Below, piece after piece: positions 1 through 64,000 of a DNA stretch of 64,000 nt. Within the stretch, counting starts at the first letter, position 1, and every line of letters starts with the position of its first letter. Below the pieces are notes generated by a model. The model worked only from the letters and a program-made list of their open reading frames with translations, searched no databases and had not been told where the DNA came from. The position numbers were made by a program, and so were the translations under genes. The stretch comes from Verrucomicrobiota bacterium JB022 (GTDB lineage Bacteria; Verrucomicrobiota; Verrucomicrobiia; Opitutales; Oceanipulchritudinaceae), in NCBI GenBank assembly GCA_030673845.1, contig JAUTCQ010000009.1, positions 186,001-250,000 on the forward strand, in the 5' to 3' direction.

Positions 1-2136
1 GGCACGGCACATGGCTACGCCGCGAGCATCGGCGGCGATGTCGCCAGCTTCCACCACAACCTGCTGGCCCACAACTCGGGCCGCAATTGGAGTCTGGCGG
101 GCGGTCTTGATGGCGCGGGCTACTACGCCGGCAAAATCGACATCTTCAATAACGTCGTCTACAACTGGGACAACCGGACGACCGACGGCGGCGCGCACCA
201 GGTCAACTTCGTCAACAACTACTACAAGCCCGGCGCCGCCACGAGCTACTTCTACGCGCTCAACGCCCAGTACGACTCGTTCCCCGGCACGCAGCAGTAT
301 TACTTTGCGGGTAACGTGATGCCGGGCCGTTTCGGCCTGAGCAACCAATCGGCAGGGCGCACGCGCTCGGGCGACGTGCCCAGCTCCTACAGCACATGGG
401 TCAACCAGCCCTTCTTCCCGTCTTATGCGACGATCCACTCGGCCGAAGACGCCTACAAGCTGGTGCTCTCCGACGTGGGGGCCAACCAGCCGGTGTTGGA
501 TGCGCACGACCAGCGTGTGATCCAGGAGACCTACAACGGCAGCTACACCTACACGGGCCAAGGGCCGTATGGTGGCGAGCCGGGCCTGCCGAATTCGCAA
601 AACGATGTGGGCGGCTGGGAGAACTACCCGACCACCTACCGCGCCTCGGGCTTTGACAGCGACCGCGACGGCCTGCCCAACTGGTGGGAAGAGATGAAGG
701 GCCTCAACCCGAACTCGAGCCAGGGCAACTTCGCAGATGCCAATGTGGACCTCGTGGGCGATCAGTTCACCGAGCTGGAACGCTACCTCAACTGGATGGC
801 GGAACCGCATGTGATGACGGACGAAAACGTCTATGTCGACGTGCCCATGACACCCCTCGCCGCCGGCTTCCCGAGCAACGCCAGCTTCAGCGTCAATGGC
901 GCACAGGGCGGCAGCGTGAGCATCGTCAGCGGTAATGTGGCCCGCTTCACCCCCACCAACGGCTTCAGCGGCCTCGGCAAGTTCAACGTGGTCGTCTCCC
1001 AAGGCGGCACCACAATGACGCGCACGATCGGCGTGGCGGTGATCGACGACCCGAATACCGGCGGCGGCAGCAACAACCCGCCCACCGTCTCGATCACCTC
1101 GCCGGCCAACAACGCCACCATCACGGCTGGCAGCAACGTAACCGTATCCGCCAACGCCGCCGACAGCGACGGCACGATCTCGGGCGTAGCCTTCTACCGT
1201 GGCCAGACCTTGCTGGGCAGCGACACCAGCCCGCCCTACTCCGTCTCCTGGAATAACGTGACGGCAGGCAATTACGTGCTCGCCGCCATCGCGGTGGACG
1301 ACGACAACGCGCAGACGACCTCCAGCCCCGTCTATGTGACGGTGACGGGTAACAGCGGCAATTCCACCACCCTGCAGGCCGAGTCGGCCAGCGTGGGCGG
1401 CGGCACCACGATCGACAGCAACAACGCGGGCTTTAACGGCAGCGGCTTCGCCAATGCTCCGGTCAGCGGCGGCTACGTGCAGTTCAACAACGTGAACGGC
1501 GGCAGCGGCGGCACGGCTACCCTGGAGATCCGCTATGCGCTCGGGGCGACCAGCAGTCGCACGGGGGCGTTGATCGTCAACGGCTCCTCGCAAAACATCA
1601 CGTTTAACCCGACCGGCTCCTGGACGGCCTGGACCACCATGTCGCTGACCGTGCCTTTGCAAAGCGGCACCAGTAACACGATCCGTTTCGAGTCGAACGG
1701 GCAAGACCTGGGGAACCTCGACGAGATCACGGTGACGCCCGCCAGCAGCGGCGGCGGCACCACCACGCTTCAGATCGAAAGCGGCAGCATCGGCGGCGGC
1801 ACGGCGATCGAAAGCAACAACGGCGGCTTCAACGGCAGCGGTTTCGCCAACTTCCCCAGCTCGGGCGGCTATGCCCAATTGAGCGGGATCAGTGGCAGCA
1901 GCGGTGCCGCCACGCTGGAGATCCGCTACGCCCTTGGCGCCAGTGGCAGCCGCACGGGTGCGCTGGTCGTCAACGGCTCGTCGCAAAGCATCACGTTTGA
2001 CACGACGGGGGCCTGGAACGTCTGGGTGATCAAGACGGTCAACATCAGCCTGCAAAACGGCTCGAACAATACGATTCGCTTCGAGTCCAATGGCCAGGAC
2101 CTGGGCAATTTGGATGAAATCACGGTGAGTCAGTAG
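1..2136 (+). CDS. Pectate lyase-like secreted polysaccharide lyase, 5' truncated by the window edge
   Basis: The reading frame is open from base 1, so the true start lies outside the window. The first 100 residues read as the end of a right-handed beta-helix lyase (H-G-Y-A-A-S-I-G-G, then H-H-N-L-L-A-H-N-S-G-R-N), as in pectate lyases that cleave pectin by beta-elimination. A D-S-D-R-D-G-L-P-N-W-W-E calcium-binding-type linker follows near 655-690. Next come an Ig-like segment (about 1080-1350) and two repeated beta-sandwich modules, each starting L-Q-A-E-S or L-Q-I-E-S and ending N-G-Q-D-L-G-N-L-D-E-I-T-V. These look like CBM6/CBM35-type carbohydrate-binding modules. The protein is probably secreted and used for plant or algal polysaccharide. 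The substrate is inferred, because the catalytic centre is only partly inside the window. Confidence 0.8.
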   Translation, partial: GTAHGYAASIGGDVASFHHNLLAHNSGRNWSLAGGLDGAGYYAGKIDIFNNVVYNWDNRTTDGGAHQVNFVNNYYKPGAATSYFYALNAQYDSFPGTQQYYFAGNVMPGRFGLSNQSAGRTRSGDVPSSYSTWVNQPFFPSYATIHSAEDAYKLVLSDVGANQPVLDAHDQRVIQETYNGSYTYTGQGPYGGEPGLPNSQNDVGGWENYPTTYRASGFDSDRDGLPNWWEEMKGLNPNSSQGNFADANVDLVGDQFTELERYLNWMAEPHVMTDENVYVDVPMTPLAAGFPSNASFSVNGAQGGSVSIVSGNVARFTPTNGFSGLGKFNVVVSQGGTTMTRTIGVAVIDDPNTGGGSNNPPTVSITSPANNATITAGSNVTVSANAADSDGTISGVAFYRGQTLLGSDTSPPYSVSWNNVTAGNYVLAAIAVDDDNAQTTSSPVYVTVTGNSGNSTTLQAESASVGGGTTIDSNNAGFNGSGFANAPVSGGYVQFNNVNGGSGGTATLEIRYALGATSSRTGALIVNGSSQNITFNPTGSWTAWTTMSLTVPLQSGTSNTIRFESNGQDLGNLDEITVTPASSGGGTTTLQIESGSIGGGTAIESNNGGFNGSGFANFPSSGGYAQLSGISGSSGAATLEIRYALGASGSRTGALVVNGSSQSITFDTTGAWNVWVIKTVNISLQNGSNNTIRFESNGQDLGNLDEITVSQ

Positions 2137-2178
2137 CGGAACTCCGGGAGGTGCCCTCCTCCCGATTCCGCCATAAGG

Positions 2179-2212
2179 AAACCCCGTCTTCGGCAGCGAA
2201 GACGGGGTTTTT
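2179..2212. terminator. Bidirectional intrinsic terminator between convergent genes
   Basis: A stem built from AAACCCCGTCTTC and GAAGACGGGGTTT closes over a six-base loop, with A residues on the left and T residues on the right. It lies between the lyase gene (plus) and the proX-like gene (minus), so it can end transcription from both sides. Confidence 0.85.
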
Positions 2213-2241
2213 CATGCGATCAAAGGAAGCGGTGCGGCGGC

Positions 2242-3072
2242 TCAGCGCGGCATCCAGCTGTCGATCAGGGGCTCGTGGCGAAGCATCCAGTCGCGCACGA
2301 CTTCAGAGGGGTCGTCGTTACCCGCATCGTCGATGGCGAGCATCAGGTCGAGCAGCGTGTCTTCGGAGAGGCTGAAGTTGACGAGGAACTGGGTCACTTC
2401 CGGGTATTCCTCGCGGAAGTCCTTGCGCACAAGCTTCTTGAGGCCGTCAATCGGGTAGACGCCGCGCGGGTCGTCGAGCACCTTCAGGTCGAAGCGGCCA
2501 AACATCCAGTGCGGCTTCCAGCCGGTCACGACGATCGGCTCTTCGTTACGGATGGCGTCGGCCAGGGCGGCCGTCATGGCCGGGCCGGAGGAGGCGACTT
2601 GCTCCAGGTCGAGGCCGTATTCGTCGATGGCGACGTTGGTGTTGCGGTAGATGCCTGCACCGGTGCCGATGCCCACGATCTTGCCGTCGAGGTCGTCGGC
2701 AATGTCGTTGAGGTCTTCGATGCTGTCCACGTCCATGTAGGTGGGGACGACGAGGCCGGTGACGCCGTTGCCATAAAAAGGCCCGAGGTCTTCGAGCTGG
2801 TCGCCGTATTCTTCCCAATAGGGCTCGTGGGTGTTGGGCAGCCAGCCGTCGAGGAAGGCGTCTTGCTGGCCTTGAGCCACGGCGGCGTAGATCGCACCGG
2901 GATCGGCCATGGTCAGTTCGACGTCGTAGCCCATGCGATCTTCGACGATCGCTTCAACCAAATGGGTAATGGCCACGCCTTCGGCCCAGTTCGGGTAAGC
3001 GATCTTGATCTGGGCGCTGGCCAGGCTGCCAAGGCCGAGCGAGGCGGCGAGCAGGAGGAGGAGTTTTTTCAT
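2242..3072 (-). CDS. proX: Glycine betaine/proline ABC transporter, periplasmic substrate-binding protein
   Basis: The product is a 276-residue periplasmic binding protein that would capture quaternary-amine osmoprotectants for the ProW/ProV importer upstream. The ATG at 3072 begins M-K-K-L-L-L-L-L-A-A-S and gives a clean signal peptide cleaved near A-S-A-Q. The open frame runs further upstream, but that part is a shadow of proW. The core I-K-I-A-Y-P-N-W-A-E-G-V-A and the Trp residues in D-G-W-L-P-N-T-H and T-G-W-K-P-H-W fit the OpuAC/ProX fold, whose aromatic box binds trimethylammonium groups. It is the third gene of a proV-proW-proX series, 44 bases after proW. Betaine, choline or proline betaine cannot be distinguished by reading. 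Confidence 0.9.
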   Translation of the reverse strand: MKKLLLLLAASLGLGSLASAQIKIAYPNWAEGVAITHLVEAIVEDRMGYDVELTMADPGAIYAAVAQGQQDAFLDGWLPNTHEPYWEEYGDQLEDLGPFYGNGVTGLVVPTYMDVDSIEDLNDIADDLDGKIVGIGTGAGIYRNTNVAIDEYGLDLEQVASSGPAMTAALADAIRNEEPIVVTGWKPHWMFGRFDLKVLDDPRGVYPIDGLKKLVRKDFREEYPEVTQFLVNFSLSEDTLLDLMLAIDDAGNDDPSEVVRDWMLRHEPLIDSWMPR

Positions 3073-3116
3073 AACGTATACTTTCTCGTTTTGCGGATGA
3101 GAGAAGGAATCTCGGT

Positions 3117-4658
3117 TCACTTCTTGCCGAAGGCCTGGGTGAGGCGGTCGAGGAAAATGGCGAGGATGACCACGCCGAGACCGCCCTCGAACCCGAGGCC
3201 GATTTTCAATTGGGTGATGCCTTGCAGCACGATTTCGCCGAGGCCGCCCGCCCCGATCATCCCGCCGATCACAACCATCGAGAGCGCGAGCATGATCGTC
3301 TGGTTGAGCCCCGCGAGGATCGTGGGCAGCGCGATGGGCAACTGCGCCTTGACGAGCATTTGCCACGGGGTGGAGCCGAAGGCCTGCGCGGCTTCCACCA
3401 CCTCGTGCGGCACCTGACGGATGCCGAGGCTGGTGAGGCGCACCGCAGGGGGCATTGCGAAAATAAGGGTGGCCATGAGGCCGGGAACTTTGCCGAGCCC
3501 GAAGAGCATGACGGCGGGGATCAGGTAGACGAAGGCGGGCATCGTCTGCATGAAGTCCAGGATGGGCCGCACGACGCGGTCGACGCCTTTGCTCTTGGCG
3601 GAGAGCACGCCGGCGGGGATGCCGATGAGCAGCGCAAAAAATGTCGCAGCCAGCACCAGCGCGAGCGATTCCATCGTCTCGTACCAAAGGCCCATGCTGA
3701 CCACGAGCAGCATGCCCAGCGCGGTGAAGATGCCGAGGCCGATGCTGGAAAAGCGGGCGGCCATCAGCGTCATGAGGATGATGACCATGGCCCAGGGATA
3801 CCAGGTGAGCACGCGGGGGTTGAGCGCGGCAAAATCGCTGCTGATCGTGTCGAGCCGCTCGCGCAGATCTTCCGGCAGGCCATCTTCTTCGAAGACCCGG
3901 GCCCCCGTGTCGAGCAGCTCGCGGTAGCGGTCGTAGCTGCGCTCGTTGACCACGCTCATGCGCAGCGCAGACTCGTCGACGCGGCCCAGGGTGCGTGCGA
4001 TACGCTCGCCTTCGTCGATGAGGCTGAAGGCGCGGTAGCGGTCGCGCACGGCCTCCAGTTGCTCTAGCGGAGCCTCCGGGGCCTCGGGCAGCAGTCGCAC
4101 GGCGGCCAGCACGTCTTCGATCTGGTCGGCGACCTGGTCGTAGCTGCCTGCGCGGAGGCGTTGCAAGCGGCGAAGAGAGTCGCTGACTTCGTCGCGGGCG
4201 TCTTTCAGGACTTCGCTGTCGTCGCCCTCCGGCAAGGCCTCCTGCAGGGCTTGCAGGCCGTTGATTGCGGCCACGTAATCCTCCGGCGCGTGCGCTTCAA
4301 GTTCTTCGCCCACCGCTTCGATCTCAGCGGCCTGCGCTTCGGCTTCTTCGGGCGTGATGGCGCGCTCCAGCGTCTGATAACGGAAGGCTTCCGCCGCACC
4401 GAAAGCGGCGACCAGCGCCAGCGCGACGATCCACGCCTTGCGGCCCAGCTGCTTCTGAAAGCCGAAGCCGATGAAGACGAGCACAATCAGCGCAAATACG
4501 ATGGCCGGGTAATACAGCGCGTGGTTGAGCAGGAGCACGTTTTCCAGCGCATCGATAACGAAGTTGAGCACCGTGCTGAGCAGGTCGAAAAAGCCTTTGC
4601 CATGCTCCAGCACCCACTTGATGAAGGCGTCAAAATATTCTCCAACAGGTATTTCCAT
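3117..4658 (-). CDS. proW: Glycine betaine/proline ABC transporter permease with a large coiled-coil insertion
   Basis: This is the inner-membrane permease of the osmoprotectant importer. The C-terminal part (about residues 290-513) is a normal binding-protein-dependent permease, with the EAA loop at about 420-440 (E-V-V-E-A-A-Q-A-F-G-S-T-P-W) and several hydrophobic helices. At 513 residues it is much longer than usual ProW/OpuAB proteins (roughly 280-350). Helices near 45-90 are followed by about 190 charged residues (94-285), rich in Glu, Ala, Leu and Arg and predicted by eye to be coiled coil, before the membrane domain resumes. The ATG at 4658 has a GGAG ribosome site on the minus strand. 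ProV ends three bases upstream, so the two are probably co-translated. Confidence 0.9.
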   Translation of the reverse strand: MEIPVGEYFDAFIKWVLEHGKGFFDLLSTVLNFVIDALENVLLLNHALYYPAIVFALIVLVFIGFGFQKQLGRKAWIVALALVAAFGAAEAFRYQTLERAITPEEAEAQAAEIEAVGEELEAHAPEDYVAAINGLQALQEALPEGDDSEVLKDARDEVSDSLRRLQRLRAGSYDQVADQIEDVLAAVRLLPEAPEAPLEQLEAVRDRYRAFSLIDEGERIARTLGRVDESALRMSVVNERSYDRYRELLDTGARVFEEDGLPEDLRERLDTISSDFAALNPRVLTWYPWAMVIILMTLMAARFSSIGLGIFTALGMLLVVSMGLWYETMESLALVLAATFFALLIGIPAGVLSAKSKGVDRVVRPILDFMQTMPAFVYLIPAVMLFGLGKVPGLMATLIFAMPPAVRLTSLGIRQVPHEVVEAAQAFGSTPWQMLVKAQLPIALPTILAGLNQTIMLALSMVVIGGMIGAGGLGEIVLQGITQLKIGLGFEGGLGVVILAIFLDRLTQAFGKK

Positions 4659-4661
4659 GTC

Positions 4662-5870
4662 TTAATCTCCTGCGATGCCGGCGAGAATGGCGGGGCGGGT
4701 CACGATGCCTGCAAGTTTCTCCCCCTCATCGAGCACGGCGATAGGCAGGGCGGAGGTGGAGGCGTAGGGCACGAGGTCGGCAATAGCCGTCTCGGGCGTG
4801 GCCGTGTAGAGGTCTTTCTTGATGATGGGGCGCACGGTGTAGCGGCTTTCCTGGTCGAGCTCTTCGGGCACCTTCTTGCGCAGCTCCACCACGTCGTCGA
4901 TCTTGATGTAGCCGAGGTATTGGCGCTCGCGATTGACGACGATCAGCGTCGAGAGGTTGAGCTGGCGCATCTTGCGCGCCGCCTGGTGCGGCCCGGCGGT
5001 ATCGTAGACCACCTCCGTCTTTTTCATGATCGTGCTGGCGGTCAGCACCTTGGAGCGGTCGACGTTTTCGACGAAGGCGCGCACGTAGTCGTCGGCCGGT
5101 TGGGTCAGGATCTCTTCCGGCGTGCCGACCTGCACGACAGCGCCGTCTTTCATAATCGCGATACGGCTGCCGAGCTTGAGGGCTTCGTCGAGGTCGTGCG
5201 TGATGAAGACGATTGTCTTGTGCATGCGGGCCTGCAGCTCCAGCAACTCGTCCTGCAGTTGCACCCGGATCAGGGGGTCGAGCGCAGAAAAGGCTTCGTC
5301 CATCAGCAAGATCTCGGGGTCGTTGGCGAGCGCGCGGGCCAGCCCTACCCGTTGTTGCATACCGCCGGAGAGCTCTTGCGTCATCTTTTCTTCGTAGCCT
5401 TCGAGGCCGACGGTGCGGATGGCCTGCATGGCCTTCTCATATCGCTGCTCTTTGGGCACATCCTGCACTTCGAGGCCAAAGGCCACGTTGTCGATCACCG
5501 TGCGGTGCGGGAGCAGGCCGAAACGCTGGAACACCATCCCCAGCTTTTTGCGCCGCACCTCGCGCAGCTTGGCCGCGTCGAGCTGCGTGACTTCTTCGCC
5601 GTCGATCTTGATGGAACCGGCAGTGGGCTCGATCAGGCGATTGAGGCAGCGAATGACGGTCGATTTGCCCGAGCCGGAGAGGCCCATGATGACAAAAAAC
5701 TCGCGGCGCTTGATCGAGAAGGACGCGTCGTTGATGCCTACGGTGCAGCCGGTGCGCTTGAGCACTTCGGCCTTGCCCTGCCCCTGCTCCACCAGTGGCA
5801 AAGCGCGCTCCTTGGGCTTCTTGCCAAAAATTTTGTAGAGGTGGGAGACTTCGATAATCGTATCACTCAT
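4662..5870 (-). CDS. proV: Glycine betaine/proline ABC transporter ATP-binding protein with tandem CBS domains
   Basis: The product is a 402-residue ATPase that drives osmoprotectant uptake. The Walker A motif is G-L-S-G-S-G-K-S-T (about residue 69). The signature L-S-G-G-M-Q-Q-R-V-G and Walker B I-L-L-M-D-E-A-F-S-A-L-D follow, then the H-loop F-I-T-H-D-L. Residues about 280-400 form a pair of CBS domains, which in OpuA/ProV proteins sense ionic strength or cyclic di-AMP. The gene is 54 bases downstream of the porin gene and 3 bases upstream of proW, so the four genes may be one transcription unit. ProV, ProW and ProX together make a complete importer. Confidence 0.94.
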   Translation of the reverse strand: MSDTIIEVSHLYKIFGKKPKERALPLVEQGQGKAEVLKRTGCTVGINDASFSIKRREFFVIMGLSGSGKSTVIRCLNRLIEPTAGSIKIDGEEVTQLDAAKLREVRRKKLGMVFQRFGLLPHRTVIDNVAFGLEVQDVPKEQRYEKAMQAIRTVGLEGYEEKMTQELSGGMQQRVGLARALANDPEILLMDEAFSALDPLIRVQLQDELLELQARMHKTIVFITHDLDEALKLGSRIAIMKDGAVVQVGTPEEILTQPADDYVRAFVENVDRSKVLTASTIMKKTEVVYDTAGPHQAARKMRQLNLSTLIVVNRERQYLGYIKIDDVVELRKKVPEELDQESRYTVRPIIKKDLYTATPETAIADLVPYASTSALPIAVLDEGEKLAGIVTRPAILAGIAGD

Positions 5871-5924
5871 GTATCAAAGGGAAGACGCCAGCCCGGCAAG
5901 CGGCCGGGCTGGCGAAAGCAGCGA

Positions 5925-7268
5925 TCAGAAGTAGTAGCCGAAGTTGATGTTGAAGCGGGACTGCCAGTCGTCGTCGGCATTGGCCCCGAAGTCGCCACTG
6001 TTACCAACGAAATAGTTGCCGTTGGAGAAGGCGTAATCGGCGTAGACATACCAGCCGCCGCGGGCGAAGGCCGCGCCCAGGATGAACATCTCGCTGTCGT
6101 TAAAGGCGTCATCCGTCTTCACGATCGAGCTGTATTCGATGTAGGGCAGGATGTAGTCGAGCCACGCGAGGTTGGGCGTCTCGTAGGTGTAGCTGAGCGA
6201 CACGGCGGGCAGCCAGGCTTCGGTCGCCACCAGCGCCGCGTAATCGTAGGCGCCCATGGGGATGAGGTTGCTGTTGCCCCAGAGATTGCCCGGCTCGATG
6301 TCGTAGTTGTAATACGAGAGCTGCGAGGTGAGCGTGAAGTTGCGATACGTGCTCTTGGCGTGGACGGACGCGGCGTAGTGCTCGCCGTCTTCCGTCGCGA
6401 TCCCGTCGAGCAGGCCGTATTGCAGGGACACGCCGAAGTCGGTCGGCACCGCGAGGTCGGGCATCGAGTAAATGGCGCGCAGGTTGAACTGGTGCTCTTC
6501 TTCGAAACCCGTTTCGACGCCGCCGAGGTCGTAAGTCACCGCGTCGTAGCTGTAGCGGGCGCTGTCGCGGCTGGCACCGTTCCACTGGCCTTCGCTGGCG
6601 AGGTAGTAGGCGGCGTCGAGCGTCAGGTTGCCCATCTGCTTGGTGTAGAGCACGCCCAAGTCCATGTCGTCGGCCAGACCCACGTAGTAGTGTTGGTCAA
6701 AGAACCAGCTTTGCGACACGCCATACGCGCCGGGGCCGAAAGGCACGCGCACCACACCGACCTTGACCGTGCCGGCGTCGCCAAAGTCATAGCCGAGCCA
6801 GCCGGTGTGGAGGAAGTTGTAGCCCTCGTACCAGCGGTATTCGATAGCGCCGATCCACTGGTTGTAGTCGAGGCCGATATTGATGCGGAAGGTGTCGAGC
6901 GCGATGTCGCCGCCGTCGGAGCCGCCGCGAGTGGGACGCCCCTCGTTGGCGCTGTCGTAATTGCCGTTGACGTAGTTGGCGCGGATGGCACCACCGATGG
7001 TCACGGGGCCGATCTGGATTTTCTCGGCGGGCTGATCGGTCTCGGCCAGCTGGGCTTCCGCGACCGTCGCGCGTTGCTCGGCGGCAGATGTCTGCTGCTG
7101 GGCGGTAGCGAGTTGCTGGCGCGCATTGGCGAGCTCCTGCTCGAGCTGTTGCACGCGGGTCTGCAGCTCCTGCGTGGTCTGGCCTTGCACGGTGGCCGCC
7201 GCGAGACACGCCCCGGCGATGGTCCAGCGCAGGGGGCGAAGATGGGATTTGGTTTGGTTAGCGTTCAT
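5925..7268 (-). CDS. Outer-membrane beta-barrel porin with N-terminal coiled coil
   Basis: The 447-residue product starts M-N-A-N-Q-T-K-S-H-L and has a signal peptide ending near V-Q-G-Q. Residues about 30-75 are a heptad-rich coiled coil (L-Q-T-R-V-Q-Q-L-E-Q-E-L-A-N). The rest alternates aromatic and small residues and ends N-F-G-Y-Y-F; a terminal Phe is typical of outer-membrane barrels. Porins of this trimeric coiled-coil type (DcaP-like) pass small solutes. The ATG at 7268 was chosen over the longer frame because the signal peptide starts there. It is directly upstream of proV, so it may supply osmoprotectants to the periplasm; that link is an inference. Confidence 0.75.
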   Translation of the reverse strand: MNANQTKSHLRPLRWTIAGACLAAATVQGQTTQELQTRVQQLEQELANARQQLATAQQQTSAAEQRATVAEAQLAETDQPAEKIQIGPVTIGGAIRANYVNGNYDSANEGRPTRGGSDGGDIALDTFRINIGLDYNQWIGAIEYRWYEGYNFLHTGWLGYDFGDAGTVKVGVVRVPFGPGAYGVSQSWFFDQHYYVGLADDMDLGVLYTKQMGNLTLDAAYYLASEGQWNGASRDSARYSYDAVTYDLGGVETGFEEEHQFNLRAIYSMPDLAVPTDFGVSLQYGLLDGIATEDGEHYAASVHAKSTYRNFTLTSQLSYYNYDIEPGNLWGNSNLIPMGAYDYAALVATEAWLPAVSLSYTYETPNLAWLDYILPYIEYSSIVKTDDAFNDSEMFILGAAFARGGWYVYADYAFSNGNYFVGNSGDFGANADDDWQSRFNINFGYYF

Positions 7269-8087
7269 CGTTGGGGATGCGTTGCTTGCAGCCGCCGGCC
7301 ATGCGCGTAGTGCGCCGGCCCGACGGCAAAAAAACGACCGATCGAGACCTGCCTCAATAAGAGGAAGGTGCCCGTGGCGATTGCCGTAAGACATGCAGGC
7401 TAGGAGGCCCTGACTGCCGAAACGCTCGGCAGGGGTGACAGGGCAGACAGCAGGGAAGCCGGTCGAACCGGTGAAGGTGCTATTGGTGCCAGAGGAGACA
7501 AAAGAGGCGTGCGTAGAAGAGCAAAGGCAGCACGCCCCCGGCCATGCCCGGCGGAGAGACGCGGGGCGGCCAATACTGTGATGTGAGGTATCGCTGTAAT
7601 CATGCGGATAACGACTTGGGATCGTTTCGCGGTTTAAGCTGAACGAATACCCGCCTCTTCATAATGTCAAGAAATGGTCACATATTTCTAGAGCAATACC
7701 ACTAAAGACACGACATCGCGAAAGGGATATCGCCGATTAACCTCATTTACGTGCATACCCACATAGTAACCTAAGTTTTTATGTAGATGGATGATACAGA
7801 ATGCCATCAGGCGCTCTGATACCCCCATCACAGATAGCTTTCCATCATCATAAGGGATCCTCATACATCCTCAAATTCCGCGAATAGGCGATCTAGATTA
7901 GCCATTTTCACCTTGTGTATTCGAGCCCATTTCAAGCTTGAGCTAAGCTGAAAACGCTCAGGTAATTTTGGATTTTTCACCTATTCAATCTTACGATTGC
8001 TAGTTTGAGAGGCGACAGCGCTCCGACCAAACCAGCCACGCCACATTACCGCTATTTTAGCTTGAACTTCACCAATCAGCGGCTCAC
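7269..8087. other. Long AT-rich intergenic region without a recognisable gene
   Basis: About 820 bases separate the porin and the TonB locus. From about 7620 to 8060 the composition is visibly poorer in G and C than the flanks. No open frame here looks like a protein, and no riboswitch, tRNA or clear terminator was seen. The promoters for both divergent units probably lie here. A remnant of lost DNA is also possible. Confidence 0.5.
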
Positions 8088-8109
8088 TAATGGCACCATT
8101 ATGCCATTA
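8088..8109. promoter_or_regulatory. Perfect 22-bp palindrome, candidate operator of the TonB locus
   Basis: Arms TAATGGCA and TGCCATTA are perfect reverse complements around a 6-base spacer. A 22-base site of the same spacing, matching at most positions including the trailing GCG, lies at 11895-11916 before the second unit of the locus. The site covers the proposed start codon at 8101, so binding there would repress. The cognate regulator is unknown. Confidence 0.6.
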
Positions 8110-8958
8110 GCGTCTTCTTTTAAAGCTGCCGGTCTGCTCTTGGGGGCGACTGGCCTCTGCGCCTCCCTCTCGGCCTTGCAGGTCGTGGACTTCAACGAGT
8201 TTTCGCTGCCGGCGGAGAGCTACTACCAGGCGGCCCCCGGTGAGCGCGTCGCCATCCAGTCCAAGGGTGCAACCTTTTACCACACTCGCCCTTCCTGGGG
8301 CGGCACCTACAACGAGTTCACCTACTCGAACTCGACCGACAACACGACGCCGGGCTTCAGCGACCCGTCGAACCCCAACGACGCGAGCGCCTACACGGGC
8401 AGTGGCGATGGCGATGCCAACTACGGCATGGGCTACATCGGGATCGACTACACGGGCGACTACTCGACGATCCCGCTCAGCGTGTCGTTTGAAGCCGCCG
8501 TGGCCCCGCAGAGCATCAGCCTTACCAACTCGACCTACGCGGCGCTCTCCATGCTGCAGGGCGATGCTTTTGCCAAGCAGTTTGGCGGGGCGAGCGGAGA
8601 CGACGCCGACTACTTTCTGCTCACGATCAGCGGCTACGACGCCAGCAATCAACTGACGGGCATCGTCGATTTTTACCTCGCCGACTTTCGCTTTGCCGAC
8701 AACTCCCTCGACTACATCGTCGACTCCTGGGAAACGGTCGACCTGACCGCACTGGGCCTCGACGTGACGCGGCTCGACTTCAACCTGTCGTCCTCAGACA
8801 CGGGCATGTTTGGCATGAACACCCCCTCTTACTTCGCCTTCGACAACCTGGCGTTTGAGCCGGGCGTGGCGGTGCCGGAGCCCCGCACGGTGATCAGCTG
8901 GCTCGGCCTGGCCGCGCTGGCCATGGTGGGCCTGCGGCGGCGGGCAGCGCGCTCGTGA
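8101..8958 (+). CDS. PEP-CTERM sorting-domain surface protein, DUF4465-like
   Basis: The 285-residue secreted protein has an N-terminal signal sequence (M-P-L-A-S-S-F-K-A-A-G-L-L) and a C-terminal V-P-E-P-R-T, a hydrophobic helix and an R-R-R-A-A-R-S tail, the PEP-CTERM signal recognised by exosortase systems. The middle resembles DUF4465 proteins: V-V-D-F-N-E-F near the start, G-Y-I-G-I-D-Y-T-G-D-Y, and a late D-N-L-A-F-E-P. The start is uncertain. An ATG at 8101 is used here, but it has no ribosome site and sits inside the palindrome; an in-frame TTG at 8062 is possible. Its stop overlaps the next gene's GTG start by four bases, so it is translationally coupled to the TonB-dependent receptor. 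That coupling suggests a surface binding partner for the receptor; this is an inference. Confidence 0.72.
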   Translation: MPLASSFKAAGLLLGATGLCASLSALQVVDFNEFSLPAESYYQAAPGERVAIQSKGATFYHTRPSWGGTYNEFTYSNSTDNTTPGFSDPSNPNDASAYTGSGDGDANYGMGYIGIDYTGDYSTIPLSVSFEAAVAPQSISLTNSTYAALSMLQGDAFAKQFGGASGDDADYFLLTISGYDASNQLTGIVDFYLADFRFADNSLDYIVDSWETVDLTALGLDVTRLDFNLSSSDTGMFGMNTPSYFAFDNLAFEPGVAVPEPRTVISWLGLAALAMVGLRRRAARS

Positions 8959-10940
8959 GGCGAGTGCGTTACGAGGTGGTGCTCCTGCTCGCCCTGGGCG
9001 GGAGCGCGGTTTGGGCCGACGACGGGCCGGTCTTCGAGCTGCAACCCATCACGGTCAGCCCCTATCAGCTGCCGTTTGCAGTCGAGGAGTTCCCCGGCTC
9101 GATGGAAGTGCTCACCCGCGAAGACTTGGCCGCGACCGGCGTGCAAAGCCTTTCGGAGGCGCTGGAAAGCGTGGCGAACATCCCGATGACGTCGTTCTCG
9201 GGCAATGCCGCCAATGCGGAGGTCGACTTGCGCGGCTATGGCGAAAACAGCGGCCTGCGCACCCTCATACTGGTCGATGGCCAACCGCTCAACCGGGTGG
9301 ATATGGGCACGCCCTCGTGGCTCGAAATCCCGGTAGGCCGGGTGGAACGCGTCGAGGTGCTGCGCGGCCCACAAACCGCACGTTTTGGCAACTATGCCAC
9401 CGGGGGCGTGATCAACATCGTCACCCGGCTGGATGCTGCCGACGCCCCGCAAACGCAACTGGAGGCCGGGCTGGGCTCCGACGCCACCTTCTGGGCGCGC
9501 GCTTCGCATCGCCGCCCATTGCTGAGAGGGGCCATCTCCGTCCAACTGGAGCACAACGAAACCGACGGCTACCGCGAGAACGGCGGCTACGAGGCGGATT
9601 CGGTCGGCGTGAATTACGGTCGCCAAAGCGTCGACGGCTCACTGTTGCGGCTGGGGCTGTTTTACCTGGATAGCTTTACAGAATTCCCGGGGCCGCTCTC
9701 GACCGCAGATGGCAGGTTCCCGGACAACCCGCGCGCGTTTGGCTACGGCGAGGGGCAGGAGGACCGCTACTTTAGCGATAACCAGAAGGTGACGTTCGAC
9801 GCGGCGGCGATCAGACCCGTGACCGCATGGGATAGCCGGCTGGAGCTGCGTGGCGGTGCCACCTGGCGGTCGATGGACTACAGCTTTGGTGAGCCGCTGC
9901 CGTCGATCAACGAGCAGACGACCGTCTGGGCAACGCCGGAGTGGACTTACGAGGGCTTCGAGCACCAGACGTGGTCGGTGGGGGTAGACCTGCGCCGGGC
10001 GGATCTCTCGGTGGAGGTGCGCCAGCAGCTGGCCGGGCGCATCTTTTCGGTGGAGCCGACGCTGGAGCAGCAGATCGCCGCGCCCTTCATCGCCGGTGAG
10101 ATCAAACTGGCGGAAGACTGGACCTTGATCACGGCCGCCCGCGGTGAGTTTCACCACCTGGAGATGGACTTCGATACGGTCGATCCGGTGACGGGCACCC
10201 AGCGCGAAACCGGCCGTAATCGGGGTTTTGCCGCGCAGCTGGGCGTGCGTTGGCAGGCAAGGCCGGGCCTGAGCTTCTGGACCCGCTATGACCGGCTCTA
10301 TCGCTTCCCGGTGACCGACGAGATCGCCGCCTACCAAGGCTACGCCTTGCCCGACCGTTTCAACTCCGAGCTGGGGCCCGAGCGCGGCCACAACGGCGAG
10401 ATCGGTGCCGCGTGGGCGGGCGGCGCGGGCACATTGAGTGTCAACGTCTTTGCGCAGCGGCTCGACGGCGAGATCGTCTTCGACGGGCAGCAAAATACGA
10501 ATCTGGCCGCAACCCGGCGCGTCGGGACTGAGTTGAGCTACCGCCACACATGGTACGGCTGGGACTTGCGCCTCGCCTACACCTGGTTGGAGGCCAAGTT
10601 CGTCGATTCACGTTTTGAAGACAACAAGGTGCCGCTGGCTACCCCGCACAGCCTCTCCAGCACCCTCACGACGCCGCGCTGGTTGCGCAGTCGCCTCGCG
10701 ACCACCGTGCTCTACCGGCACGGGATGATCGAAGGCAGCGACTTCGCCAACACGCAGCCCGAGATACCTGGCTGGACGGTGGTCAACCTGGCACTGACGA
10801 CCGAACTGACGCCCAGCCTCACCACCTTTATCCGCCTCAACAATATTTTCGACCGGCAATACGCCACCCTCAAGTTCTACGGCGCGTGGTATCCCGCACC
10901 CGGGCGGCAGGCGCGCGCCGGCCTGCAATGGACTTTCTGA
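8955..10940 (+). CDS. TonB-dependent outer-membrane receptor
   Basis: The 661-residue product begins at a GTG overlapping the previous stop. A signal peptide ([12 protein letters not shown]) precedes a plug domain: I-T-V-S-P-Y, then V-D-L-R-G-Y-G, then [27 protein letters not shown] 22-strand barrel follows and ends A-G-L-Q-W-T-F, with the expected terminal Phe. The length and plug resemble BtuB-type vitamin receptors and siderophore receptors of about 600-700 residues. Such receptors use TonB energy to import scarce cofactors, metals or glycans. The ligand cannot be read from sequence. Coupling to a DUF4465-like protein, and two F-E-N-G-F proteins downstream, point to a dedicated uptake locus. 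Confidence 0.92.
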
Positions 10941-10945
10941 CGCTC

Positions 10946-11875
10946 ATGAAATACGCAACGCTTTCCCTCCTCGCCGCCGCGCCCTTGCTGGCCGGCCCCT
11001 ACTCTCCCCAAGCCGGCCAGCCCGGCAGCAATGCCGTCCCGCACGACGACCCTGCCTTTATCGCCTGGGCCGATGGCTGGCAGGACTACGTGGCGGGAGC
11101 CGATGTGACGGTCAACTTCCAGACGCCAGCCAAGGCACTCGGCCCTGCGCTGGAGGACGACGTCTACGGAATCGTATGTCTGGGCCGCGAGGGCTCGATC
11201 GTGCTGACTTTTTCGCAGCCGATCGGCGACGGTGAGGGGCCCGACTTTGCCGTCTTCGAGAACGGCTTTCGCAACAGCTTCCTCAGCGAGCTGGCGTTTC
11301 TGGAGCTGGCCTTCGTGGAGGTGAGCAGCGACGGCGAGCACTTCGTGCGCTTCCCCACCCACGCCTTGGCGCCCGACCCTATCGGCGCATTCGGCTGGGT
11401 CGATGCGAGCGATTTCCACGGCTTTGCGGGCACCTTTGTCTTGGGCTTCGGCACGCCTTTCGACCTCGCCGACCTCCCGGACGATCCCAACCTCGACAAG
11501 CAGGACGTGCGCTATGTGCGGCTGATCGACATCAGCGGCGATGGGTCCACCTTGGATTCGCAAGGCAACCCGATCTACGACCCCTACCGCACCGTGGGTT
11601 CGGCGGGCTTCGACCTCGACGCGGTCGGGGTGCTCAACGGCCCTGCGGTCGAGCTGGAGGCCGTCGAGCTGCAGTTGGTCGCGGGTGACGACGGCAGCTA
11701 CACCCTCGTCTGGCAAGGGCTGGAAGGTGCGACCTACGCCGTGGAGCAGTCTACCGATCTGCAAGTGTGGACGGCCTTGGAAACCCTAACCGGTACGGCA
11801 GGTGAGAACCGTCTCCCGGTAACGCCAGCGTCGCAGGGGGCAGCCTTCTTCCGCGTAAAGACAATCGCCCAATAG
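10946..11875 (+). CDS. Secreted protein of the F-E-N-G-F family, first paralogue
   Basis: The 309-residue product starts [17 protein letters not shown], a signal peptide; an ATG at 10928 overlapping the receptor stop is an alternative start. The core has [39 protein letters not shown] and [10 protein letters not shown]. It matches the paralogue at 11993 at each of these blocks. Instead of a PEP-CTERM tail it ends in a short Fn3-like module ([18 protein letters not shown]) common in secreted verrucomicrobial proteins. It is third in the receptor operon, only 5 bases after tonB-receptor stop. I do not know a function; ligand capture at the surface is an inference. Confidence 0.75.
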
Positions 11876-11894
11876 CCATTAGCCAGGCTTCATT

Positions 11895-11916
11895 TATTGG
11901 CAGTACATTGCCATTA
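11895..11916. promoter_or_regulatory. Second copy of the 22-bp palindrome
   Basis: Arms TATTGGCA and TGCCATTA match in seven of eight paired positions around a 6-base spacer, and GCG follows, exactly as at 8088-8109. It lies 77 bases before the start of the second F-E-N-G-F gene. A half-site-like AGCCATTAG occurs just upstream at 11876-11884. Two copies at two units of one locus argue for a shared regulator. Confidence 0.55.
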
Positions 11917-11950
11917 GCGCTTGATTCTTCCACTACAGAGGCCCAGCGTG

Positions 11951-11990
11951 AAGGGAGCTTTTGGAGCCCAACCGGCTCAGCTCCCTTTTA
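11951..11990 (+). terminator. Hairpin with T-tract directly before a start codon
   Basis: AAGGGAGCT (11951-11959) pairs with AGCTCCCTT (about 11979-11987), and GAGCC pairs with GGCTC inside it. A T-run follows and the next gene's ATG is at 11993. It could end the receptor operon or act as an attenuator of the gene it precedes. The stem leaves no room for a separate ribosome site. Confidence 0.6.
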
Positions 11991-11992
11991 TC

Positions 11993-12859
11993 ATGAAGAC
12001 ACAACTGCTCTACCTCCTCACGCTATCCTCTGCGGCGCTGCTCTCCGCGCAGTCGACACCGTATTCGAGCTTTAACGAAACGACACACCCCACCGATCCC
12101 GCGATCGCCAGCAGCAATCCGGGCATCGTCCAGTGGGCGAGCGGCGTGGTCGATTACAGCCCCGCCACCAACGTGCCGCTGTCGTCCAGCTGGCAGAACC
12201 CGAGCAACGCGCTGGGCGCCTACAATACCTCCATCGTGTCACTGGGCGAGCTGAGCGCGGCCGACATCGCCAACGGGGTCGCGCCCGGTTCGATCACACT
12301 CAGTTTTACGCAGCCAATCTATAATGGCGCGGGGGCCGACCTCGCGGTGTTCGAAAACGGCTTTGCTTTCGGCACGCCCAATGGGCTGTTTGCAGAGTTT
12401 GGCTTCGTCGAAGTGTCCTCCAACGGGGTGGATTTTGTGCGCTTCCCCAGCCTTTCGTTGAACGACGCGGCGCTGCCCGGCGGCTTCGGCTCGGCCTTCT
12501 CCGGCTTCGACGTCACCAACGTCTACAACCTGGCGGGCAAGCACTCCGCCGGCTTCGGCACACCGTTTGACTTCGACGACCTCGCGGGCGATGCCCTCGT
12601 CACGAGCGGCCTGGTGGACCTCGACAGCATCAGCTTTGTGCGGATCGTCGACATCCCGGGCGATGGCTCGTTTGTCGACTCCGAAGGCAACCCGATCCTA
12701 GACAACTGGGCGACCACCGGCAGCGGCGGCTTTGACCTGGCTGCCATCGGCGCGTTTTACGCCAGCCCGCTCGCCGCAGTGCCGGAGCCGGAAACGGTGA
12801 CGCTCTTCCTCGGGCTCGCGGCCTTGGGTTGCGTGCTGTTGGGCCGTCGCAAAGCGTAA
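11993..12859 (+). CDS. PEP-CTERM surface protein of the F-E-N-G-F family, second paralogue
   Basis: The 288-residue product has a signal peptide (M-K-T-Q-L-L-Y-L-L-T-L-S-S-A-A-L-L-S-A-Q). Its core is paralogous to the protein at 10946: A-D-L-A-V-F-E-N-G-F, F-V-E-V-S-S-N-G, A-G-F-G-T-P-F-D-F-D-D-L, V-R-I-V-D-I-P-G-D-G-S and G-G-F-D-L-A-A-I-G. It ends in V-P-E-P-E-T, a hydrophobic helix and G-R-R-K-A, a PEP-CTERM signal, so it is probably exosortase-sorted to the envelope or exterior. The frame extends upstream to 11921, but M-K-T-Q at 11993 gives the signal peptide. It has its own copy of the palindrome upstream and a terminator downstream, so it forms a separate unit with shared control. Confidence 0.78.
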   Translation: MKTQLLYLLTLSSAALLSAQSTPYSSFNETTHPTDPAIASSNPGIVQWASGVVDYSPATNVPLSSSWQNPSNALGAYNTSIVSLGELSAADIANGVAPGSITLSFTQPIYNGAGADLAVFENGFAFGTPNGLFAEFGFVEVSSNGVDFVRFPSLSLNDAALPGGFGSAFSGFDVTNVYNLAGKHSAGFGTPFDFDDLAGDALVTSGLVDLDSISFVRIVDIPGDGSFVDSEGNPILDNWATTGSGGFDLAAIGAFYASPLAAVPEPETVTLFLGLAALGCVLLGRRKA

Positions 12860-12896
12860 GCTTTCTCTACGTCCGTTCATTAGTCAAAATAGTCAA

Positions 12897-12927
12897 GACG
12901 CCTCCTTGCCCAAGGGGGCGTTTTTTT
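12897..12927 (+). terminator. Intrinsic terminator
   Basis: ACGCC-CCTT pairs with AAGG-GGCGT, with one opposed T/G position, and a run of seven T follows. It closes the second unit of the TonB locus. Confidence 0.85.
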
Positions 12928-13178
12928 ACCTACTGGAAAAGGCAGGGCCTCTACTCTATCAATTTGCACGAAAGGATGAAATTCATGCAGGCAGACTGCA
13001 TGAAGCGTTCAATTGGAAACTGGGGTAAAACCGTCCGCTCGCACCTTTCATGCTGATAACGTGATGGTTCCACGCGTAACAGACCCGGTGGCATGCGCCG
13101 TGTGACATGGCTGGCTCTGGTCGATATCACCTCTCGTGGGTATCGCGATCAGAAGTACAACTTCAACCCAAGTTGAAT
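12928..13178. other. Intergenic region with a 9-5-9 palindrome
   Basis: No gene is visible. The notable element is the palindrome at 12982-13004, listed separately. The leader of the next gene has no purine-rich ribosome site. Confidence 0.5.
12982..13004. promoter_or_regulatory. Palindrome upstream of a PEP-CTERM gene, candidate operator
   Basis: TTCATGCAG and CTGCATGAA are perfect 9-base inverted arms around GCAGA. It lies about 175 bases before the start at 13179. No T-run follows, so it is not an obvious terminator. Its sequence differs from the site at 8088. Confidence 0.4.
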
Positions 13179-13961
13179 ATGCGTCAGCTCTTGTCTACTA
13201 CTGTCTTGGCCCTTCTGGCGACCCAACCCGCCTGGGGCACCGTCTCGATCACGGGCGGGAATTTCGCCTACTACGAGGACTTCAACGACTTCGAAACGCT
13301 GGACGATCTTCCAGAGTGGACGCTCCGAGCGGCCGGCGCGAGCGAAGACCCGATGTATCTGGGCCTCGACGACGGCTCGATGAATACCGGCGGGGCCTAC
13401 AGCTATGGTCGCACGGGTAGCTCCGAGCGCTCATTCGGCTTCCTGCCCAACAACAACCTGGCGGCTAGTATCATCATCGAATTCCGCAACGATACCAGCA
13501 GCGTCATCAACGAATTCTTTGTCAGCGCAGATGCAGAGCTGTGGCACGGTGAGGCCAGCGGCAGCTCCACCTCGTTGAAGTTCAACTATATCGTGCCCGG
13601 CAACGATCCGCTCGACCGCAATTACGATGGGCTCGATTACCACTCCGGCCAAGCCCCGATCAATGGTGCGGCGAATCCCGGCCCGATCGACTCGGTGCAG
13701 CTGAGCGATTACGCGGTCGATCGCCCCATTTTGCCGGGTGAGACCTTCCTCTTCGAATTCTTCTTCCCGGTGGCCAGCGCAGGTATGGACGCGCAAGGCA
13801 TCGGCTTCGACAACTTCGTCTTTGCCGTGGGCCGCTTCGACGGGCAGCCCATCAATTACATGGAGAATATTGCCGCCGTCATCCCCGAACCTTCGACCTA
13901 CGCCGCCTTGGCTGGCGCGGCCGCATTGGGCCTGATCGCACTGGGCCGCCGTCGCCAATAG
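13179..13961 (+). CDS. PEP-CTERM sorting-domain secreted protein
   Basis: The 260-residue product has a signal peptide (M-R-Q-L-L-S-T-T-V-L-A-L-L-A-T-Q-P-A-W-G) and ends I-P-E-P-S-T-Y, a hydrophobic helix and G-R-R-R-Q, the exosortase PEP-CTERM signal. The middle (Y-Y-E-D-F-N-D-F-E-T-L, then G-I-G-F-D-N-F-V-F) looks like a beta-sandwich of the kind found in many PEP-CTERM proteins, but I recognise no catalytic family. The ATG at 13179 is the only start that gives a signal peptide; the frame upstream is not convincing. A GC-rich hairpin separates it from the convergent xylanase gene. Confidence 0.75.
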   Translation: MRQLLSTTVLALLATQPAWGTVSITGGNFAYYEDFNDFETLDDLPEWTLRAAGASEDPMYLGLDDGSMNTGGAYSYGRTGSSERSFGFLPNNNLAASIIIEFRNDTSSVINEFFVSADAELWHGEASGSSTSLKFNYIVPGNDPLDRNYDGLDYHSGQAPINGAANPGPIDSVQLSDYAVDRPILPGETFLFEFFFPVASAGMDAQGIGFDNFVFAVGRFDGQPINYMENIAAVIPEPSTYAALAGAAALGLIALGRRRQ

Positions 13962-13974
13962 ACTGATCAACGTA

Positions 13975-14006
13975 GGGGCGGGGTCGGTACCAAGACTCCC
14001 CGCCCC
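13975..14006. terminator. GC-rich hairpin between convergent genes
   Basis: GGGGCGGGG and CCCCGCCCC form a perfect 9-base stem over a 14-base loop. There is no T-run on either side, so termination efficiency is uncertain. Confidence 0.45.
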
Positions 14007-14048
14007 AGCGGCCAGCCCTGGGCGAGGAAAGCGAAGCGGCAATACGGC

Positions 14049-15983
14049 CTACTTTGCCAACCAGCCCCAGCAGCCGTTGGCAGAGGCGTAGCCGGGCTGG
14101 ATGTAAGTCCACCCGGTGGGCGTCCAGATCCAAGGGGCTTGGGACACATAAACCCAGCCCATCCAGTCGCCCGTGTAGGCCCAGTCGCCTACCTGCGGGT
14201 AATCTAGCCAGGTGCCGGTCGCATCTGGATGCTCGGGGATTTCGGCGGGGCGCTGCAGGTAGCCCCAGACACCTTGGGCCGCGTCCTGCCCGTCCTCGAT
14301 CCAGATCCAGTTGCCGCCCGCCTTTACCCACGGTGCGTGGGCCACGTTGACGAGGCCCAGCCAGTCGCCCGTATCGGCGAAATCCATGGAGATGTCGTAA
14401 CCATACCAGGTTTCGCTGGCGGCAATATATTCGCGCAACCATTCCAGAGCCGGGCGCTCGTAGCTGTAGTCGTCGACGAGATAGGCTTCGGTGTCGGTGC
14501 GCCAGAGGCCGATCCGGTAGCCCCAGAGCGTAACGCCTTCGATGGCCGGGTGCTCCCAGAACATTGGGAAGATACGCTGATAGTTGGCGAGCTGGACCGC
14601 GTCGGAGTTGTTTCCGCTCGTGCCGTCGACATCCATCTCGGTGATGATGATGGGCAGGCCGGTCGCCGCGAGACGGTCGAGGTTGGCCTTCATCGTCTCT
14701 ACCGTGCCAGTGGTCTCAAACGCGTGGCCTTGGACGCCGATGACGTCGATCAGCCCCTCCGCCTGGAGGTCGGTAATGATTTCGAGATAGTTGGTGGTGG
14801 CCGTGTTGTTGCCGATGATGCCGTAATCGTTGAGCACCAGGCGGGTCTCCGGGAAGATCTCGCGCGCCATCCGAAATGCTTCGAGGATCCAGTCGTGCCC
14901 GGACTCGCCGTAGCCGCCGAGAGCGTCGTAATAGAGCGCGGTGACGTTGGTGCTGTAGGCGGCGTATTCGCCATTCGGCGGTGCGTGGAGCGGCTCGTTG
15001 ACCACCTCGAGGTAGTCGATCTGCGGGTAGCGCTCGGCCACGGCATGGAACCATTCTTCGATCTCTTCGCGCTTTTCCTCGACCGGTAGGGTGCTGATCC
15101 AACTGGGCTGCTGCGCGCCCCATACGAGCACGTGCATGCGGAAGAGGCTGCCGGTGTCTTGCGCGAGCTGATAGGCTGCGTCCAAATCGGTCCAGTTCAT
15201 CACGTCGCGCGTGGCTTCGACGCTGCCCCATTTGCCGCCGTTCTCCGCCGTAACTTGATTGAAGTAGGCTTCGAAATTCTTGACCTGACTGGCGGAGTGC
15301 ACGCTGCCGAGATACTTGGACTTACCGGTCGCCAGCGGCGGGCCAGACGGCACATATTCCTCGGGAATAATGGTGCCCTCCCCTTCGCCGGCGGTCAACT
15401 CCGCCACGGTATAGGCGACGCCTTCAGGCCCGAAGGCAAACTTGTCGATGCGCAGGCCGTCTTCGCGCCCGCCGAACTGGAAAGTGGGGCTCAGATTATC
15501 CTCCGTCACGAGGTAGAGGATGGGAGCCTCTCCAGTGCTGAGCTTGACCCATTTCCAGGCTTCAGAGCCGACGGTACCGCCGTTGCCCACCAAGTCCGAA
15601 TCCTGCGCGTAGCCCATCGCTGCGGCCAGGCCGTTGACGACCGACCACGCCGCATCCGCAGCCGGGTCGAGGTCGCCAAAGTCGCGGGGGAGGAAGAGGC
15701 TGTCGTCGCTGTAGGTGCCGGGCCCGACGTAGATGCGGGCATACAGCTCGTAGGTACCCGGCTCGGCAAATTCGGGGGCGATAGTAACGATGTTGGCGTC
15801 ACTGCCGGGTGAATTGCCGGCGCCGGTGTTGAGGATCGCGGCCCAGCTAAGGTCGCCCTCTGTCACGGCGGTCATGTTGGAGCCAAACTGGCCCGATTCG
15901 GCCTCGATCGTCAGGAGTTGCTGTGCGCCGAGGCTTGCACCCAGCCACAACGGAAGGGTGCAAAAGAAGGATGAGTGCTTCAT
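14049..15983 (-). CDS. Secreted GH10 endo-1,4-beta-xylanase with N-terminal CBM-like and C-terminal Trp-rich modules
   Basis: The 644-residue product has a signal peptide (to about residue 21) and a beta-sandwich, carbohydrate-binding-like module at about 22-195 (I-E-A-E-S-G-Q-F, then G-L-R-I-D-K-F-A-F-G). The GH10 barrel spans about 220-520. The acid/base Glu330 lies in V-V-N-E-P-L-H and the nucleophile Glu449 in I-I-T-E-M-D-V-D-G, both as in GH10 enzymes that cut xylan internally. Two Trp-rich repeats follow (about 525-644): D-W-L-G-L-V-N-V-A-H-A-P-W and D-W-M-G-W-V-Y-V-S-Q-A-P-W. This tail recurs in secreted verrucomicrobial proteins and has no clear function. The GH43-like gene lies upstream on the same strand and may act on the oligosaccharides. 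Confidence 0.92.
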   Translation of the reverse strand: MKHSSFFCTLPLWLGASLGAQQLLTIEAESGQFGSNMTAVTEGDLSWAAILNTGAGNSPGSDANIVTIAPEFAEPGTYELYARIYVGPGTYSDDSLFLPRDFGDLDPAADAAWSVVNGLAAAMGYAQDSDLVGNGGTVGSEAWKWVKLSTGEAPILYLVTEDNLSPTFQFGGREDGLRIDKFAFGPEGVAYTVAELTAGEGEGTIIPEEYVPSGPPLATGKSKYLGSVHSASQVKNFEAYFNQVTAENGGKWGSVEATRDVMNWTDLDAAYQLAQDTGSLFRMHVLVWGAQQPSWISTLPVEEKREEIEEWFHAVAERYPQIDYLEVVNEPLHAPPNGEYAAYSTNVTALYYDALGGYGESGHDWILEAFRMAREIFPETRLVLNDYGIIGNNTATTNYLEIITDLQAEGLIDVIGVQGHAFETTGTVETMKANLDRLAATGLPIIITEMDVDGTSGNNSDAVQLANYQRIFPMFWEHPAIEGVTLWGYRIGLWRTDTEAYLVDDYSYERPALEWLREYIAASETWYGYDISMDFADTGDWLGLVNVAHAPWVKAGGNWIWIEDGQDAAQGVWGYLQRPAEIPEHPDATGTWLDYPQVGDWAYTGDWMGWVYVSQAPWIWTPTGWTYIQPGYASANGCWGWLAK

Positions 15984-16083
15984 CTTTTGGGGTAAGGTGA
16001 GGGGTGAGAGTCGCCTCCACCTTACCGCCCTCCCGGGTGGCTCAACGAGTGCCGCGTAATTCTAATTGTGGAACGCCAAGCCT

Positions 16084-17073
16084 CTACTCTGACCGAGCTT
16101 CGCCCACCTCACGGGCCTGCACCAGCCGCTCGTATTCCGCCTCCGAGAGCGGCAGCACGGAGCCGTGCCGGAAGGGGAACGGAAAACTGAAATTTTCACC
16201 GGGCTCGAACTCGCCCGAGCCGAGATCGTGCGTGACGTAGGGTTGGTAACCGCGCCCTTTCATATAGTGGTCGAGGATGAGACACCAGGTCGCCGCCTGG
16301 CCGTCTTCCGCCGGGGCGACCTGATAGCAGGCCGGCCCCTCGTAGCCCTGCATCCCGGCCAGCGAAAAGCCGTCCACATTTCGCCACGGCCCGGAGAGCT
16401 TTTCCGCCGTCTCCATCGTGATGTCCTTGTCCTGCTCGTCCTTGGTGAAGCGGTAATACTGGTCGCCTTCGCGCACGATGGTGGTGTCGATGATGGTGGT
16501 GGGCTTTTCGATGAAGATGAAGGGCTTGCCAAAGGTCTTGAAATCGCCGGTACGGGCGCCCCAGATGCGGTGCTTCTGGTATTCGTCGCGAGCGGTGGTC
16601 GAAGCCCAGAAGACCACGTAATCGCCGCTTTCTTCGTCGTAAATCGCCTCCGGTGCCCAGGTGCAACCGGCATCCGGCGGCGCCACCTCCACCCGGCGCG
16701 GTTCCGACCACTGGACGAGGTCGCGCGACTCCCAGATCACGATGGCGCGGCTACCGTCTTCGACCGCCCGCTTCCAGTCGCCGTTGTGGTAGATGGAGAG
16801 ATCGGTCGCGATCAGGTAAAAGGTTTTGCCGTCGTGCGAGCGCAGCAGGTAGGGATCGCGCACGCCCTTCTCACCCAACTGGCTGACGAGCACCGGCTCG
16901 CCGTCGTTGAGAGCCTTCCATTGGCGGCCTTCTTCGCTCACCGCAAAGTAGATCTGCTCTTCCAGCGCGGTCTTTTCACCTTTGAAGGTGGCAAACAGAT
17001 AACCGGCCTTGAGGGCGGGCAGCAGGCAAAGGGTGGCAAGGGCGCTGGTGAAGAGGGTACGGGGAACAATCAT
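16084..17073 (-). CDS. GH43-like secreted glycoside hydrolase (five-bladed propeller)
   Basis: The product is about 329 residues from the ATG at 17073, which starts a signal peptide (M-I-V-P-R-T-L-F-T-S-A-L-A-T-L). A longer frame to 17106 exists but adds nothing. G-V-R-D-P-Y-L-L-R-S, T-W-A-P-E-A-I-Y-D-E and the repeated W/Y-rich blades match GH43/62/32-type propellers, where an Asp and a Glu catalyse inverting hydrolysis. Many such enzymes are xylosidases or arabinofuranosidases. Lying 100 bases upstream of the GH10 gene on the same strand, it could remove side chains or xylose from xylan. Substrate assignment is inference. Confidence 0.72.
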   Translation of the reverse strand: MIVPRTLFTSALATLCLLPALKAGYLFATFKGEKTALEEQIYFAVSEEGRQWKALNDGEPVLVSQLGEKGVRDPYLLRSHDGKTFYLIATDLSIYHNGDWKRAVEDGSRAIVIWESRDLVQWSEPRRVEVAPPDAGCTWAPEAIYDEESGDYVVFWASTTARDEYQKHRIWGARTGDFKTFGKPFIFIEKPTTIIDTTIVREGDQYYRFTKDEQDKDITMETAEKLSGPWRNVDGFSLAGMQGYEGPACYQVAPAEDGQAATWCLILDHYMKGRGYQPYVTHDLGSGEFEPGENFSFPFPFRHGSVLPLSEAEYERLVQAREVGEARSE

Positions 17074-17167
17074 GGCAGGGGGAGGAGTGAGAAGATGGCT
17101 GCCCATACCCTACCCCAATCCGCCATTGCCGCCAGCCCGGTTGATTCGCAACGTCAGACTGCGGGCA

Positions 17168-17201
17168 CAAAAACGCCGAAGGAGCGTTGGCCCCTTCGGC
17201 G
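17168..17201 (-). terminator. Terminator of the heavy-metal efflux operon
   Basis: CGCCGAAGG and CCTTCGGCG form a 9-base stem. Read on the minus strand, a T-run follows it. It lies 24 bases past the RND pump stop codon. A-residues on the other side make it partly bidirectional. Confidence 0.8.
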
Positions 17202-17224
17202 GCAAAAAAACAAGGTGGTGCTGC

Positions 17225-20200
17225 CTACGCCTCCGACTGCGGCTTGACCGCAAACCACTTGTAGAGCGCGGGCACCACCAGCAACGTGAGCAGGGTCGAC
17301 GACACGAGGCCGCCGATTACCACGATGGCGAGTGGGCGCTGCACTTCGCTGCCGGTGCCCGTGGCGAGCAGCAGCGGCAAGAGCCCGAGCAGCGTCGTCC
17401 CGGCTGTCATCAGCACCGGACGCACACGCAGACACGCGCCTTCCACGCTCGCCTCGTCCAGCGGACGACCGGCGCGCACGAGGTCGTTGAGATAAGTGAC
17501 GAGCACCATGCCGTTGCCGAGTGCGATGCCGAAAAGCGCGATGAATCCGATGCTGGACGGCACGGAGAGGTTTTCCCCGGCAAGCCAGAGACCCACCACC
17601 CCACCGACGAGCGCGAGCGGGATGTTGAGCAGGATCAGCGCGGTGTTTTTCAGCGAACCGAAGCTCATGTACAGCAACAGCGCGATGAGGATCAGCGTCA
17701 CCGGCACTACTAGAGCGAGGCGGGCATTGGCCTGCTGTTGCAGCTCGAACTGGCCGCCCCACGAGAGGAGGTAGCCGGTGGGCAGCTCGACGCCTTGGGC
17801 AATCGCGGCCTGCGCCTCCTCGACAAAGCTGCCGATGTCGCGCCCGACTATGTTGGACTGGATTTCAATGTAGCGCTGGTTGTTCTCGCGCACGATTTCG
17901 CGCGGGCCGACGATCTCTTCGATCTCGGCGATCTCATCCAGCGGGATCAGGGCACCGCCGGCGGTCCGCACGATCAGGTGGCGCAGATCGTCGATCGTCC
18001 GGCGCGCCTGCTCCGCGTAGCGCACGTAGATGGCAAAGCGCTGCACGCCGTCGTAGATCTGGCCGGCCTCCACGCCCCCCACGGCGGCTTCGATCAGCTC
18101 CTGCACCTCGGAGAGGTTCATGCCGTGGCGGGCGATGGCCTCCCGGTCGGGGCGCACGACGATCTGTGGCGAGCCCGTCACCTGACCGGCCTGCACGTCG
18201 GCCGAACCGGCGATGCCCTGCAACACACCCGCGATGGCATCGCCCTTTTCCTTGAGCACGTCGAGGTCGTTGCCGAAGAGCTTGATCGAAAGCTGCGCCT
18301 TCGAGCCCCCCACCAGTTCATCGACGGTCAACTGGATTGGTTGGGTGATGTTGACCAGCACCCCCGGCATCCCGGCCAGCTTGTCGCGCATGGCGTTTTC
18401 GATGTCGATCTGGGTGAAGCCCTCGCGCCATTCCGCCTCCGGTCGCAGCACCACCATCATGTGCACGCTGTTAATCGGGTCGGCGTGCGCCCCGACTTCG
18501 CCGCGCCCGATGCGCGAAATCGCCTGCTCGATCTCGGGGATCTCCAGCAGGCGCCGCTCGGCGATCAGCGAGTTGCGCTTGGTCTCTTCGAGCGAAACGG
18601 AAGGCGCCATTGTGAGATTGGCAATGATATCGCCCTCCATCAGGCGCGGCGTGAACTCCGAGCCCAGTCGAGGAAACACGACCGCGCCCACCGCCAGCAG
18701 CCCCAGGGCCAGCGCGACGGCGACGATGCGGAAGCGCACGAAGAAGCGCACCACAGGCCGATAGACCGCCACCAGCAGGCGCACGATCCAGATCTCGCGT
18801 GGCTGGCTCGTCTCGCCCTCGGCCCGGCGGGGCGGGCTCATGAAGAGCCAGGCGTAAACCGGAGCGCCTACCAGCGCGAAGAGCAGCGAGCCAAACATCG
18901 CCAGCGACACCGTATAAGCGAGCGGGCGGAACATCTTGCCCTCCATCCCGTGCAGCGTGAAGAGCGGCAGGAAGACCAGCACCACGATGAGGATCGAAAA
19001 CGTGATCGGCTGCGCGACTTCGCTACAGGCACGGGCGATGATGCTCCGCTTGGGTTCGCCCGGCGGAGAGGCGCGCAGCAGCCGGTCGGCATTTTCGACC
19101 ATCACGATCGTGCCGTCGACCATCATGCCGATGGCGATGGCGATACCGCCGAGCGACATGAGGTTGGCCGAGATGCCGAAGTAGTACATCGCGATGGTGG
19201 CAAAGAGCACCGAAAACGGGATCGCGAGCGCCACGACGAGACTGGGCCGGAAGCCGCCGATGAAGACGAGCAGGATGATCACTACCAGCCCGATGCCCTG
19301 CACCAGCGCGCTCGTCACCGTCTTGACGGACGACTCGACGAGCGTCTTCTGCTCGTAATACGGGTCGATCACCACCCCCTCGGGCAACGCCTCCTGCAGT
19401 TCGGCCAGCTTGGTCTCCACGGCGGCAATCACGGTCGACGAGTTGGTGCCGTAGAGCTTGATCACCATGCCGGAGACGACTTCGCCTTCGCCATTGCGCG
19501 TTTGCAGGCCTTGCCGGATCTCGCCGCCGATGTCGATTGCGGCCACATCTTCGAGGTAGACGGGCGTGCCGTTTTCGTGCGCCACCACGATGCGGCGTAA
19601 GTCGTCGATACCACGCGCGAGCCCTTCCGAACGCACGATGAACATCTCGCCGTTGCGCTCCAGGAACTGGCCGCCCACGTTCTGGTTGTTGGCCTCCAGC
19701 CGCTCGATCACCTCGTGCAGCGACAGGTCGTAGCGCAGGAGCGCGTCGGGATCCACGTTGACCTGGAACTGCTTGACGTAGCCGCCGATGCCGAGGACTT
19801 CGGTGACGCCGGGAACCGTCTGCAGGTGGTATTTCACGATCCAGTCCTGCATCGAACGCAGCTCTTCGAGCGAGTATTCGCCCGTGGTGTCGATGAGGTT
19901 GTAATAGAGCACGAGGCCTTGGCCGGTGGAGATCGGTCCCATCTCGGGCTCGCCAAAGCCGGGCGGAATGGCCTCACGCGCCTCCGACAGGCGTTCGCCC
20001 ACCACTTGACGGGCGAAATAGATGTCGGTGCCTTCCTCGAAATAGACGCTGACGACGGAGAGCCCGAAGTTGGAAACCGAGCGGATTTCCTCGACCTTGG
20101 GCAGGCCGCTCATTGCCGCCTCGACCGGGAAGGTGACGAATTTTTCCACCTCTTCCGGCCCCAGGCCCGAGGTGACGGTGAACACCTGCACCAGCGCGGG

Positions 20201-20329
20201 CGAAACGTCGGGAAACGCGTCGACCGGCAGCTTTTTGTAGCTCCAGTAGCCGCCGCCGATCACCGCCAGCGTCAAGAGGATGACAATCAACTGGTTGCGC
20301 AGGGCCGTCTCGATAAATCGCTTTAACAT
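17225..20329 (-). CDS. Heavy-metal efflux RND pump (CzcA/CusA family)
   Basis: The 1034-residue inner-membrane proton antiporter would export metal cations through a CzcCBA-type tripartite complex. Features are the N-terminal membrane helix (I-V-I-L-L-T-L-A-V-I-G-G-G), the porter domain I-S-T-G-Q-G-L-V-L-Y-Y, and I-A-I-A-I-G-M-M-V-D-G-T-I-V-M-V-E-N in helix 4. In zinc/cobalt/cadmium pumps this site usually reads D-F-G-x-x-V-D-G; the first Asp is absent here, so the metal is uncertain. The ribosome site AAAGGAGG before the ATG at 20329 is unusually strong for this window. CzcB ends 21 bases upstream. It is the last gene of the operon. Confidence 0.93.
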   Translation of the reverse strand: MLKRFIETALRNQLIVILLTLAVIGGGYWSYKKLPVDAFPDVSPALVQVFTVTSGLGPEEVEKFVTFPVEAAMSGLPKVEEIRSVSNFGLSVVSVYFEEGTDIYFARQVVGERLSEAREAIPPGFGEPEMGPISTGQGLVLYYNLIDTTGEYSLEELRSMQDWIVKYHLQTVPGVTEVLGIGGYVKQFQVNVDPDALLRYDLSLHEVIERLEANNQNVGGQFLERNGEMFIVRSEGLARGIDDLRRIVVAHENGTPVYLEDVAAIDIGGEIRQGLQTRNGEGEVVSGMVIKLYGTNSSTVIAAVETKLAELQEALPEGVVIDPYYEQKTLVESSVKTVTSALVQGIGLVVIILLVFIGGFRPSLVVALAIPFSVLFATIAMYYFGISANLMSLGGIAIAIGMMVDGTIVMVENADRLLRASPPGEPKRSIIARACSEVAQPITFSILIVVLVFLPLFTLHGMEGKMFRPLAYTVSLAMFGSLLFALVGAPVYAWLFMSPPRRAEGETSQPREIWIVRLLVAVYRPVVRFFVRFRIVAVALALGLLAVGAVVFPRLGSEFTPRLMEGDIIANLTMAPSVSLEETKRNSLIAERRLLEIPEIEQAISRIGRGEVGAHADPINSVHMMVVLRPEAEWREGFTQIDIENAMRDKLAGMPGVLVNITQPIQLTVDELVGGSKAQLSIKLFGNDLDVLKEKGDAIAGVLQGIAGSADVQAGQVTGSPQIVVRPDREAIARHGMNLSEVQELIEAAVGGVEAGQIYDGVQRFAIYVRYAEQARRTIDDLRHLIVRTAGGALIPLDEIAEIEEIVGPREIVRENNQRYIEIQSNIVGRDIGSFVEEAQAAIAQGVELPTGYLLSWGGQFELQQQANARLALVVPVTLILIALLLYMSFGSLKNTALILLNIPLALVGGVVGLWLAGENLSVPSSIGFIALFGIALGNGMVLVTYLNDLVRAGRPLDEASVEGACLRVRPVLMTAGTTLLGLLPLLLATGTGSEVQRPLAIVVIGGLVSSTLLTLLVVPALYKWFAVKPQSEA

Positions 20330-20350
20330 ACGTTAGCCTCCTTTCTGCGC

Positions 20351-21340
20351 TTAGTGGTGGTGGTGACCGCCGAAAGAGCCCTTGCCCAACTCGGCCTTGA
20401 GCGAGATGGCGTTGCGCAGCGCGATGACGTCGCCTGGCTCGAGCCCGCGCACGACCTCGAACGATTCCGCGTCGCCGTGGCCCAGCACGACCGGGCGCGG
20501 CTCGAAGCCCTCGTCGGTCTGCACAAAGACGACCGTGGCACCTTCCATCGTGAGGACGGCGGTGCGTGGGATCAGCACCTCCGCGCGGTGCTCGTCGATG
20601 GAGACGGCGCCCTTGATGAAGAGCCCCGGGCGCCAATTACGGTCGGGATTCTCGACTACCGCGCGGGCGAGGCCGGTGCGGGTATGCGCATCGATCGTCG
20701 GGGCGATGTAGGCGATGGTGCCTCGATAGGGTTCACGGTCGTGCCCGCTCTGGATGAGCACGCTCTGCCCTTCGTGAATCTCGCCCATGTTACGTTGGTA
20801 GATACGGAGATCGGCCCAGACCGTCGAAAGGTCGGCAATGGTAAAGAGCGGCACGCCCGCCTCCACCGTCTGCCCCGGGGTGATGTCGTAGGCGACGATG
20901 GTCCCGTCAAAGGGCGCCTTTACCTCAAAGGGGCGCAGCGTCTCGGTGCTTTCCAGGGTCGCGAGGACCTGGCCCTTGCTCACTTGGTCGGCCAGGCGCA
21001 CGCGGATGTCTTGCACGACTCCGGCATAGCGCGGCGTCGCGTAGGCGATTTGTTCGCGGTTAAAGGCGATTTCGCCGGGCAGCACCACTTCTTCGTGCAA
21101 CGTACCGGGACCGACGGGACCAATCTCGACACCGAATTCGCGGAGCGTGGCCGCATCGATCTGCACCACGCCTTCTTCGTGCTCGTCGTGCCCATGCTCA
21201 TCATGCTCGTCTGCATGTTCATGGTCGTGATCATCGTGCTGAGCCCAACTGGTGACAGGGCCAAGCGTGGCCAAGGCAAGAAGGAGCGTTGAAAGGCGAC
21301 GGTGAGTGGAAAGGTGGTTCACAGGGAAAATGCGGTTCAT
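20351..21340 (-). CDS. Periplasmic adaptor (membrane fusion) subunit of the metal efflux pump
   Basis: The 329-residue product begins M-N-R-I-F-P-V-N-H-L, with a signal segment ending near T-S-W-A-Q; a GTG at 21361 would add seven residues. Immediately after the signal is a His/Asp/Glu-rich stretch (H-D-D-H-D-H-E-H-A-D-E-H), a likely periplasmic metal-binding tail. Then come the lipoyl/barrel-type hybrid domains (G-E-I-A-F-N-R-E-Q-I-A, P-F-D-G-T-I-V-A-Y-D) typical of CzcB/CusB adaptors. It links the inner-membrane pump to the outer-membrane factor and may hand over metal. It also ends in His residues (G-H-H-H-H). It sits between CzcC and CzcA in the usual order. Confidence 0.92.
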   Translation of the reverse strand: MNRIFPVNHLSTHRRLSTLLLALATLGPVTSWAQHDDHDHEHADEHDEHGHDEHEEGVVQIDAATLREFGVEIGPVGPGTLHEEVVLPGEIAFNREQIAYATPRYAGVVQDIRVRLADQVSKGQVLATLESTETLRPFEVKAPFDGTIVAYDITPGQTVEAGVPLFTIADLSTVWADLRIYQRNMGEIHEGQSVLIQSGHDREPYRGTIAYIAPTIDAHTRTGLARAVVENPDRNWRPGLFIKGAVSIDEHRAEVLIPRTAVLTMEGATVVFVQTDEGFEPRPVVLGHGDAESFEVVRGLEPGDVIALRNAISLKAELGKGSFGGHHHH

Positions 21341-21364
21341 GAATGTATGTGCTAAGGTCACGGC

Positions 21365-22639
21365 TTAACGGATCGGATTGACTGGGCGGGTCAGCGCCTC
21401 CACTTGGGCAAGCGCCTGGGCGTAGCGGCGGAGCGCGTCTAGCTGGGCCTCGCGCACTTCGAAGAGCGCCTGCCGGCTGTCGAGCACGGACAGGATGGTG
21501 AACTGGCCACGCTCGTAGCCGCTCTGGGTGTCGGCCAGTGCCTGCTCGGCGGCAGGGCGCAGCTCGTTTTCGAGCGCCTGCACTTCTTCGTAGGCATTGA
21601 CGAGGGAGCGGTGGGCGGCTGCGAGCGCCTGGAGCAGCTCGCGGCGCACGGTCTCTTGCTCGTGTTCGACGGCGCGCAGTTGAGCCCGGGCGGTGCGGAT
21701 GTTGCCCTGATTCCGGTCGAAGAGCGGCCAGGGGACTTGCACGCCGACGAGGAAGGCCGCATCGCCGCTGTTTTCGTTGAAGTAGCGTGCGCCGGCGGTC
21801 AGTTCGATGTCGGGCGTAGCGCGCGCTTCTTCCAGCTCCAGCGCGGCTTGGCGGGTAGAGGCCTCAGCCCTGAAACGCGCCAGCGCGGGCGTATCCGCGA
21901 GCTGACCGACCAGGCCGATCAAGTCGGGCGGATTTTCCACCGCAATCTCGCCTGCCAAGGTGAAATCGGACGCGGGAACCAGCCCCCAGAGGGCGCTCAA
22001 AGCTTCCCGAGTGGTCACAGCCTCGCGCTCGGCCTGCTGCAGGGCAAATTGCTGCTGCCGCACGGCGAGTTGAGCCCGGGCGCGGTCGACCTCCGGGGCG
22101 CGGGCAGCCTCGACCAGGCGGGAGGTTTCGTCGCGGCTCTCGGTCGCAAGGGCGAGTTGTTCGCGGCGAAGCTCAACCGCCCGCTGTGCCAGCAAGACTT
22201 CCACGAAGGCCTGCCTTACCTGCCCCTGCAGCATCGTCAGGCGTTGCTCGGCATCCCAACCGAGCAAGGCACGTTCGTGCTCGGCCAAAGCCGTGCGGCG
22301 CTGGCGTTTGCCGCCCATTTCGAGGACTTGGGAGACGCCGAGCGTGATCTCAAGCCCATCGACTCCACTCAGCCCGCCGCCCGTGCCGAGAAAGTTCTCG
22401 ACCTCGGCGCCGATGGTGGGGTTGGGCCGCAGCGAAGCTTGTTCGACCTGACCAGCCGCAGCTTCGTCAAGCACTTCGAGCCGTTTGAGAGCAGGATCGT
22501 TTTCGACTGCGAGGTCGAGCGCCTGCTGCAAGGTGACGGGGGCTTCAAACGAAGACCCGGAAGATTGCGCTATCAAATGCCCCGTTAGCGCGACGGGGAT
22601 CAAAACATAAAACAGTTTGGAACGAAAGTATCTGGACAT
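21365..22639 (-). CDS. Outer-membrane channel of the metal efflux system (TolC/CzcC family)
   Basis: The 424-residue outer-membrane factor starts at the ATG at 22639 (M-S-R-Y-F-R-S-K-L-F-Y-V-L), which gives a signal peptide. Two long helical halves show the TolC repeat: L-Q-Q-A-L-D-L-A-V-E-N-D-P-A-L-K-R near the start, and long Glu/Ala/Gln-rich helices such as R-A-Q-L-R-A-V-E-H-E-Q-E. The operon context and size fit CzcC. It would form the exit duct for cations. An AGGA ribosome site precedes the ATG. An 8-5-8 palindrome lies 27 bases upstream of the start. Confidence 0.9.
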   Translation of the reverse strand: MSRYFRSKLFYVLIPVALTGHLIAQSSGSSFEAPVTLQQALDLAVENDPALKRLEVLDEAAAGQVEQASLRPNPTIGAEVENFLGTGGGLSGVDGLEITLGVSQVLEMGGKRQRRTALAEHERALLGWDAEQRLTMLQGQVRQAFVEVLLAQRAVELRREQLALATESRDETSRLVEAARAPEVDRARAQLAVRQQQFALQQAEREAVTTREALSALWGLVPASDFTLAGEIAVENPPDLIGLVGQLADTPALARFRAEASTRQAALELEEARATPDIELTAGARYFNENSGDAAFLVGVQVPWPLFDRNQGNIRTARAQLRAVEHEQETVRRELLQALAAAHRSLVNAYEEVQALENELRPAAEQALADTQSGYERGQFTILSVLDSRQALFEVREAQLDALRRYAQALAQVEALTRPVNPIR

Positions 22640-22665
22640 GAAAAATCCTGAAAGATGGTTGTAAC

Positions 22666-22686
22666 AAGAACGCACCGGGCGTTCTT
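22666..22686. promoter_or_regulatory. 8-5-8 palindrome before the outer-membrane factor gene
   Basis: AAGAACGC and GCGTTCTT are perfect inverted arms around ACCGG, 27 bases upstream of the start at 22639. It is a candidate operator or short hairpin within the metal operon. The only T-run nearby is too short for a confident terminator call. Confidence 0.4.
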
Positions 22687-22742
22687 CGAATGGCCTTGGC
22701 TTCACGCGGAAGCGAAGGGCCGACAACGACTTTCAGGATCGA

Positions 22743-23171
22743 TCAGACTCTTAACACGTGCGTTCGCACGATGACGACACTTTGCGGCGGTGCCTCCGAC
22801 GGAGGCGCACGCGGGCCGCTCGAAGTCTCAAGGAGGCGGACGGCGGGCAGATTCAACTCCGGCAACCAGTCGACGACCAGCGCACTCGCATCGGGCAGCG
22901 GCACCGCCATGCGCGGCGAAAGCTGCGACTCCAGCGACTGCCCCCGTACGCGGATGTCGACACACGGCGGGCAATGATCGTCCGCAAGCTGGAACTCGGC
23001 GGCATGCGCTTCCGGTTCGGCGGGGCACTCGCCATGGCACTCCTGCTCCTTCAGCTCGAAATGGGCGGCGAAGCCCGGATGCAGGCACAGAATGGCATCA
23101 CCGAGGGTGCCGAAAACGGCATTCCACAGTAACATGAAGGCCAGGAGCCCCACTGTTAGCCACTGCTGCAT
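22743..23171 (-). CDS. Small Cys/His-rich secreted protein of the metal efflux operon
   Basis: The 142-residue product starts at the ATG at 23171 with a hydrophobic signal segment (M-Q-Q-W-L-T-V-G-L-L-A-F-M-L-L-W). The extracytoplasmic part has Cys/His pairs: C-L-H, E-C-H-G-E-C, D-D-H-C-P-P-C. These could bind metal or form disulfides. The C-terminal part is Pro/Leu-rich with no recognised fold. It lies between the CDF exporter and the CzcC-like gene on the same strand, which supports a role in metal handling, perhaps as a periplasmic chaperone or sensor. I do not recognise a named family. Confidence 0.65.
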   Translation of the reverse strand: MQQWLTVGLLAFMLLWNAVFGTLGDAILCLHPGFAAHFELKEQECHGECPAEPEAHAAEFQLADDHCPPCVDIRVRGQSLESQLSPRMAVPLPDASALVVDWLPELNLPAVRLLETSSGPRAPPSEAPPQSVVIVRTHVLRV

Positions 23172-23226
23172 CACGTGCCGATGATTAAAATCGACCAAGC
23201 GTGTGTCAACTTCAGATGGAAAGCCG

Positions 23227-24132
23227 CTATTGGACGGCTGCTGCGTGGTGGGGCTCCAGGTGCACGACGACATCAATCAGGCGCGGGAATTCCTTTTGCA
23301 GCCGCGCCTTCACCTGATGGCCCAGCTCATGGCCCGCCTGCACCGTCATCTCTGCATCCACCTGCAGGTGCAGCTCCACAAAATAGCCGACTCCGCTTTT
23401 GCGCACGCGGCACTTTTCCACCTGCTGCACTTGCGCGTCGGCTTCCGCCGTTCGGCGCAGCGCGGCGACCAGCTCGTTATCGACCCGACCGTCGAGGACA
23501 TCGTGCATCGAGAGCTTCACGATCCGGAAGCCGTTTGCGGCGATGATCAGGCAGGCAAAAAGGGCAGCCCAATCGTCCGCCATCGCCCACCCTTCGCCGC
23601 CGATGAGCGCCACTGCGATGCCGATGGCCGCCGCGCCCGAGGTGAGCGCGTCGGAGCGGTGGTGCCAGGCATCGCCCTCCAACGCCCGGCTCTCCATTTC
23701 GCCCGTGGTCAGCTTCATGATGCGGTTGGCCATCAGCTCTTTCACGACGACGACCATGAGCAGCACCGGCAGCGTAAACCACTCCGGCGCATGGTGCGGG
23801 GTGCGAATCTCGCGGATCGAGAAGGCCGCGATCGCCACCGCAGCGCCAAGCAGGGCCACCCCGGAGAGTACGCCCATGACCGACTCGATCTTGCCATGGC
23901 CAAACGGGTGCTTGGCATCCGGCGGGCGCAGCGAGAGAAAAAAGCCGCCCCAGGTGAGCAGCGAGACAAAGATGTCGCTGGCCGATTCGATGCCGTCGGC
24001 AATCAGCGCGTAGGAGTTGCCCCAGATGCCGACAGCGATCTTGACGCACATCAGCAAGATGTTCATCGCCAGCACGATGCCGCCGACTTTCAGCAGGTTG
24101 CGGTGGTCGAAATCAGAGGTGGGCGCGGTCAT
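23227..24132 (-). CDS. Cation diffusion facilitator family metal exporter
   Basis: The 301-residue product has six hydrophobic helices and metal-site residues: A-L-I-A-D-G-I-E-S-A-S-D in helix 2, and H-P-F-G-H-G-K-I-E-S just before helix 3. G-D-A-W-H-H-R-S-D-A-L-T-S supplies the second metal site. A cytoplasmic domain with H-L-Q-V-D-A-E-M-T-V follows. These are hallmarks of ZitB/FieF-type exporters that move zinc, iron, cobalt or cadmium out of the cytoplasm by proton antiport. A GAGGAG ribosome site sits before the ATG. It leads a five-gene minus-strand series, so cytoplasmic export and envelope-spanning efflux appear to be co-regulated. Confidence 0.92.
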   Translation of the reverse strand: MTAPTSDFDHRNLLKVGGIVLAMNILLMCVKIAVGIWGNSYALIADGIESASDIFVSLLTWGGFFLSLRPPDAKHPFGHGKIESVMGVLSGVALLGAAVAIAAFSIREIRTPHHAPEWFTLPVLLMVVVVKELMANRIMKLTTGEMESRALEGDAWHHRSDALTSGAAAIGIAVALIGGEGWAMADDWAALFACLIIAANGFRIVKLSMHDVLDGRVDNELVAALRRTAEADAQVQQVEKCRVRKSGVGYFVELHLQVDAEMTVQAGHELGHQVKARLQKEFPRLIDVVVHLEPHHAAAVQ

Positions 24133-24206
24133 GGTCTCCTCGGGAGAAACTGGGGTAGATTACAAAGATGCCACTCATCACCCATGGCAAGACTTGATCC
24201 GCACAT

Positions 24207-24235
24207 TTGAAGTATCACCGTTTGGCTCCTACTCT
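24207..24235 (+). promoter_or_regulatory. Sigma-70-like promoter for the lipoprotein gene
   Basis: TTGAAG (24207-24212) and TACTCT (24230-24235) are separated by exactly 17 bases. They lie about 60 bases before the start at 24294. The -10 keeps the most conserved T, A and final T. Confidence 0.5.
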
Positions 24236-24293
24236 TAGGACTGAAGGCACTCACGACAGGTGCCGCTATCTCACCTAAAATTACGATCTCTCC

Positions 24294-24638
24294 ATGAAAA
24301 TCCTTACGCTCATTACCTTATTCTTTGGCGGTTTCTTCCTCGCAGCTTGCGGCGACAACGCGGGCGGCAGCGTCGAGCTCTCTGATACCGACGTCGTGCC
24401 CTCCGGCACCTATACGGGTGTGGCCAAGGAGGTAGACCCGGAAGAGCAGGAAATCTACGTTGAAACCGCTGACGGCAAGACGATCGAGCTCTACTTTACC
24501 GAGCGGACGCAGCTGATGCGCAACAACCAGGTGGTCCAGTTCCAGGCTCTGCAGCAAGGCCAGCGTGTCGAAGTGGAGGTCGAGAAGGTCGGCCAACGCC
24601 TCGAACCCATCAAGGTGACGATCCTCGCCGCCAACTAG
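24294..24638 (+). CDS. Small lipoprotein, function unknown
   Basis: The 114-residue product has a lipoprotein signal (F-F-L-A-A-C lipobox at about 14-19), so it should be anchored to a membrane by Cys19. The mature part is a small OB-like beta segment: G-T-Y-T-G-V-A-K-E-V-D, I-Y-V-E-T-A-D-G-K-T-I-E-L-Y-F, Q-G-Q-R-V-E-V-E-V-E-K-V-G. That is reminiscent of small periplasmic beta-barrel proteins such as those of the YdeI/OB class. The leader before the ATG is pyrimidine-rich and has no ribosome site. I do not assign a function. Confidence 0.6.
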   Translation: MKILTLITLFFGGFFLAACGDNAGGSVELSDTDVVPSGTYTGVAKEVDPEEQEIYVETADGKTIELYFTERTQLMRNNQVVQFQALQQGQRVEVEVEKVGQRLEPIKVTILAAN

Positions 24639-24647
24639 CGCAGCTTC

Positions 24648-25157
24648 ATGGCGGAATTGCCCTCCATGTGGCGGACGGAGCTATGGCACCCCCTCTCCGT
24701 TCACTTTCCTGTAGCCCTGCTCACTGGAGCGGGGCTGCTTGCTTTAGCCCTGCCCCTGCTATCCCGAACGCGAGCCGGGAGCGGTCTGAGGTTCAGTTAT
24801 TCGCTACTGCTCTGGGCAGGGCTGGTCGGCTTCTGGATTGCCTACTACACGGGCCGCCTCGCCTATACAATCGAGGTGAGGCGCATCTGCGACCCCGGGG
24901 TGTTGAAGGAGCACCTGTTATGGTCCTACATTTGCGGCGCCATCTTTTCTGCCGCGGCCGCGTTTGACCTTGTGCGGGTCTTCCTCCGTGGTCGCCTGCG
25001 CCTTGGGGCGCGGACCGTGGGCTTGCTGCTGACGATTGGCGGGGCGGTGTGCATGGCCTATCTCGGCCATCTGGGTGCAAAGCTCGTCTATCAACAGGCA
25101 GCTGGCGTGCACGTGCCGTCCGAAGATTGCGCAGAGTTCAGCGACCCCGCCCCGTAA
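24648..25157 (+). CDS. DUF2231-like integral membrane protein
   Basis: The 169-residue product has four hydrophobic helices and the early motif W-H-P-L-S-V-H-F-P-V-A-L-L, typical of DUF2231 family membrane proteins, whose role is not known. Two possible starts are 24648 (ATG) and 24666 (M-W-R-T); neither has a clear ribosome site. It follows the lipoprotein gene by nine bases, so the two are likely co-transcribed. Confidence 0.65.
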   Translation: MAELPSMWRTELWHPLSVHFPVALLTGAGLLALALPLLSRTRAGSGLRFSYSLLLWAGLVGFWIAYYTGRLAYTIEVRRICDPGVLKEHLLWSYICGAIFSAAAAFDLVRVFLRGRLRLGARTVGLLLTIGGAVCMAYLGHLGAKLVYQQAAGVHVPSEDCAEFSDPAP

Positions 25158-25218
25158 CAGAAAGCGCGGGATTGCGGTTGCGCCGGGCCGGGAATGGGTG
25201 GAAACTCTGAGCGTTCCG

Positions 25219-27708
25219 ATGTCTGAGCTATCCAGCGACCTGGAAGTCCATTTGAAGGTGCCCGACTTGTGGCAGCAGGACGCGATTCGCGCCTTGCAGG
25301 CAGGTAAGGACGTGGTCGTCGATGCTCCTACCGGTGCGGGCAAGACCTACATTTTCGAGCAGTGGCTGGAGAACAGCTTGCGCGGGCAGGCCATCTACAC
25401 CGTGCCTACCCGCGCCTTGGCCAACGACAAGCTGATCGAATGGCGCGCCAAGGGCTGGAACGTGGGCATTGCCACGGGTGACCTCGCCGAAAACCTCAAC
25501 GCCCCCGTGGTGGTCGCGACGCTGGAAGCGCAAAAGAGCCGCCTCCTGGCGGGCGAAGGCCCCGCGCTGCTGGTGATCGACGAATACCAGATGCTGGGCG
25601 ACATGAGCCGGGGTACGAATTACGAACTGGCCATCGCGCTGGCACCGGAAGACACGCAACTGCTGCTGCTCAGCGGCTCGGTCGGCAACCCGGAAAGCGT
25701 GGTGGCGTGGCTGCGCCGGTTGGGCCGCGAGGTCGACCTGATCCAGCACCTGGAGCGCCCGGTGCCGCTGGATGAGATCCACATCGAGGCCTTGCCGGAG
25801 AAGGGCATCCCTGCCCGCGTGCGCGGTCTCTGGCCCCGAGCGGTCGCACGCGTGTTGAAAGCCGGCATGGCCCCGCTGCTCGCCTTTGCCCCTCGTCGCA
25901 AGGCGGCCGAGCGGCTCGCGATCGACATTGCGCGTCAACTGCCGGAGGAAGACCCGCTGATCCTCACGCCCGAGCAACAGCAGTTGGCGGGCGACGAATT
26001 GGCCCGGCTGCTCAAGGCGCGTGTGGCCTACCACCACAGCGGCCTCAGCTACCGCCAACGCGCAGGCCTGGTCGAACCGCTGGCCAAGGCCGGGCAGCTA
26101 AGGGTGGTCGTCGCTACGATGGGCCTCTCGGCGGGGATCAACTTTTCCATGCGCAGCGTGCTCGTGACCGACCGCGAATACCGCGCGGGCGACCGCACCC
26201 ACCAAGTCCGCCCCGACGAGCTGTTGCAGATGTTTGGCCGAGCCGGGCGACGCGGGATCGACAAGAGGGGCTTTGCGCTGGTGGTGCCCGGCGGGCCGCG
26301 CCTGAACGAGGGCCGTCCGCTGCACTTGAAGCGCCACAACACGGTCGACTGGCCCAGCTTCCTCTCGGTCATGCACTTGGCCGACGTCGCAGAGGAAAAC
26401 CCCGTGCTGGCCGCCCATAGCGTCGCCAGCCGCCTCTTCAGCGCCGAGCGCGTGCCGCTGGGGCTGCGTGAATTTGCCAAAAACGGCGCACGCACTCACC
26501 CCGACGAGGAGCAGCCGCCCACGCGGGTCCACCGGCAGCAGATCGTCGAGATCCAGACGCCCGACGGCGAATGGGAGCGGCAGCGGGCACCGCAAAAAGG
26601 GCACCTCAAAGACGTGGTATTCTTCCACCAGGGGAAGTGGAAACCCGCCCTGAGTGTGCCCGCGACGCTGGAGCAGATCCCGGTTGGCAACCTCTGCCGC
26701 ATGCGCCAGAACGGAAAAACATTTTACGGTCGGGAGCTACCGCTGGCCCGCCTGGGGCGCGGCGCAAACGAGGGCGAACTGGTCTTGACCCACTGGCTGT
26801 GGAAGCAGCTGAAGCAGAGCCTGCCACAGCCGCGCAAGCAGGGCCCCCGCATCAGCCGTGAGCATTGGACGCTGGAACAACTTGAGCGCGAAGTGTTGCC
26901 GCAGCTGCCGATGTGGACCATGGGAGGCCGCGCGCTGGAAATTGAAACGCGCGGTGATACGCTGGTCGCGCGGCTGGACTACCGGGAAGCGTTTGCCTAC
27001 GCTTACCGCGACGGTGCCGGGCGCTACCTGCTGGCCCCACCAGAGCGCACGACCGAGCTGGTGGCCGATTTGCGCATCTCCGGCGAGACCGACCGGGGTT
27101 CTCCCATTGCCGGCCCCACCCCGGCGGATGCGTGGTTTCAGCTGGGCCTGATCGACCGCGACGCTCGCCCTACCCGCCGAGGTGTGCTTTTCAGCTTCTT
27201 CAACCACGGGGAAGGCCTAGCCATCGCCGCCGCACTGGAAGATGCCACCTACCCCATCGAAGAACTGATCTTCGACGTGGCCAACCTGCGGGCCGGTCAC
27301 CGCTTCCAGATCCACGAGGAATATTCGGGGCGACTGGGCGGCGTATGTCGCAGCACCTACCGCAACGCGACCTACCACGGTTATCTGCGCAAGGGCGTGC
27401 CGCCGGAATATGGAGACGGCGCGGCTGAAACCCTCCGCCGCCTGGATGCCCAGCCCGGCGCGAAGCAAAAGCTGATGAGCGACGAGCTGCTGAGCGGCGA
27501 CATCGAACGCGCGCGCCTGGAGTGGCGCAGCCTGCTCAACCACATCGCCCACGCCCCCGAGCTGGAATGGGAGCGCTGGCTGGAGCTGCGGGCGCACGCC
27601 GGCTGGCTGGTCAGCAGTATGCCCGAAGGCGGCTTCCATCCGGAAGACCTCCCGCCACTGACCAGCGTGCAGCGCAAGCGCCACAAGAGCTTCCTGCGCT
27701 TTGATTAA
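25219..27708 (+). CDS. DExH-box (Ski2-like) superfamily 2 helicase
   Basis: The 829-residue product begins M-S-E-L-S-S-D-L-E. Walker A is D-A-P-T-G-A-G-K-T (about residues 35-43), and motif II is the unusual D-E-Y-Q (about 121-124). Motif III-like L-L-S-G-S-V-G-N-P and motif VI Q-M-F-G-R-A-G-R-R-G-I-D follow. The G-R-A-G-R-R-G form is typical of Ski2/Hel308-type helicases that unwind RNA or DNA with ATP. The C-terminal half (about 430-829) has no domain I recognise. The frame continues upstream to 25036, but that overlaps the DUF2231 gene and is not credible. Role in RNA turnover or repair is undetermined. Confidence 0.85.
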   Translation: MSELSSDLEVHLKVPDLWQQDAIRALQAGKDVVVDAPTGAGKTYIFEQWLENSLRGQAIYTVPTRALANDKLIEWRAKGWNVGIATGDLAENLNAPVVVATLEAQKSRLLAGEGPALLVIDEYQMLGDMSRGTNYELAIALAPEDTQLLLLSGSVGNPESVVAWLRRLGREVDLIQHLERPVPLDEIHIEALPEKGIPARVRGLWPRAVARVLKAGMAPLLAFAPRRKAAERLAIDIARQLPEEDPLILTPEQQQLAGDELARLLKARVAYHHSGLSYRQRAGLVEPLAKAGQLRVVVATMGLSAGINFSMRSVLVTDREYRAGDRTHQVRPDELLQMFGRAGRRGIDKRGFALVVPGGPRLNEGRPLHLKRHNTVDWPSFLSVMHLADVAEENPVLAAHSVASRLFSAERVPLGLREFAKNGARTHPDEEQPPTRVHRQQIVEIQTPDGEWERQRAPQKGHLKDVVFFHQGKWKPALSVPATLEQIPVGNLCRMRQNGKTFYGRELPLARLGRGANEGELVLTHWLWKQLKQSLPQPRKQGPRISREHWTLEQLEREVLPQLPMWTMGGRALEIETRGDTLVARLDYREAFAYAYRDGAGRYLLAPPERTTELVADLRISGETDRGSPIAGPTPADAWFQLGLIDRDARPTRRGVLFSFFNHGEGLAIAAALEDATYPIEELIFDVANLRAGHRFQIHEEYSGRLGGVCRSTYRNATYHGYLRKGVPPEYGDGAAETLRRLDAQPGAKQKLMSDELLSGDIERARLEWRSLLNHIAHAPELEWERWLELRAHAGWLVSSMPEGGFHPEDLPPLTSVQRKRHKSFLRFD

Positions 27709-27772
27709 AGCGCCCCGCGCAGGGCCAGTCGCGACCTCCGCGCGGAGCGGTCGAATCAAAAGCGAGCGCTCA

Positions 27773-28780
27773 TTATTCGCGGGTGCAAGACATCAGATAC
27801 TTGCCCGCGCGCAGCATCTGCGAGACGAAAGACATCTCGTTATCATACCAAGCAACCGTCTTGAGCAGCTGCACGCCGGAGGCCTGAGTAATTTTCGTTT
27901 GCGTGGCGTCGAAGAGCGAGCCGAACCGCATCCCAATAACGTCGCTGGACACGAGGGGCGCATCATTGTAGCCGAACGATTCACTCGCGGCCGATCGCAT
28001 TGCGGCATTGATCCGTTCGACGTCCACCTCCTTTTCCAGCACGGTGTAGAGCTCCACCAAAGAGCCCGAATCCACCGGCACCCGTTGGGAAGAGCCGTCG
28101 AGCTTGCCAGCCAGCTCCGGGATCACCAGGCCGATCGCTTTGGCGGCACCGGTCGTGTAGGGCACCACATTGGTCGCCGCCGCTCTTAGCCCGCGCAGAT
28201 TCTCCGTGGCCCGCGCCGTATCCAGCAGCGGCTGCGAGTTCGTATAAGCATGGATGGTGGACATCTGACCGGTCACGATCCCAAACTCGCGATGCAGCAC
28301 CTTCGCCATCGGCGCAAGACAGTTGGTCGTGCAGGAGGCGCAACTGATGACCTGATCTTGAGAATCGAGAGTCTCATGGTTCACGTCGTAGACGATCGTT
28401 TTCATCTCCTTGCCCGCCGGGGCGGAGACGATCACCCGCCTGGCTCCCGCCGACAAATGAAGCGAGGCTTCGGGCAAGGTGGTAAAGAACCCGGTGCACT
28501 CGAGCACGAGATCTATGTCGAGCGCCTTCCAGGGCAGCTTTGAGGGGTCCTTTTCCGCATAGACGCGGATGGTTTGCCCTCCCACCGCGATCAAGCCCTC
28601 GGCAGCCGACACCGCCTTGCTCCATTTGCCTTGGGCCGTATCGTATTCCAGTAGATAGGCCAGCGCAGCGGGAGAGCCCAAATCGTTGATGGCAACGACT
28701 TCAAAGGCGGGATCTTCGTGAAGAGCACGGCAAGCCAGTCTCCCGATTCTGCCGAATCCATTGATAGCTACTTTAATCAT
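27773..28780 (-). CDS. gap: Glyceraldehyde-3-phosphate dehydrogenase
   Basis: The 335-residue product converts glyceraldehyde 3-phosphate, phosphate and NAD(P) to 1,3-bisphosphoglycerate in glycolysis, and the reverse in gluconeogenesis. The NAD fold starts I-N-G-F-G-R-I-G-R-L, and the catalytic Cys is in S-C-A-S-C-T-T-N-C-L-A-P. The phosphate-binding T-G-A-A-K-A-I-G-L-V-I-P-E-L and the C-terminal W-Y-D-N-E-M-S-F follow. The ATG at 28780 gives the normal family length; a longer frame to 28819 adds 13 unlikely residues. It lies 120 bases downstream of the GlxA-type regulator on the same strand. Confidence 0.95.
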   Translation of the reverse strand: MIKVAINGFGRIGRLACRALHEDPAFEVVAINDLGSPAALAYLLEYDTAQGKWSKAVSAAEGLIAVGGQTIRVYAEKDPSKLPWKALDIDLVLECTGFFTTLPEASLHLSAGARRVIVSAPAGKEMKTIVYDVNHETLDSQDQVISCASCTTNCLAPMAKVLHREFGIVTGQMSTIHAYTNSQPLLDTARATENLRGLRAAATNVVPYTTGAAKAIGLVIPELAGKLDGSSQRVPVDSGSLVELYTVLEKEVDVERINAAMRSAASESFGYNDAPLVSSDVIGMRFGSLFDATQTKITQASGVQLLKTVAWYDNEMSFVSQMLRAGKYLMSCTRE

Positions 28781-28900
28781 CTTTTCGTCCGGTTTTCGGA
28801 GCTGGACCAACGCCAGCACCGGAGGGAGATGATATCAGCAGCGCGCTTTGGCGAAAATGACAACAAACCGGAAAATCCTGCCAGAAAGACCGATTAGAAG

Positions 28901-29941
28901 CTACACGAGCTCCATTGCCTGCTCCGAGCCCCAGCACGAGGTAAACCGCTCGCGATACTGAGAAGGCGTGACCCCGAGGTGTCTCAAAAACATCTTTCGC
29001 ATTGTATCCGCACTCGTAAGGCCACACTCCATCGCCACCCTATCCAGAGACAGGCGGCTTTCCTCCAAACGCTGCCGAGCTTTTTCAACGCGCAGTTTTT
29101 CGAGGAACTTTGCCGGGGTGTCCCCTGTCTCCTTCGCAAAGACGCGAGCAAAATTTCGAGGGCTCATTCGCGCGCGTTCGGCCAGACTCTCGATCGTCAA
29201 AGCCTGATCGTAGTGGTCGGCCAACCAGTCCAGCAACTGCCGCACCGGGAGATAGTCTACATGTTGGTGAGCCAGGGAAACGCTGAACTGGGATTGATTG
29301 CCGGGACGCTTCATGAACAACACCAACAGCCTAGCCACCTGCAGCGCCACTTCCCGGCCGTAGTCCTCTTCCACCATCGCCAGAGAGAGGTCGATACCAG
29401 CGGAAACTCCGGCCGAGGTGTAGACCTTTTCATCCCGAAGAAAGATCGGATCTTTTTCCACCCGGGTATCGGGATACAAGCGGGCCAACTCCTCGCACTT
29501 TGCCCAGTGCGTCGTCACGCGTCTGCCGCTCAAAAAACCGCATTCCGCCAGGACGAAAGCCCCCGCACAGATCGAGCCCATCCGCCTGCAGGCGTGAAAC
29601 TGGGATTTCAACCAATCAATGGCCGCATCTGGGTACCGGGGCTCTTCTCCGCGGCCGGTCACCAGAATCGTATCGGGAACAAAATCAATTGTATCGAACG
29701 TGTAATCGCAATTAACCGGGATACCGCTCGAGCTGCGCACGACCTTTTGCGATCGGTCGGCAGCAATGCAACAAACGCGGTATCCAGAGCTTTCACCAGC
29801 GGAAGCAAGGCAATCTGCCGCTTTAGAAAAAACATCTGCTGGCCCCGCGACGTCGAGAAGCGTCACGCCAGGAGCGACCAGCAGCGCAATATGTTTGATA
29901 CCGTTCAAATGGAGCCCAGTCGTACCGCCCGAGAGCAGCAT
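28901..29941 (-). CDS. GlxA family transcriptional regulator (DJ-1/PfpI domain plus AraC helix-turn-helix)
   Basis: The 346-residue product has an N-terminal amidotransferase-like domain, I-A-L-L-V-A-P-G-V-T-L-L-D-V-A-G-P-A-D-V-F with the nucleophile-elbow region S-I-C-A-G-A-F-V-L-A, and a C-terminal AraC DNA-binding domain (S-P-R-N-F-A-R-V-F-A, then A-M-E-C-G-L-T-S-A-D-T-M-R). This is the GlxA/FtrA layout, in which the first domain senses a ligand. The ATG at 29941 gives a normal start; the frame upstream is low-complexity shadow. It sits upstream of gap and downstream of the DUF1573 gene. The target is unknown; control of gap is possible but only from position. Confidence 0.85.
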   Translation of the reverse strand: MLLSGGTTGLHLNGIKHIALLVAPGVTLLDVAGPADVFSKAADCLASAGESSGYRVCCIAADRSQKVVRSSSGIPVNCDYTFDTIDFVPDTILVTGRGEEPRYPDAAIDWLKSQFHACRRMGSICAGAFVLAECGFLSGRRVTTHWAKCEELARLYPDTRVEKDPIFLRDEKVYTSAGVSAGIDLSLAMVEEDYGREVALQVARLLVLFMKRPGNQSQFSVSLAHQHVDYLPVRQLLDWLADHYDQALTIESLAERARMSPRNFARVFAKETGDTPAKFLEKLRVEKARQRLEESRLSLDRVAMECGLTSADTMRKMFLRHLGVTPSQYRERFTSCWGSEQAMELV

Positions 29942-29972
29942 CCCATGCCCAATGCAACCAAAGGCGGCGGCT

Positions 29973-30644
29973 CTAGTTCGTCGAGCTGGTGCGCAGCTGG
30001 CGGTCGATGTGACGGAGGAAGAGCGTGAGGTTTTCCTTTTTGCCTTCCTCATTCTTACCGGCGAAGCGCAGCACTTGCGACGTGGGCAGCTTTTCGGCGG
30101 TCGGGGTCACGTCGATGCGGTATTGCTCGCCTTCCTTCAGCGTTTCAACCTGCACTTCATAGCCTTCGGGAGCGTTGAAATCGAGCAGCTCTACCGGTTG
30201 ACCGGCGAGGAAGGTAACGGTCGCGCTCTTGGTGGCGCGGCCATCGTCGATCCATGCCAGCAGGCGCGGCTCCATCTCGTAGCGGCCCGGGATGACGGTC
30301 ACGAGGTTGAGGCTGTACTGCCCTTCGTCGGTCGTAACCGCAATGTGCTTTTGCTGGCGGCCCTGGCGCTCGCCGAACTGGAACACGGCCTTGATCTCGC
30401 CGCTTTCACCAGGGGCGTAGACGTCCTTTTCGGGCGCGGCAGCCGTGCAGCCGCAGGAGGTGCGCACGTTGGTAATCGCCACCGGCTTGTCGCCCGTGTT
30501 GGTGAACTTGAAGACCCCGACGGACTCCGTCATGTCGGTCGTCGCTTCAATTTCGATATTATCGGACTCGAAGCTGAGCTCCGCGTGCAAAGAGCCGGCC
30601 AGGGTAGCCCAGCCCAAAAGAATCGCCGATTTCCAGTGCTGCAT
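29973..30644 (-). CDS. DUF1573 domain secreted protein
   Basis: The 223-residue product has a signal peptide (M-Q-H-W-K-S-A-I-L-L-G-W-A-T-L-A-G-S-L-H-A). The DUF1573 signature is V-G-V-F-K-F-T-N-T-G-D-K-P-V-A-I-T-N, then T-S-C-G-C-T-A-A. The Cys pair T-S-C-G-C is the hallmark and suggests a small Ig-like periplasmic domain, but the family's function is not known. It precedes the GlxA gene by 31 bases on the same strand and may share its transcript. Confidence 0.8.
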   Translation of the reverse strand: MQHWKSAILLGWATLAGSLHAELSFESDNIEIEATTDMTESVGVFKFTNTGDKPVAITNVRTSCGCTAAAPEKDVYAPGESGEIKAVFQFGERQGRQQKHIAVTTDEGQYSLNLVTVIPGRYEMEPRLLAWIDDGRATKSATVTFLAGQPVELLDFNAPEGYEVQVETLKEGEQYRIDVTPTAEKLPTSQVLRFAGKNEEGKKENLTLFLRHIDRQLRTSSTN

Positions 30645-30695
30645 GGAGGGCAGATTGCCTCAGCTTCCAACCAACGTCAAGCCGCCCGACAGACA

Positions 30696-30727
30696 CAAAA
30701 AAGCCCGTCCGGGGGAGCCGGACGGGC
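30696..30727 (-). terminator. Intrinsic terminator of the flavoprotein gene
   Basis: GCCCGTCCGG and CCGGACGGGC form a 10-base stem. On the minus strand six T follow. It is 15 bases past the stop at 30742. Confidence 0.88.
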
Positions 30728-30741
30728 GGGGAGGAAAAATC

Positions 30742-32616
30742 CTAATAGACGTCTCGCTGGTAGCGCTTCTCCTTCTGCAGCTTCTTCACGTGGGCGATGG
30801 CGTCTTCTTCATTCAGGCCGCCGTGCTCCATGTAGACTTCGACGAGGGCTTGGTTGACGTCCTTGGCCATGCGGCTGGCGTCGCCGCAGACGTAGAAGTA
30901 GGCCCCTTCTTCGAGCCAGGCATACAGCTCCTTGCCCTTTTCCTTCATGCGGTGTTGCACGTAGACCTTCTTTTCGGTGTCGCGCGAGAAGGCGACGTCC
31001 ATCTTGGTCAATACGCCGGACTTGAGGTAGTCCTGCCACTCCGTCTGATAGTAGAAGTCGTAGAGGAAGCGTTGGTCGCCGAAGAACAGCCAGTTGCGGC
31101 CACGCGCGCCGGTGGCTTCGCGCTCTTCCACAAAGGAGCGGAAGGGAGCGATACCGGTGCCCGGCCCGACCATGATGATGGGGGTGTCGGGATCGGTCGG
31201 CAGCTTGAAGTTCTTGTTGTGGTGCATGTAGACGGGGACGGTGTCGCCCGGCTGCACGCGATCGGCGAGGAAGGTGGAGCACACGCCCTTGCGACCGCGG
31301 CCAAACGCGTCGTAGCGGACCGCGCCGACCGTGAGGTGCACTTCTTCCGGGTGCTTCTTGATGCTCGAAGCGATGGAATAGAGTCGCGGGGGCTGCGTGC
31401 GCAAGAGGTTGAGCAGCTGGTCGACCGTCAGGTTGTCGGCCGGCGGGTATTCGGCAAAGAGGTCGCGGATTTCGCGGCCCCAGAGCCATTCGCCCAGCTT
31501 TTCCTTTTGGTCGTCTTCCAGCAGGTTTTCCAGCGCCTTGTTCTTGGCAAAGGGCAGGTACTTGCGGATGAGGCTGCGGCTGAGCGAGGTGACGTCGTAG
31601 TCGCGCATCAGCAGCTCGGTCAGCGAGAGCAGCTCGCCGTTGACTTCCTTCAGCTCATCGCCGCGGAAACCAGCGAGGCGGAGCATGTCGTCGGCCACTT
31701 CCGGGCAATTCACCGGGATGATGCCGAGGGCGTCACCTGCTTCGTAGCTGAGGCCGGAGCCGGCGAGGTCGAGCTCGATGTGAAGCACTTCCTTGGAAGA
31801 GCCTTCGCCATTGAGCACGTAATTCGCCTTCACCTTGGCCGGGAAGGGGTTCTTCTTCGAGTAGCCTTCGTCGGCTTCGAGGCCGGGGAGGCTGAAGTCG
31901 CCGGGCAGCTCGATGCTGGGGGCGGCGGCGGGAGCAGGAGCGGCGGCAGCGGCCTTCTCCTTCACGCCACTGACTTCCACCATCTTCTCGAGGGCGTTGT
32001 TGAGCCACTCGCGGAAGGGCGCTTCGAATTCGACGTCGCAATCCTGGCGGTCGTAGAGGCGCTCGGCGCCCAAGTCGGCCAGTCGTTTGTCGAAGTCCTT
32101 TGCGCATTGGCAGAAGTCGGCATAGCCGGTATCGCCGAGGCCGCAGACGGAGAACTTCACCTTTTCGAGCTTCGGGGCTTGGTCGCCCATCATCAGCTCA
32201 TAAAATGGTGTGGCGCTCTGCGGCGGCTCACCTTCACCCCAGGTGGAGACGACGATGAGCACATGCTGCGCTTCGGGCAACTGGGCGGCATCGTAGTCGG
32301 CCATATCGGCCAGGGTGGTCTTGAAACCGGCGGCCTTGGCAGCCTTTTCGGCTTCCTGGGCACAGGTTTCGGCGTTGCCGCTTTCGGAGCCGAAGAGCAC
32401 GAGCAGCGGCACGGTGGGGGCAGCGGGAGCGGCAGCGGCGGCCGGGGCGGCAGCCGTTTTCGCACCACCGCCCATCATGGCTTGGCCCAGGGCGGCGAAG
32501 TAACCTCCCAGCCACATGGACTGGGCCGGTTGCAGCGTGGGCAGCAGCGCATTCAGCGCCACCTTCTGTTCATGGCCGAAAGGTGCGTTATCGGGAATCT
32601 GGATATTCTGCGGCAT
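30742..32616 (-). CDS. cysJ: Sulfite reductase (NADPH) flavoprotein alpha subunit-like diflavin reductase
   Basis: The 624-residue product carries electrons from NADPH through FAD and FMN. After a short N-terminal segment (P-F-G-H-E-Q-K-V-A-L) and an Ala/Pro linker, a flavodoxin domain (about 70-215) has G-S-E-S-G-N-A-E for FMN. The FAD-binding domain has R-L-Y-S-I-A-S and the NADP domain G-P-G-T-G-I-A-P-F-R-S-F, ending Y-V-C-G-D-A-S-R-M-A. In CysJ these electrons reduce sulfite via CysI, but no CysI is in the window, so the acceptor is unproven. It lies 126 bases downstream of gltB on the same strand, with its own terminator. Confidence 0.9.
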   Translation of the reverse strand: MPQNIQIPDNAPFGHEQKVALNALLPTLQPAQSMWLGGYFAALGQAMMGGGAKTAAAPAAAAAPAAPTVPLLVLFGSESGNAETCAQEAEKAAKAAGFKTTLADMADYDAAQLPEAQHVLIVVSTWGEGEPPQSATPFYELMMGDQAPKLEKVKFSVCGLGDTGYADFCQCAKDFDKRLADLGAERLYDRQDCDVEFEAPFREWLNNALEKMVEVSGVKEKAAAAAPAPAAAPSIELPGDFSLPGLEADEGYSKKNPFPAKVKANYVLNGEGSSKEVLHIELDLAGSGLSYEAGDALGIIPVNCPEVADDMLRLAGFRGDELKEVNGELLSLTELLMRDYDVTSLSRSLIRKYLPFAKNKALENLLEDDQKEKLGEWLWGREIRDLFAEYPPADNLTVDQLLNLLRTQPPRLYSIASSIKKHPEEVHLTVGAVRYDAFGRGRKGVCSTFLADRVQPGDTVPVYMHHNKNFKLPTDPDTPIIMVGPGTGIAPFRSFVEEREATGARGRNWLFFGDQRFLYDFYYQTEWQDYLKSGVLTKMDVAFSRDTEKKVYVQHRMKEKGKELYAWLEEGAYFYVCGDASRMAKDVNQALVEVYMEHGGLNEEDAIAHVKKLQKEKRYQRDVY

Positions 32617-32742
32617 TGCGCGAGGGATGCGGCTTCAGGACGCCAGAAGACGGCCCGGATGGCGAGAAGTTTTAGGAAGCGTTTCTATGAGGTGTGGGAA
32701 GGCGGGAGCCGGGGTAGACCGGCCCCCACGTCGCAGGCCCGA

Positions 32743-35700
32743 TCAGACCTGGATGGACTGCAGCTGGCTGTCGAACGCGAACACGGCGCGGGCCACGTCG
32801 GGCGCGGTTTGCGGGGTGACGCGCTGGAAGTAGCCGAGCGACTTCTCCCAGTTGGCCAGGATCTCGGCGGCACGGGGGCTGCCGGTAAGCTTGCGGTGCA
32901 GTTCGATGAGCTTGCGCAGGGCGACGATCTCGGTGTTGTCGTCGAGGCGCTCGAGGGAAACCATGTCCGGGTTGAGGTTGGGCTGCAGCTTGTTGTCGGG
33001 ATCGTAGACAAAAGCCACGCCACCGCTCATACCGGCGCCGAAGTTACGGCCCGTCTCGCCAAGGACGACGATCGTGCCGCGGGTCATGTATTCGCAGGCG
33101 TGGTCCCCCACCCCTTCGACCACCGCAGTGGCACCGGAGTTACGGACCGCGAAGCGCATACCGACCTGGCCGGCTGCGAAGAGGTAGCCGCCGGTGGCAC
33201 CATAGAGGCAGGTGTTGCCCGCGATGGTGTTTTCGTGCCAAGCATACTTTACGTCGTCCTTCGGGCGGAGGATAATCTCGCCGCCGTTCATGCCCTTGCC
33301 GACATAGTCGTTGGTGTCGCCAATGAGCTTGATGCGGATACCTTGGACGAGGAAGCAGCCGAGGCTTTGACCGGCGCTGCCGCGCAGTTCGAGGTTGATC
33401 GTGCCGGGCTCGAGACCGTGGTTGCCGTGCAGGTAGGCCACTTCGCCGGAGATCTTGGTGCCGACGTTGCGGTCGACGTTCACGACCTTGTACTTCTGCG
33501 AGAAGCTGGGCTTGCGATGCGTCACCGTTTCCTTCGCGTCTTGCAGGATCGAATCGTCCAGGGTGCCCTGATTGCCGATGCGTTCGTTGCGGGCGCGGGT
33601 GTGGATGCGCGGTTGTTCCCAGGTCGGGTCGACGGCGTAGAGCAGGCGCGAGAAGTCGAGGAAGTCGGACTTCGGGTTGCGCGGGTCATTGATCTGCTCG
33701 AGCATGTCGGTGCGGCCGATCATCTCGTCCATCGTGCGGAAGCCGAGCTTGCTCATGATCATGCGCACGTCTTGCGAGACCGCGTTGAAGTAGTTGACGA
33801 TGTATTCGGGCTTGCCGCGGAACTTGGCGCGGAGGTCGTCGCGTTGGGTGGCGACGCCGACCGGGCAGGTGTTCAGGTGGCAAACACGGAACATGGCGCA
33901 ACCACCGGCGATGAGCGCCGCAGTGCCGAAGTTGTATTCTTCCGCGCCGAGGAGGGCTGCCGTCACGATGTCGCGGCCGGTCTTCATGCCGCCGTCGGTC
34001 CGCAGGGTCACGCGGCTCCGCAGGTCGTTGAGCATGAGGACCTGGTGGGCTTCGGCGAGGCCGATTTCCCAGGCCGAACCGGCGTGCTTGATCGACGAGA
34101 TCGGCGAAGCGCCGGTGCCGCCGTCGTGGCCGGAGATGAGGATGACGTCGGCATAGGCCTTGGCCACCCCGGCAGCGATCGTGCCGACGCCGGAGCTGGC
34201 GACGAGCTTGACGCAGACCTTGGCACGCGGGTTGACCTCCTTGAGGTCGAAGATCAGCTGCGCGAGGTCTTCGATCGAGTAAATGTCGTGGTGCGGCGGG
34301 GGCGAGATCAGCGTCACGCCGGGCACGGAGAAGCGGAGGCGGGCGATCAGCGGGCTGACCTTCCAGCCCATGAGCTGGCCACCTTCGCCCGGCTTCGCGC
34401 CTTGAGCGACCTTGATCTCGATTTCCTTCGCGTTGGCGAGGTATTCCGCCGAGACGCCGAAGCGGCCGGAGGCGACCTGCTTGATCGCGCTGTTGGCGCT
34501 GTCGCCGTTTTCGTAGGGGTGGAAGCGCACGGGGTCTTCACCGCCTTCGCCGGAGTTCGACTTGCCGCCGATCCGGTTCATGGCAATGGCGAGCGTCTCG
34601 TGCATTTCGGGCGAAAGCGCACCGAGCGACATGGCGGCCGTGGTAAAGCGGCGGCGGATGTCTTCAACGGATTCGACTTCGTCGAGCGGCACGGACTTCT
34701 TGGCCTTGGCAGCGGGATACTTGAAGCGCAGGAGGTCCTTGATCGTGACCGGGGGGTGGTTGTCGGAAGCTTCCTGCCAAGTGAGGTAGCTCGCGTATTC
34801 CCCGTTCTTCCGGATCATGTTGTTCATGCCGGAGATGACCTTGCTGCTCCAGGCGTGGTATTCGCCGGGGCCCTTCTTGACGGGCCAGAGCCAGCCTTCG
34901 TTCCAAAGCTCCGCCGGGCGGTCCATCGGGAACGCATTCTGGTGGCGGCGCAGCACTTCGAGGGCGAGTTGCTCGTAGCCAATGCCTTCGATGGGGCTGG
35001 GCGTGCCTGTGAAGTTGGCGTCGATTACCTCCGAGCTGAGGCCGATCGCCTCGAAGATCTTGGCCCCCTGGTAGCTGAACAGGGTGCTGATGCCCATCTT
35101 GGACATGATCTTGAGCAGGCCGGCGTCGATGGCGTGGCGGTAGTTGTGCAGGGCCTTCTCCGCGTTGACCTTGGAGATGCCTTCGTCTTCCTTCGCCTCG
35201 CGCAGGAGCTTGCGGATGATGTCGTAGACGAGGTAGGGGTAGACGGCATTGGCGCCGTAACCGAGCACGGTGGCGACTTGGTGGACGTCGCGCACGTCGC
35301 CCGTTTCGGCCACGATGTCGCAATCGATCCGGCGGCCCATTTGCACGAGCTCGCTATGGACGGCGCCGACGGCGAGCAGCATGGGGATACCGGCCACGTC
35401 CTTGCTGACCTTGCGGTCAGAAATGACGATGATGCGGTAAGGCTTCTTTTCGAGCGCCTGGCGCACTTCGGCCCGCAGCTTTTCCAGCGCCGGCTCGAGG
35501 CCTTGCGGGCCTTCGGTGACGGGGAAAGTGGCGTCGACCGTCAGCACCTTGCCCTTGAGGAAGTCGGTCTTCCCGATTTCGCGGAACTCGTGGTCGAGCA
35601 AGACGGGGGATTCGAGCGCGAGGAAGTGGTGATCCTTGACGCGGGTCTCGAAGAGGCCCATGCGACCGCCGAGGTGCATCTTCAGCGACATGACGGTGCG

Positions 35701-37344
35701 TTCCCGCAGCGAGTCGATCGCGGGGTTCGTCACCTGGGCGAAGAGCTGCTTGAAGTATTGGTAGACCAGCTTCGGGCGGCGGCTCATCACGGCGAGCGGC
35801 GAGTCTTCGCCCATCGCGCCGATGGGCTCCTTGCCGTGCTCCATGATGGGCTTGATGAGGATGTTTTCCTCATCGAGGTCGTAGCCGTGGGCGACGCGCA
35901 GGGCGGTAATGGCCTCATCGTCGACGCTGCTGGTCTCGTAGTCGGCCGTTTTTTCGGCGACTTCGTGCAGGTTGCGCACGTTGTTCTCGCACCAGCTGGT
36001 GTAATCGAAGCTGTCGCCGAGGCGTGCCTTGATCTCGTCGTCTTCGAGGATGACGTGTTCCTGCAGGTCGAGCGCGATCATGCGGCCCGGCCCAAGGCGG
36101 CCGGATTGCACCACGGGGGTGTCCCACTTGGGGATGAGGCCGACTTCGGAGGCGAGAATGACGGTGCCGTCTTCAAAGACCTTGTAGCGCGCGGGGCGCA
36201 GGCCGTTGCGGTCGAGGGTGGCGCCCACGTAGCGGCCGTCGGAGAAGACGATCGCGGCGGGGCCGTCCCACGGCTCCATCATGACGGCGTGGTACTTGTA
36301 AAAGTTGCGGACCTTCTTGGGCAGCTCGGGATTTTCCTCCCAGGCGCAGGGCATCATGATAGCGGCGCTTTCGATGGCCGGGCGGCCACCTACCGTCATC
36401 AACTGGAGGCAGTTGTCGAAGCTGGCGCTGTCCGACATGTCTTCCTGGACCATCGGGACGAGGTCGGGGAAGCGATCACCCCATACGCCGCGGGCGTTGG
36501 AGTACTCGCGGGCGCGCATGTTGTTCCGATTGCCGCGGATGGTGTTGATTTCACCATTGTGCGCGAGCATGCGGAAGGGCTGCGCCTTCGCCCAGTCGGG
36601 GAAGGTATTGGTGGCAAAGCGCTGGTGGAAGATGGCGAAGGTCGAAACAAACTTCGGGCTCTTCAGGTCGAGGAAGAACTTGCGGACCTGCGGGGCGTTG
36701 AAGAGGCCCTTGTAGGTGATGCTGAGGTGCGAGAAGCTGACGACGTAAAAGTCGGTAATCTTCTCTTCACCGGCCAGGCGGGTGCAATACTTCTGCGCGA
36801 GCAGGAGGCTGCGCTCGAACTCGTCGGCCTTTTGGCCTTTGGCGCGTTCGACGAGCACCTGGAGAATCTCCGGGCGGGTCGTCTCGGCCTTGCGTCCGAG
36901 GGAGCTGTTGTCGATGGGCACTTCCCGCCAGCAAAGGAACTTGATCCCTTCCCGGTTGATCGCCGCCTCGATGATCTCCTTGCAACGGTTGATCACCTTC
37001 TTGCTGCCGCGGGGCAGGAAGAACATGCCGGCACCCAGATCTTCTTTCTTCGGCGCCTTGATGCCTTGTTCGGCGAGATGATCAAAGAAGATCTCGTATG
37101 GAAGCTGGGTGAGGATACCGGCTCCGTCGCCCGTTACGGCGTCGGCGTCGATGGCCCCACGGTGGGCGAGGTTGCACAGACCGGTGATGGCCCCGTCGAT
37201 GATCTCATAGCTGGCTTTGCCATGAAGATTTGCGATAAAGCCCACCCCGCAGGCATCGTGTTCCTGCGCGGGATCGTAGAGCCCCTGCGCTGCGGGCCGC
37301 AGCGCGCGGTGGTTAACGGTCGTGCAGTGATTAGGCGCGGACAT
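32743..37344 (-). CDS. gltB: Glutamate synthase large subunit
   Basis: The 1533-residue enzyme makes two glutamates from glutamine and 2-oxoglutarate. After a short propeptide the glutaminase nucleophile is Cys32 in H-D-A-C-G-V-G-F-I-A-N. An FMN domain (E-G-G-E-D-P-V-R-F, then A-S-S-G-V-G-T-I-A-A-G-V-A-K-A) is followed by the 3Fe-4S Cys cluster A-M-F-R-V-C-H-L-N-T-C-P-V-G and a C-terminal beta-helix. The ATG at 37344 (M-S-A-P-N-H-C) gives a short propeptide; a longer frame to 37383 adds 13 residues. No NADPH-binding gltD subunit is near, so the electron donor could be ferredoxin, a distant GltD or the neighbouring flavoprotein. A palindrome lies 57 bases upstream of the start. Confidence 0.96.
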   Translation of the reverse strand: MSAPNHCTTVNHRALRPAAQGLYDPAQEHDACGVGFIANLHGKASYEIIDGAITGLCNLAHRGAIDADAVTGDGAGILTQLPYEIFFDHLAEQGIKAPKKEDLGAGMFFLPRGSKKVINRCKEIIEAAINREGIKFLCWREVPIDNSSLGRKAETTRPEILQVLVERAKGQKADEFERSLLLAQKYCTRLAGEEKITDFYVVSFSHLSITYKGLFNAPQVRKFFLDLKSPKFVSTFAIFHQRFATNTFPDWAKAQPFRMLAHNGEINTIRGNRNNMRAREYSNARGVWGDRFPDLVPMVQEDMSDSASFDNCLQLMTVGGRPAIESAAIMMPCAWEENPELPKKVRNFYKYHAVMMEPWDGPAAIVFSDGRYVGATLDRNGLRPARYKVFEDGTVILASEVGLIPKWDTPVVQSGRLGPGRMIALDLQEHVILEDDEIKARLGDSFDYTSWCENNVRNLHEVAEKTADYETSSVDDEAITALRVAHGYDLDEENILIKPIMEHGKEPIGAMGEDSPLAVMSRRPKLVYQYFKQLFAQVTNPAIDSLRERTVMSLKMHLGGRMGLFETRVKDHHFLALESPVLLDHEFREIGKTDFLKGKVLTVDATFPVTEGPQGLEPALEKLRAEVRQALEKKPYRIIVISDRKVSKDVAGIPMLLAVGAVHSELVQMGRRIDCDIVAETGDVRDVHQVATVLGYGANAVYPYLVYDIIRKLLREAKEDEGISKVNAEKALHNYRHAIDAGLLKIMSKMGISTLFSYQGAKIFEAIGLSSEVIDANFTGTPSPIEGIGYEQLALEVLRRHQNAFPMDRPAELWNEGWLWPVKKGPGEYHAWSSKVISGMNNMIRKNGEYASYLTWQEASDNHPPVTIKDLLRFKYPAAKAKKSVPLDEVESVEDIRRRFTTAAMSLGALSPEMHETLAIAMNRIGGKSNSGEGGEDPVRFHPYENGDSANSAIKQVASGRFGVSAEYLANAKEIEIKVAQGAKPGEGGQLMGWKVSPLIARLRFSVPGVTLISPPPHHDIYSIEDLAQLIFDLKEVNPRAKVCVKLVASSGVGTIAAGVAKAYADVILISGHDGGTGASPISSIKHAGSAWEIGLAEAHQVLMLNDLRSRVTLRTDGGMKTGRDIVTAALLGAEEYNFGTAALIAGGCAMFRVCHLNTCPVGVATQRDDLRAKFRGKPEYIVNYFNAVSQDVRMIMSKLGFRTMDEMIGRTDMLEQINDPRNPKSDFLDFSRLLYAVDPTWEQPRIHTRARNERIGNQGTLDDSILQDAKETVTHRKPSFSQKYKVVNVDRNVGTKISGEVAYLHGNHGLEPGTINLELRGSAGQSLGCFLVQGIRIKLIGDTNDYVGKGMNGGEIILRPKDDVKYAWHENTIAGNTCLYGATGGYLFAAGQVGMRFAVRNSGATAVVEGVGDHACEYMTRGTIVVLGETGRNFGAGMSGGVAFVYDPDNKLQPNLNPDMVSLERLDDNTEIVALRKLIELHRKLTGSPRAAEILANWEKSLGYFQRVTPQTAPDVARAVFAFDSQLQSIQV

Positions 37345-37400
37345 AAGGAAGGAGGGTTGTAGGAACAAGACCTGCAAAGGCAAGGTCAGAATGTTACCAT

Positions 37401-37420
37401 CGGGTAAAAACCATTACCCG
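37401..37420. promoter_or_regulatory. Palindrome upstream of gltB, candidate operator
   Basis: CGGGTAA and TTACCCG are perfect arms around AAACCA. A further half-site TTACC begins at 37394, so three copies of the same half-site lie within 27 bases. It lies 57-76 bases upstream of the gltB start. Confidence 0.45.
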
Positions 37421-37517
37421 GACACAGATGCCCCGGCGAGGAAGCCCCGCCAGGGCTGGACAAATGGGAGGAGGAACGCACCCGAGGTGCGGACGAGTCA
37501 AGAACGATGCGATGCCG

Positions 37518-37853
37518 CTAGAAGAAGCGGATCGCCTGCGAACGCTGGCGAGCGTGCTCTTCGTCGGAGCAGGCCGCGTTGGTCGGCACGTCCGGCTGCA
37601 CGTCGTTCTGCTTCACCAGCTCGTTGGCGAGCATGTATTGCTCAACTTCTTCGCCCGAGATGTCGGCCAGCATCACGCCGTCGATCACCACGCAGGGAGA
37701 AAGGGGCTGGCCGGAGAGGCGGACCATTTCCTCGTAGTTGCGCGGATCGTTGATGATGTCTTTATCCGTGTACTCCAGTTGGTACTTGCGAAAAATAGCG
37801 CGGACGCCGTTGCTCCACCCGCAGGTAGGTTTCAAGTATGCGACGATTTCCAT
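37518..37853 (-). CDS. Glutaredoxin-like protein with a C-x-x-S site
   Basis: The 111-residue product opens M-E-I-V-A-Y-L-K-P-T-C-G-W-S-N-G-V-R, a thioredoxin-fold start with C-G-W-S where glutaredoxins have C-P-Y-C. Only one active-site Cys (Cys11) is present, as in monothiol glutaredoxins that bind Fe-S clusters or reverse glutathionylation. S-P-C-V-V-I-D-G matches the usual cis-Pro neighbourhood, with an extra Cys there. The C-terminal 30 residues are acidic/polar. It is upstream of gltB on the same strand, about 170 bases away, so co-regulation is possible but not shown. Confidence 0.75.
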   Translation of the reverse strand: MEIVAYLKPTCGWSNGVRAIFRKYQLEYTDKDIINDPRNYEEMVRLSGQPLSPCVVIDGVMLADISGEEVEQYMLANELVKQNDVQPDVPTNAACSDEEHARQRSQAIRFF

Positions 37854-37900
37854 GATGCGTTCACCCTCTAAGGTTCTACCGCTATGTCAAGACTGCGCCC

Positions 37901-38848
37901 ATGAGCGCACTGAGATATTTCTTATATTACGTGAATTTACCCGCAATTAAAGCACAAACCGGCCTTTCTGGCAAATCCTCCGCTGCTGGCTACCGGGGGC
38001 GGATCGCCCCTACCCCCACGGGTTTCCTGCATCTGGGGCACGCCCGGACTTTCGGCACTGCCTGGCAGCGGGCGCAGGCGGCGGGGGGCACCCTGCTCTA
38101 CCGGCTGGAGGATCTCGACCAAGCGCGCTGCCGCCCCGAGTTTGCGGCCGCCGCCGTGGAAGACTTGCGCTGGTATGGGCTGGACTGGCAGGAGGGGCCC
38201 GATATGGGCGGGCCGCATGCTTCCTACATCCAGAGCGAGCGGGGTGACTGGCATCGCGAGATCTGGCGGCGTTTGAAGGATGGCGGCCATATCTACCCTT
38301 CCCCTCATTCGCGCCGGGAAGTGCAGGCGGCGCAACAGGCCGCGAGCGCCCCCAACGAGGGGGATGCGCCGGAGCCGATTTTCCCGCCCTCGCTGCGTCC
38401 TCCCCCTGGAACGGGACAAAACAGGACCCATCCGGGTGAGGAGAATTGGCGCTTTCGAGTGCCAGACGGCGAGGGGGTGGGATTTGAGGATGGGCGCCTG
38501 GGGCAAAGTGTTTTTACCGCGGGGGTGGATTTTGGGGATTTCATCGTATGGCGGCGCGATGGCTTTGCCGCCTACGATCTCGCGGTGGTGGCCGACGACC
38601 ACGCGATGGAGATTACCGAAGTGGTGCGGGGCGAGGATCTGTTACTGGCCACGGCCAAACAGCTGCTGCTCTACCGCGCGCTGGGCTGGGAGGCGCCGGC
38701 GTGGTTTCATACTCCACTGGTGCGCGATGCGGAGGGCGTGCGATTGGCCAAACGCCATGCGAGCCTGAGCATCCGCGCTTTGGCGGAGGCGGGCTGGCGC
38801 GCAGAACGGCTTTGGCGGGAATTACCGCCCGGCTTTTTCGTCTCTTGA
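37901..38848 (+). CDS. gluQ: Glutamyl-Q tRNA(Asp) synthetase-like protein
   Basis: The 315-residue product resembles GluQ, which attaches glutamate to queuosine in tRNA(Asp). The class I motif is P-T-P-T-G-F-L-H-L-G-H-A and the later K-M-S-K-S equivalent is R-L-A-K-R-H-A. It lacks the anticodon-binding domain of GluRS, as expected. The usual Cys ligands of the zinc site are missing: where many homologues have Y-x-C-x-C-S-R, this has Y-P-S-P-H-S-R. It may work without zinc. The start is uncertain. The ATG at 37901 is used, but homologues begin near the G-R-I-A-P-T segment, about 30 residues in. Confidence 0.85.
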   Translation: MSALRYFLYYVNLPAIKAQTGLSGKSSAAGYRGRIAPTPTGFLHLGHARTFGTAWQRAQAAGGTLLYRLEDLDQARCRPEFAAAAVEDLRWYGLDWQEGPDMGGPHASYIQSERGDWHREIWRRLKDGGHIYPSPHSRREVQAAQQAASAPNEGDAPEPIFPPSLRPPPGTGQNRTHPGEENWRFRVPDGEGVGFEDGRLGQSVFTAGVDFGDFIVWRRDGFAAYDLAVVADDHAMEITEVVRGEDLLLATAKQLLLYRALGWEAPAWFHTPLVRDAEGVRLAKRHASLSIRALAEAGWRAERLWRELPPGFFVS

Positions 38849-38965
38849 TGCGGATTTCATTGCGTTACCGACCTAAGATACTCAAGATAGGCGACTTTTC
38901 CCCTCGAATTCCGTTTTCATGCTCCCCGTGATCTGCATCATGGTCCCCAAAGTCTCGCTGTCTTC

Positions 38966-40792
38966 ATGACCTGGGAAATCGCTTTCGTCATCTTTCTGCT
39001 CCTCGCCTCCCTGGGCAGCTTCATCTGGGAAAAGATACCGACCGACGTCACCGCGCTGATGGTGTTTGCGGTGCTCCTGCTGGTCGGGCAACTGCCCTTC
39101 GCCCACGCCCTGCCTTCAGTGGGGGATCTGCTGGCCGTCTTCTCCAACCCGGCGCCAGTCACGATCGGAGCCATGTTTATCTTGAGCGCAGCGCTTGAAA
39201 AGGCTGGGGTGATCGACAAGCTGGCGGGCTGGACCGATGGGATGGCGAAGCTGGGCTACCGGGGCGCGCTCGTGGCAATGATCCTGATGGTGGCGACGAT
39301 TTCGGCGTTCATCAACAACACGCCGGTGGTGGTGATCTTCATGCCCGTGGTGCTGGGCTTTGCGCGCAAGATCAAGACGCCGGCCTCGAAGCTCCTGATC
39401 CCGCTTTCCTACGCCTCGATCTTCGGGGGCGTGTGCACGCTGGTGGGTACCAGCACCAACTTGCTGGCCAGCGGCGTGATCACCGCCGCCGGCGAAGAGC
39501 CGCTGGGCATGTTTGAGCTGACGCGGATCGGCGTGCCCTTGCTGGTGATCTGTACGACTTTCCTCGTGGTCTTCGGGCACCGGCTGATCCCTCACCGCGA
39601 GACGTTGACCGCGATGCTTTCGGAGGAGGAGCGCAAGGAGTTCCTGACCGAGGCTTATGTGCGCCCGGGCTCGCGCTTCATCGGGCAGACGGTGCGCGAG
39701 AGCGGCCTGATCAAGGCGCGCCAGATGCGCGTGGTCGAAATCGTGCGCAACGGCATCGCCGTGCGCGGAGACACCAAGGACGTGCCCCTGCTCGCAGGCG
39801 ACCGTCTGGTGATCGCCGCCCGCCCGCAAGGGGTGGCCCACGCCACTACCGTCGAAGGCTTGAACTTCAGCGAAGGCGATGAGGGTCTGGAGACGATCTC
39901 GGCCCACTCGGGTGCGATTGTGGAGGGCGTGATCGGCCCCCGCTCGTCTCTGGCGGGCCATACGATCCGCGAGATCAATTTCCGCCAGCGCTTCCGCATG
40001 GTGGTGCTGGCCCTGCACCGCCGGGGCATGAACCTGCGCGACCAGTTGGAAACCGTGCAACTGGAGCGCGGCGACACCCTTTTGCTGATGGGGACCGATC
40101 AGGCGCGCGAAGCCTTGCGCAACAGCGACGACCTCCTGTTGCTCGACCGCCCTCCGACCCATGCCACCGCCAACCAGAAGCGCAATGCCTGGATCGTCAG
40201 CCTCTCGCTCTTTGCGGTCATCGCGAGCGTCACGCTGGGCTTGATGCCGATTGCGGTGGCCTCGATCGTGGCCGTAGCGGTGGTGTTCCTTACCGGCTGC
40301 CTGCAGCCCAAGGATGGGTATGCCGCCATCGAGTGGAGCATCCTGGCGCTGATCTACGGCATGCTGGGCCTGGGGGCCGCGATGGAGAGCACGGGCGCGA
40401 GCAAGCTGCTGGCCGACTTGATGGTGCAGGTAATCTCTTTTGGGCCCGACCCGGCGTGGCAGCCTTTCATCGCGCTGGCGGTGCTTTATTTCTGCACCAG
40501 CGTGTTGACGGAGGTGCTTTCCAACAACGCAACGGTCGTCTTGATGGCACCCATTGCGTTGAGCCTCGCCCACATTCTGGGGCTCGATCCACGGCCCTTT
40601 ATCATCGCGATCTGCGTGGGCAGCTCGGCCAGCTTTGCCACCCCCATCGGCTACCAGACGAATACTTACGTCTACGGCGTGGGCGGCTACAAGTTTGCGG
40701 ACTTCCTGAAGGTGGGCTTGCCGCTCAACTTCGTCTACTTCATCGCCTCCGTCATCCTGATCCCAATGCTGTGGCCGTTCCAGCCGCGCTGA
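38966..40792 (+). CDS. SLC13/DASS-type permease with two RCK_C domains
   Basis: The 608-residue inner-membrane transporter has two hydrophobic halves separated by a soluble domain. The first half has S-A-F-I-N-N-T-P-V-V-V-I-F-M-P and V-G-T-S-T-N-L-L-A-S-G-V. The central part (about 215-375) holds two TrkA-C (RCK_C) repeats: S-R-F-I-G-Q-T-V-R-E-S-G-L and R-S-S-L-A-G-H-T-I-R-E-I-N-F. The second half has L-S-N-N-A-T-V-V-L-M-A-P and T-P-I-G-Y-Q-T-N-T-Y-V-Y-G. Such proteins move dicarboxylates, sulfate or other anions with sodium. The substrate is not readable here. Confidence 0.9.
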   Translation: MTWEIAFVIFLLLASLGSFIWEKIPTDVTALMVFAVLLLVGQLPFAHALPSVGDLLAVFSNPAPVTIGAMFILSAALEKAGVIDKLAGWTDGMAKLGYRGALVAMILMVATISAFINNTPVVVIFMPVVLGFARKIKTPASKLLIPLSYASIFGGVCTLVGTSTNLLASGVITAAGEEPLGMFELTRIGVPLLVICTTFLVVFGHRLIPHRETLTAMLSEEERKEFLTEAYVRPGSRFIGQTVRESGLIKARQMRVVEIVRNGIAVRGDTKDVPLLAGDRLVIAARPQGVAHATTVEGLNFSEGDEGLETISAHSGAIVEGVIGPRSSLAGHTIREINFRQRFRMVVLALHRRGMNLRDQLETVQLERGDTLLLMGTDQAREALRNSDDLLLLDRPPTHATANQKRNAWIVSLSLFAVIASVTLGLMPIAVASIVAVAVVFLTGCLQPKDGYAAIEWSILALIYGMLGLGAAMESTGASKLLADLMVQVISFGPDPAWQPFIALAVLYFCTSVLTEVLSNNATVVLMAPIALSLAHILGLDPRPFIIAICVGSSASFATPIGYQTNTYVYGVGGYKFADFLKVGLPLNFVYFIASVILIPMLWPFQPR

Positions 40793-40814
40793 GGGGCGAA
40801 GAAGCCTGGCCGAC

Positions 40815-41228
40815 CTAGATGTAATACATCTCTTCGTTGGCAGAGCGCATCATGTCTTCGACCGAGTAGGCCCGCGTCTGCTGCTCCAGCTCTTTGACGA
40901 CTTCGGCCCAGATGCGGTGGACATTGGCGGCGCTGGCGCCTTCGCTGCTGGTGGAAAAGCCGAGCAACTCTCCTTCGACCGCGCAGACGATGTCGTAGAG
41001 CGAAATTTCGCGAGGCGCGCGTGCGAGGGCATAGCCGCCCTGCTTGCCGCGCTTGCTCACAATCAGGCCGGCGTTGCGCAGCTCGTTCAGGATCTGGACG
41101 AGGTAGTTTTGCGGGATGTGCTCCGCTTGCGCCAGGTCTTCGATGTGCGGCAACTCCGCTTGCCCGAAAGCTTGCCCGAGCTGGGCGAGGACTTGGCAGG
41201 CGTAACCGACTTTGAGCGAGAGTTTCAT
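40815..41228 (-). CDS. Rrf2 family transcriptional regulator
   Basis: The 137-residue winged-helix protein has M-K-L-S-L-K-V-G-Y-A-C-Q-V-L-A-Q-L, then I-P-Q-N-Y-L-V-Q-I-L-N-E-L-R-N-A-G and S-K-R-G-K-Q-G-G-Y-A-L-A-R, as in Rrf2/IscR/CymR repressors. The three Cys that bind an Fe-S cluster in IscR or NsrR are absent from the usual region (only D-I-V-C is there), so it probably senses something else, as CymR does. It is convergent with the SLC13-type permease and divergent from the TPR gene. Its target is unknown. Confidence 0.88.
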   Translation of the reverse strand: MKLSLKVGYACQVLAQLGQAFGQAELPHIEDLAQAEHIPQNYLVQILNELRNAGLIVSKRGKQGGYALARAPREISLYDIVCAVEGELLGFSTSSEGASAANVHRIWAEVVKELEQQTRAYSVEDMMRSANEEMYYI

Positions 41229-41341
41229 ACCAGAAGGGCTACCAGAACTTTATCTTGGGCCGCAAACCCAAAAAACAACAGATAGTCGCCCCGCAGCTTT
41301 GCATTGCCTGCCTACGGGGATGTGCTAAGGTAGCGGTACCA

Positions 41342-41704
41342 ATGGCGGAGAATCTGCAGTTTGAAATCGCGTTTTGCGAGAGCGTGCTCCGGCAACTGCC
41401 GCAGGACGCCGACATTATGGAGATGCTCGCGGGCTATTACACCCGGGCGGGCCGGATCGACGACGGCTTGCAGATGGACGAGCGGCTGGTGGAGCTGTGC
41501 CCGGGCAACGCTACCCACCACTACAACCTGGCCTGCAGCCTCGCACTGGCGGGCCGGAAAGACGCCGCCGTGGAGCGGCTGCGCGTAGCCCTGCAAAAGG
41601 GCTACAGCGATTACGAATGGATGCTGCGGGATGAGGACTTGCAGGGGTTGAAAGGTTTCCCGCCTTTCATCAATCTGCTGGCGGAATTCGAAATCCGCCG
41701 CTAG
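41342..41704 (+). CDS. Small TPR-repeat protein
   Basis: The 120-residue product starts M-A-E-N-L-Q-F-E-I-A-F. TPR-like helix pairs are visible (A-D-I-M-E-M-L-A-G-Y-Y-T-R-A-G-R-I-D-D-G, then H-H-Y-N-L-A-C-S-L-A-L-A-G-R). A C-terminal G-Y-S-D-Y-E-W-M-L-R-D-E-D-L is the ending seen in several small TPR proteins of this kind. It has no signal peptide, so it is probably a cytoplasmic scaffold. It is divergent from the Rrf2 gene and 47 bases upstream of the M23 peptidase gene. Confidence 0.7.
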   Translation: MAENLQFEIAFCESVLRQLPQDADIMEMLAGYYTRAGRIDDGLQMDERLVELCPGNATHHYNLACSLALAGRKDAAVERLRVALQKGYSDYEWMLRDEDLQGLKGFPPFINLLAEFEIRR

Positions 41705-41751
41705 GTGCCCTACTCTTGGCCGCTCCCATCGTGATCACCCATCTGATTTAA

Positions 41752-42756
41752 ATGCGCAAACTTTCGCTCTCCGCCGCTCTCCTCCTTTTTAATCTCCGCC
41801 TCGCTGCGCTGCCCCTCGCCTGGCCCATCGGCGGCCCCTCTATCATTCAGGGCGATCAGCTGGAAGCCTGGGCGCAGGCCACCGCCACGGGCGATCCCAA
41901 TTCAGCCCTATTTGGCTGCGTACGCAACAGCGGCCATCGCTTCCACGAGGCCATCGACATTGCGGCTACCCAATGGGACAACCGCCGCGAGGCCACCGAC
42001 CCCGTCAAGGCCGTGATGAGGGGCAAGGTCGTCCACATCAGCCCGATCGCAGGCCACAGCTCCTACGGGCGCTACGTGGTGGTCGAGCACCCCGACCTTT
42101 CGCCCGCGCTCTACACCCTTTACGCGCACCTCCGCTCGATCGAAGACGGCCTGCAAGTGGGCCAGCAGGTCGAGCTGGGCGACACTTTGGGCGTGCTCGG
42201 GCGCAGCGCCACCTACAGTATTCCGCGCGAGCGCGCCCACGTGCACCTGGAGATCGGTGTGCGCCTGTCGGACAACTTTCAGGCGTGGTACGACCGCCAG
42301 CCCTTCGGCTCCAAAAACGAGCACGGGATCTGGAACGGCATGAATCTGGTGGGGCTCGATCCGCAGGACTTCTACCAACACTTCAAAGGCGAGGTGACGG
42401 ACCTGAAGGCCTATTTGGGCAGCCTGCCTCCGGCGGCCATCCTGCAGCTCCGCACCAACAAGGTGCCCGACTTGGTCAAGCGCTACCCGGCGCTGCTGGA
42501 AGGCTCGGTGCCCTCGCAGGTGCTGGGCTGGGAAGTCACGCTCACGGGTTACGGATTTCCGCTCAACCTCCGCCCACTGCAGGCTGCCGAGGCCGAATCG
42601 CTGGGCGAATTGGGCACCGTGAAGGTCGTGGCCGTGAATCCGGACGAGCTCGACAAGTTTGGCTGCCGCGATCTGGTGAAATGGAATGGCACCACTGCAA
42701 ATGTGAACCAGGATGGCAGTGAATGGCTGGCCCTGATCTTCAATTTGCGGGACTGA
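41752..42756 (+). CDS. M23 (LytM) family metallopeptidase, secreted
   Basis: The 334-residue product has a signal peptide (M-R-K-L-S-L-S-A-A-L-L-L-F). The LytM domain is at about 55-175: H-R-F-H-E-A-I-D-I-A carries the H-x-x-x-D zinc pair, and R-A-H-V-H-L-E-I-G the H-x-H. These enzymes cut peptidoglycan cross-bridges or act as inactive amidase activators; all zinc ligands look present, so activity is likely. The C-terminal 140 residues have no recognised domain. The leader has no purine ribosome site. Confidence 0.85.
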   Translation: MRKLSLSAALLLFNLRLAALPLAWPIGGPSIIQGDQLEAWAQATATGDPNSALFGCVRNSGHRFHEAIDIAATQWDNRREATDPVKAVMRGKVVHISPIAGHSSYGRYVVVEHPDLSPALYTLYAHLRSIEDGLQVGQQVELGDTLGVLGRSATYSIPRERAHVHLEIGVRLSDNFQAWYDRQPFGSKNEHGIWNGMNLVGLDPQDFYQHFKGEVTDLKAYLGSLPPAAILQLRTNKVPDLVKRYPALLEGSVPSQVLGWEVTLTGYGFPLNLRPLQAAEAESLGELGTVKVVAVNPDELDKFGCRDLVKWNGTTANVNQDGSEWLALIFNLRD

Positions 42757-42823
42757 TTTTCCTGCCGCAGCTGCAGCTAGCTGCTACCGTTCAAGTGTTT
42801 ACAGATCTTTAATTGCAAAACGC

Positions 42824-42846
42824 CATCTAGGGCACACCCCTAGATG
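42824..42846. promoter_or_regulatory. 9-5-9 palindrome between the M23 and PRC/BON genes
   Basis: CATCTAGGG and CCCTAGATG are perfect inverted arms around CACAC, about 150 bases before the start at 42998. No T-run follows on the plus strand, so an operator is more likely than a terminator. The sites at 8088, 12982 and 37401 have other sequences. Confidence 0.45.
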
Positions 42847-42997
42847 CAAAAAGCAGCCCCAGGATCGAAAGGTATTTTTTGCGGAGAGGGGTTCCGAAGC
42901 GATAAATCCCGAGATTCCAAGGGCTTAGAGCAAGCGGCGCACAAAGTTGGCATGGCTTATGTTATATAAAGGGGCAAACCTTAACGCCTCAACAGCC

Positions 42998-43969
42998 ATG
43001 AAAAATCAACAAATCTTCGCCCTGACCACGACCATGCTGCTGGCCGGAGGACTCTTTGCCCAATCCAACTTCGACAATGCCCGCCAAAAGGGCCACAGCA
43101 CTCCCATTTACCGCGCCTACCAGCAGGAACAAGCGCCGATGCAGGCCAGCATGCCCCAGGAAGGCATGGAAGTCGCCGCTCGCGATTATGATCCGCAACT
43201 GGGCGCCGAAGTCTACGGCCCCGATGGCAAGATGCTGGGCCGCGTGACTCAGGTCCATCGCGACGCCAACAGCGATACGATGGCCTACGAAGTCGCGGCC
43301 ATCACGCCGGAAAACACGCTCGGCGACTCGATCCGCGTCGACGCCCGCGATGTGGAATTCCACGACGAAGGCATCGCCGCCTACGCCACGGTGACCCCGG
43401 GTGTCCACGACCAACTGGCCGCCCTGCCCGCCAACCAAGGGGATACGCGTTATCTGCCCAACGAGGCGCTTGTCTCCAACGAGGCAACGGCCCCGGCGAC
43501 CACCGCGCAGGACTTCCCGCGTGAACGCACCACCAGCGTGGCCATGAACGAGAGCAACTTGACGCAGGAACAGCTGATCGAGCGCTCCATGGCCTTGCGC
43601 CCGAATGAAGCCCGCCGGATCCAATCGCGCCACAACGGCGTCGGCCTCTTCCGTAACAACGAAGTGGTGGCCGCGCTGAATGAAGGCCAGACGACCCGCA
43701 CGTATTTCGAAACCGCTTCGCCGGCTGACGATGCCACCTCCGGCACCGTTACCACCGCCGAGCCCTTGGGCCTGAAGGATGCGTTGCATCAGCAACTCAG
43801 CAGCAGCCCGGAAGCTCAGGACGATCTGCGCCAAGTCCAGATCAACCGTGATGGCAATGTGATCGTGCTGGAAGGCCAAGTGTCTTCCCAGGAGAGCAAG
43901 CAAGCCATCGAGCAGGCTCTGCGGAACTCCACCGCGATGCAGATTCGCAACGAATTGGAAGTTGAATAG
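42998..43969 (+). CDS. PRC-barrel and BON domain exported protein
   Basis: The 323-residue product starts M-K-N-Q-Q-I-F-A-L-T-T-T-M-L-L-A-G-G-L-F-A-Q, a signal peptide. A PRC-barrel segment (about 60-130: L-G-A-E-V-Y-G-P-D-G-K-M-L-G-R-V) is followed by a low-complexity middle. The C-terminal BON domain (about 260-323) has L-S-S-S-P-E-A-Q, then I-N-R-D-G-N-V-I-V-L-E-G-Q-V-S-S-Q-E. BON domains bind phospholipid or periplasmic partners, and such proteins are often stress-induced. The frame upstream of 42998 lacks a signal peptide. A strong hairpin follows the gene. Confidence 0.8.
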   Translation: MKNQQIFALTTTMLLAGGLFAQSNFDNARQKGHSTPIYRAYQQEQAPMQASMPQEGMEVAARDYDPQLGAEVYGPDGKMLGRVTQVHRDANSDTMAYEVAAITPENTLGDSIRVDARDVEFHDEGIAAYATVTPGVHDQLAALPANQGDTRYLPNEALVSNEATAPATTAQDFPRERTTSVAMNESNLTQEQLIERSMALRPNEARRIQSRHNGVGLFRNNEVVAALNEGQTTRTYFETASPADDATSGTVTTAEPLGLKDALHQQLSSSPEAQDDLRQVQINRDGNVIVLEGQVSSQESKQAIEQALRNSTAMQIRNELEVE

Positions 43970-44005
43970 ACAGCAGTAGCTTAGAAGCAGTTGAATAGAG
44001 GTGTC

Positions 44006-44038
44006 GAAGGCCGTTCCCCCGAGGAACGGCCTTCTTGT
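44006..44038. terminator. Intrinsic terminator between convergent genes
   Basis: GAAGGCCGTTCC and GGAACGGCCTTC form a perfect 12-base stem with a 5-base loop, followed by TTGTT. It lies between the PRC/BON gene and the MFS gene. Confidence 0.85.
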
Positions 44039-44046
44039 TATCTGCT

Positions 44047-45270
44047 TCAGGAAGGGAGTTTCTTGCGCAGCGGCAGGAAGAGGAGGGACGAGATGAGAAT
44101 CAGCGCACTACTCGTCCAGGCGGCGGCCGATGGTTGCGCCCAGGCGAGGATACCAAAGCCGAGGAAGGGGGCGAAGGTCGAGCGCAAGCCAGTAAAGCCG
44201 CCGTGGATGCTCATGTAGGCTCCGACGAGGTGAGGCGGAGCGACCTTCGTCACCCAGATCTGCCACAGGATCCCGCCGCCGCCCGTCGCGATCCCGAAAA
44301 ACAGCGAGCCGATGACCAGTTGCCACATCTCCTGCGCATGGAAGAAGATGAGGATGTAGGCCATGAAGCTGAGATTGACCGCAATCCGCGTGTAAATGAG
44401 ATCGAAGCGGTCGAAGAGGTATCCCCAGACGAAGGTCGAGAGGATGCGGAATACCGCGACGTAAGTGACCAGCAGGAGGCTGATCTCGGTATTGGAGAGC
44501 TGGAGGCCGTAAGCGGGATTGGCGAGGTATTCGGCCCGCAGGGGCAGCATCATGAGGTTGCCCAGCCCCATGAACATCCAGCCGATCAGCATCTGGCGAA
44601 AGATCGTGTCTTTGCGGACCAGCTCAAGGTGCTCCAGCGGGTTGCGAACGCGCGGCGCGGCATCGCGGCTCGAGGGGATTCGCCAGAAGGCAAAGGCGCC
44701 CGCCCAGGCGACAGCGGCCGAAATCAGCAATACGATGCGATAGTAGTCGAGGTTGGCATCGAGCAGCCAGCCGAAGATAGTGGCGGCCCCCACGCCGGAG
44801 AGCGCAAGCATGAGGTTGCTCATCGCGAGGCGCTTGCCCCGCTGGCTGGCCGGGTAATTATCCGACAGCAGCTGCGTGATCAGCGGCACGTTTTGCGCCA
44901 TGAGGAACTGCGCGCACAGCACCACGATCACATACGTCTGGATCGTCGGCATCATGGCCGAGAGCGCCAAAGCCGCGCCCGTCAACAGCCAGCAAAGCGC
45001 CGCGAGCGAAGAGGGCCGCAGCGGCAGGCGCCCGAGCAGGGGCATGATAAAAGGCCCGAACAGCAGCCCGAGCCCCCACCCCGCCGCCACAAAGGGCTTG
45101 AGCATTTCGCTGGCGTGAAAGACGCGGATGGCGATGACGAGCGCAAAGGCTTGCTGCACGCTTTCGAGCACGCCTTGGCTCGCCCCGCGCAACATGTCCC
45201 AGCGAAACGTCTGCCGGACGATCTCGGGCGCCGGCTCGACCGGCGGCCCCAGCGTCGCCGTCTTGCTCAC
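44047..45270 (-). CDS. MFS-type membrane transporter
   Basis: The 407-residue product has about 12 hydrophobic helices with long loops between the halves, and an inter-half charged segment (R-I-P-S-S-R-D-A-A-P-R-V-R-N-P). The start is a GTG whose G is also the last base of the preceding nadA stop (TAGTG), so translation is probably coupled. No substrate signature was recognised. Coupling to quinolinate synthase hints at a pyridine or related metabolite, but that is only positional. Confidence 0.8.
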   Translation of the reverse strand: MSKTATLGPPVEPAPEIVRQTFRWDMLRGASQGVLESVQQAFALVIAIRVFHASEMLKPFVAAGWGLGLLFGPFIMPLLGRLPLRPSSLAALCWLLTGAALALSAMMPTIQTYVIVVLCAQFLMAQNVPLITQLLSDNYPASQRGKRLAMSNLMLALSGVGAATIFGWLLDANLDYYRIVLLISAAVAWAGAFAFWRIPSSRDAAPRVRNPLEHLELVRKDTIFRQMLIGWMFMGLGNLMMLPLRAEYLANPAYGLQLSNTEISLLLVTYVAVFRILSTFVWGYLFDRFDLIYTRIAVNLSFMAYILIFFHAQEMWQLVIGSLFFGIATGGGGILWQIWVTKVAPPHLVGAYMSIHGGFTGLRSTFAPFLGFGILAWAQPSAAAWTSSALILISSLLFLPLRKKLPS

Positions 45271-46256
45271 TAACGCTTACTCCACTCGAGCATGCGCCGG
45301 ATGGGCAGCTCGGCCCGTTGGCGCACGCTTTCTTCCATCTCGATGCGCGGCTCGAGGTTGAGCAGCGCATCGCGGACTTTTTCGAGCGTGTTCATCTTCA
45401 TGTAGCGGCAGTTATTGCAAGCACAGGTATCGGTGGGCCCGGCGATGAAGGTCTTGTGCGGGATCTCGCGCTGCAGGCGGTGGATCATGCCCGACTCCGT
45501 CACCACGATGATGCGTTCGGCCGGGGTCGCCTTGCAAAACTGGACCATCTTTTCGGTCGAGCACACCTCGTCGGCCAGGTCACGCACGGCTTGGGTGCAC
45601 TCCGGGTGGGCCACGACGGGGGCGTCGGGGAACTGGCTGCGCACCTTTTCGATCGCGCGAGTGGTAAAGAGCACGTGGGCGTAGCACGAGCCTGGCCACA
45701 GGCGCATCTGGCGGCCCGTTTGACGCGAGACCCAGGCGCCGAGGTTCTGGTCGGGCACAAAGAGGATCTCCCGGTCGGCGGGGATTTGCTCGACGATCTT
45801 GACCGCGTTGCCGCTGGTGACGATGACGTCGGCGAGGGCCTTCACGGCCGCCGAGCAGTTGATGTAGGCGACGGTGTAGAGGCCTGGGTTGGCGTCCTGA
45901 TAAGCCTTCAGCTTTTCAGGCGGGCACGAATCGCTCAGCGAGCAACCGGCCTCGGCGTCGGGCAGGATCACGGTGCGCTGTGGGTTCACGATCTTGGCCG
46001 TTTCGGCCATGAAGTGGACGCCACAGAAGAGGATCACGTCGGCATCGGCGTTGGCGGCTTCATAAGCCAGCCCGAGCGAGTCGCCCAGGTAGTCGGCAAT
46101 CCGCTGGATCGGCTCGATCTGGTAATTGTGGGCCAGAATGACCGCGTTGCGCTGACGCTTGAGCTCCAGAATCTCCTCCTGCAGCGGCGACAAGGGCGCC
46201 GGCTCCGTAATCGGAGGATAGATCTGCGGCTCATAATTGAGGGTGCCAAGGGCCAT
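45270..46256 (-). CDS. nadA: Quinolinate synthase
   Basis: The 328-residue Fe-S enzyme condenses iminoaspartate with dihydroxyacetone phosphate to quinolinate in NAD synthesis. Recognised blocks are V-I-L-A-H-N-Y-Q, I-L-F-C-G-V-H-F-M-A-E-T-A-K, Y-I-N-C-S-A-A-V-K-A, V-P-D-Q-N-L-G, and T-D-T-C-A-C-N-N-C-R-Y-M-K near the end. Cys residues for the 4Fe-4S cluster are present. The ATG at 46256 (M-A-L-G-T-L-N-Y-E) is chosen over the longer frame to 46346. nadD lies at 61974, on the same strand but far away. Confidence 0.95.
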   Translation of the reverse strand: MALGTLNYEPQIYPPITEPAPLSPLQEEILELKRQRNAVILAHNYQIEPIQRIADYLGDSLGLAYEAANADADVILFCGVHFMAETAKIVNPQRTVILPDAEAGCSLSDSCPPEKLKAYQDANPGLYTVAYINCSAAVKALADVIVTSGNAVKIVEQIPADREILFVPDQNLGAWVSRQTGRQMRLWPGSCYAHVLFTTRAIEKVRSQFPDAPVVAHPECTQAVRDLADEVCSTEKMVQFCKATPAERIIVVTESGMIHRLQREIPHKTFIAGPTDTCACNNCRYMKMNTLEKVRDALLNLEPRIEMEESVRQRAELPIRRMLEWSKR

Positions 46257-46509
46257 GATCCAGACAAGGTAGTCCACCCCCTTACGCGGTGCAAGCCCAG
46301 AGAAAAGCCCAAGCACCCGACCTTGGCGAAAAGTTGCGGCTCCCACACGCCATGAGCATTTGCTTGTACTAGATCAAGTTATGATCGCCGTTTAACAGCT
46401 GAAAGTGATGTTTAACATAACCGCGTTTAAATTGAATTGCAACGCATACTGCATTCCGATCAGAATCAAGGTCCAAACCTACCCCTTAACCCACAACTCC
46501 TCCTTATCT

Positions 46510-47193
46510 ATGGGACCTAATTGTTACATCGGGCAAATCGGCCTCTATGCCGGAGTGCAGTATATTCCAGATGGCTGGATGCCGTGCAACGGACAAGTGC
46601 TGCAAATAGCGCAATACCAAGCCCTTTTCGCAGTCATAGGCTTTACCTATGGCCCTCCCGGCTCCACGCAATTCTACCTGCCAGATCTGCGCGGGCGCGC
46701 ACCCTACCATTTTGTCCCCCGCCCGGGATCTTACCTCAACTTCAATCAGGGTATGACTGTGGGGGTGGAAAGCGTGATGCTGAACATAACGCAACTGCCG
46801 CGCCACACCCACGCAGCGGTGGTCAACACGAGCGCATTGACGGCGCAAACCGGGCAGATCTCCGCCAGCGCCACCACTACGAGCAAGCTGTTCGTAAGCG
46901 ATCAGGATGCCACCCACACGACTGCAGCGGCAGGCGACAGCCTGGGCACCACCGTGGTCAATGGGACTCGTTGCCAGACTTACAACACCAATGCACCCAA
47001 CGTGGAGCTCAACAGTGCTTCCGTGACCTCGACCACTAACGTCTACCTGCACGACGTGGACGTCCTGGGAACGGTAGCGGTCCAGAATGGAAATGCCGGG
47101 GGCAACCCAGTTGCGCCGCACAGCAACATGCAGCCTTCGCTCCCGCTCGTCTTCGCGATCTGCTACGACGGCATATACCCCGCGCGCCCTTAG
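46510..47193 (+). CDS. Tail-collar/microcystin-dependent-like protein, first of three
   Basis: The 227-residue product belongs to the phage tail-collar (MdpB-like) group: G-P-N-C-Y-I-G-Q-I-G-L-Y-A-G, W-M-P-C-N-G-Q-V-L, Y-L-P-D-L-R-G-R-A-P, then L-P-R-H-T-H. The Cys-Asn-Gly/D-L-R-G pattern is typical of short tail-fibre proteins and of tandem bacterial relatives. It has no signal peptide. It is the first of three paralogues on the plus strand, spaced 47 and 54 bases apart. The frame upstream to 46405 is not used. The role of such bacterial proteins is not established. Confidence 0.82.
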   Translation: MGPNCYIGQIGLYAGVQYIPDGWMPCNGQVLQIAQYQALFAVIGFTYGPPGSTQFYLPDLRGRAPYHFVPRPGSYLNFNQGMTVGVESVMLNITQLPRHTHAAVVNTSALTAQTGQISASATTTSKLFVSDQDATHTTAAAGDSLGTTVVNGTRCQTYNTNAPNVELNSASVTSTTNVYLHDVDVLGTVAVQNGNAGGNPVAPHSNMQPSLPLVFAICYDGIYPARP

Positions 47194-47240
47194 CCGCCCA
47201 TCCAGACACAACCACTCTTTTACCTCAAAACTTTTTCATT

Positions 47241-47954
47241 ATGGGACCTGATAGCTATATCGGCAATATTGCCATTTTCGGAGGCCCTTACAACCCCGCC
47301 AACTGGGCAACATGCGACGGTACGTTACTGAGCATCGCAGGCAACGAAGCCCTCTACTCGATCATCGGCACCATGTATGGCGGCGATGGACGCACCAACT
47401 TTGCGTTACCCGATCTACGCGGGCGAGTCCCCCTGCATCGCGATTCTCGCCCCGGTACCTTTTACAGCTTTCTACAGTCGATGATGGGAGGACAGGAGAT
47501 CGTCTCTCTAACGATCCCCCAGATGCCCGCCCACACCCACGCCGTCACCTCAACCGTAAGCCCTCTGGTAGCTCAGAGCAGTCTGGCGCTGGTGGGAACC
47601 TCCACCACCAGCGTGCTGAACGTGAGCGACCAGAATGCCACTCAGCCTACGGCCACCGCCGGCAGCAGCCTTGGCACCACCGTGTTGCCGGGCTCGCGCT
47701 CCAATACGCCCTGCAATACCTACAACAATCTGACGCCCAACGTAGAGCTCAACAGCGCCAGCATTACATCCACCACCAGCGTCACCCTGAAGAACGTCGG
47801 GGTCACCGGCACGGTCAACATCGTCAATTCGCTGGCGGGCGGTGATCCGAACCTGCCGGAAGGGCAATCCAGCCCCCACGCCAATATTCAGCCCTGCATG
47901 GCGCTCCGGTTCCTCATCTGCACAAATGGGCTTTACCCGGTGCGGCCCTCGTAA
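47241..47954 (+). CDS. Tail-collar/microcystin-dependent-like protein, second of three
   Basis: The 237-residue product opens M-G-P-D-S-Y-I-G-N-I-A-I-F-G-G-P-Y-N-P-A-N-W and has F-A-L-P-D-L-R-G-R-V-P and I-P-Q-M-P-A-H-T-H. The His in Q-M-P-A-H-T-H is conserved in all three paralogues. It carries an insert V-L-P-G-S-R-S-N-T-P-C and a longer end than the other two. It should be a trimeric, beta-rich fibre-tip-like protein. The leader before the ATG is T/C-rich and lacks a ribosome site. Confidence 0.82.
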   Translation: MGPDSYIGNIAIFGGPYNPANWATCDGTLLSIAGNEALYSIIGTMYGGDGRTNFALPDLRGRVPLHRDSRPGTFYSFLQSMMGGQEIVSLTIPQMPAHTHAVTSTVSPLVAQSSLALVGTSTTSVLNVSDQNATQPTATAGSSLGTTVLPGSRSNTPCNTYNNLTPNVELNSASITSTTSVTLKNVGVTGTVNIVNSLAGGDPNLPEGQSSPHANIQPCMALRFLICTNGLYPVRPS

Positions 47955-48008
47955 TCCGCACATATCTACTCAAGAAAATCAGCCTTTTCACTTTTTCTAT
48001 TTTTCCCT

Positions 48009-48698
48009 ATGGACGACGAAAATTACATTGGCAGCGTAGAGATTTTTGCCGGCAACTACGCTCCTTCCGGTTGGATGTTCTGCGATGGCACTGCGCTGCT
48101 GGTCAGCCAATACCAAGCTCTTTTCAGCCTGATCGGCACGACCTACGGCGGCAACGGCCAGCCCTATTTCAACCTCCCGGACCTCCGCGCCAACATCCCC
48201 ATCCATACAGGGCAAATGCCCGGCTCCGCCATCTACCACCAAATTGGGCAGGCGGTGGGCTCACAGACGGTAGCGATCCAGTCAAACCAGATGCCCATCC
48301 ACACCCATGCGGCGGTAGTGGCCAGCATGGCGCTCAAGGCCAGCACCTCCCTCGCCTTGAACAGCGCAAGCACCACGAGCAGCCTGCACGTGAGTGATCA
48401 AAACGCCACCCAACCTGCGGCAACGGCCGGAGCCAGCCTCGGCACCACCGTCATGAGCGGCGGCCGCACCACCACGGTCTGCGACACCTACAATACCAAT
48501 GCGCCCAATGTCGCGCTGAACGCGGCTTCTGTCACCTCGCAGACCTCTCTCCCACTACCGGATGTGGGCGTGACCGGAAACCTCGGCATCACGAATGCCG
48601 CGACGGGAGGAGGACCCATCGGGCATGACAACATGCAGCCCTTTCTGGCGCTCAACTTCATCATCTGCGTCAACGGCCTCTATCCGCCACGGCCTTGA
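48009..48698 (+). CDS. Tail-collar/microcystin-dependent-like protein, third of three
   Basis: The 229-residue product opens M-D-D-E-N-Y-I-G-S-V-E-I-F-A-G-N-Y-A and has F-N-L-P-D-L-R-A-N-I-P and N-Q-M-P-I-H-T-H. The D-L-R-A replaces the D-L-R-G of its neighbours. Its TGA abuts the stop of a convergent methyltransferase, with no spacer (TGATCA at the junction), so the two transcripts must overlap or end inside each other. Confidence 0.82.
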   Translation: MDDENYIGSVEIFAGNYAPSGWMFCDGTALLVSQYQALFSLIGTTYGGNGQPYFNLPDLRANIPIHTGQMPGSAIYHQIGQAVGSQTVAIQSNQMPIHTHAAVVASMALKASTSLALNSASTTSSLHVSDQNATQPAATAGASLGTTVMSGGRTTTVCDTYNTNAPNVALNAASVTSQTSLPLPDVGVTGNLGITNAATGGGPIGHDNMQPFLALNFIICVNGLYPPRP

Positions 48699-49643
48699 TC
48701 AATCTTCCCGCACTCGCCACCCCGGTAGGCGGCCGGTGATATAGTCGAGGTATAGCCGACTGGGAAAGCGGCGGAAATTGGAAAAAACGCACAGGGGATT
48801 CGTGATCAGCGACTCCCCTTCTTTCAGTTCCTCTTCACCATAGGCCTTCACCGTGGTGAAGAGGAGCAGCTCTTGCCCGGGGTGATAGCGTCGCTCGACC
48901 TCCACCGCTGTCGTGGCAGGGATGTCCTGTGCCATCGAGAGCACGCCCAGTGGCGCGCCACATGGGTGCTCTGGTCCGGCATGGGGATAGCGGTCAGGCC
49001 ATTCCGGCTCTTTTCCCTGGCTGGAAATTGCCCAGCTCAGCCGGATTTCCTCCGGGATAAAAATACCCCTCGGGGCAAGGAACTGCCGAGCGTGCCGAGT
49101 CAACGCCACTTGCGGCTCCCGCGTGAGCGCGCGGGCCATGACTTCGCAGACAATCAGGTCGTAGCCAGCCTCCGGAGCAAATTCCAGCAGGCTGCCTTCG
49201 TGCAGCCTCAAGCGGCCTGGCGGAAAATCGAGCGTATCCAGCCACCGCGCCAGCGTCCGGGCCGATTGGGGGTTGATCTCCACCAGGTCGACCTGCTCGA
49301 AGGGCAGAGGCCCCCACAGCGCCAGCAACGGCGTCAAAAGCGTTCCGTAGGGACCGGGGCCGACGTAAAGCACACGCAGGCGAGCCTTTCGCGTCAACGC
49401 ATCGCGAATGGCCGCATGGATGCCGCGGATAAACTTGCGGGTGCGGTGCACGTCGTCGATACAAGCGGCGGCTCCGCTCGGCGAGAGCGCAATGCCCTCC
49501 CGGGTTGTAATCTCGGTCGTATCCGGCGGCATTCCTGCCTCACCCGCGAAGTGCGCACGAAGGGCTTCAGCAAATGCAAACGCGTCCAGCCGGTCTTCGA
49601 GCATACCTTGGGTAACGTCTTGCAACGATCGCGTAGCCAACAT
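48699..49643 (-). CDS. SAM-dependent methyltransferase-like protein
   Basis: The 314-residue product has a Rossmann SAM motif, R-V-L-Y-V-G-P-G-P-Y-G-T-L-L-T, then Q-V-D-L-V-E-I-N-P-Q-S as the acidic ribose-binding strand, and L-I-V-C-E-V-M-A-R-A-L as motif IV. It ends with a C-terminal barrel-like part. The size and the E-V-M/E-I-N pattern resemble protein arginine methyltransferase-like enzymes, but the family is not certain. It is convergent with the third tail-collar gene and abuts it. Co-occurrence of collar genes and a methyltransferase is suggestive but untested. Confidence 0.7.
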   Translation of the reverse strand: MLATRSLQDVTQGMLEDRLDAFAFAEALRAHFAGEAGMPPDTTEITTREGIALSPSGAAACIDDVHRTRKFIRGIHAAIRDALTRKARLRVLYVGPGPYGTLLTPLLALWGPLPFEQVDLVEINPQSARTLARWLDTLDFPPGRLRLHEGSLLEFAPEAGYDLIVCEVMARALTREPQVALTRHARQFLAPRGIFIPEEIRLSWAISSQGKEPEWPDRYPHAGPEHPCGAPLGVLSMAQDIPATTAVEVERRYHPGQELLLFTTVKAYGEEELKEGESLITNPLCVFSNFRRFPSRLYLDYITGRLPGWRVRED

Positions 49644-49703
49644 GGTCAGGAGTATGCCAGCAGCCTACGGAGACGCGAGCTCTTTGGCTCATCCACAAAT
49701 CCA

Positions 49704-49733
49704 TTGACTCTCGAACGTTTTCGCTAGTATAAA
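49704..49733 (+). promoter_or_regulatory. Sigma-70 promoter of the first tandem PEP-CTERM gene
   Basis: TTGACT (49704-49709) and TATAAA (49728-49733) with an 18-base spacer. The start codon follows 50 bases later, so the leader would be about 40 bases. Both boxes are near consensus. Confidence 0.7.
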
Positions 49734-49782
49734 GGCCGTGACTTACGTGTCTTGAGTCACCCTCTCCAACCTTCCCTTACCT

Positions 49783-50382
49783 ATGAAGCGTCTCGTCCTT
49801 GCCTCGCTGGCCACCTGCGCCGCTATCTCTGCCCAGGCCGCCGTCCTGCTGGAGATCGACATCAGCAATCCCGCCGCCGTTCGCTTTACTGCCACCGGCA
49901 ACCTTGCTGCCGCCGACTCTGTTTACCCCGCCAGTATCAACGGGGGGATTACGATCGAGAATTTCTTCACCAGCTCGGTCACGATCAATCAGGATTCTCC
50001 CGTCGGCGGCACGCTGACGCCCTTCCTCAACGGCAACGCCCTCTACGATCTCTTCGGCTCCTATGAATACGCCGAAAACGTCGAGTTCGGCACCGGCAAC
50101 GACTTGAGCGTCTATTCTTCCGAGAGTTCCGAAAGCCAGATCTTCAGCACCGAGAGCATCGCCTTCGCGGGCGAAGCAGTCTTCGACTTCTCGGCCTTCA
50201 TCGAGCTGCTGCCTGCCATCGGCACCACCGGCAACATCTTCCCGGGCTACACCTTCGACGCAGAGCCCGCCGTGGGCCAATGGACCGTGGTAGGCGCCGC
50301 CATTCCCGAGCCTTCCACCTACGCAATGGGCGCTGGGCTGCTTGCCTTGGGTGCGGTTGCGTTGCGCCGTCGCAAGGCTTAA
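49783..50382 (+). CDS. PEP-CTERM secreted protein, first of a tandem pair
   Basis: The 199-residue product has a signal peptide (M-K-R-L-V-L-A-S-L-A-T-C-A-A-I-S-A-Q-A) and a C-terminal I-P-E-P-S-T-Y, hydrophobic helix and R-R-R-K-A. The mature part (V-L-L-E-I-D-I-S-N-P-A-A-V, then L-Y-D-L-F-G-S-Y-E-Y-A) is a small beta-rich protein of unknown function. It is about four-fifths identical to the next gene's product. The leader is pyrimidine-rich and has no ribosome site. Confidence 0.8.
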   Translation: MKRLVLASLATCAAISAQAAVLLEIDISNPAAVRFTATGNLAAADSVYPASINGGITIENFFTSSVTINQDSPVGGTLTPFLNGNALYDLFGSYEYAENVEFGTGNDLSVYSSESSESQIFSTESIAFAGEAVFDFSAFIELLPAIGTTGNIFPGYTFDAEPAVGQWTVVGAAIPEPSTYAMGAGLLALGAVALRRRKA

Positions 50383-50404
50383 GCTCCCCCTCCTCTTCTC
50401 TTTC

Positions 50405-50436
50405 TGGCGCAAGGGCTTGGCTCTCGCGCCTTTTTT
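50405..50436 (+). terminator. Terminator after the first tandem PEP-CTERM gene
   Basis: GGCGC and GCGCC enclose a 15-base loop followed by six T. The same CTTTCTGGCGCAAGGGCT context follows the second copy, so the duplication carried its terminator. Confidence 0.7.
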
Positions 50437-50621
50437 GTCGTGTACCCAGCCGGTGTTCCCGAAATGACGAGCGCTTAGGGTGCTCATGCCCCATGCGGCA
50501 GCCTTATCGCCCAGCATTTGCGTAGCCTATAACCGACCGGCGAATCGTTTGACCAAACGTCCGTCTTGTCGCATTGTCATGCGGTCAGCCTGAAACCTCA
50601 CTCACTACAATCGACATGCTT

Positions 50622-51227
50622 ATGGACTCACGTCTCGCCTTCACCTCCCTCGCCCTTTGCGGAGCCGCCGCCGCCGCGCATGCTGCGGTGCTGCTGGAGA
50701 TCGACATCAGCAACCCGGCCGCCGTCACCTTTACGGCCAACAACAACCTCGCCGCCGCCGATTCGATCTACGATGCCGATATCTCGGGTGGCATCACGAT
50801 CGAGAACTTCTTCACCAGTTCGGTCACAATCGCCGAAGATACGCCGGTGGGGGGCAATATGACCCCGTTCCTCAATGCCAACGCACTTTACGATCTCTTC
50901 GGCTCCTATGAGTATGCCGAGGATGTCGAGTTCGGCGTAGGCAACGACTTGAGCGTCTACTCTTCCGCGACCGGCGAATCGCAGATTTTCAGCGACGAGA
51001 GCCCCGCCTTTTCCGGCGTAGCGGTGTTCGATTTCTCGGCCTTCGCAGAGCTGCTGCCTGCCATCGGCACCACAGGCAACATCTTCCCGGGCTACACCTT
51101 CGATGCAGAGCCGGCAGTCGGCCAATGGACCGTGGTGGGCACCGTCATCCCCGAGCCTTCCACCTACGCACTGGGTGCGGGCTTACTTGCCTTGGGCGCG
51201 GTCGCGTTGCGCCGTCGCAAGGCCTAA
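50622..51227 (+). CDS. PEP-CTERM secreted protein, second of a tandem pair
   Basis: The product, about 201 residues from the ATG at 50622 (or 203 from 50616), differs from its neighbour mainly in the signal peptide and scattered mature positions. Shared blocks include E-N-F-F-T-S-S-V-T-I, Y-D-L-F-G-S-Y-E-Y-A-E and F-P-G-Y-T-F-D-A-E-P-A-V-G-Q-W. It keeps the I-P-E-P-S-T-Y end and R-R-R-K-A. The two appear to be a fairly recent tandem duplication. The function is unknown. Confidence 0.78.
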   Translation: MDSRLAFTSLALCGAAAAAHAAVLLEIDISNPAAVTFTANNNLAAADSIYDADISGGITIENFFTSSVTIAEDTPVGGNMTPFLNANALYDLFGSYEYAEDVEFGVGNDLSVYSSATGESQIFSDESPAFSGVAVFDFSAFAELLPAIGTTGNIFPGYTFDAEPAVGQWTVVGTVIPEPSTYALGAGLLALGAVALRRRKA

Positions 51228-51252
51228 GGTTTTTCCAAGCCTTCTCTTTCTG

Positions 51253-51285
51253 GCGCAAGGGCTCCAACCGCTCTTGCGCTTTTTT
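51253..51285 (+). terminator. Terminator after the second tandem PEP-CTERM gene
   Basis: GCGCAAG and CTTGCGC form the stem, followed by six T. It also lies just beyond the convergent prepilin peptidase gene's stop. Confidence 0.8.
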
Positions 51286-51291
51286 GTGCCT

Positions 51292-52236
51292 TTACCCCAG
51301 GATCAACGCCTGCAGCTCGGCGAAAAAGGCGTCCACCGGCTCGCGCAGGAGGATCAGGTAAACAAGTGCGCCGCCGGCCAGCATCGGGCCAAAGGGGATA
51401 GGCGAGTTTGCTTCCAGCTCCCACTCGTCAGGGTGCTTGGCCGCAAGCTCGAAGGCCTCGCGGTAGCCTTCTTCGGCTGAAACCGGCACGACGAAGGGCT
51501 CTTGAACCGCTCGCTTTGGCAAAACCAGCCGTAGCCCTTGCCAAAGCGCGAGACAGATGAGACCGAGGGTAGCACCGCCGAAGATCGAGAAGAGGCCGCC
51601 TTGCCAACCGCAGAAGGCCCCGATCGCGCCCATCAGCTTTACGTCGCCGAAGCCCATGGTTTCCTTCTTGAGCAAGGCACTGCTGAGGATGCCGATCCAC
51701 AGGATCAAGGCGGAGCAGACCAGGCCGTTGATCAGCGCTTGCAGGCCCGATTGGAAGGCGGCGAAGACAAAAAGATCGCCATCGACGCCCTGGAGCGTGG
51801 GCAGGAACATGCTGATCCAAACCCCGAGGATGAACCCGCCGATCGAGGTGGTGTCGGGGATCTCCATCGTATCGAGGTCTACCCCCGCTGCCACGACCAT
51901 GAGGGAGGCGAACAGCGCATAAGCGGCGGCCGTCGTGGGCTCGTATTGCTGCCACAGGCCGAGAAAGAGCAGCCCCGTGATCAGCTCAACCGCCGGATAA
52001 CGCACGCTGAAGGGCGCACCGCAGCAGCGGGCCCGTCCACGCAGGAAAATCCAGCCGAGGATCGGGATGTTGTCGTGCCACTTGATCAGTGCACCGCAGC
52101 GGCAGTGTGAGCGCCCGCCGAGCGTTTCTCCACGCGGCAGGCGCAAGATCACGACGTTGAGGAAGCTGCCGATGCAGGCCCCAAAGACGAACGCGTAGCA
52201 CGCCCAGATGAGCGAGAGGGTGGCGAGCGGATCCAT
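51292..52236 (-). CDS. Prepilin peptidase/N-methyltransferase (A24 family)
   Basis: The 314-residue membrane enzyme cuts leader peptides of type IV pilins and pseudopilins and methylates the new N terminus. The zinc-binding Cys cluster is H-C-R-C-G-A-L-I, then R-A-R-C-C-G-A-P. The catalytic Asp residues are in V-D-L-D-T-M-E-I-P-D and G-F-G-D-V-K-L-M-G. About eight hydrophobic helices are present. A soluble stretch (about 220-275) near the C-terminus lies inside the last membrane part. It lies seven bases downstream of aroE on the same strand. Confidence 0.92.
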   Translation of the reverse strand: MDPLATLSLIWACYAFVFGACIGSFLNVVILRLPRGETLGGRSHCRCGALIKWHDNIPILGWIFLRGRARCCGAPFSVRYPAVELITGLLFLGLWQQYEPTTAAAYALFASLMVVAAGVDLDTMEIPDTTSIGGFILGVWISMFLPTLQGVDGDLFVFAAFQSGLQALINGLVCSALILWIGILSSALLKKETMGFGDVKLMGAIGAFCGWQGGLFSIFGGATLGLICLALWQGLRLVLPKRAVQEPFVVPVSAEEGYREAFELAAKHPDEWELEANSPIPFGPMLAGGALVYLILLREPVDAFFAELQALILG

Positions 52237-52242
52237 CGGGGA

Positions 52243-53184
52243 TCAGGCGAGGCGGGCGGCCAGGGCCAGGGCGACGGCGGAGCGCATCGTGGGCTGCGAG
52301 ACCTTGCACTGCGTCCAGCGTTCGAGCGAGATCACGCCTTGCGCGACGAGCATGCCGATGCCGTCGGCGTAGGCCCAGCCATTGGCATCGGCTGTGCGGC
52401 TCCAGGCGTTGGCGCAGCCGTAGGTGGTGTCGTAAATTTTGGTGCCCTCGCCAAAGCGGTCGAGGCTCATCGGCAGCGGGTCGGCCGGTTTGAGGCCCTG
52501 CGTGGTCGCATTGATGATGAGGGGCGCGCTGGGGAGGTCGTCCGGCAGCTCATCGAAGAGGAAGCCCTTCACGCGCGATTCCTGCATCATGACCGGCGGC
52601 AAGAGCGTCTTCAACAGGTCGTGCAGGCGCTCATAGCTGCGATTGCCGATCCAGATGCGCGGGCAGCCTTCTTCCAGTGCCTGGACGGCGGCGGCACGGG
52701 CAGCACCGCCAGCGCCCATGATCAGGACGTCGCGTGCGCCGAGGGTCGTCTGCAGCTCCTGTTGCACCGCGAGGCTGAGGCCGGGCCCGTCGGAGTTATA
52801 GCCGTGGAAGCCGTCGGGGCTGATCGCGATGGTGTTCACCGCGCCCATCTTCTTTGCCATCGGGTCGATCTCCGTCACGAGGTCGACCGCATGGACTTTG
52901 TGCGGCACGGTGAGGTTGAGCCCGACGAAGCCGCGCGCGCGAAACAGCGGGAGGGCTTCGGGTAGTTGATCCGCCGCCACCTCGATGCGGAAGTAGCTCC
53001 ACTGGGCAAACTCGGGGCGCGTTTTCGCCAGCTCGGCCAAGGCGGCGCGGTGCATGGCAGGGCTCAGCGAATGGGCTACGGGATGGCCGATGACGGCGAG
53101 CGATGGGCCGGCAAAGGTCCAGCTTTCGAGGTCGGCCAGCGTGTAAAGGCGATCGGGAGGTACCTGGGTTTCAGGACTCGGCAT
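52243..53184 (-). CDS. aroE: Shikimate 5-dehydrogenase
   Basis: The 313-residue product reduces dehydroshikimate to shikimate with NADPH. Shikimate-binding V-A-H-S-L-S-P-A-M-H, catalytic Lys in L-N-L-T-V-P-H-K-V, and N-S-D-G near the active site are visible, with the nucleotide motif G-A-G-G-A-A-R-A-A. The ATG at 53184 overlaps the end of the upstream SirB1-like gene by 14 bases. With the DAHP synthase gene elsewhere in the window, two shikimate-pathway steps are represented. Confidence 0.95.
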   Translation of the reverse strand: MPSPETQVPPDRLYTLADLESWTFAGPSLAVIGHPVAHSLSPAMHRAALAELAKTRPEFAQWSYFRIEVAADQLPEALPLFRARGFVGLNLTVPHKVHAVDLVTEIDPMAKKMGAVNTIAISPDGFHGYNSDGPGLSLAVQQELQTTLGARDVLIMGAGGAARAAAVQALEEGCPRIWIGNRSYERLHDLLKTLLPPVMMQESRVKGFLFDELPDDLPSAPLIINATTQGLKPADPLPMSLDRFGEGTKIYDTTYGCANAWSRTADANGWAYADGIGMLVAQGVISLERWTQCKVSQPTMRSAVALALAARLA

Positions 53185-54040
53185 GACGCCGGTAAGTCTC
53201 CTGAAAGGTGCGCACAAAGCCAGCGAAAACCTTCGCCATCCGTGGGTTATTGCGCAGCGAGTATTGGTGCACCAGTTGTCGGCAGGCGCGGCAGAGCACT
53301 TCCCCCACCGGGGCCGGCCCCATCACTTGCAGCGGGTGGAGCGGCTGGTCCTTGTTCAGCATGCCTTCGACTTCGTCGGGCAGGCGGAAGCGGCCGCGCT
53401 CCATCGCGTCGATGTAAAAGGGGATGCCTTCGCGAAAGTGGGCGACGAGGAAATGCGCGGGCAGGCTCACCGGCGCGAGGTCGAGCAGGCAGCGCTCGGC
53501 CACCAGCAGGTAGACGACGCTGAGCATGAGGGCCCCACCCTTGCGCCGCATCAGCACCGAGCCGATGAGGTTGTTGTGCGGGTCTTCCGGGTCCTCCACG
53601 TTGGCGCGAAAACCGTATTCGTGGAAGAGCACGCGGTTGATCACCTTACAGCGCTCCCAAGGCGTGCTGGGCTGCGGGCTCAGCTCCATGCAGCGTTGCG
53701 CAATCGCGTCGAGCTGGCGGCCTACGACGCCCACATCCAGCTCGGGGCGGGCGGCGCGGTTGAGGAGAATCATGCCCGTCTCCAACTCGTAGTGCAGGCT
53801 TTCGATAAAGCGCACCACTTCGGCCACCGGGTCGGGGCCTTCGATCTGCGTCAACAGGCGCTGGGCGGCCATCACGCGCTGGTCGTTCTCCTCCCGGATG
53901 GCTTTGCGCAAGACGCTGACGCCCACGTCTCCCAGGCGCTTCAACTCTGCCACCAACGCCTCCTGCACGACCGGCGAGGCGTCGTCGAGCAGGGAGATGA
54001 GGGCCGCTTCGCGGTCGGCACTGAGGATACGATTTGCCAC
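53171..54040 (-). CDS. SirB1/transglutaminase-like domain protein
   Basis: The 289-residue product has the SirB1_N-type core: L-D-A-I-A-Q-R-C, then W-E-R-C-K-V-I-N-R-V-L-F-H-E-Y-G-F, then G-G-A-L-M-L-S-V-V-Y-L-L-V-A-E. HEAT-like helices precede it (residues 1-75). Members of this family are widespread and of unclear function. The overlapping junction with aroE implies co-translation. Confidence 0.8.
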   Translation of the reverse strand: MANRILSADREAALISLLDDASPVVQEALVAELKRLGDVGVSVLRKAIREENDQRVMAAQRLLTQIEGPDPVAEVVRFIESLHYELETGMILLNRAARPELDVGVVGRQLDAIAQRCMELSPQPSTPWERCKVINRVLFHEYGFRANVEDPEDPHNNLIGSVLMRRKGGALMLSVVYLLVAERCLLDLAPVSLPAHFLVAHFREGIPFYIDAMERGRFRLPDEVEGMLNKDQPLHPLQVMGPAPVGEVLCRACRQLVHQYSLRNNPRMAKVFAGFVRTFQETYRRHAES

Positions 54041-54138
54041 AACCTCTACTCAACAAAAACGGCCTCCGCCCCGCAACACCAAAGCGCAGGCGGAGTATGC
54101 GGATGTCGAACGGCAAAGCGGGGGGATCGCGGAGGGAA

Positions 54139-54416
54139 TCAGGTAGCCCCCTTTGCGCCCCAGCGACGGATAGCAAGATAGATGGGCCAAAAGATCAGAA
54201 GCGCCACCGAGACCAGAAAGGCACCGAAGTAAAAATAGAAATGCAAGTGGATCTGGCTCAAATCTTGGGGGAAGTTGACGGTAGGCAGGTCAGCCAGCCC
54301 AGATAGTAGCAGACCATAAACGACCACAACACGATTCCCGCCAAAGCGATCCAGCCCAGCACCCTGCCTACGATGACAGCGGTCCGTTTCCAGAAGTCTC
54401 GGCTCGGCGCTTCCAT
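54139..54416 (-). CDS. Two overlapping small membrane frames, possibly one frameshifted gene
   Basis: One frame (54258-54416) encodes M-E-A-P-S-R-D-F-W-K-R and a helix G-W-I-A-L-A-G-I-V-L-W-S. The other (54139-54327, GTG start) encodes a second helix, F-Y-F-Y-F-G-A-F-L-V-S-V-A-L-L-I-F-W, and ends R-R-W-G-A-K-G-A-T. They overlap by about 70 bases. Joined by a single-base shift they would make a two-helix protein of about 90 residues. Two real overlapping genes, or a real gene and a decayed one, are also possible. Confidence 0.4.
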
Positions 54417-54423
54417 GCAGCTG

Positions 54424-55137
54424 CTAGCCCCGGTGCCCAAAGAGGGCGCTGCCGACGCGGATGAGGGTGCTGCCTTCGGCGATGGCTTCGGCCCAGTCGC
54501 CGCTCATGCCCATGGAGAGGACGGGGAGCGGGGTGCCGAAGTCGTGCGCCAGGCGGTCGCGGGTCTCGCGCAAGCGGGCGAAGCAGCGGCGGGCCACGGC
54601 CAGGTCGTCGTTGTCGAGCGGAGCGATGGTCATAAGGCCGTCGACCTGCAGGTGCTCGCAGGCAAGGGCGGCTTCGAGCAGCGCCGGCGCTTCGTCGACG
54701 GAGACGCCAAATTTCGCCGGATCGTCTCCCGCATTGACTTGCAACAAAACCGAAAAGCGTTTGGCTTCCTCCCCGGCATAGCGATCGAGCTGGCGCAGGA
54801 GTTTGGCGCTGTCGACGCTCTGGACCCGGGCGAAGTGGGCGACCGCGAGCTTGGCCTTGTTGGACTGGAGGTGCCCAATCAGCTCCCAGCCCACCGAGGC
54901 AGTGGCCTGCTGTTGTTTTTCGAGCGCTTCCTGCACGCGGTTTTCGCCCACCCGGTGGAGACCTGCCGCCGCACACCAGGCGATGACTTCAGGCCCCCAG
55001 GTCTTCGTGACGGGCATAAGCTCAACTTCATGCGACGCACGGCCACAACGTTCACAAGCCTCGCTTATCTTGGACCGAAGCGACCCTAATCGGCGCAGGA
55101 AATCTGCATTAGCATCCAATTGTTCTTCTGCTAGCAT
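54424..55137 (-). CDS. yggS: YggS family pyridoxal-phosphate homeostasis protein
   Basis: The 237-residue product has the PLP lysine in P-V-T-K-T-W-G-P-E-V and the conserved H-R-V-G-E-N-R-V-Q-E-A, W-E-L-I-G-H-L-Q-S-N-K and L-S-M-G-M-S-G-D-W of the COG0325 group. These bind PLP and keep its pool and amino-acid metabolism in balance. It is divergent from the LysR-type gene, with 61 bases between starts. Confidence 0.92.
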   Translation of the reverse strand: MLAEEQLDANADFLRRLGSLRSKISEACERCGRASHEVELMPVTKTWGPEVIAWCAAAGLHRVGENRVQEALEKQQQATASVGWELIGHLQSNKAKLAVAHFARVQSVDSAKLLRQLDRYAGEEAKRFSVLLQVNAGDDPAKFGVSVDEAPALLEAALACEHLQVDGLMTIAPLDNDDLAVARRCFARLRETRDRLAHDFGTPLPVLSMGMSGDWAEAIAEGSTLIRVGSALFGHRG

Positions 55138-55198
55138 CTTTTTGGATTAGCTATTATTATATTGAAATGTCCTTTTTGCCCCTTTATCAGGTTCTTTT

Positions 55199-56158
55199 AT
55201 GCACATCGAGAATTTCAAAATTTTTTCTGATTTAGTCGAGAGTCAGAGTTTCTCGCGAGCTGCCAAACTGAACGGGATTACACAATCGGCCGTCAGCCAG
55301 CAGCTCCGCTCGATGGAGAAGCATTTCAAGGTCCTCATCGTTGACCGCAGCCAAAAGCAATTCCGCCTGACCCGCGAGGGCCAAAAGCTGTACGAGAGCG
55401 CCAAGGATATCCTCCACCGCTACGAAAAACTGAATAGTGAGCTGCAGGAGATGCGCAAGGTCATCAGTGGCACGATCCACATTTCGACGATCTACAGCAT
55501 CGGCCTGCATGAGCTGCCGCCTTTCATCACCAAGTTCCTGAAGGAATACCCTTCCGTCAACGTGCGCGTGGAGTATCGACGCTCCAACCTCGTTTACGAA
55601 GACATCCTGCACAACTCGGTCGACATGGGCCTCGTCGCCTACCCGATCAAGATGCGCCAGCTGGAGGTGCTGCCCTTCCTGGAAGACAACCTGGTGCTGA
55701 TCTGCCACCCGAGCCATCCCTTTGCCCAGCTGGAGCAAGTCGACCCGAAGTTGATCGCCGACGAAAAGTTCATCGCGTTCGACCAGGACATCCCGACCCG
55801 CAAGGCGACCGACCAGATCTTCAAGGATGCGAAGGTCGAGTCTGAGCCGGTGATGGAGTTCGACAACATCGAGACGGTGAAGCGCGCGGTGGAAATCGAG
55901 GCTGGCGTGGCCATCATCCCGCAAGCGACCGTGCGCCAGGAGACGGCGCAGGGGCTGCTGAAGGCGGTGAAGCTGGCCAGCAACCACAAGAATACCACCC
56001 GTCCGCTCGCCATCATCCACCGCAAGGGGCGCGTGCTGACGCCGGCGATGAAGAAGTTTATCGCCTGCCTCACCGGCAAGCCCTACGAGATGGACAAGAG
56101 CGATCCGGCCGACGATAACGACTTTGGTGACGACGGCGACGGCGAAACTGCGGCCTAG
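55199..56158 (+). CDS. LysR-type transcriptional regulator
   Basis: The 319-residue product has an N-terminal helix-turn-helix (F-S-R-A-A-K-L-N-G-I-T-Q-S-A-V-S-Q-Q), a linker helix and a periplasmic-binding-like effector domain (I-H-I-S-T-I-Y-S-I-G-L). It ends in an acidic tail (D-D-N-D-F-G-D-D-G-D-G). The effector is unknown. LysR genes often act on a divergent neighbour, here yggS, but that is only a position argument. The leader is A/T-rich and the ATG lies in an AATT-type context. Confidence 0.92.
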   Translation: MHIENFKIFSDLVESQSFSRAAKLNGITQSAVSQQLRSMEKHFKVLIVDRSQKQFRLTREGQKLYESAKDILHRYEKLNSELQEMRKVISGTIHISTIYSIGLHELPPFITKFLKEYPSVNVRVEYRRSNLVYEDILHNSVDMGLVAYPIKMRQLEVLPFLEDNLVLICHPSHPFAQLEQVDPKLIADEKFIAFDQDIPTRKATDQIFKDAKVESEPVMEFDNIETVKRAVEIEAGVAIIPQATVRQETAQGLLKAVKLASNHKNTTRPLAIIHRKGRVLTPAMKKFIACLTGKPYEMDKSDPADDNDFGDDGDGETAA

Positions 56159-56216
56159 GGCCGACTATTTGCGAGTTTAGGTTGCTTACCATCAAGTCTT
56201 TGCTATGGTCCCGGGA

Positions 56217-56627
56217 ATGATGATCCGCTGGAAGCAGTGCATGTTGGCTTTGATCCTGGGTTTGGCCACGCTGGGAGCGACTGGCTGTGCCGTGGTGGCC
56301 GTAGGCGCCGCGGCTGGTGCCGGAGCCGGCACCGTCGGCTACATCCGGGGCGAATACGTCGAAAACATCCCGGTGCCCCAGGAGCGCCTGCGCAACGCCA
56401 TCCAGAGTGTGGCGCGTGAGCAGCGGCTGGCCTTCATCAATGACCGCATTGAGGAGGAGAGCAGCATTCTGGTGATCACCTACCGCGATGAGAACGATGA
56501 CAAATGGGTCATCGCGATCGAGCCCTTGTCGGAGAATGCAGCCCAGGTGCGCGTACGCGTGGGTCTGTTTGGCGACGAGGGCAAGAGCCGCGCCTTTATC
56601 GACCGGGTCAAGCGCTACCTGCTCTAG
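56217..56627 (+). CDS. DUF3568-like lipoprotein
   Basis: The product of about 136 residues (140 if the ATG at 56205 is used) has a lipobox L-G-A-T-G-C-A, then A-A-A-G-A-G-A-G-T-V-G-Y-I-R-G-E-Y. That combination and the later V-R-V-R-V-G-L-F-G-D-E-G fit the DUF3568 lipoproteins found in several phyla. The function is unknown. The start is not fixed by a ribosome site. A terminator follows. Confidence 0.75.
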   Translation: MMIRWKQCMLALILGLATLGATGCAVVAVGAAAGAGAGTVGYIRGEYVENIPVPQERLRNAIQSVAREQRLAFINDRIEEESSILVITYRDENDDKWVIAIEPLSENAAQVRVRVGLFGDEGKSRAFIDRVKRYLL

Positions 56628-56655
56628 GCCCGCCCTGCCCCAGCCTGCCTTTGAC

Positions 56656-56682
56656 GCCCCGGGTATTCGCTGGGGCTTTTTT
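56656..56682 (+). terminator. Intrinsic terminator
   Basis: GCCCC and GGGGC enclose an 11-base loop, followed by six T. It follows the lipoprotein gene. Confidence 0.8.
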
Positions 56683-57016
56683 GTGCCTACCGGACGAGAG
56701 CGGAAATCGCCTGGAGGAGGTGTTTTGGTTTTAAAATTAAGGGACCGGGCGAAAACCCCAAACGCCCGGTCCCACTTTCTTCCCAACTAGGGATTAATCC
56801 GTTATACCCCATTAACTGACTGACTTATCTTGCCAAACCATGCTGTTGGTAATGGTCTGTATAATGAGTTTAAGCACCCGGTATGCCAACGCCAAGCGGG
56901 CTCTAAAAATCGGCCTCATTTCGTCAAGTTGCCCAACTTTACCCGGGCCATATCACTTTTAAGCGCGGCTACTGGGCAATTTTGCGCTGCTGCTGACCAA
57001 ACGGGCACATTTGCCC
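56683..57016. other. Gene-poor stretch with a strong hairpin and a lone TATAAT
   Basis: GGGACCGGGCG (56741-56751) and CGCCCGGTCCC (56763-56773) form an 11-base stem over an 11-base loop. On the minus strand a T-rich tail follows. TATAAT occurs at 56860-56865 on the plus strand with no good -35. No credible open frame was found. Confidence 0.4.
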
Positions 57017-57052
57017 ACAAAAAAGATCCGGCCTCTTTCGAAGCCGGATCTT
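57017..57052 (-). terminator. Terminator of the HU gene
   Basis: AAGATCCGGC and GCCGGATCTT form a 10-base stem. On the minus strand a T-run follows. It is 26 bases past the HU stop. Confidence 0.85.
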
Positions 57053-57077
57053 CCAGATACCAAAAATTGGAAAAGGT

Positions 57078-57353
57078 CTACAGGACATCCTTCAAGCCGG
57101 AGCCCGGCTTGAACTTCACCGCCTTGGAAGCAGCGATTTCGATCTTTTCCTTCGTCTGCGGGTTCATCCCGGTGCGAGCGGCACGCTCAACGACGGAGAA
57201 AGTACCAAAACCGACGAGGGTCACGTTTTGATCTTCTTGAAGACCTTGCTTGATACCAGCGATCACAGCGTCAACGGCACGCTCGGCGGAGGCCTTGGAG
57301 GTTTCTTCACCCAGTTGCTGACGCACCGCTTCGACTAACTCAGCTTTTTTCAT
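57078..57353 (-). CDS. HU family DNA-binding protein
   Basis: The 91-residue product starts M-K-K-A-E-L-V-E-A-V-R. V-T-L-V-G-F-G-T-F-S-V, then R-T-G-M-N-P-Q-T-K-E-K-I-E-I, is the beta-arm that bends DNA, and A-V-K-F-K-P-G-S closes the fold. HU dimers shape the nucleoid. The length is standard. An AAAGGA ribosome site is visible on the minus strand before the ATG. It has its own terminator. Confidence 0.96.
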   Translation of the reverse strand: MKKAELVEAVRQQLGEETSKASAERAVDAVIAGIKQGLQEDQNVTLVGFGTFSVVERAARTGMNPQTKEKIEIAASKAVKFKPGSGLKDVL

Positions 57354-57465
57354 GTTGTTGGAATCCTTTGCTAGTTGGTTAGGAAATAGATAGTCGGGCC
57401 AAGGAAAAGCAGGGGGTTAGGCTGTCGTCAACCCATTTCCCGTGGGTAACCGCCCCGGAAGGTGC

Positions 57466-57708
57466 TTATTTGCTGGATTTTGGAGAAAAATCGTTATCAA
57501 CCGGGGGAAGTCCCTGCCGGGCACGGATTACTTTGCCCAACAGCTCTTGCAGGGCCTGCGCGGGTGGGATGCCTTCCTCAGTCGCCTGCTGGCTGGCGCG
57601 CTTGAGTAATTGCGCGGCCATTACCTCACTTGCTGCGGGCTCTGCGCCCAGCCGCTGGAGGATCTGCGCCACTTCGCGCTGGTAGGCCTCGGGCGGGCGC
57701 TCGCTCAC
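57466..57708 (-). CDS. Small helical protein coupled to ygfZ
   Basis: The 80-residue product begins at a GTG that overlaps the ygfZ stop by three bases of a GTGA junction, so it is probably translated from the same transcript. The sequence V-S-E-R-P-P-E-A-Y-Q-R-E-V-A-Q-I-L-Q is charged and helical and ends K-S-S-K. I recognise no family. The overlap and the convincing codon pattern of the frame support a real gene. A longer frame through ygfZ in the same direction is a shadow. Confidence 0.65.
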   Translation of the reverse strand: MSERPPEAYQREVAQILQRLGAEPAASEVMAAQLLKRASQQATEEGIPPAQALQELLGKVIRARQGLPPVDNDFSPKSSK

Positions 57709-58607
57709 CCGTGGGCTCCGTGAAGGTGAATCTCGTCGCCCTGGATCAGTAGCGGCGTGCTGTCGGCCAGCGCCTTGGTCTTGATCATGGCAAAGCCCTG
57801 GTAGCCGTCGAGCGTGGCCACGCAGCTGCGCAGCTCGCCCACTTCGGCCTCGGCCTGGGTAATGGTGGCGGGCACGGCGATTTCGCCCGGCAGGTCGACC
57901 GCCACGAGGCGGCGCGAGGCTCGGTCGAGCCGCGCCATGCGGTTGACGACTTCCTGCCCGAGGTAGCAGCCTTTTTCGAGCGATACGGCCTCCATCAGGC
58001 CACTTTCGCCGGGGGTATCCTCTGGACCGGCTTCCTGGGGCACACGCGGCAGGGCGGCTTCGAGGCGCAGGGTCTCGACTTCCTCGGGGGCGAGCATCTC
58101 GTAGTCGTCCATCTCGTCCAGCGCCTGCGCCATCGGGCGGGCCTGGTCGTGGGGGCAGAGCACCTCCAGCCACGGCGTGCGTGCGCGGCGGCCCTGAAAG
58201 ACGTAGAGGCTGCTCTGGAAGGCAAAGCAGTCGCGCGCGGGAGCACGGATGACCACGTCGGGCAACATGGCGCCATCTGCCGTGGGCACGATGCTCAAGA
58301 GTTGCCACTGGTCGGTCGCGTCTTCCAGCTCCACATCGTCGGCCACAATGTGGTGTTCCAGCTTGGCCAAGAGGGCGTGGGCCGGGCTGTAGTAGCTGAC
58401 GAGCAGGAAGGCTTCGCTCTCCAGCCGCAGGACAAAGCTGTCGGCCTGGATGCGGCCGCGGTGATCGAGCCAGAGGCCGTAGTGGATGCTGCCGCTTTCG
58501 CCTCGCAGGTCCTGGCTGCATTGGCTTTGTAGAAAATCGGTCGCATCTTCGCCGGTAACGCGGATGACCGCGGCCGGTTGACTCCAAAAGTATGGAATTT
58601 CCGCCAT
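57705..58607 (-). CDS. ygfZ: YgfZ/GcvT-type folate-binding Fe-S maintenance protein
   Basis: The 300-residue product has the signature K-G-C-Y-L-G-Q-E-V-V-N-R, whose Cys is the conserved residue of YgfZ/Iba57. The N-terminal part A-A-V-I-R-V-T-G-E-D-A-T-D-F-L-Q-S-Q is the GcvT-like domain that binds tetrahydrofolate. Such proteins help assemble or repair certain 4Fe-4S enzymes. The ATG at 58607 is preferred to the longer frame to 58649. The downstream small gene is coupled. Confidence 0.9.
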   Translation of the reverse strand: MAEIPYFWSQPAAVIRVTGEDATDFLQSQCSQDLRGESGSIHYGLWLDHRGRIQADSFVLRLESEAFLLVSYYSPAHALLAKLEHHIVADDVELEDATDQWQLLSIVPTADGAMLPDVVIRAPARDCFAFQSSLYVFQGRRARTPWLEVLCPHDQARPMAQALDEMDDYEMLAPEEVETLRLEAALPRVPQEAGPEDTPGESGLMEAVSLEKGCYLGQEVVNRMARLDRASRRLVAVDLPGEIAVPATITQAEAEVGELRSCVATLDGYQGFAMIKTKALADSTPLLIQGDEIHLHGAHG

Positions 58608-58723
58608 GAGCGTTGCTTGTAACCCTGTCTTGGGCACGGGACAAGCCACGTTTCCGCTTTAAATCTTGCTCGTGGCTGCGTGGAAGTGCCTAATGGTGGT
58701 TTTTCACCTCAGCCGATCCTGCC

Positions 58724-59794
58724 GTGCAAGCCCCGCAACTGTCCGACACCAACGTCACCGATTACAGCGTGCTGCCCGCGCCCGAACTGCTGTGCCGCGA
58801 GATCGCTCGCCCCGAGCCGCAGGCCAGTTTTATCGCTCAGGCGCGCGAGGAGATTCACCGCATCATTTTTGGTGACGACCGCCGCCTGCTTGTGGTCATC
58901 GGGCCCTGCTCGATCCACGACACCAAGGCGGGCCTCGAGTATGCCCAACTGCTGTCCAAGCTGGCCGAAAAGGTGCAGGACCGCATGAAGCTCGTGATGC
59001 GCGTGTATTTTGAAAAGCCGCGCACGACGGTGGGTTGGAAGGGCCTGATCATGGATCCGGACCTCGATGGCACCGCCAACATCCACGATGGCCTGCGCGT
59101 CGCTCGGCAATTCCTGCTCGATGTGCTGAACCTGGGCATGCCGACGTCCACCGAGTTCCTCGACCCGATCACGCCGCAGTACATTGCCGACCTCGTCTGC
59201 TGGGCCGCCATCGGCGCGCGCACGACGGAGAGCCAGACGCACCGCCAGATGGCGAGCGGCCTCTCGATGCCCCTCGGCTTCAAGAACGGCACCAGCGGCG
59301 ACGTGAAGGTGGCGATCAACGCGATCAAGGCCGCCAGCCAGCCGCAGACTTTCCTCGGCATCAGCCATCAGGGCCTCGCCAGCGCCGTCAGCACGCGCGG
59401 CAACCCCCATTGCCACCTCATCCTGCGCGGTGGCGACCACGGGCCGAATTACGAGGCCTCTTATGTGGCCGATGCCGCCGAGCACCTGCGCAAGGCCGGC
59501 CTCACCCCCGCCGTGATGGTCGACTGCAGCCATGGCAACAGCAACAAGGACCACCGCCGCCAGCCGGAAGTGCTGCGCAACGTGCTCGAACAGTCGTTAC
59601 AGGGCGACAGCGCGGTGATCGGCGCCATGATCGAGAGCAACCTGCTCGACGGCAACCAGCCTTTCCCCCAACCGCTCGACCAACTCATCTACGGTCGCTC
59701 CATCACCGATGCCTGCATCGACTGGCAGACGACCGAGCGCATGATCGAAGAGGCCTACGAAGCCCTCGCCCCGCGCTTTGCGGTGGGCGTCTAG
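58724..59794 (+). CDS. 3-deoxy-7-phosphoheptulonate synthase (class I)
   Basis: The 356-residue enzyme condenses phosphoenolpyruvate and erythrose 4-phosphate, the first shikimate-pathway step. Visible blocks are L-L-V-V-I-G-P-C-S-I-H-D, E-K-P-R-T-T-V-G-W-K-G-L, then A-R-T-T-E-S-Q-T-H-R-Q-M-A-S-G, and D-C-S-H-G-N-S-N-K-D-H. It starts with GTG at 58724. No allosteric isoform (Phe, Tyr or Trp) can be assigned by reading. A terminator follows. Confidence 0.94.
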   Translation: MQAPQLSDTNVTDYSVLPAPELLCREIARPEPQASFIAQAREEIHRIIFGDDRRLLVVIGPCSIHDTKAGLEYAQLLSKLAEKVQDRMKLVMRVYFEKPRTTVGWKGLIMDPDLDGTANIHDGLRVARQFLLDVLNLGMPTSTEFLDPITPQYIADLVCWAAIGARTTESQTHRQMASGLSMPLGFKNGTSGDVKVAINAIKAASQPQTFLGISHQGLASAVSTRGNPHCHLILRGGDHGPNYEASYVADAAEHLRKAGLTPAVMVDCSHGNSNKDHRRQPEVLRNVLEQSLQGDSAVIGAMIESNLLDGNQPFPQPLDQLIYGRSITDACIDWQTTERMIEEAYEALAPRFAVGV

Positions 59795-59817
59795 GCCGGT
59801 GGACTTCCCTTTCCATC

Positions 59818-59850
59818 AGCGCCGCATCCTCGGATCGCGGCGCTTTTTTT
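59818..59850 (+). terminator. Intrinsic terminator
   Basis: AGCGCCGC and GCGGCGCT form an 8-base stem over an 11-base loop, followed by seven T. It closes the DAHP synthase gene. Confidence 0.88.
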
Positions 59851-59999
59851 GTGGCCCTGCCCCACGATGAGACCATGAATTGCGGCTGGCATTACGGAAA
59901 AGCTCGCGAGCGTCTTTCCTGCCCTACAGGCTTGCCATGTGCCGCTCAGTGCATTAGCGCTGCTTGAGCAATTCAAAACAGAAAATCAGCCTCTTTAAT

Positions 60000-60986
60000 A
60001 TGAAAGCACCCATCCGCGTCGCCGTGACGGGAGCCGCCGGCCAAATTGGTTACGCGCTGCTCTTCCGCATTGCATCCGGTGCCCTCTTCGGCCCCGACCA
60101 ACCTGTCGCCCTCAACCTGATTGAGATCGAGCCTGCCATGAAGGCGCTGGAAGGCGTCGTCATGGAGCTGGACGACTGCGCGTTCCCCCTGCTGAAGGAA
60201 GTGCGCACAGCCTCCGACCTCAACGCCGGTTTCAAGGACGTCAACTGGGCCTTGCTCGTGGGTTCGATGCCGCGCAAGGCGGGCATGGAGCGGGCCGACT
60301 TGTTGGCCAAGAACGGCAGCATCTTCACCGGCCAGGGTAAGGCGATCGAGAAGAACGCCGCCAGCGACGTCCGCACCGTTGTCGTCGGCAACCCCTGCAA
60401 CACCAATTGCCTGATTGCGATGAACAGCGCCCCCAGCATCCCCAAGGATCGCTGGTTTGCGATGACTCGCCTGGACGAAAACCGCGCCAAGAGCCAGCTA
60501 GCCAAGAAGGCCGGCGTGGACGTGACGGAAGTCAGCAACCTCTGCGTGTGGGGCAACCACTCGCCGACGATGTTCCCCGACTTCTACAACGCCAAGATCG
60601 GCGGCACTGCGGCCAACGAAGTCATCACCGATGAAGCCTGGCTCAAGGACACCTTCGTGCCCACGGTCGGCAAGCGCGGCGCAGCCATCATCGAAGCCCG
60701 CGGCGCCTCCTCCGCCGCTTCGGCCGCCAACGCCCTGATCGACACGGTGCGCAGCCTCTACTTCCCCACCCCGGAAGGCGACTTCCACAGCGTGTGCGTG
60801 CACTCCAATGGCGAGTACGGCATGGAGAAGGGCCTCATCACCTCGTTCCCGATCCGCAGCAATGGCGAAAACTGGGAAATCGTGGAAGGCCTCGACCTCA
60901 ACGAATACAGCCGCGCCCAGATCCAGAAGAGCATCGACGAGCTCAAGGGAGAGCGCGATACGGTCAAGAGCCTCGGCATCATCTAG
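60000..60986 (+). CDS. mdh: Malate dehydrogenase
   Basis: The 328-residue enzyme interconverts malate and oxaloacetate with NAD. The nucleotide motif T-G-A-A-G-Q-I-G-Y, the catalytic region [12 protein letters not shown], and the His in [12 protein letters not shown] mark the long type-2 (cytosol-like) subgroup. The ATG at 60000 gives the normal N-terminus; the frame upstream to 59964 adds 12 unlikely residues. The leader is pyrimidine-rich, and a terminator follows. Confidence 0.95.
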
Positions 60987-61015
60987 GCCCGGCCCCCTAC
61001 CCGCCCACTCTTTAC

Positions 61016-61044
61016 GCCTCCGGCCTCCCGCCGGGGGCTTTTTT
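61016..61044 (+). terminator. Intrinsic terminator
   Basis: GCCTCCGGC and GCCGGGGGC pair except for one mismatch over a 5-base loop, followed by six T. It ends the mdh gene. Confidence 0.85.
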
Positions 61045-61241
61045 GCGCCTATTAACCCACTTAATGTGCACATGCCCAAGGAGATAGAACGCGATTGCAT
61101 TCTTCCCGAAGCAAGCCGAAGCTTTACTGCACAATGCACTATGCAAACCGCTAGGACCTTAGAAAAACCGCAATTTTACGGGGTTTTGCGCAATAGGAAC
61201 AGCGTGTGCGAAGAGAAGGTCGAAACTCAAACATCATTGCT

Positions 61242-61460
61242 ATGAAACAATACCTCGCAAAGTTCTCGATCTTCCTGCTTCTGGCTGCTCCCTTCGGTTT
61301 GATGGTGGGCTGCGAAGACCACGACGACCCGATTGAAGAAACGGGTGACGCCCTCGAAGACGCGGGCAACGACATCCAGGACGCCGCCGAAGACGCGGGT
61401 GACAACATGGAAGATGCCGCCGAAGATACTGGCGACGCCGTCCGTGACGCCACCAACTAA
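61242..61460 (+). CDS. Small acidic repeat lipoprotein
   Basis: The 72-residue product has a lipobox near L-M-V-G-C (residue 24), then an acidic, Ala/Asp/Gly-rich stretch of repeated short motifs such as D-A-G-D-N and D-A-A-E-D. The repeat period is about 7-11 residues and the pattern is amphipathic, like entericidin- or LEA-type tails. The function is unknown. It may be a stress- or envelope-associated lipoprotein. A terminator follows. Confidence 0.65.
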   Translation: MKQYLAKFSIFLLLAAPFGLMVGCEDHDDPIEETGDALEDAGNDIQDAAEDAGDNMEDAAEDTGDAVRDATN

Positions 61461-61484
61461 GAAAGCCTAGTCCATTGACTTTCG

Positions 61485-61514
61485 AAGGCCGGGGCCACGC
61501 GCTCCGGCCTTTTT
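61485..61514 (+). terminator. Intrinsic terminator
   Basis: AAGGCCGG and CCGGCCTT form an 8-base stem over an 11-base loop, with a short T-run that begins within the right arm. It ends the small lipoprotein gene. Confidence 0.8.
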
Positions 61515-61537
61515 GCGTACCCCCGCCCTGCAGAGAT

Positions 61538-61571
61538 AAAAAAACTCTCCATGCGGCGGGCGCAGGAGAGT
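61538..61571 (-). terminator. Terminator of the nadD-rsfS unit
   Basis: ACTCTCC and GGAGAGT form a 7-base stem over a 14-base loop. On the minus strand a T-run follows. It lies about 25 bases past the rsfS stop. Confidence 0.75.
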
Positions 61572-61597
61572 GGGAAAGGATGGACCCGCAGGCAGGC

Positions 61598-61996
61598 TCA
61601 GGAGCGCGGGGCGGGCGGATTCAACTCCGGCTCCACGACCTTGGCATCGCGCCAGAGCGTCTCCAGCTGGTAATACTTGCGGGTATCTTCGGTGAAGAGG
61701 TGCACGATGAAGTCGAAAGCATCCACGACCACCCAGCCGCTCTTGGTGCTGCGGTCGACGCCGAGGATCTCGATCTTCATGTCGTCGAGCGTCTTCTCGA
61801 CCTCGATCGCCAAGGCGCGCAGGTGCGGCTCGGCCGCCCCGGTCGCGATGATGAAATAATCGGCGATACTCGAAAGGGCACCCATGTGCAGCACGCGGAT
61901 ATTCTCCGCCTTCTTGTCGTCCAGGGCCCGGCAGCAGGCCATAACTTGTTCGCGAATGGAAGGGTTCGCCACCTTAGGTTCGGTCATGTCGATCAA
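61598..61996 (-). CDS. rsfS: Ribosome silencing factor
   Basis: The 132-residue product (129 if the ATG at 61987 is used) matches RsfS/Iojap proteins that bind uL14 and keep the subunits apart in slow growth. Visible blocks are D-Y-F-I-I-A-T-G-A-A-E-P-H, S-G-W-V-V-V-D-A-F-D-F-I-V-H-L-F and Y-Y-Q-L-E-T-L-W. Its start overlaps the end of nadD by 23 bases (61974-61996), so they are coupled, the usual nadD-rsfS order. Confidence 0.94.
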   Translation of the reverse strand: MIDMTEPKVANPSIREQVMACCRALDDKKAENIRVLHMGALSSIADYFIIATGAAEPHLRALAIEVEKTLDDMKIEILGVDRSTKSGWVVVDAFDFIVHLFTEDTRKYYQLETLWRDAKVVEPELNPPAPRS

Positions 61997-62591
61997 TATC
62001 TACGTATAGGGCGTGTTCTCGCAGGTAGAGTCCTACGCCAGGGGGGAGCATGAAGTCAATGGATTTACCGGCGGCCGCCCGTTCGCGGATTTCGGTGGAA
62101 GACACACCGATCGGGTGTGCCTGCTCGATGCGATGGTGGCGCAGGCCGGGAATGGCAGGGGGCGTCAGGTCGTAACCGGGACGGGCCAGCACGGCAAATT
62201 CCACCAGCGCGGCCACGTGCTCGATCCGGCTCCAGCGTGGCAAGGCCTGAAACTGATCGGCCCCGATGATCCAGAAAAAACGGGCGTCCGGATGTTCGGT
62301 TATCAGCTTCTCCAGCGTGCGCCAGGTGTAGCTCGGAGGCGGCAGTTCGAGCTCGCCAGCCCAGAGGCGGAAGCGAGGCTCCGGCGCGAGCGCGCAACGT
62401 AACATTGCAACGCGGTCGACATCGCTGGCCAGCGGATTTGCGGCCTTGTGCGGGCTGCGCGCGGCAGGGATGTACCAGATTTCATCGAGCCCGAGCGCCT
62501 CCAAGGCGTCGAGACCGATGAACATATGCCCGAGATGGACGGGGTCAAAACTCCCGCCCAACAGGCCGATCTTGCGGGGATGTGTGGACAT
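61974..62591 (-). CDS. nadD: Nicotinate-nucleotide adenylyltransferase
   Basis: The 205-residue enzyme turns nicotinate mononucleotide and ATP into deamido-NAD. The nucleotidyl-transferase motif G-L-L-G-G-S-F-D-P-V-H-L-G-H and the I-S-S-T-x-I-R-type V-S-S-T-E-I-R-E-R near the end are both present. It overlaps rsfS. infA lies 17 bases upstream on the same strand, so the three may be one transcript. nadA is at 45270, giving a second NAD-synthesis gene in the window. Confidence 0.94.
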   Translation of the reverse strand: MSTHPRKIGLLGGSFDPVHLGHMFIGLDALEALGLDEIWYIPAARSPHKAANPLASDVDRVAMLRCALAPEPRFRLWAGELELPPPSYTWRTLEKLITEHPDARFFWIIGADQFQALPRWSRIEHVAALVEFAVLARPGYDLTPPAIPGLRHHRIEQAHPIGVSSTEIRERAAAGKSIDFMLPPGVGLYLREHALYVDIDRHDRT

Positions 62592-62608
62592 CGCCCGTAG
62601 AATGATCC

Positions 62609-62881
62609 CTAGCGGCGCTTGGGCCCGAAGGAGCGCTGCGGGTTGCTGCGCGGGCGGCTCGCGTTACGCAGGCGGTAAACGATGCGCGCCTTGTCGATGT
62701 CCTGAGGGGTCATTTCCATCTTCACCGTATCACCTACGGTGATCTTGATGAAGTGCTTGCGTAATTTTCCGGAGATGTTGGCCAGCACTTGGTGGCCATT
62801 CGACAATTCAACCCGGAACATGGTTCCCGGCAGGACGGCCACTACGCGGCCTTCGACTTCGACGACATTAGGATCGGTCAT
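62609..62881 (-). CDS. infA: Translation initiation factor IF-1
   Basis: The 90-residue product has the OB fold [22 protein letters not shown], then [14 protein letters not shown] and [10 protein letters not shown]. It binds the ribosomal A site during initiation. It carries about 18 extra basic residues at the C-terminus ([10 protein letters not shown]) beyond the usual 72. It ends 17 bases before nadD. Confidence 0.96.
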
Positions 62882-62987
62882 ATATTGGGTTTAGGCAGTA
62901 TTGCGTAAAAAGATAACCCGTAGCATAGCCGTCCGACCAAGGCAAGCCTATTGCAGGTGGGTCCAGCAAATCGATGATATGTAAAAT

Positions 62988-63977
62988 TTACGCCTCGGCC
63001 CGCGCCAGCGACGCGATGCGCTCGAACGATTCGAGGCGCTGCGCGTGGTCGTAGATGTCGGAGACGACGATCAGCTCGTCGGCCTGCGTCTCGGCCACGA
63101 GCGCGTCGAGCCCGGCCTGGACCGTCTCGGTCGAGCCGATGATCGAGCGGGCGAGCATTTGCTGGGCGTGCGCCTTTTCCAGGGGCGACCAATAGCGCTC
63201 GATGTCGTCGATGGGCGGTTGGCTGAGCCCGTGCGCCCCACGGATGAGGTTGACGAACGACATTTGTTGCGTGGTGGCGAGGCGGCGGGCCTCCGCATCG
63301 GTCTCGGCCGCGACGATGTTGACCCCGACCATCGCATACGGCTGCCGCAACTGGCGCGAGGGCTTGAAGGTGGAGCGGTAGATCTCGAGCGCGGGCAGCA
63401 GCTGTTGGGGCGCGAAATGTGATGCGAAGGCGTAGGGCAAGCCCATCTCGGCCGCGAGCGCGGCGCCGTAGGTGCTGGAGCCGAGGATCCAGATCGGCAC
63501 CTCCGTCCCGGCGGCAGGCACCGCCTGCACACGCTGGTGGGCGGCGCCGCGCATGAAGTAGCCTTGGAGCTCGGCAATGTCTTGCGGGAAGCTGTCGACC
63601 GAGCCTTGGGAGCGGCGCAGGGCTCGGAGCGTCAATTGATCGGTGCCCGGAGCGCGGCCCAGCCCGAGATCGACCCGACCGGGGTAGAGTTGCGCAAGGG
63701 TGCCGAACTGTTCGGCGATGATCAGCGGGGCGTGGTTGGGCAGCATGATACCTCCGGCGCCGACCCGGATAGTCTCGGTGCCTGCTGCGATGTGCGAGAG
63801 CACAATGGAGGTGGCGGCACTGGCGATGCCGGGGAAGTTGTGGTGCTCGGCGACCCAGATGCGTTCGTAGCCCCAGGCTTCGGCGTGGTGGGCCAGGTCG
63901 CGAGCGTTGTCGATGGCGCCGCGCGCGTCGGTGGATTGCGTTACGCGGACCAGATCGAGGATGGAAAGTTTGGGCAT
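62988..63977 (-). CDS. LLM class flavin-dependent oxidoreductase
   Basis: The 329-residue product is a bacterial-luciferase-like TIM-barrel enzyme. Early [19 protein letters not shown] and [11 protein letters not shown], then [12 protein letters not shown], are the MsnO8/LLM signature. It uses reduced flavin; the substrate is not known. The ATG at 63977 has upstream sequence, so the gene looks complete at its 5' end. Confidence 0.9.
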
Positions 63978-64000
63978 ATCGGAAAAAACGGCAAAGTAGA

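Follow-up and report, generated by a model that had tools for sequence, protein, structure and literature searches.

Two matching palindromes in a 64-kb bacterial DNA window (the whole stretch analysed) are probably operators through which a Fur-family repressor derived from Zur controls a vitamin B12 regulon; its binding and B12 sensing are predicted. Sites of the same kind keep company with B12 genes, occur in relatives together with one clade of Fur-superfamily proteins, and change places with cobalamin riboswitches at matching genes. The first-pass annotation of this DNA had proposed a common repressor for the two units behind the palindromes; a shared regulatory site is supported, while its use by a repressor rather than an activator is our inference. 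Beyond that annotation, our results point to a B12 theme, a wider regulon and a likely Fur-superfamily regulator, and show an exchange with riboswitches.

Features around the two palindromes (positions in the window)
Feature	Position	Strand	Description
Operator 1 (putative)	8088..8109	.	TAATGGCA-N6-TGCCATTA, perfect inverted repeat
DUF4465 (PF14717) protein, B12-binding family	8101..8958	+	Pfam, 5.7e-48
TonB-dependent outer-membrane receptor	8955..10940	+	PF00593, PF07715
orf3, no Pfam family	10946..11875	+	in relatives, homologues adjoin TonB receptors at sites
Operator 2 (putative)	11895..11916	.	TATTGGCA-N6-TGCCATTA, 76 bp 5′ of orf4 start
orf4, orf3 paralogue	11993..12859	+	second unit, behind operator 2

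Direct reading of operator 1 gives TAATGGCA-CCATTA-TGCCATTA, a perfect 8-6-8 palindrome that extends to 9-6-9 with the flanking C/G; operator 2 reads TATTGGCA-GTACAT-TGCCATTA, with one arm mismatch, and GCG stands directly 3′ of both. The common geometry, nearly identical arms, trailing GCG and perfect first repeat are thus as originally described. A repeat search paired the two palindromes as one family (D3, 25 nt, 76%), and TAATGGCA-N6-TGCCATTA at up to three mismatches matches only these two sites in the 64 kb; 100 dinucleotide shuffles of the window, at the same tolerance, gave a mean of 0.06 matches and never reached two. The claim that site 1 lies over a start codon holds if the ATG at 8101, inside the site and likely the DUF4465 start, is the true one. 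Judged by eye, the N-terminus after this ATG is signal-peptide-like.

The DUF4465 family binds B12 (PMC13398666). For the adjoining TonB receptor, profiles alone do not separate B12 from siderophore. The second unit had been called a downstream paralogue, and orf4 is indeed 41% identical to orf3 over 238 aa (E = 1.6e-43), with a PEP-CTERM match slightly below the cut-off. Pfam named no regulator among nine window proteins tested around both sites, in keeping with the earlier statement that the regulator is not encoded next to them; our candidate lies on another contig. A cobalamin riboswitch in the window was ruled out: Rfam at its gathering cut-off returned no match there, RF00174 included, and RF00174 was not found in 7300–13200 even at E ≤ 5.

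Sites at vitamin B12 genes in the genome and its relatives

We searched with a refined motif, WWWTGRCA-N6-TGYCAWWW, and used the reversed pattern as control. The genome itself holds five exact copies against none for the control, and eight sites against one when up to three mismatches to TAATGGCA-N6-TGCCATTA are allowed. The five exact sites stand at vitamin B12 genes: DUF4465/TonB, the orf4 paralogue, a TonB/BtuF-like locus, metE and mutAB/epimerase. A site before a 156-aa unknown protein (C12:478057) was put down as possible chance, and two with three mismatches, within reading frames (C12:224055 and C20:15416), were set aside as chance. The mutAB site fits less well, since one would not expect a switch repressed by B12 to control a B12-dependent enzyme.

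In 89 relatives the motif has 74 exact matches and the control 7. The ORFs around these 74 sites cluster as TonB receptors (16 genera), orf4 (11), BtuF-like proteins (9), DUF4465 (9) and Fur (8 genera, 14 genomes), Fur being the sole transcription factor recognised among the 22 widest ORF clusters listed. Genes for uptake and for B12-dependent or B12-independent isozymes, the targets of a B12 regulon, are found at the sites. Against the expected conservation, metE has a site in 1/9 metE genomes and lacks one in 8/9. Genomes negative for the Fur clade described below carry a background of 14 sites against 4 controls. A long ORF, named sensor-kinase-like by eye, lies near sites in two genera. 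The first-pass annotation had predicted that a scan would reveal further sites upstream of TonB receptors or transporters; such sites appeared in the genome and across the order, with consensus patterns standing in for a weight matrix, and the motif-versus-control counts in the genome speak against random occurrence of equally good sites.

Palindromes and riboswitches at matching genes

Among 28 DUF4465 hits, 15 have an exact palindrome 184–346 bp 5′ of the domain and no riboswitch match there. The site thus precedes DUF4465 in 15 genomes including our own, contrary to the loss at orthologous loci that had been named as a possible refutation. In genomes with the Fur clade or a degenerate member of it, and with readable upstream DNA, DUF4465 has the palindrome in 15/20 cases and a riboswitch in 0/20. 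In clade-negative genomes, an RF00174 riboswitch precedes it in 6/6 cases, on the same strand and 356–490 bp before the domain, and none of these six genes has a palindrome upstream at up to two mismatches. Five of the 20 (G039, G056, G048, G078 and G055) have neither element, and no shared alternative palindrome is evident upstream of them. A second gene follows suit: the single riboswitch found in our own genome lies 5′ of an AspT-like permease, and the G015 permease, 55% identical to it, has a palindrome 36 bp upstream. At the level of whole genomes, riboswitch presence shows only a trend with the clade (2/47 clade-positive vs. 7/42 clade-negative genomes, P = 0.08).

The regulon proposed here shares with RF00174 regulons its kinds of genes (DUF4465/TonB B12 uptake and the AspT-like permease), and in close relatives the riboswitch precedes DUF4465. 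It differs in having a palindromic DNA site, whose half-sites vary independently, and in the lack of RF00174 in the window.

A Fur-superfamily clade and competing readings of the site

The candidate regulator is the genome's own member of a Fur-family clade (A-clade), a 126-aa protein (G000:C3:194985-195344) whose gene adjoins peptide deformylase. It belongs to the Fur superfamily (62 bits to PF01475 against a cut-off of 23.1; 53.9 bits for its relative L034), and its AF2 monomer model (pLDDT 87.4) has the winged-helix and dimerisation fold, with Fur, PerR and Zur structures as best Foldseek matches. A tree built on few columns is compatible with, but does not establish, a grouping of the 49 A-clade rows without G055 (p-AU 0.10). 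A contig scan with one peptide pattern typical of the clade gave 21 loci, a number that cannot measure clade limits because it comes from that single pattern.

Clade and site occur together. With the A-clade set drawn by tree (47 genomes), and with the G017 homologue (cut at the contig start) and weaker unfetched hits scored as clade-negative, an exact site is present in 34/47 clade-positive and 9/42 clade-negative genomes (P = 2e-6, Fisher's exact test), which leaves 13 clade-positive genomes that lack such a site and 9 clade-negative ones that carry it. The association persists when counted by family (12/13 vs. 2/15, P = 7e-5) and without family f1 (18/31 vs. 8/41, P = 0.001). At 25/49 A-clade loci the Fur gene has a B12-type gene no more than 4 kb away, against 1/20 for Zur-like proteins outside the order and 0/9 for other in-order paralogues; 14 of the 65 sites in a looser Fur-positive set (defined by E-value, second paralogues included) have no B12-type gene within that distance. 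The references for nearby genes were partly drawn from motif loci, and the classification is circular in this respect for TonB, orf3 and orf4. In 14 genomes a site has a Fur gene no more than 4 kb away, which is an A-clade gene in 11 and a second paralogue without cysteine pairs in 3 (G003, G010 and G013), and at 2/20 loci outside the order the Fur gene has a one-mismatch site at its own start.

The A-clade is akin to Zur-like proteins, yet conserved histidines are missing from it. His is found at position 77 in 0/47 and at position 110 in 5/47 A-clade proteins (23/24 aligned sisters each); we take these positions to be the Zur regulatory zinc ligands (HHHH stretch and C-terminal His). At position 76, also His in 23/24 aligned sisters, it is lost in 21/47. 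All members of the clade keep four structural cysteines, H78 and E69. It is possible, if unlikely, that the protein is still a metal sensor (zinc or cobalt), like its Zur-like relatives, and that control of B12 uptake is indirect: in favour are the invariant residues, PDB neighbours that are metal sensors, and a gene for ZnuA or a CobW-type GTPase near at least 2/20 sister loci outside the order, where few neighbours were scanned. Against this reading stand the loss of sister-conserved His at 77 (47/47), 110 (42/47) and 76, and the targets themselves, B12 genes that are under a riboswitch elsewhere; furthermore, neither BLAST to chosen references nor inspection by eye recognised a zinc-uptake gene beside the sites.

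The clade shares with Zur its sequence and fold family, the CxxC pairs, H78 and E69, and two of its sister loci lie near ZnuA or CobW-type genes as above. It differs in lacking His at 77 and mostly at 110, in a predicted regulon for B12 rather than zinc, and in its putative site, TGRCA-N6-TGYCA with AT flanks. The palindrome does not resemble the usual Fur or Zur boxes, in line with the earlier remark; the likely regulator is nonetheless a Fur-superfamily protein.

That another transcription factor reads the site, with Fur genes nearby for another reason, seems to us distinctly improbable. In G008, a site and a MarR gene are about 95 bp apart, and our own fur gene is unlinked, with no site at up to two mismatches in the surrounding 8 kb. 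But MarR appears at this one locus only, against the 14 genomes with a Fur gene near a site, and was rejected as regulator for that reason; the joint occurrence of clade and site also argues for the Fur-clade protein. No CarH-like regulator or other transcription factor with a B12-binding domain was recognised among the genome's four PF02310 hits at E ≤ 0.001, which are mutA (by Pfam), mutB and metH (by eye) and an unassigned 484-aa ORF. CarH/LitR and AerR are described as protein transcription regulators that use B12; they differ in using a B12-binding domain. CarH and AerR serve light and photosystem responses.

We consider it very improbable that the palindrome works in RNA, as a hairpin that sequesters the start codon or as a terminator, and is no DNA operator. 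Site 1 alone folds well (−14.1 kcal/mol, z −4.8), spans the likely ATG and was flagged as terminator-like, but site 2 folds like its shuffles (z −0.4) and has no terminator flag. The variable arm pair is A-C in 17/74 sites and the states of the two arms are independent of each other (P = 0.47), so the arms do not form an RNA stem; sites also lie between divergent genes, at varying distances to the starts. Site 2 folding and the independent arms led us to reject this reading. Chance or dispersed-repeat similarity, to which the background in clade-negative genomes might point, has a negligible likelihood and is refuted by the motif-versus-control counts in the genome and in the 89 relatives and by the conserved place before DUF4465.

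Predicted B12 regulation and its meaning

B12 uptake and B12-independent isozymes are mostly under riboswitch control. Here, we infer that the Fur-clade protein binds the palindrome, represses and senses B12. The protein would sit on the 22-bp site as a dimer in which each subunit contacts a TGRCA half-site. When B12 is sufficient, it would shut off B12 capture (DUF4465, the TonB receptor, orf3/orf4 and the BtuF-like protein) as well as B12-independent isozymes (metE in our genome, nrdD in relatives); scarcity of B12 would release it from the site. Its action at the promoter would thereby stand in for that of the cobalamin riboswitch in relatives without the protein. The signal would be B12 itself, which the protein may bind directly now that the Zur-type histidines are lost. 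More tentatively, and with somewhat less than even confidence, we suggest that a Zur-type ancestor in the Opitutales became a direct cobalamin sensor, with the zinc histidines lost, the half-site kept and the riboswitch replaced at orthologues.

We know of no example of a Fur-family B12 repressor, and a literature search of open-licence full texts did not find a Fur-family B12 regulator. Porphyromonas gingivalis Har, a Fur orthologue reported to bind hemin, is a precedent for a Fur-superfamily protein with a tetrapyrrole ligand (PMC4222909); its ligand is heme and its regulon another. The candidate protein is small and directly testable. If our reading is true, a protein operator has taken over riboswitch genes in one order, an interchange of RNA and protein switches, and Fur-family ligands would extend from metals and heme to corrinoid. 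TGRCA-N6-TGYCA would then be a marker for B12-acquisition genes in Verrucomicrobiota, including unnamed surface proteins such as orf3 and orf4.

Palindromes and the genes beside them

The two 22-bp palindromes of the window, at 8088–8109 and 11895–11916, have the 8-6-8 geometry that the first-pass annotation ascribed to them, and they are its sole matches at ≤3 mismatches (shuffled windows gave a mean of 0.06 matches and never reached two). At the same threshold the genome itself (4.35 Mb) holds 8 sites, whereas the reversed control pattern matches once; two of the six extra sites fall within reading frames. A refined motif derived from the own-genome sites, WWWTGRCA-N6-TGYCAWWW, has 43 matches at ≤2 mismatches against 7 controls and 5 exact matches (both window sites, C1:185444, C3:86530 and C12:429128) against 0, so the chance abundance of equal sites that the annotation had named as counterevidence was not seen.

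Coordinates of features in the own genome (G000; C, contig; L, locus taken with flanks)
Feature	Position	Context	Basis
Site	C1:185444	directly 5′ of metE	PF08267/PF01717
Site	C12:429087	between mutAB and methylmalonyl-CoA epimerase-like VOC gene	Pfam (mutA); by eye (mutB, epimerase)
Site	C12:429128	second site at mutAB locus, 19 bp from C12:429087 (L012 ~4088 and ~4129)	exact refined motif
Site	C3:86530	between TonB receptor and PEP-CTERM/PF01497 (BtuF-like) pair	
Site	C12:478057	5′ of 156-aa protein, no family named	
A-clade Fur-family gene	C3:194985-195344	beside peptide deformylase	named by eye
Cobalamin riboswitch	C17:176623-176765 (L205:4624-4766)	35 bp 5′ of AspT-like permease	PF06826

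The gene after the first window site encodes a DUF4465 protein (PF14717, 5.7e-48), a family that reportedly binds B12 and has a B. theta member in riboswitch-regulated loci (PMC13398666). Neither the TonB receptor nor the BtuF-like protein reaches the curated cut-offs of B12-specific models, and their B12 role is therefore assigned by gene company. A B12-dependent pathway, mutAB/epimerase, flanks two sites 19 bp apart, and 43 bp 5′ of an N-terminal metH gene (named by eye) there is a weak site with 2 mismatches. This metH looks split on C15 (L202:3405-7353) into two genes separated by 106 bp, one of 360 aa with the homocysteine domain and one of 919 aa; its counterpart in the relative G043 is a single long ORF (L329).

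Across 89 genomes the exact motif has 74 sites versus 7 controls, and a consensus-pattern scan of own and related genomes, in place of the weight matrix proposed in the annotation, returned further sites 5′ of TonB receptors and transporters. Each of the 74 was taken with its flanks, and reference proteins drawn from these loci served to annotate them by BLAST. In a looser Fur-positive set, a B12-type gene is adjacent at 41/65 sites and within 4 kb at 51/65, and DUF4465, BtuF-like, NrdD, CobD, MetE, MutA, epimerase or MetH lies within 4 kb at 32/65, versus 1/9, 2/9 and 0/9 in Fur-negative genomes, counts that are partly circular where TonB, orf3 and its paralogue orf4 served as references. Reference-free clustering of site-flanking ORFs found TonB, orf4, BtuF-like, DUF4465 and Fur widest, with one further wide cluster of frames antisense to TonB/orf3. 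Targets also include NrdD in three genomes (G019, G060, G088) and, in G027, an island with CobQ/CobD. Exact palindromes lie ~114 bp (L141 site 4071, G068) and ~88 bp (L142 site 4015, G036) upstream of purH in one genus, where a B12 link is not obvious. In G008, palindromes separate a MarR-family gene (L164:4193-4669) from a divergent TonB receptor.

A candidate regulator of the Fur family

Fur-family genes were first sighted adjoining sites in two loci (L034, L055). The 89 genomes were searched for homologues, and those fetched were read and placed on a tree. One group, the A-clade (49 rows, 47 genomes), shares one side of a branch with G055 (97/86, midpoint root), apart from outside-order Zur-like proteins and a second in-order paralogue without complete cysteine pairs. 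Among its named carriers are three Cerasicoccus species and Puniceicoccaceae bacterium 5H, together with MAGs of Opitutales and of other Verrucomicrobiota. The exact site is present in 34/47 clade-positive versus 9/42 clade-negative genomes (P = 2e-6), in 12/13 versus 2/15 when counted by family, and in 18/31 versus 8/41 when family f1 is left out (P = 0.001). In 11/49 A-clade loci an exact site is found no more than 4 kb from the Fur gene. B12-type genes occur at up to the same distance from it in 25/49 A-clade, 1/20 outside-order and 0/9 other-paralogue loci, whose lengths vary from ~1.5 kb on either side upward; the last group excludes G003, G010 and G013, whose second paralogue is near a site. 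That paralogue (G000:C13:52393-52749; L176, L178, L179) lacks cysteine pairs, has a long Ala/Lys tail in some copies, and in the same three genomes is close to the BtuF-like locus.

An AF2 model of the clade protein (pLDDT 87.4) has Fur, PerR, Zur and Mur as Foldseek and profile neighbours. E69, H78 and four cysteines do not vary over 47 A-clade rows. Histidine occupies positions 75, 76, 77 and 110, which we take from Zur structures to be Zur ligands, in 23/24 aligned outside rows each, versus 22/47, 26/47, 0/47 and 5/47 in the A-clade. Profile matches at E ≤ 1e-22 occur in 43/288 genomes drawn across the phylum, and the outside-order matches that were read have mostly Zur-like histidines. ZnuA or a CobW-type GTPase is near at least 2/20 outside-order loci (few neighbours scanned), and in 2/20 (L288, L290) a 1-mismatch motif stands at the start of the Fur gene of that locus. 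We read this as descent of the A-clade from a Zur-like ancestor, the half-site kept and ligand and regulon changed.

Exchange with cobalamin riboswitches

A PF14717 search gave 28 matches in 26/89 genomes, of which two (G011:C14, G016:C7) are truncated by the end of a contig. Fifteen DUF4465 genes have an exact palindrome 184–346 bp ahead of the domain and no RF00174 (cobalamin riboswitch) match there. Six (G032, G038 twice, G051, G065, G080) have RF00174 on the same strand 356–490 bp ahead and no palindrome at ≤2 mismatches, in genomes without the Fur clade; five (G039, G056, G048, G078, G055) have neither palindrome nor RF00174 match. Counts for genes in genomes with the clade or a degenerate member versus clade-negative genomes are 15/20 versus 0/6 for the palindrome (P = 0.002) and 0/20 versus 6/6 for the riboswitch (P = 4e-6, both Fisher's exact tests on related, not independent, genomes). 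Because at most 25 candidates per relative were scored, RF00174 misses are possible. Over whole genomes, riboswitches occur in 2/47 clade-positive versus 7/42 clade-negative genomes, a trend only (P = 0.08).

One riboswitch was found in the own genome (32.4 bits, gathering 31.5; 150/336 candidates scored), which, with its palindromes, makes both systems seem in use there. Its position suggests a B12-related role for the AspT-like permease. A G015 permease (55% identity over 533 positions) has a palindrome 36 bp upstream, and a similar one in G012 (by eye) begins at a 1-mismatch site.

Mode of action and precedent

Could the palindromes act as RNA stems? The first window site folds well as RNA and the second does not. 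Arm states over the 74 sites (G-C 28, A-C 17, G-T 15, A-T 14) vary independently (P = 0.47), with a like result on 67 sites, which disfavours a stem and argues for two protein half-sites. Directly 5′ of the orf4 start, at window positions 11950-11990, a long hairpin (AAGGGAGCT...AGCTCCCTT, inner GAGCC/GGCTC stem, then TTTT) is seen by eye; a terminator scan with a shorter loop limit did not list it. Its role might be that of a leader terminator, or it might mask the orf4 start.

Fur-family repressors, and the logic of the riboswitches at the same genes, suggest by analogy that sufficient B12 would repress the genes behind the palindromes. A model of simple repression suits mutAB poorly; activation, or derepression by another route, may apply there. 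Direct cobalamin sensing by the Fur-clade protein is a hypothesis for which Har, a Fur orthologue reported to bind hemin, offers precedent for a tetrapyrrole ligand (PMC4222909).

Searches of open-licence literature turned up no Fur-family B12 regulator. In the portions available, a cobalt and B12 review names riboswitches and CarH (PMC7689651), and a Zur review mentions cobalamin once, for CobW (PMC6103462). What we rate as new is a B12 regulon for a putative Fur-family regulator.
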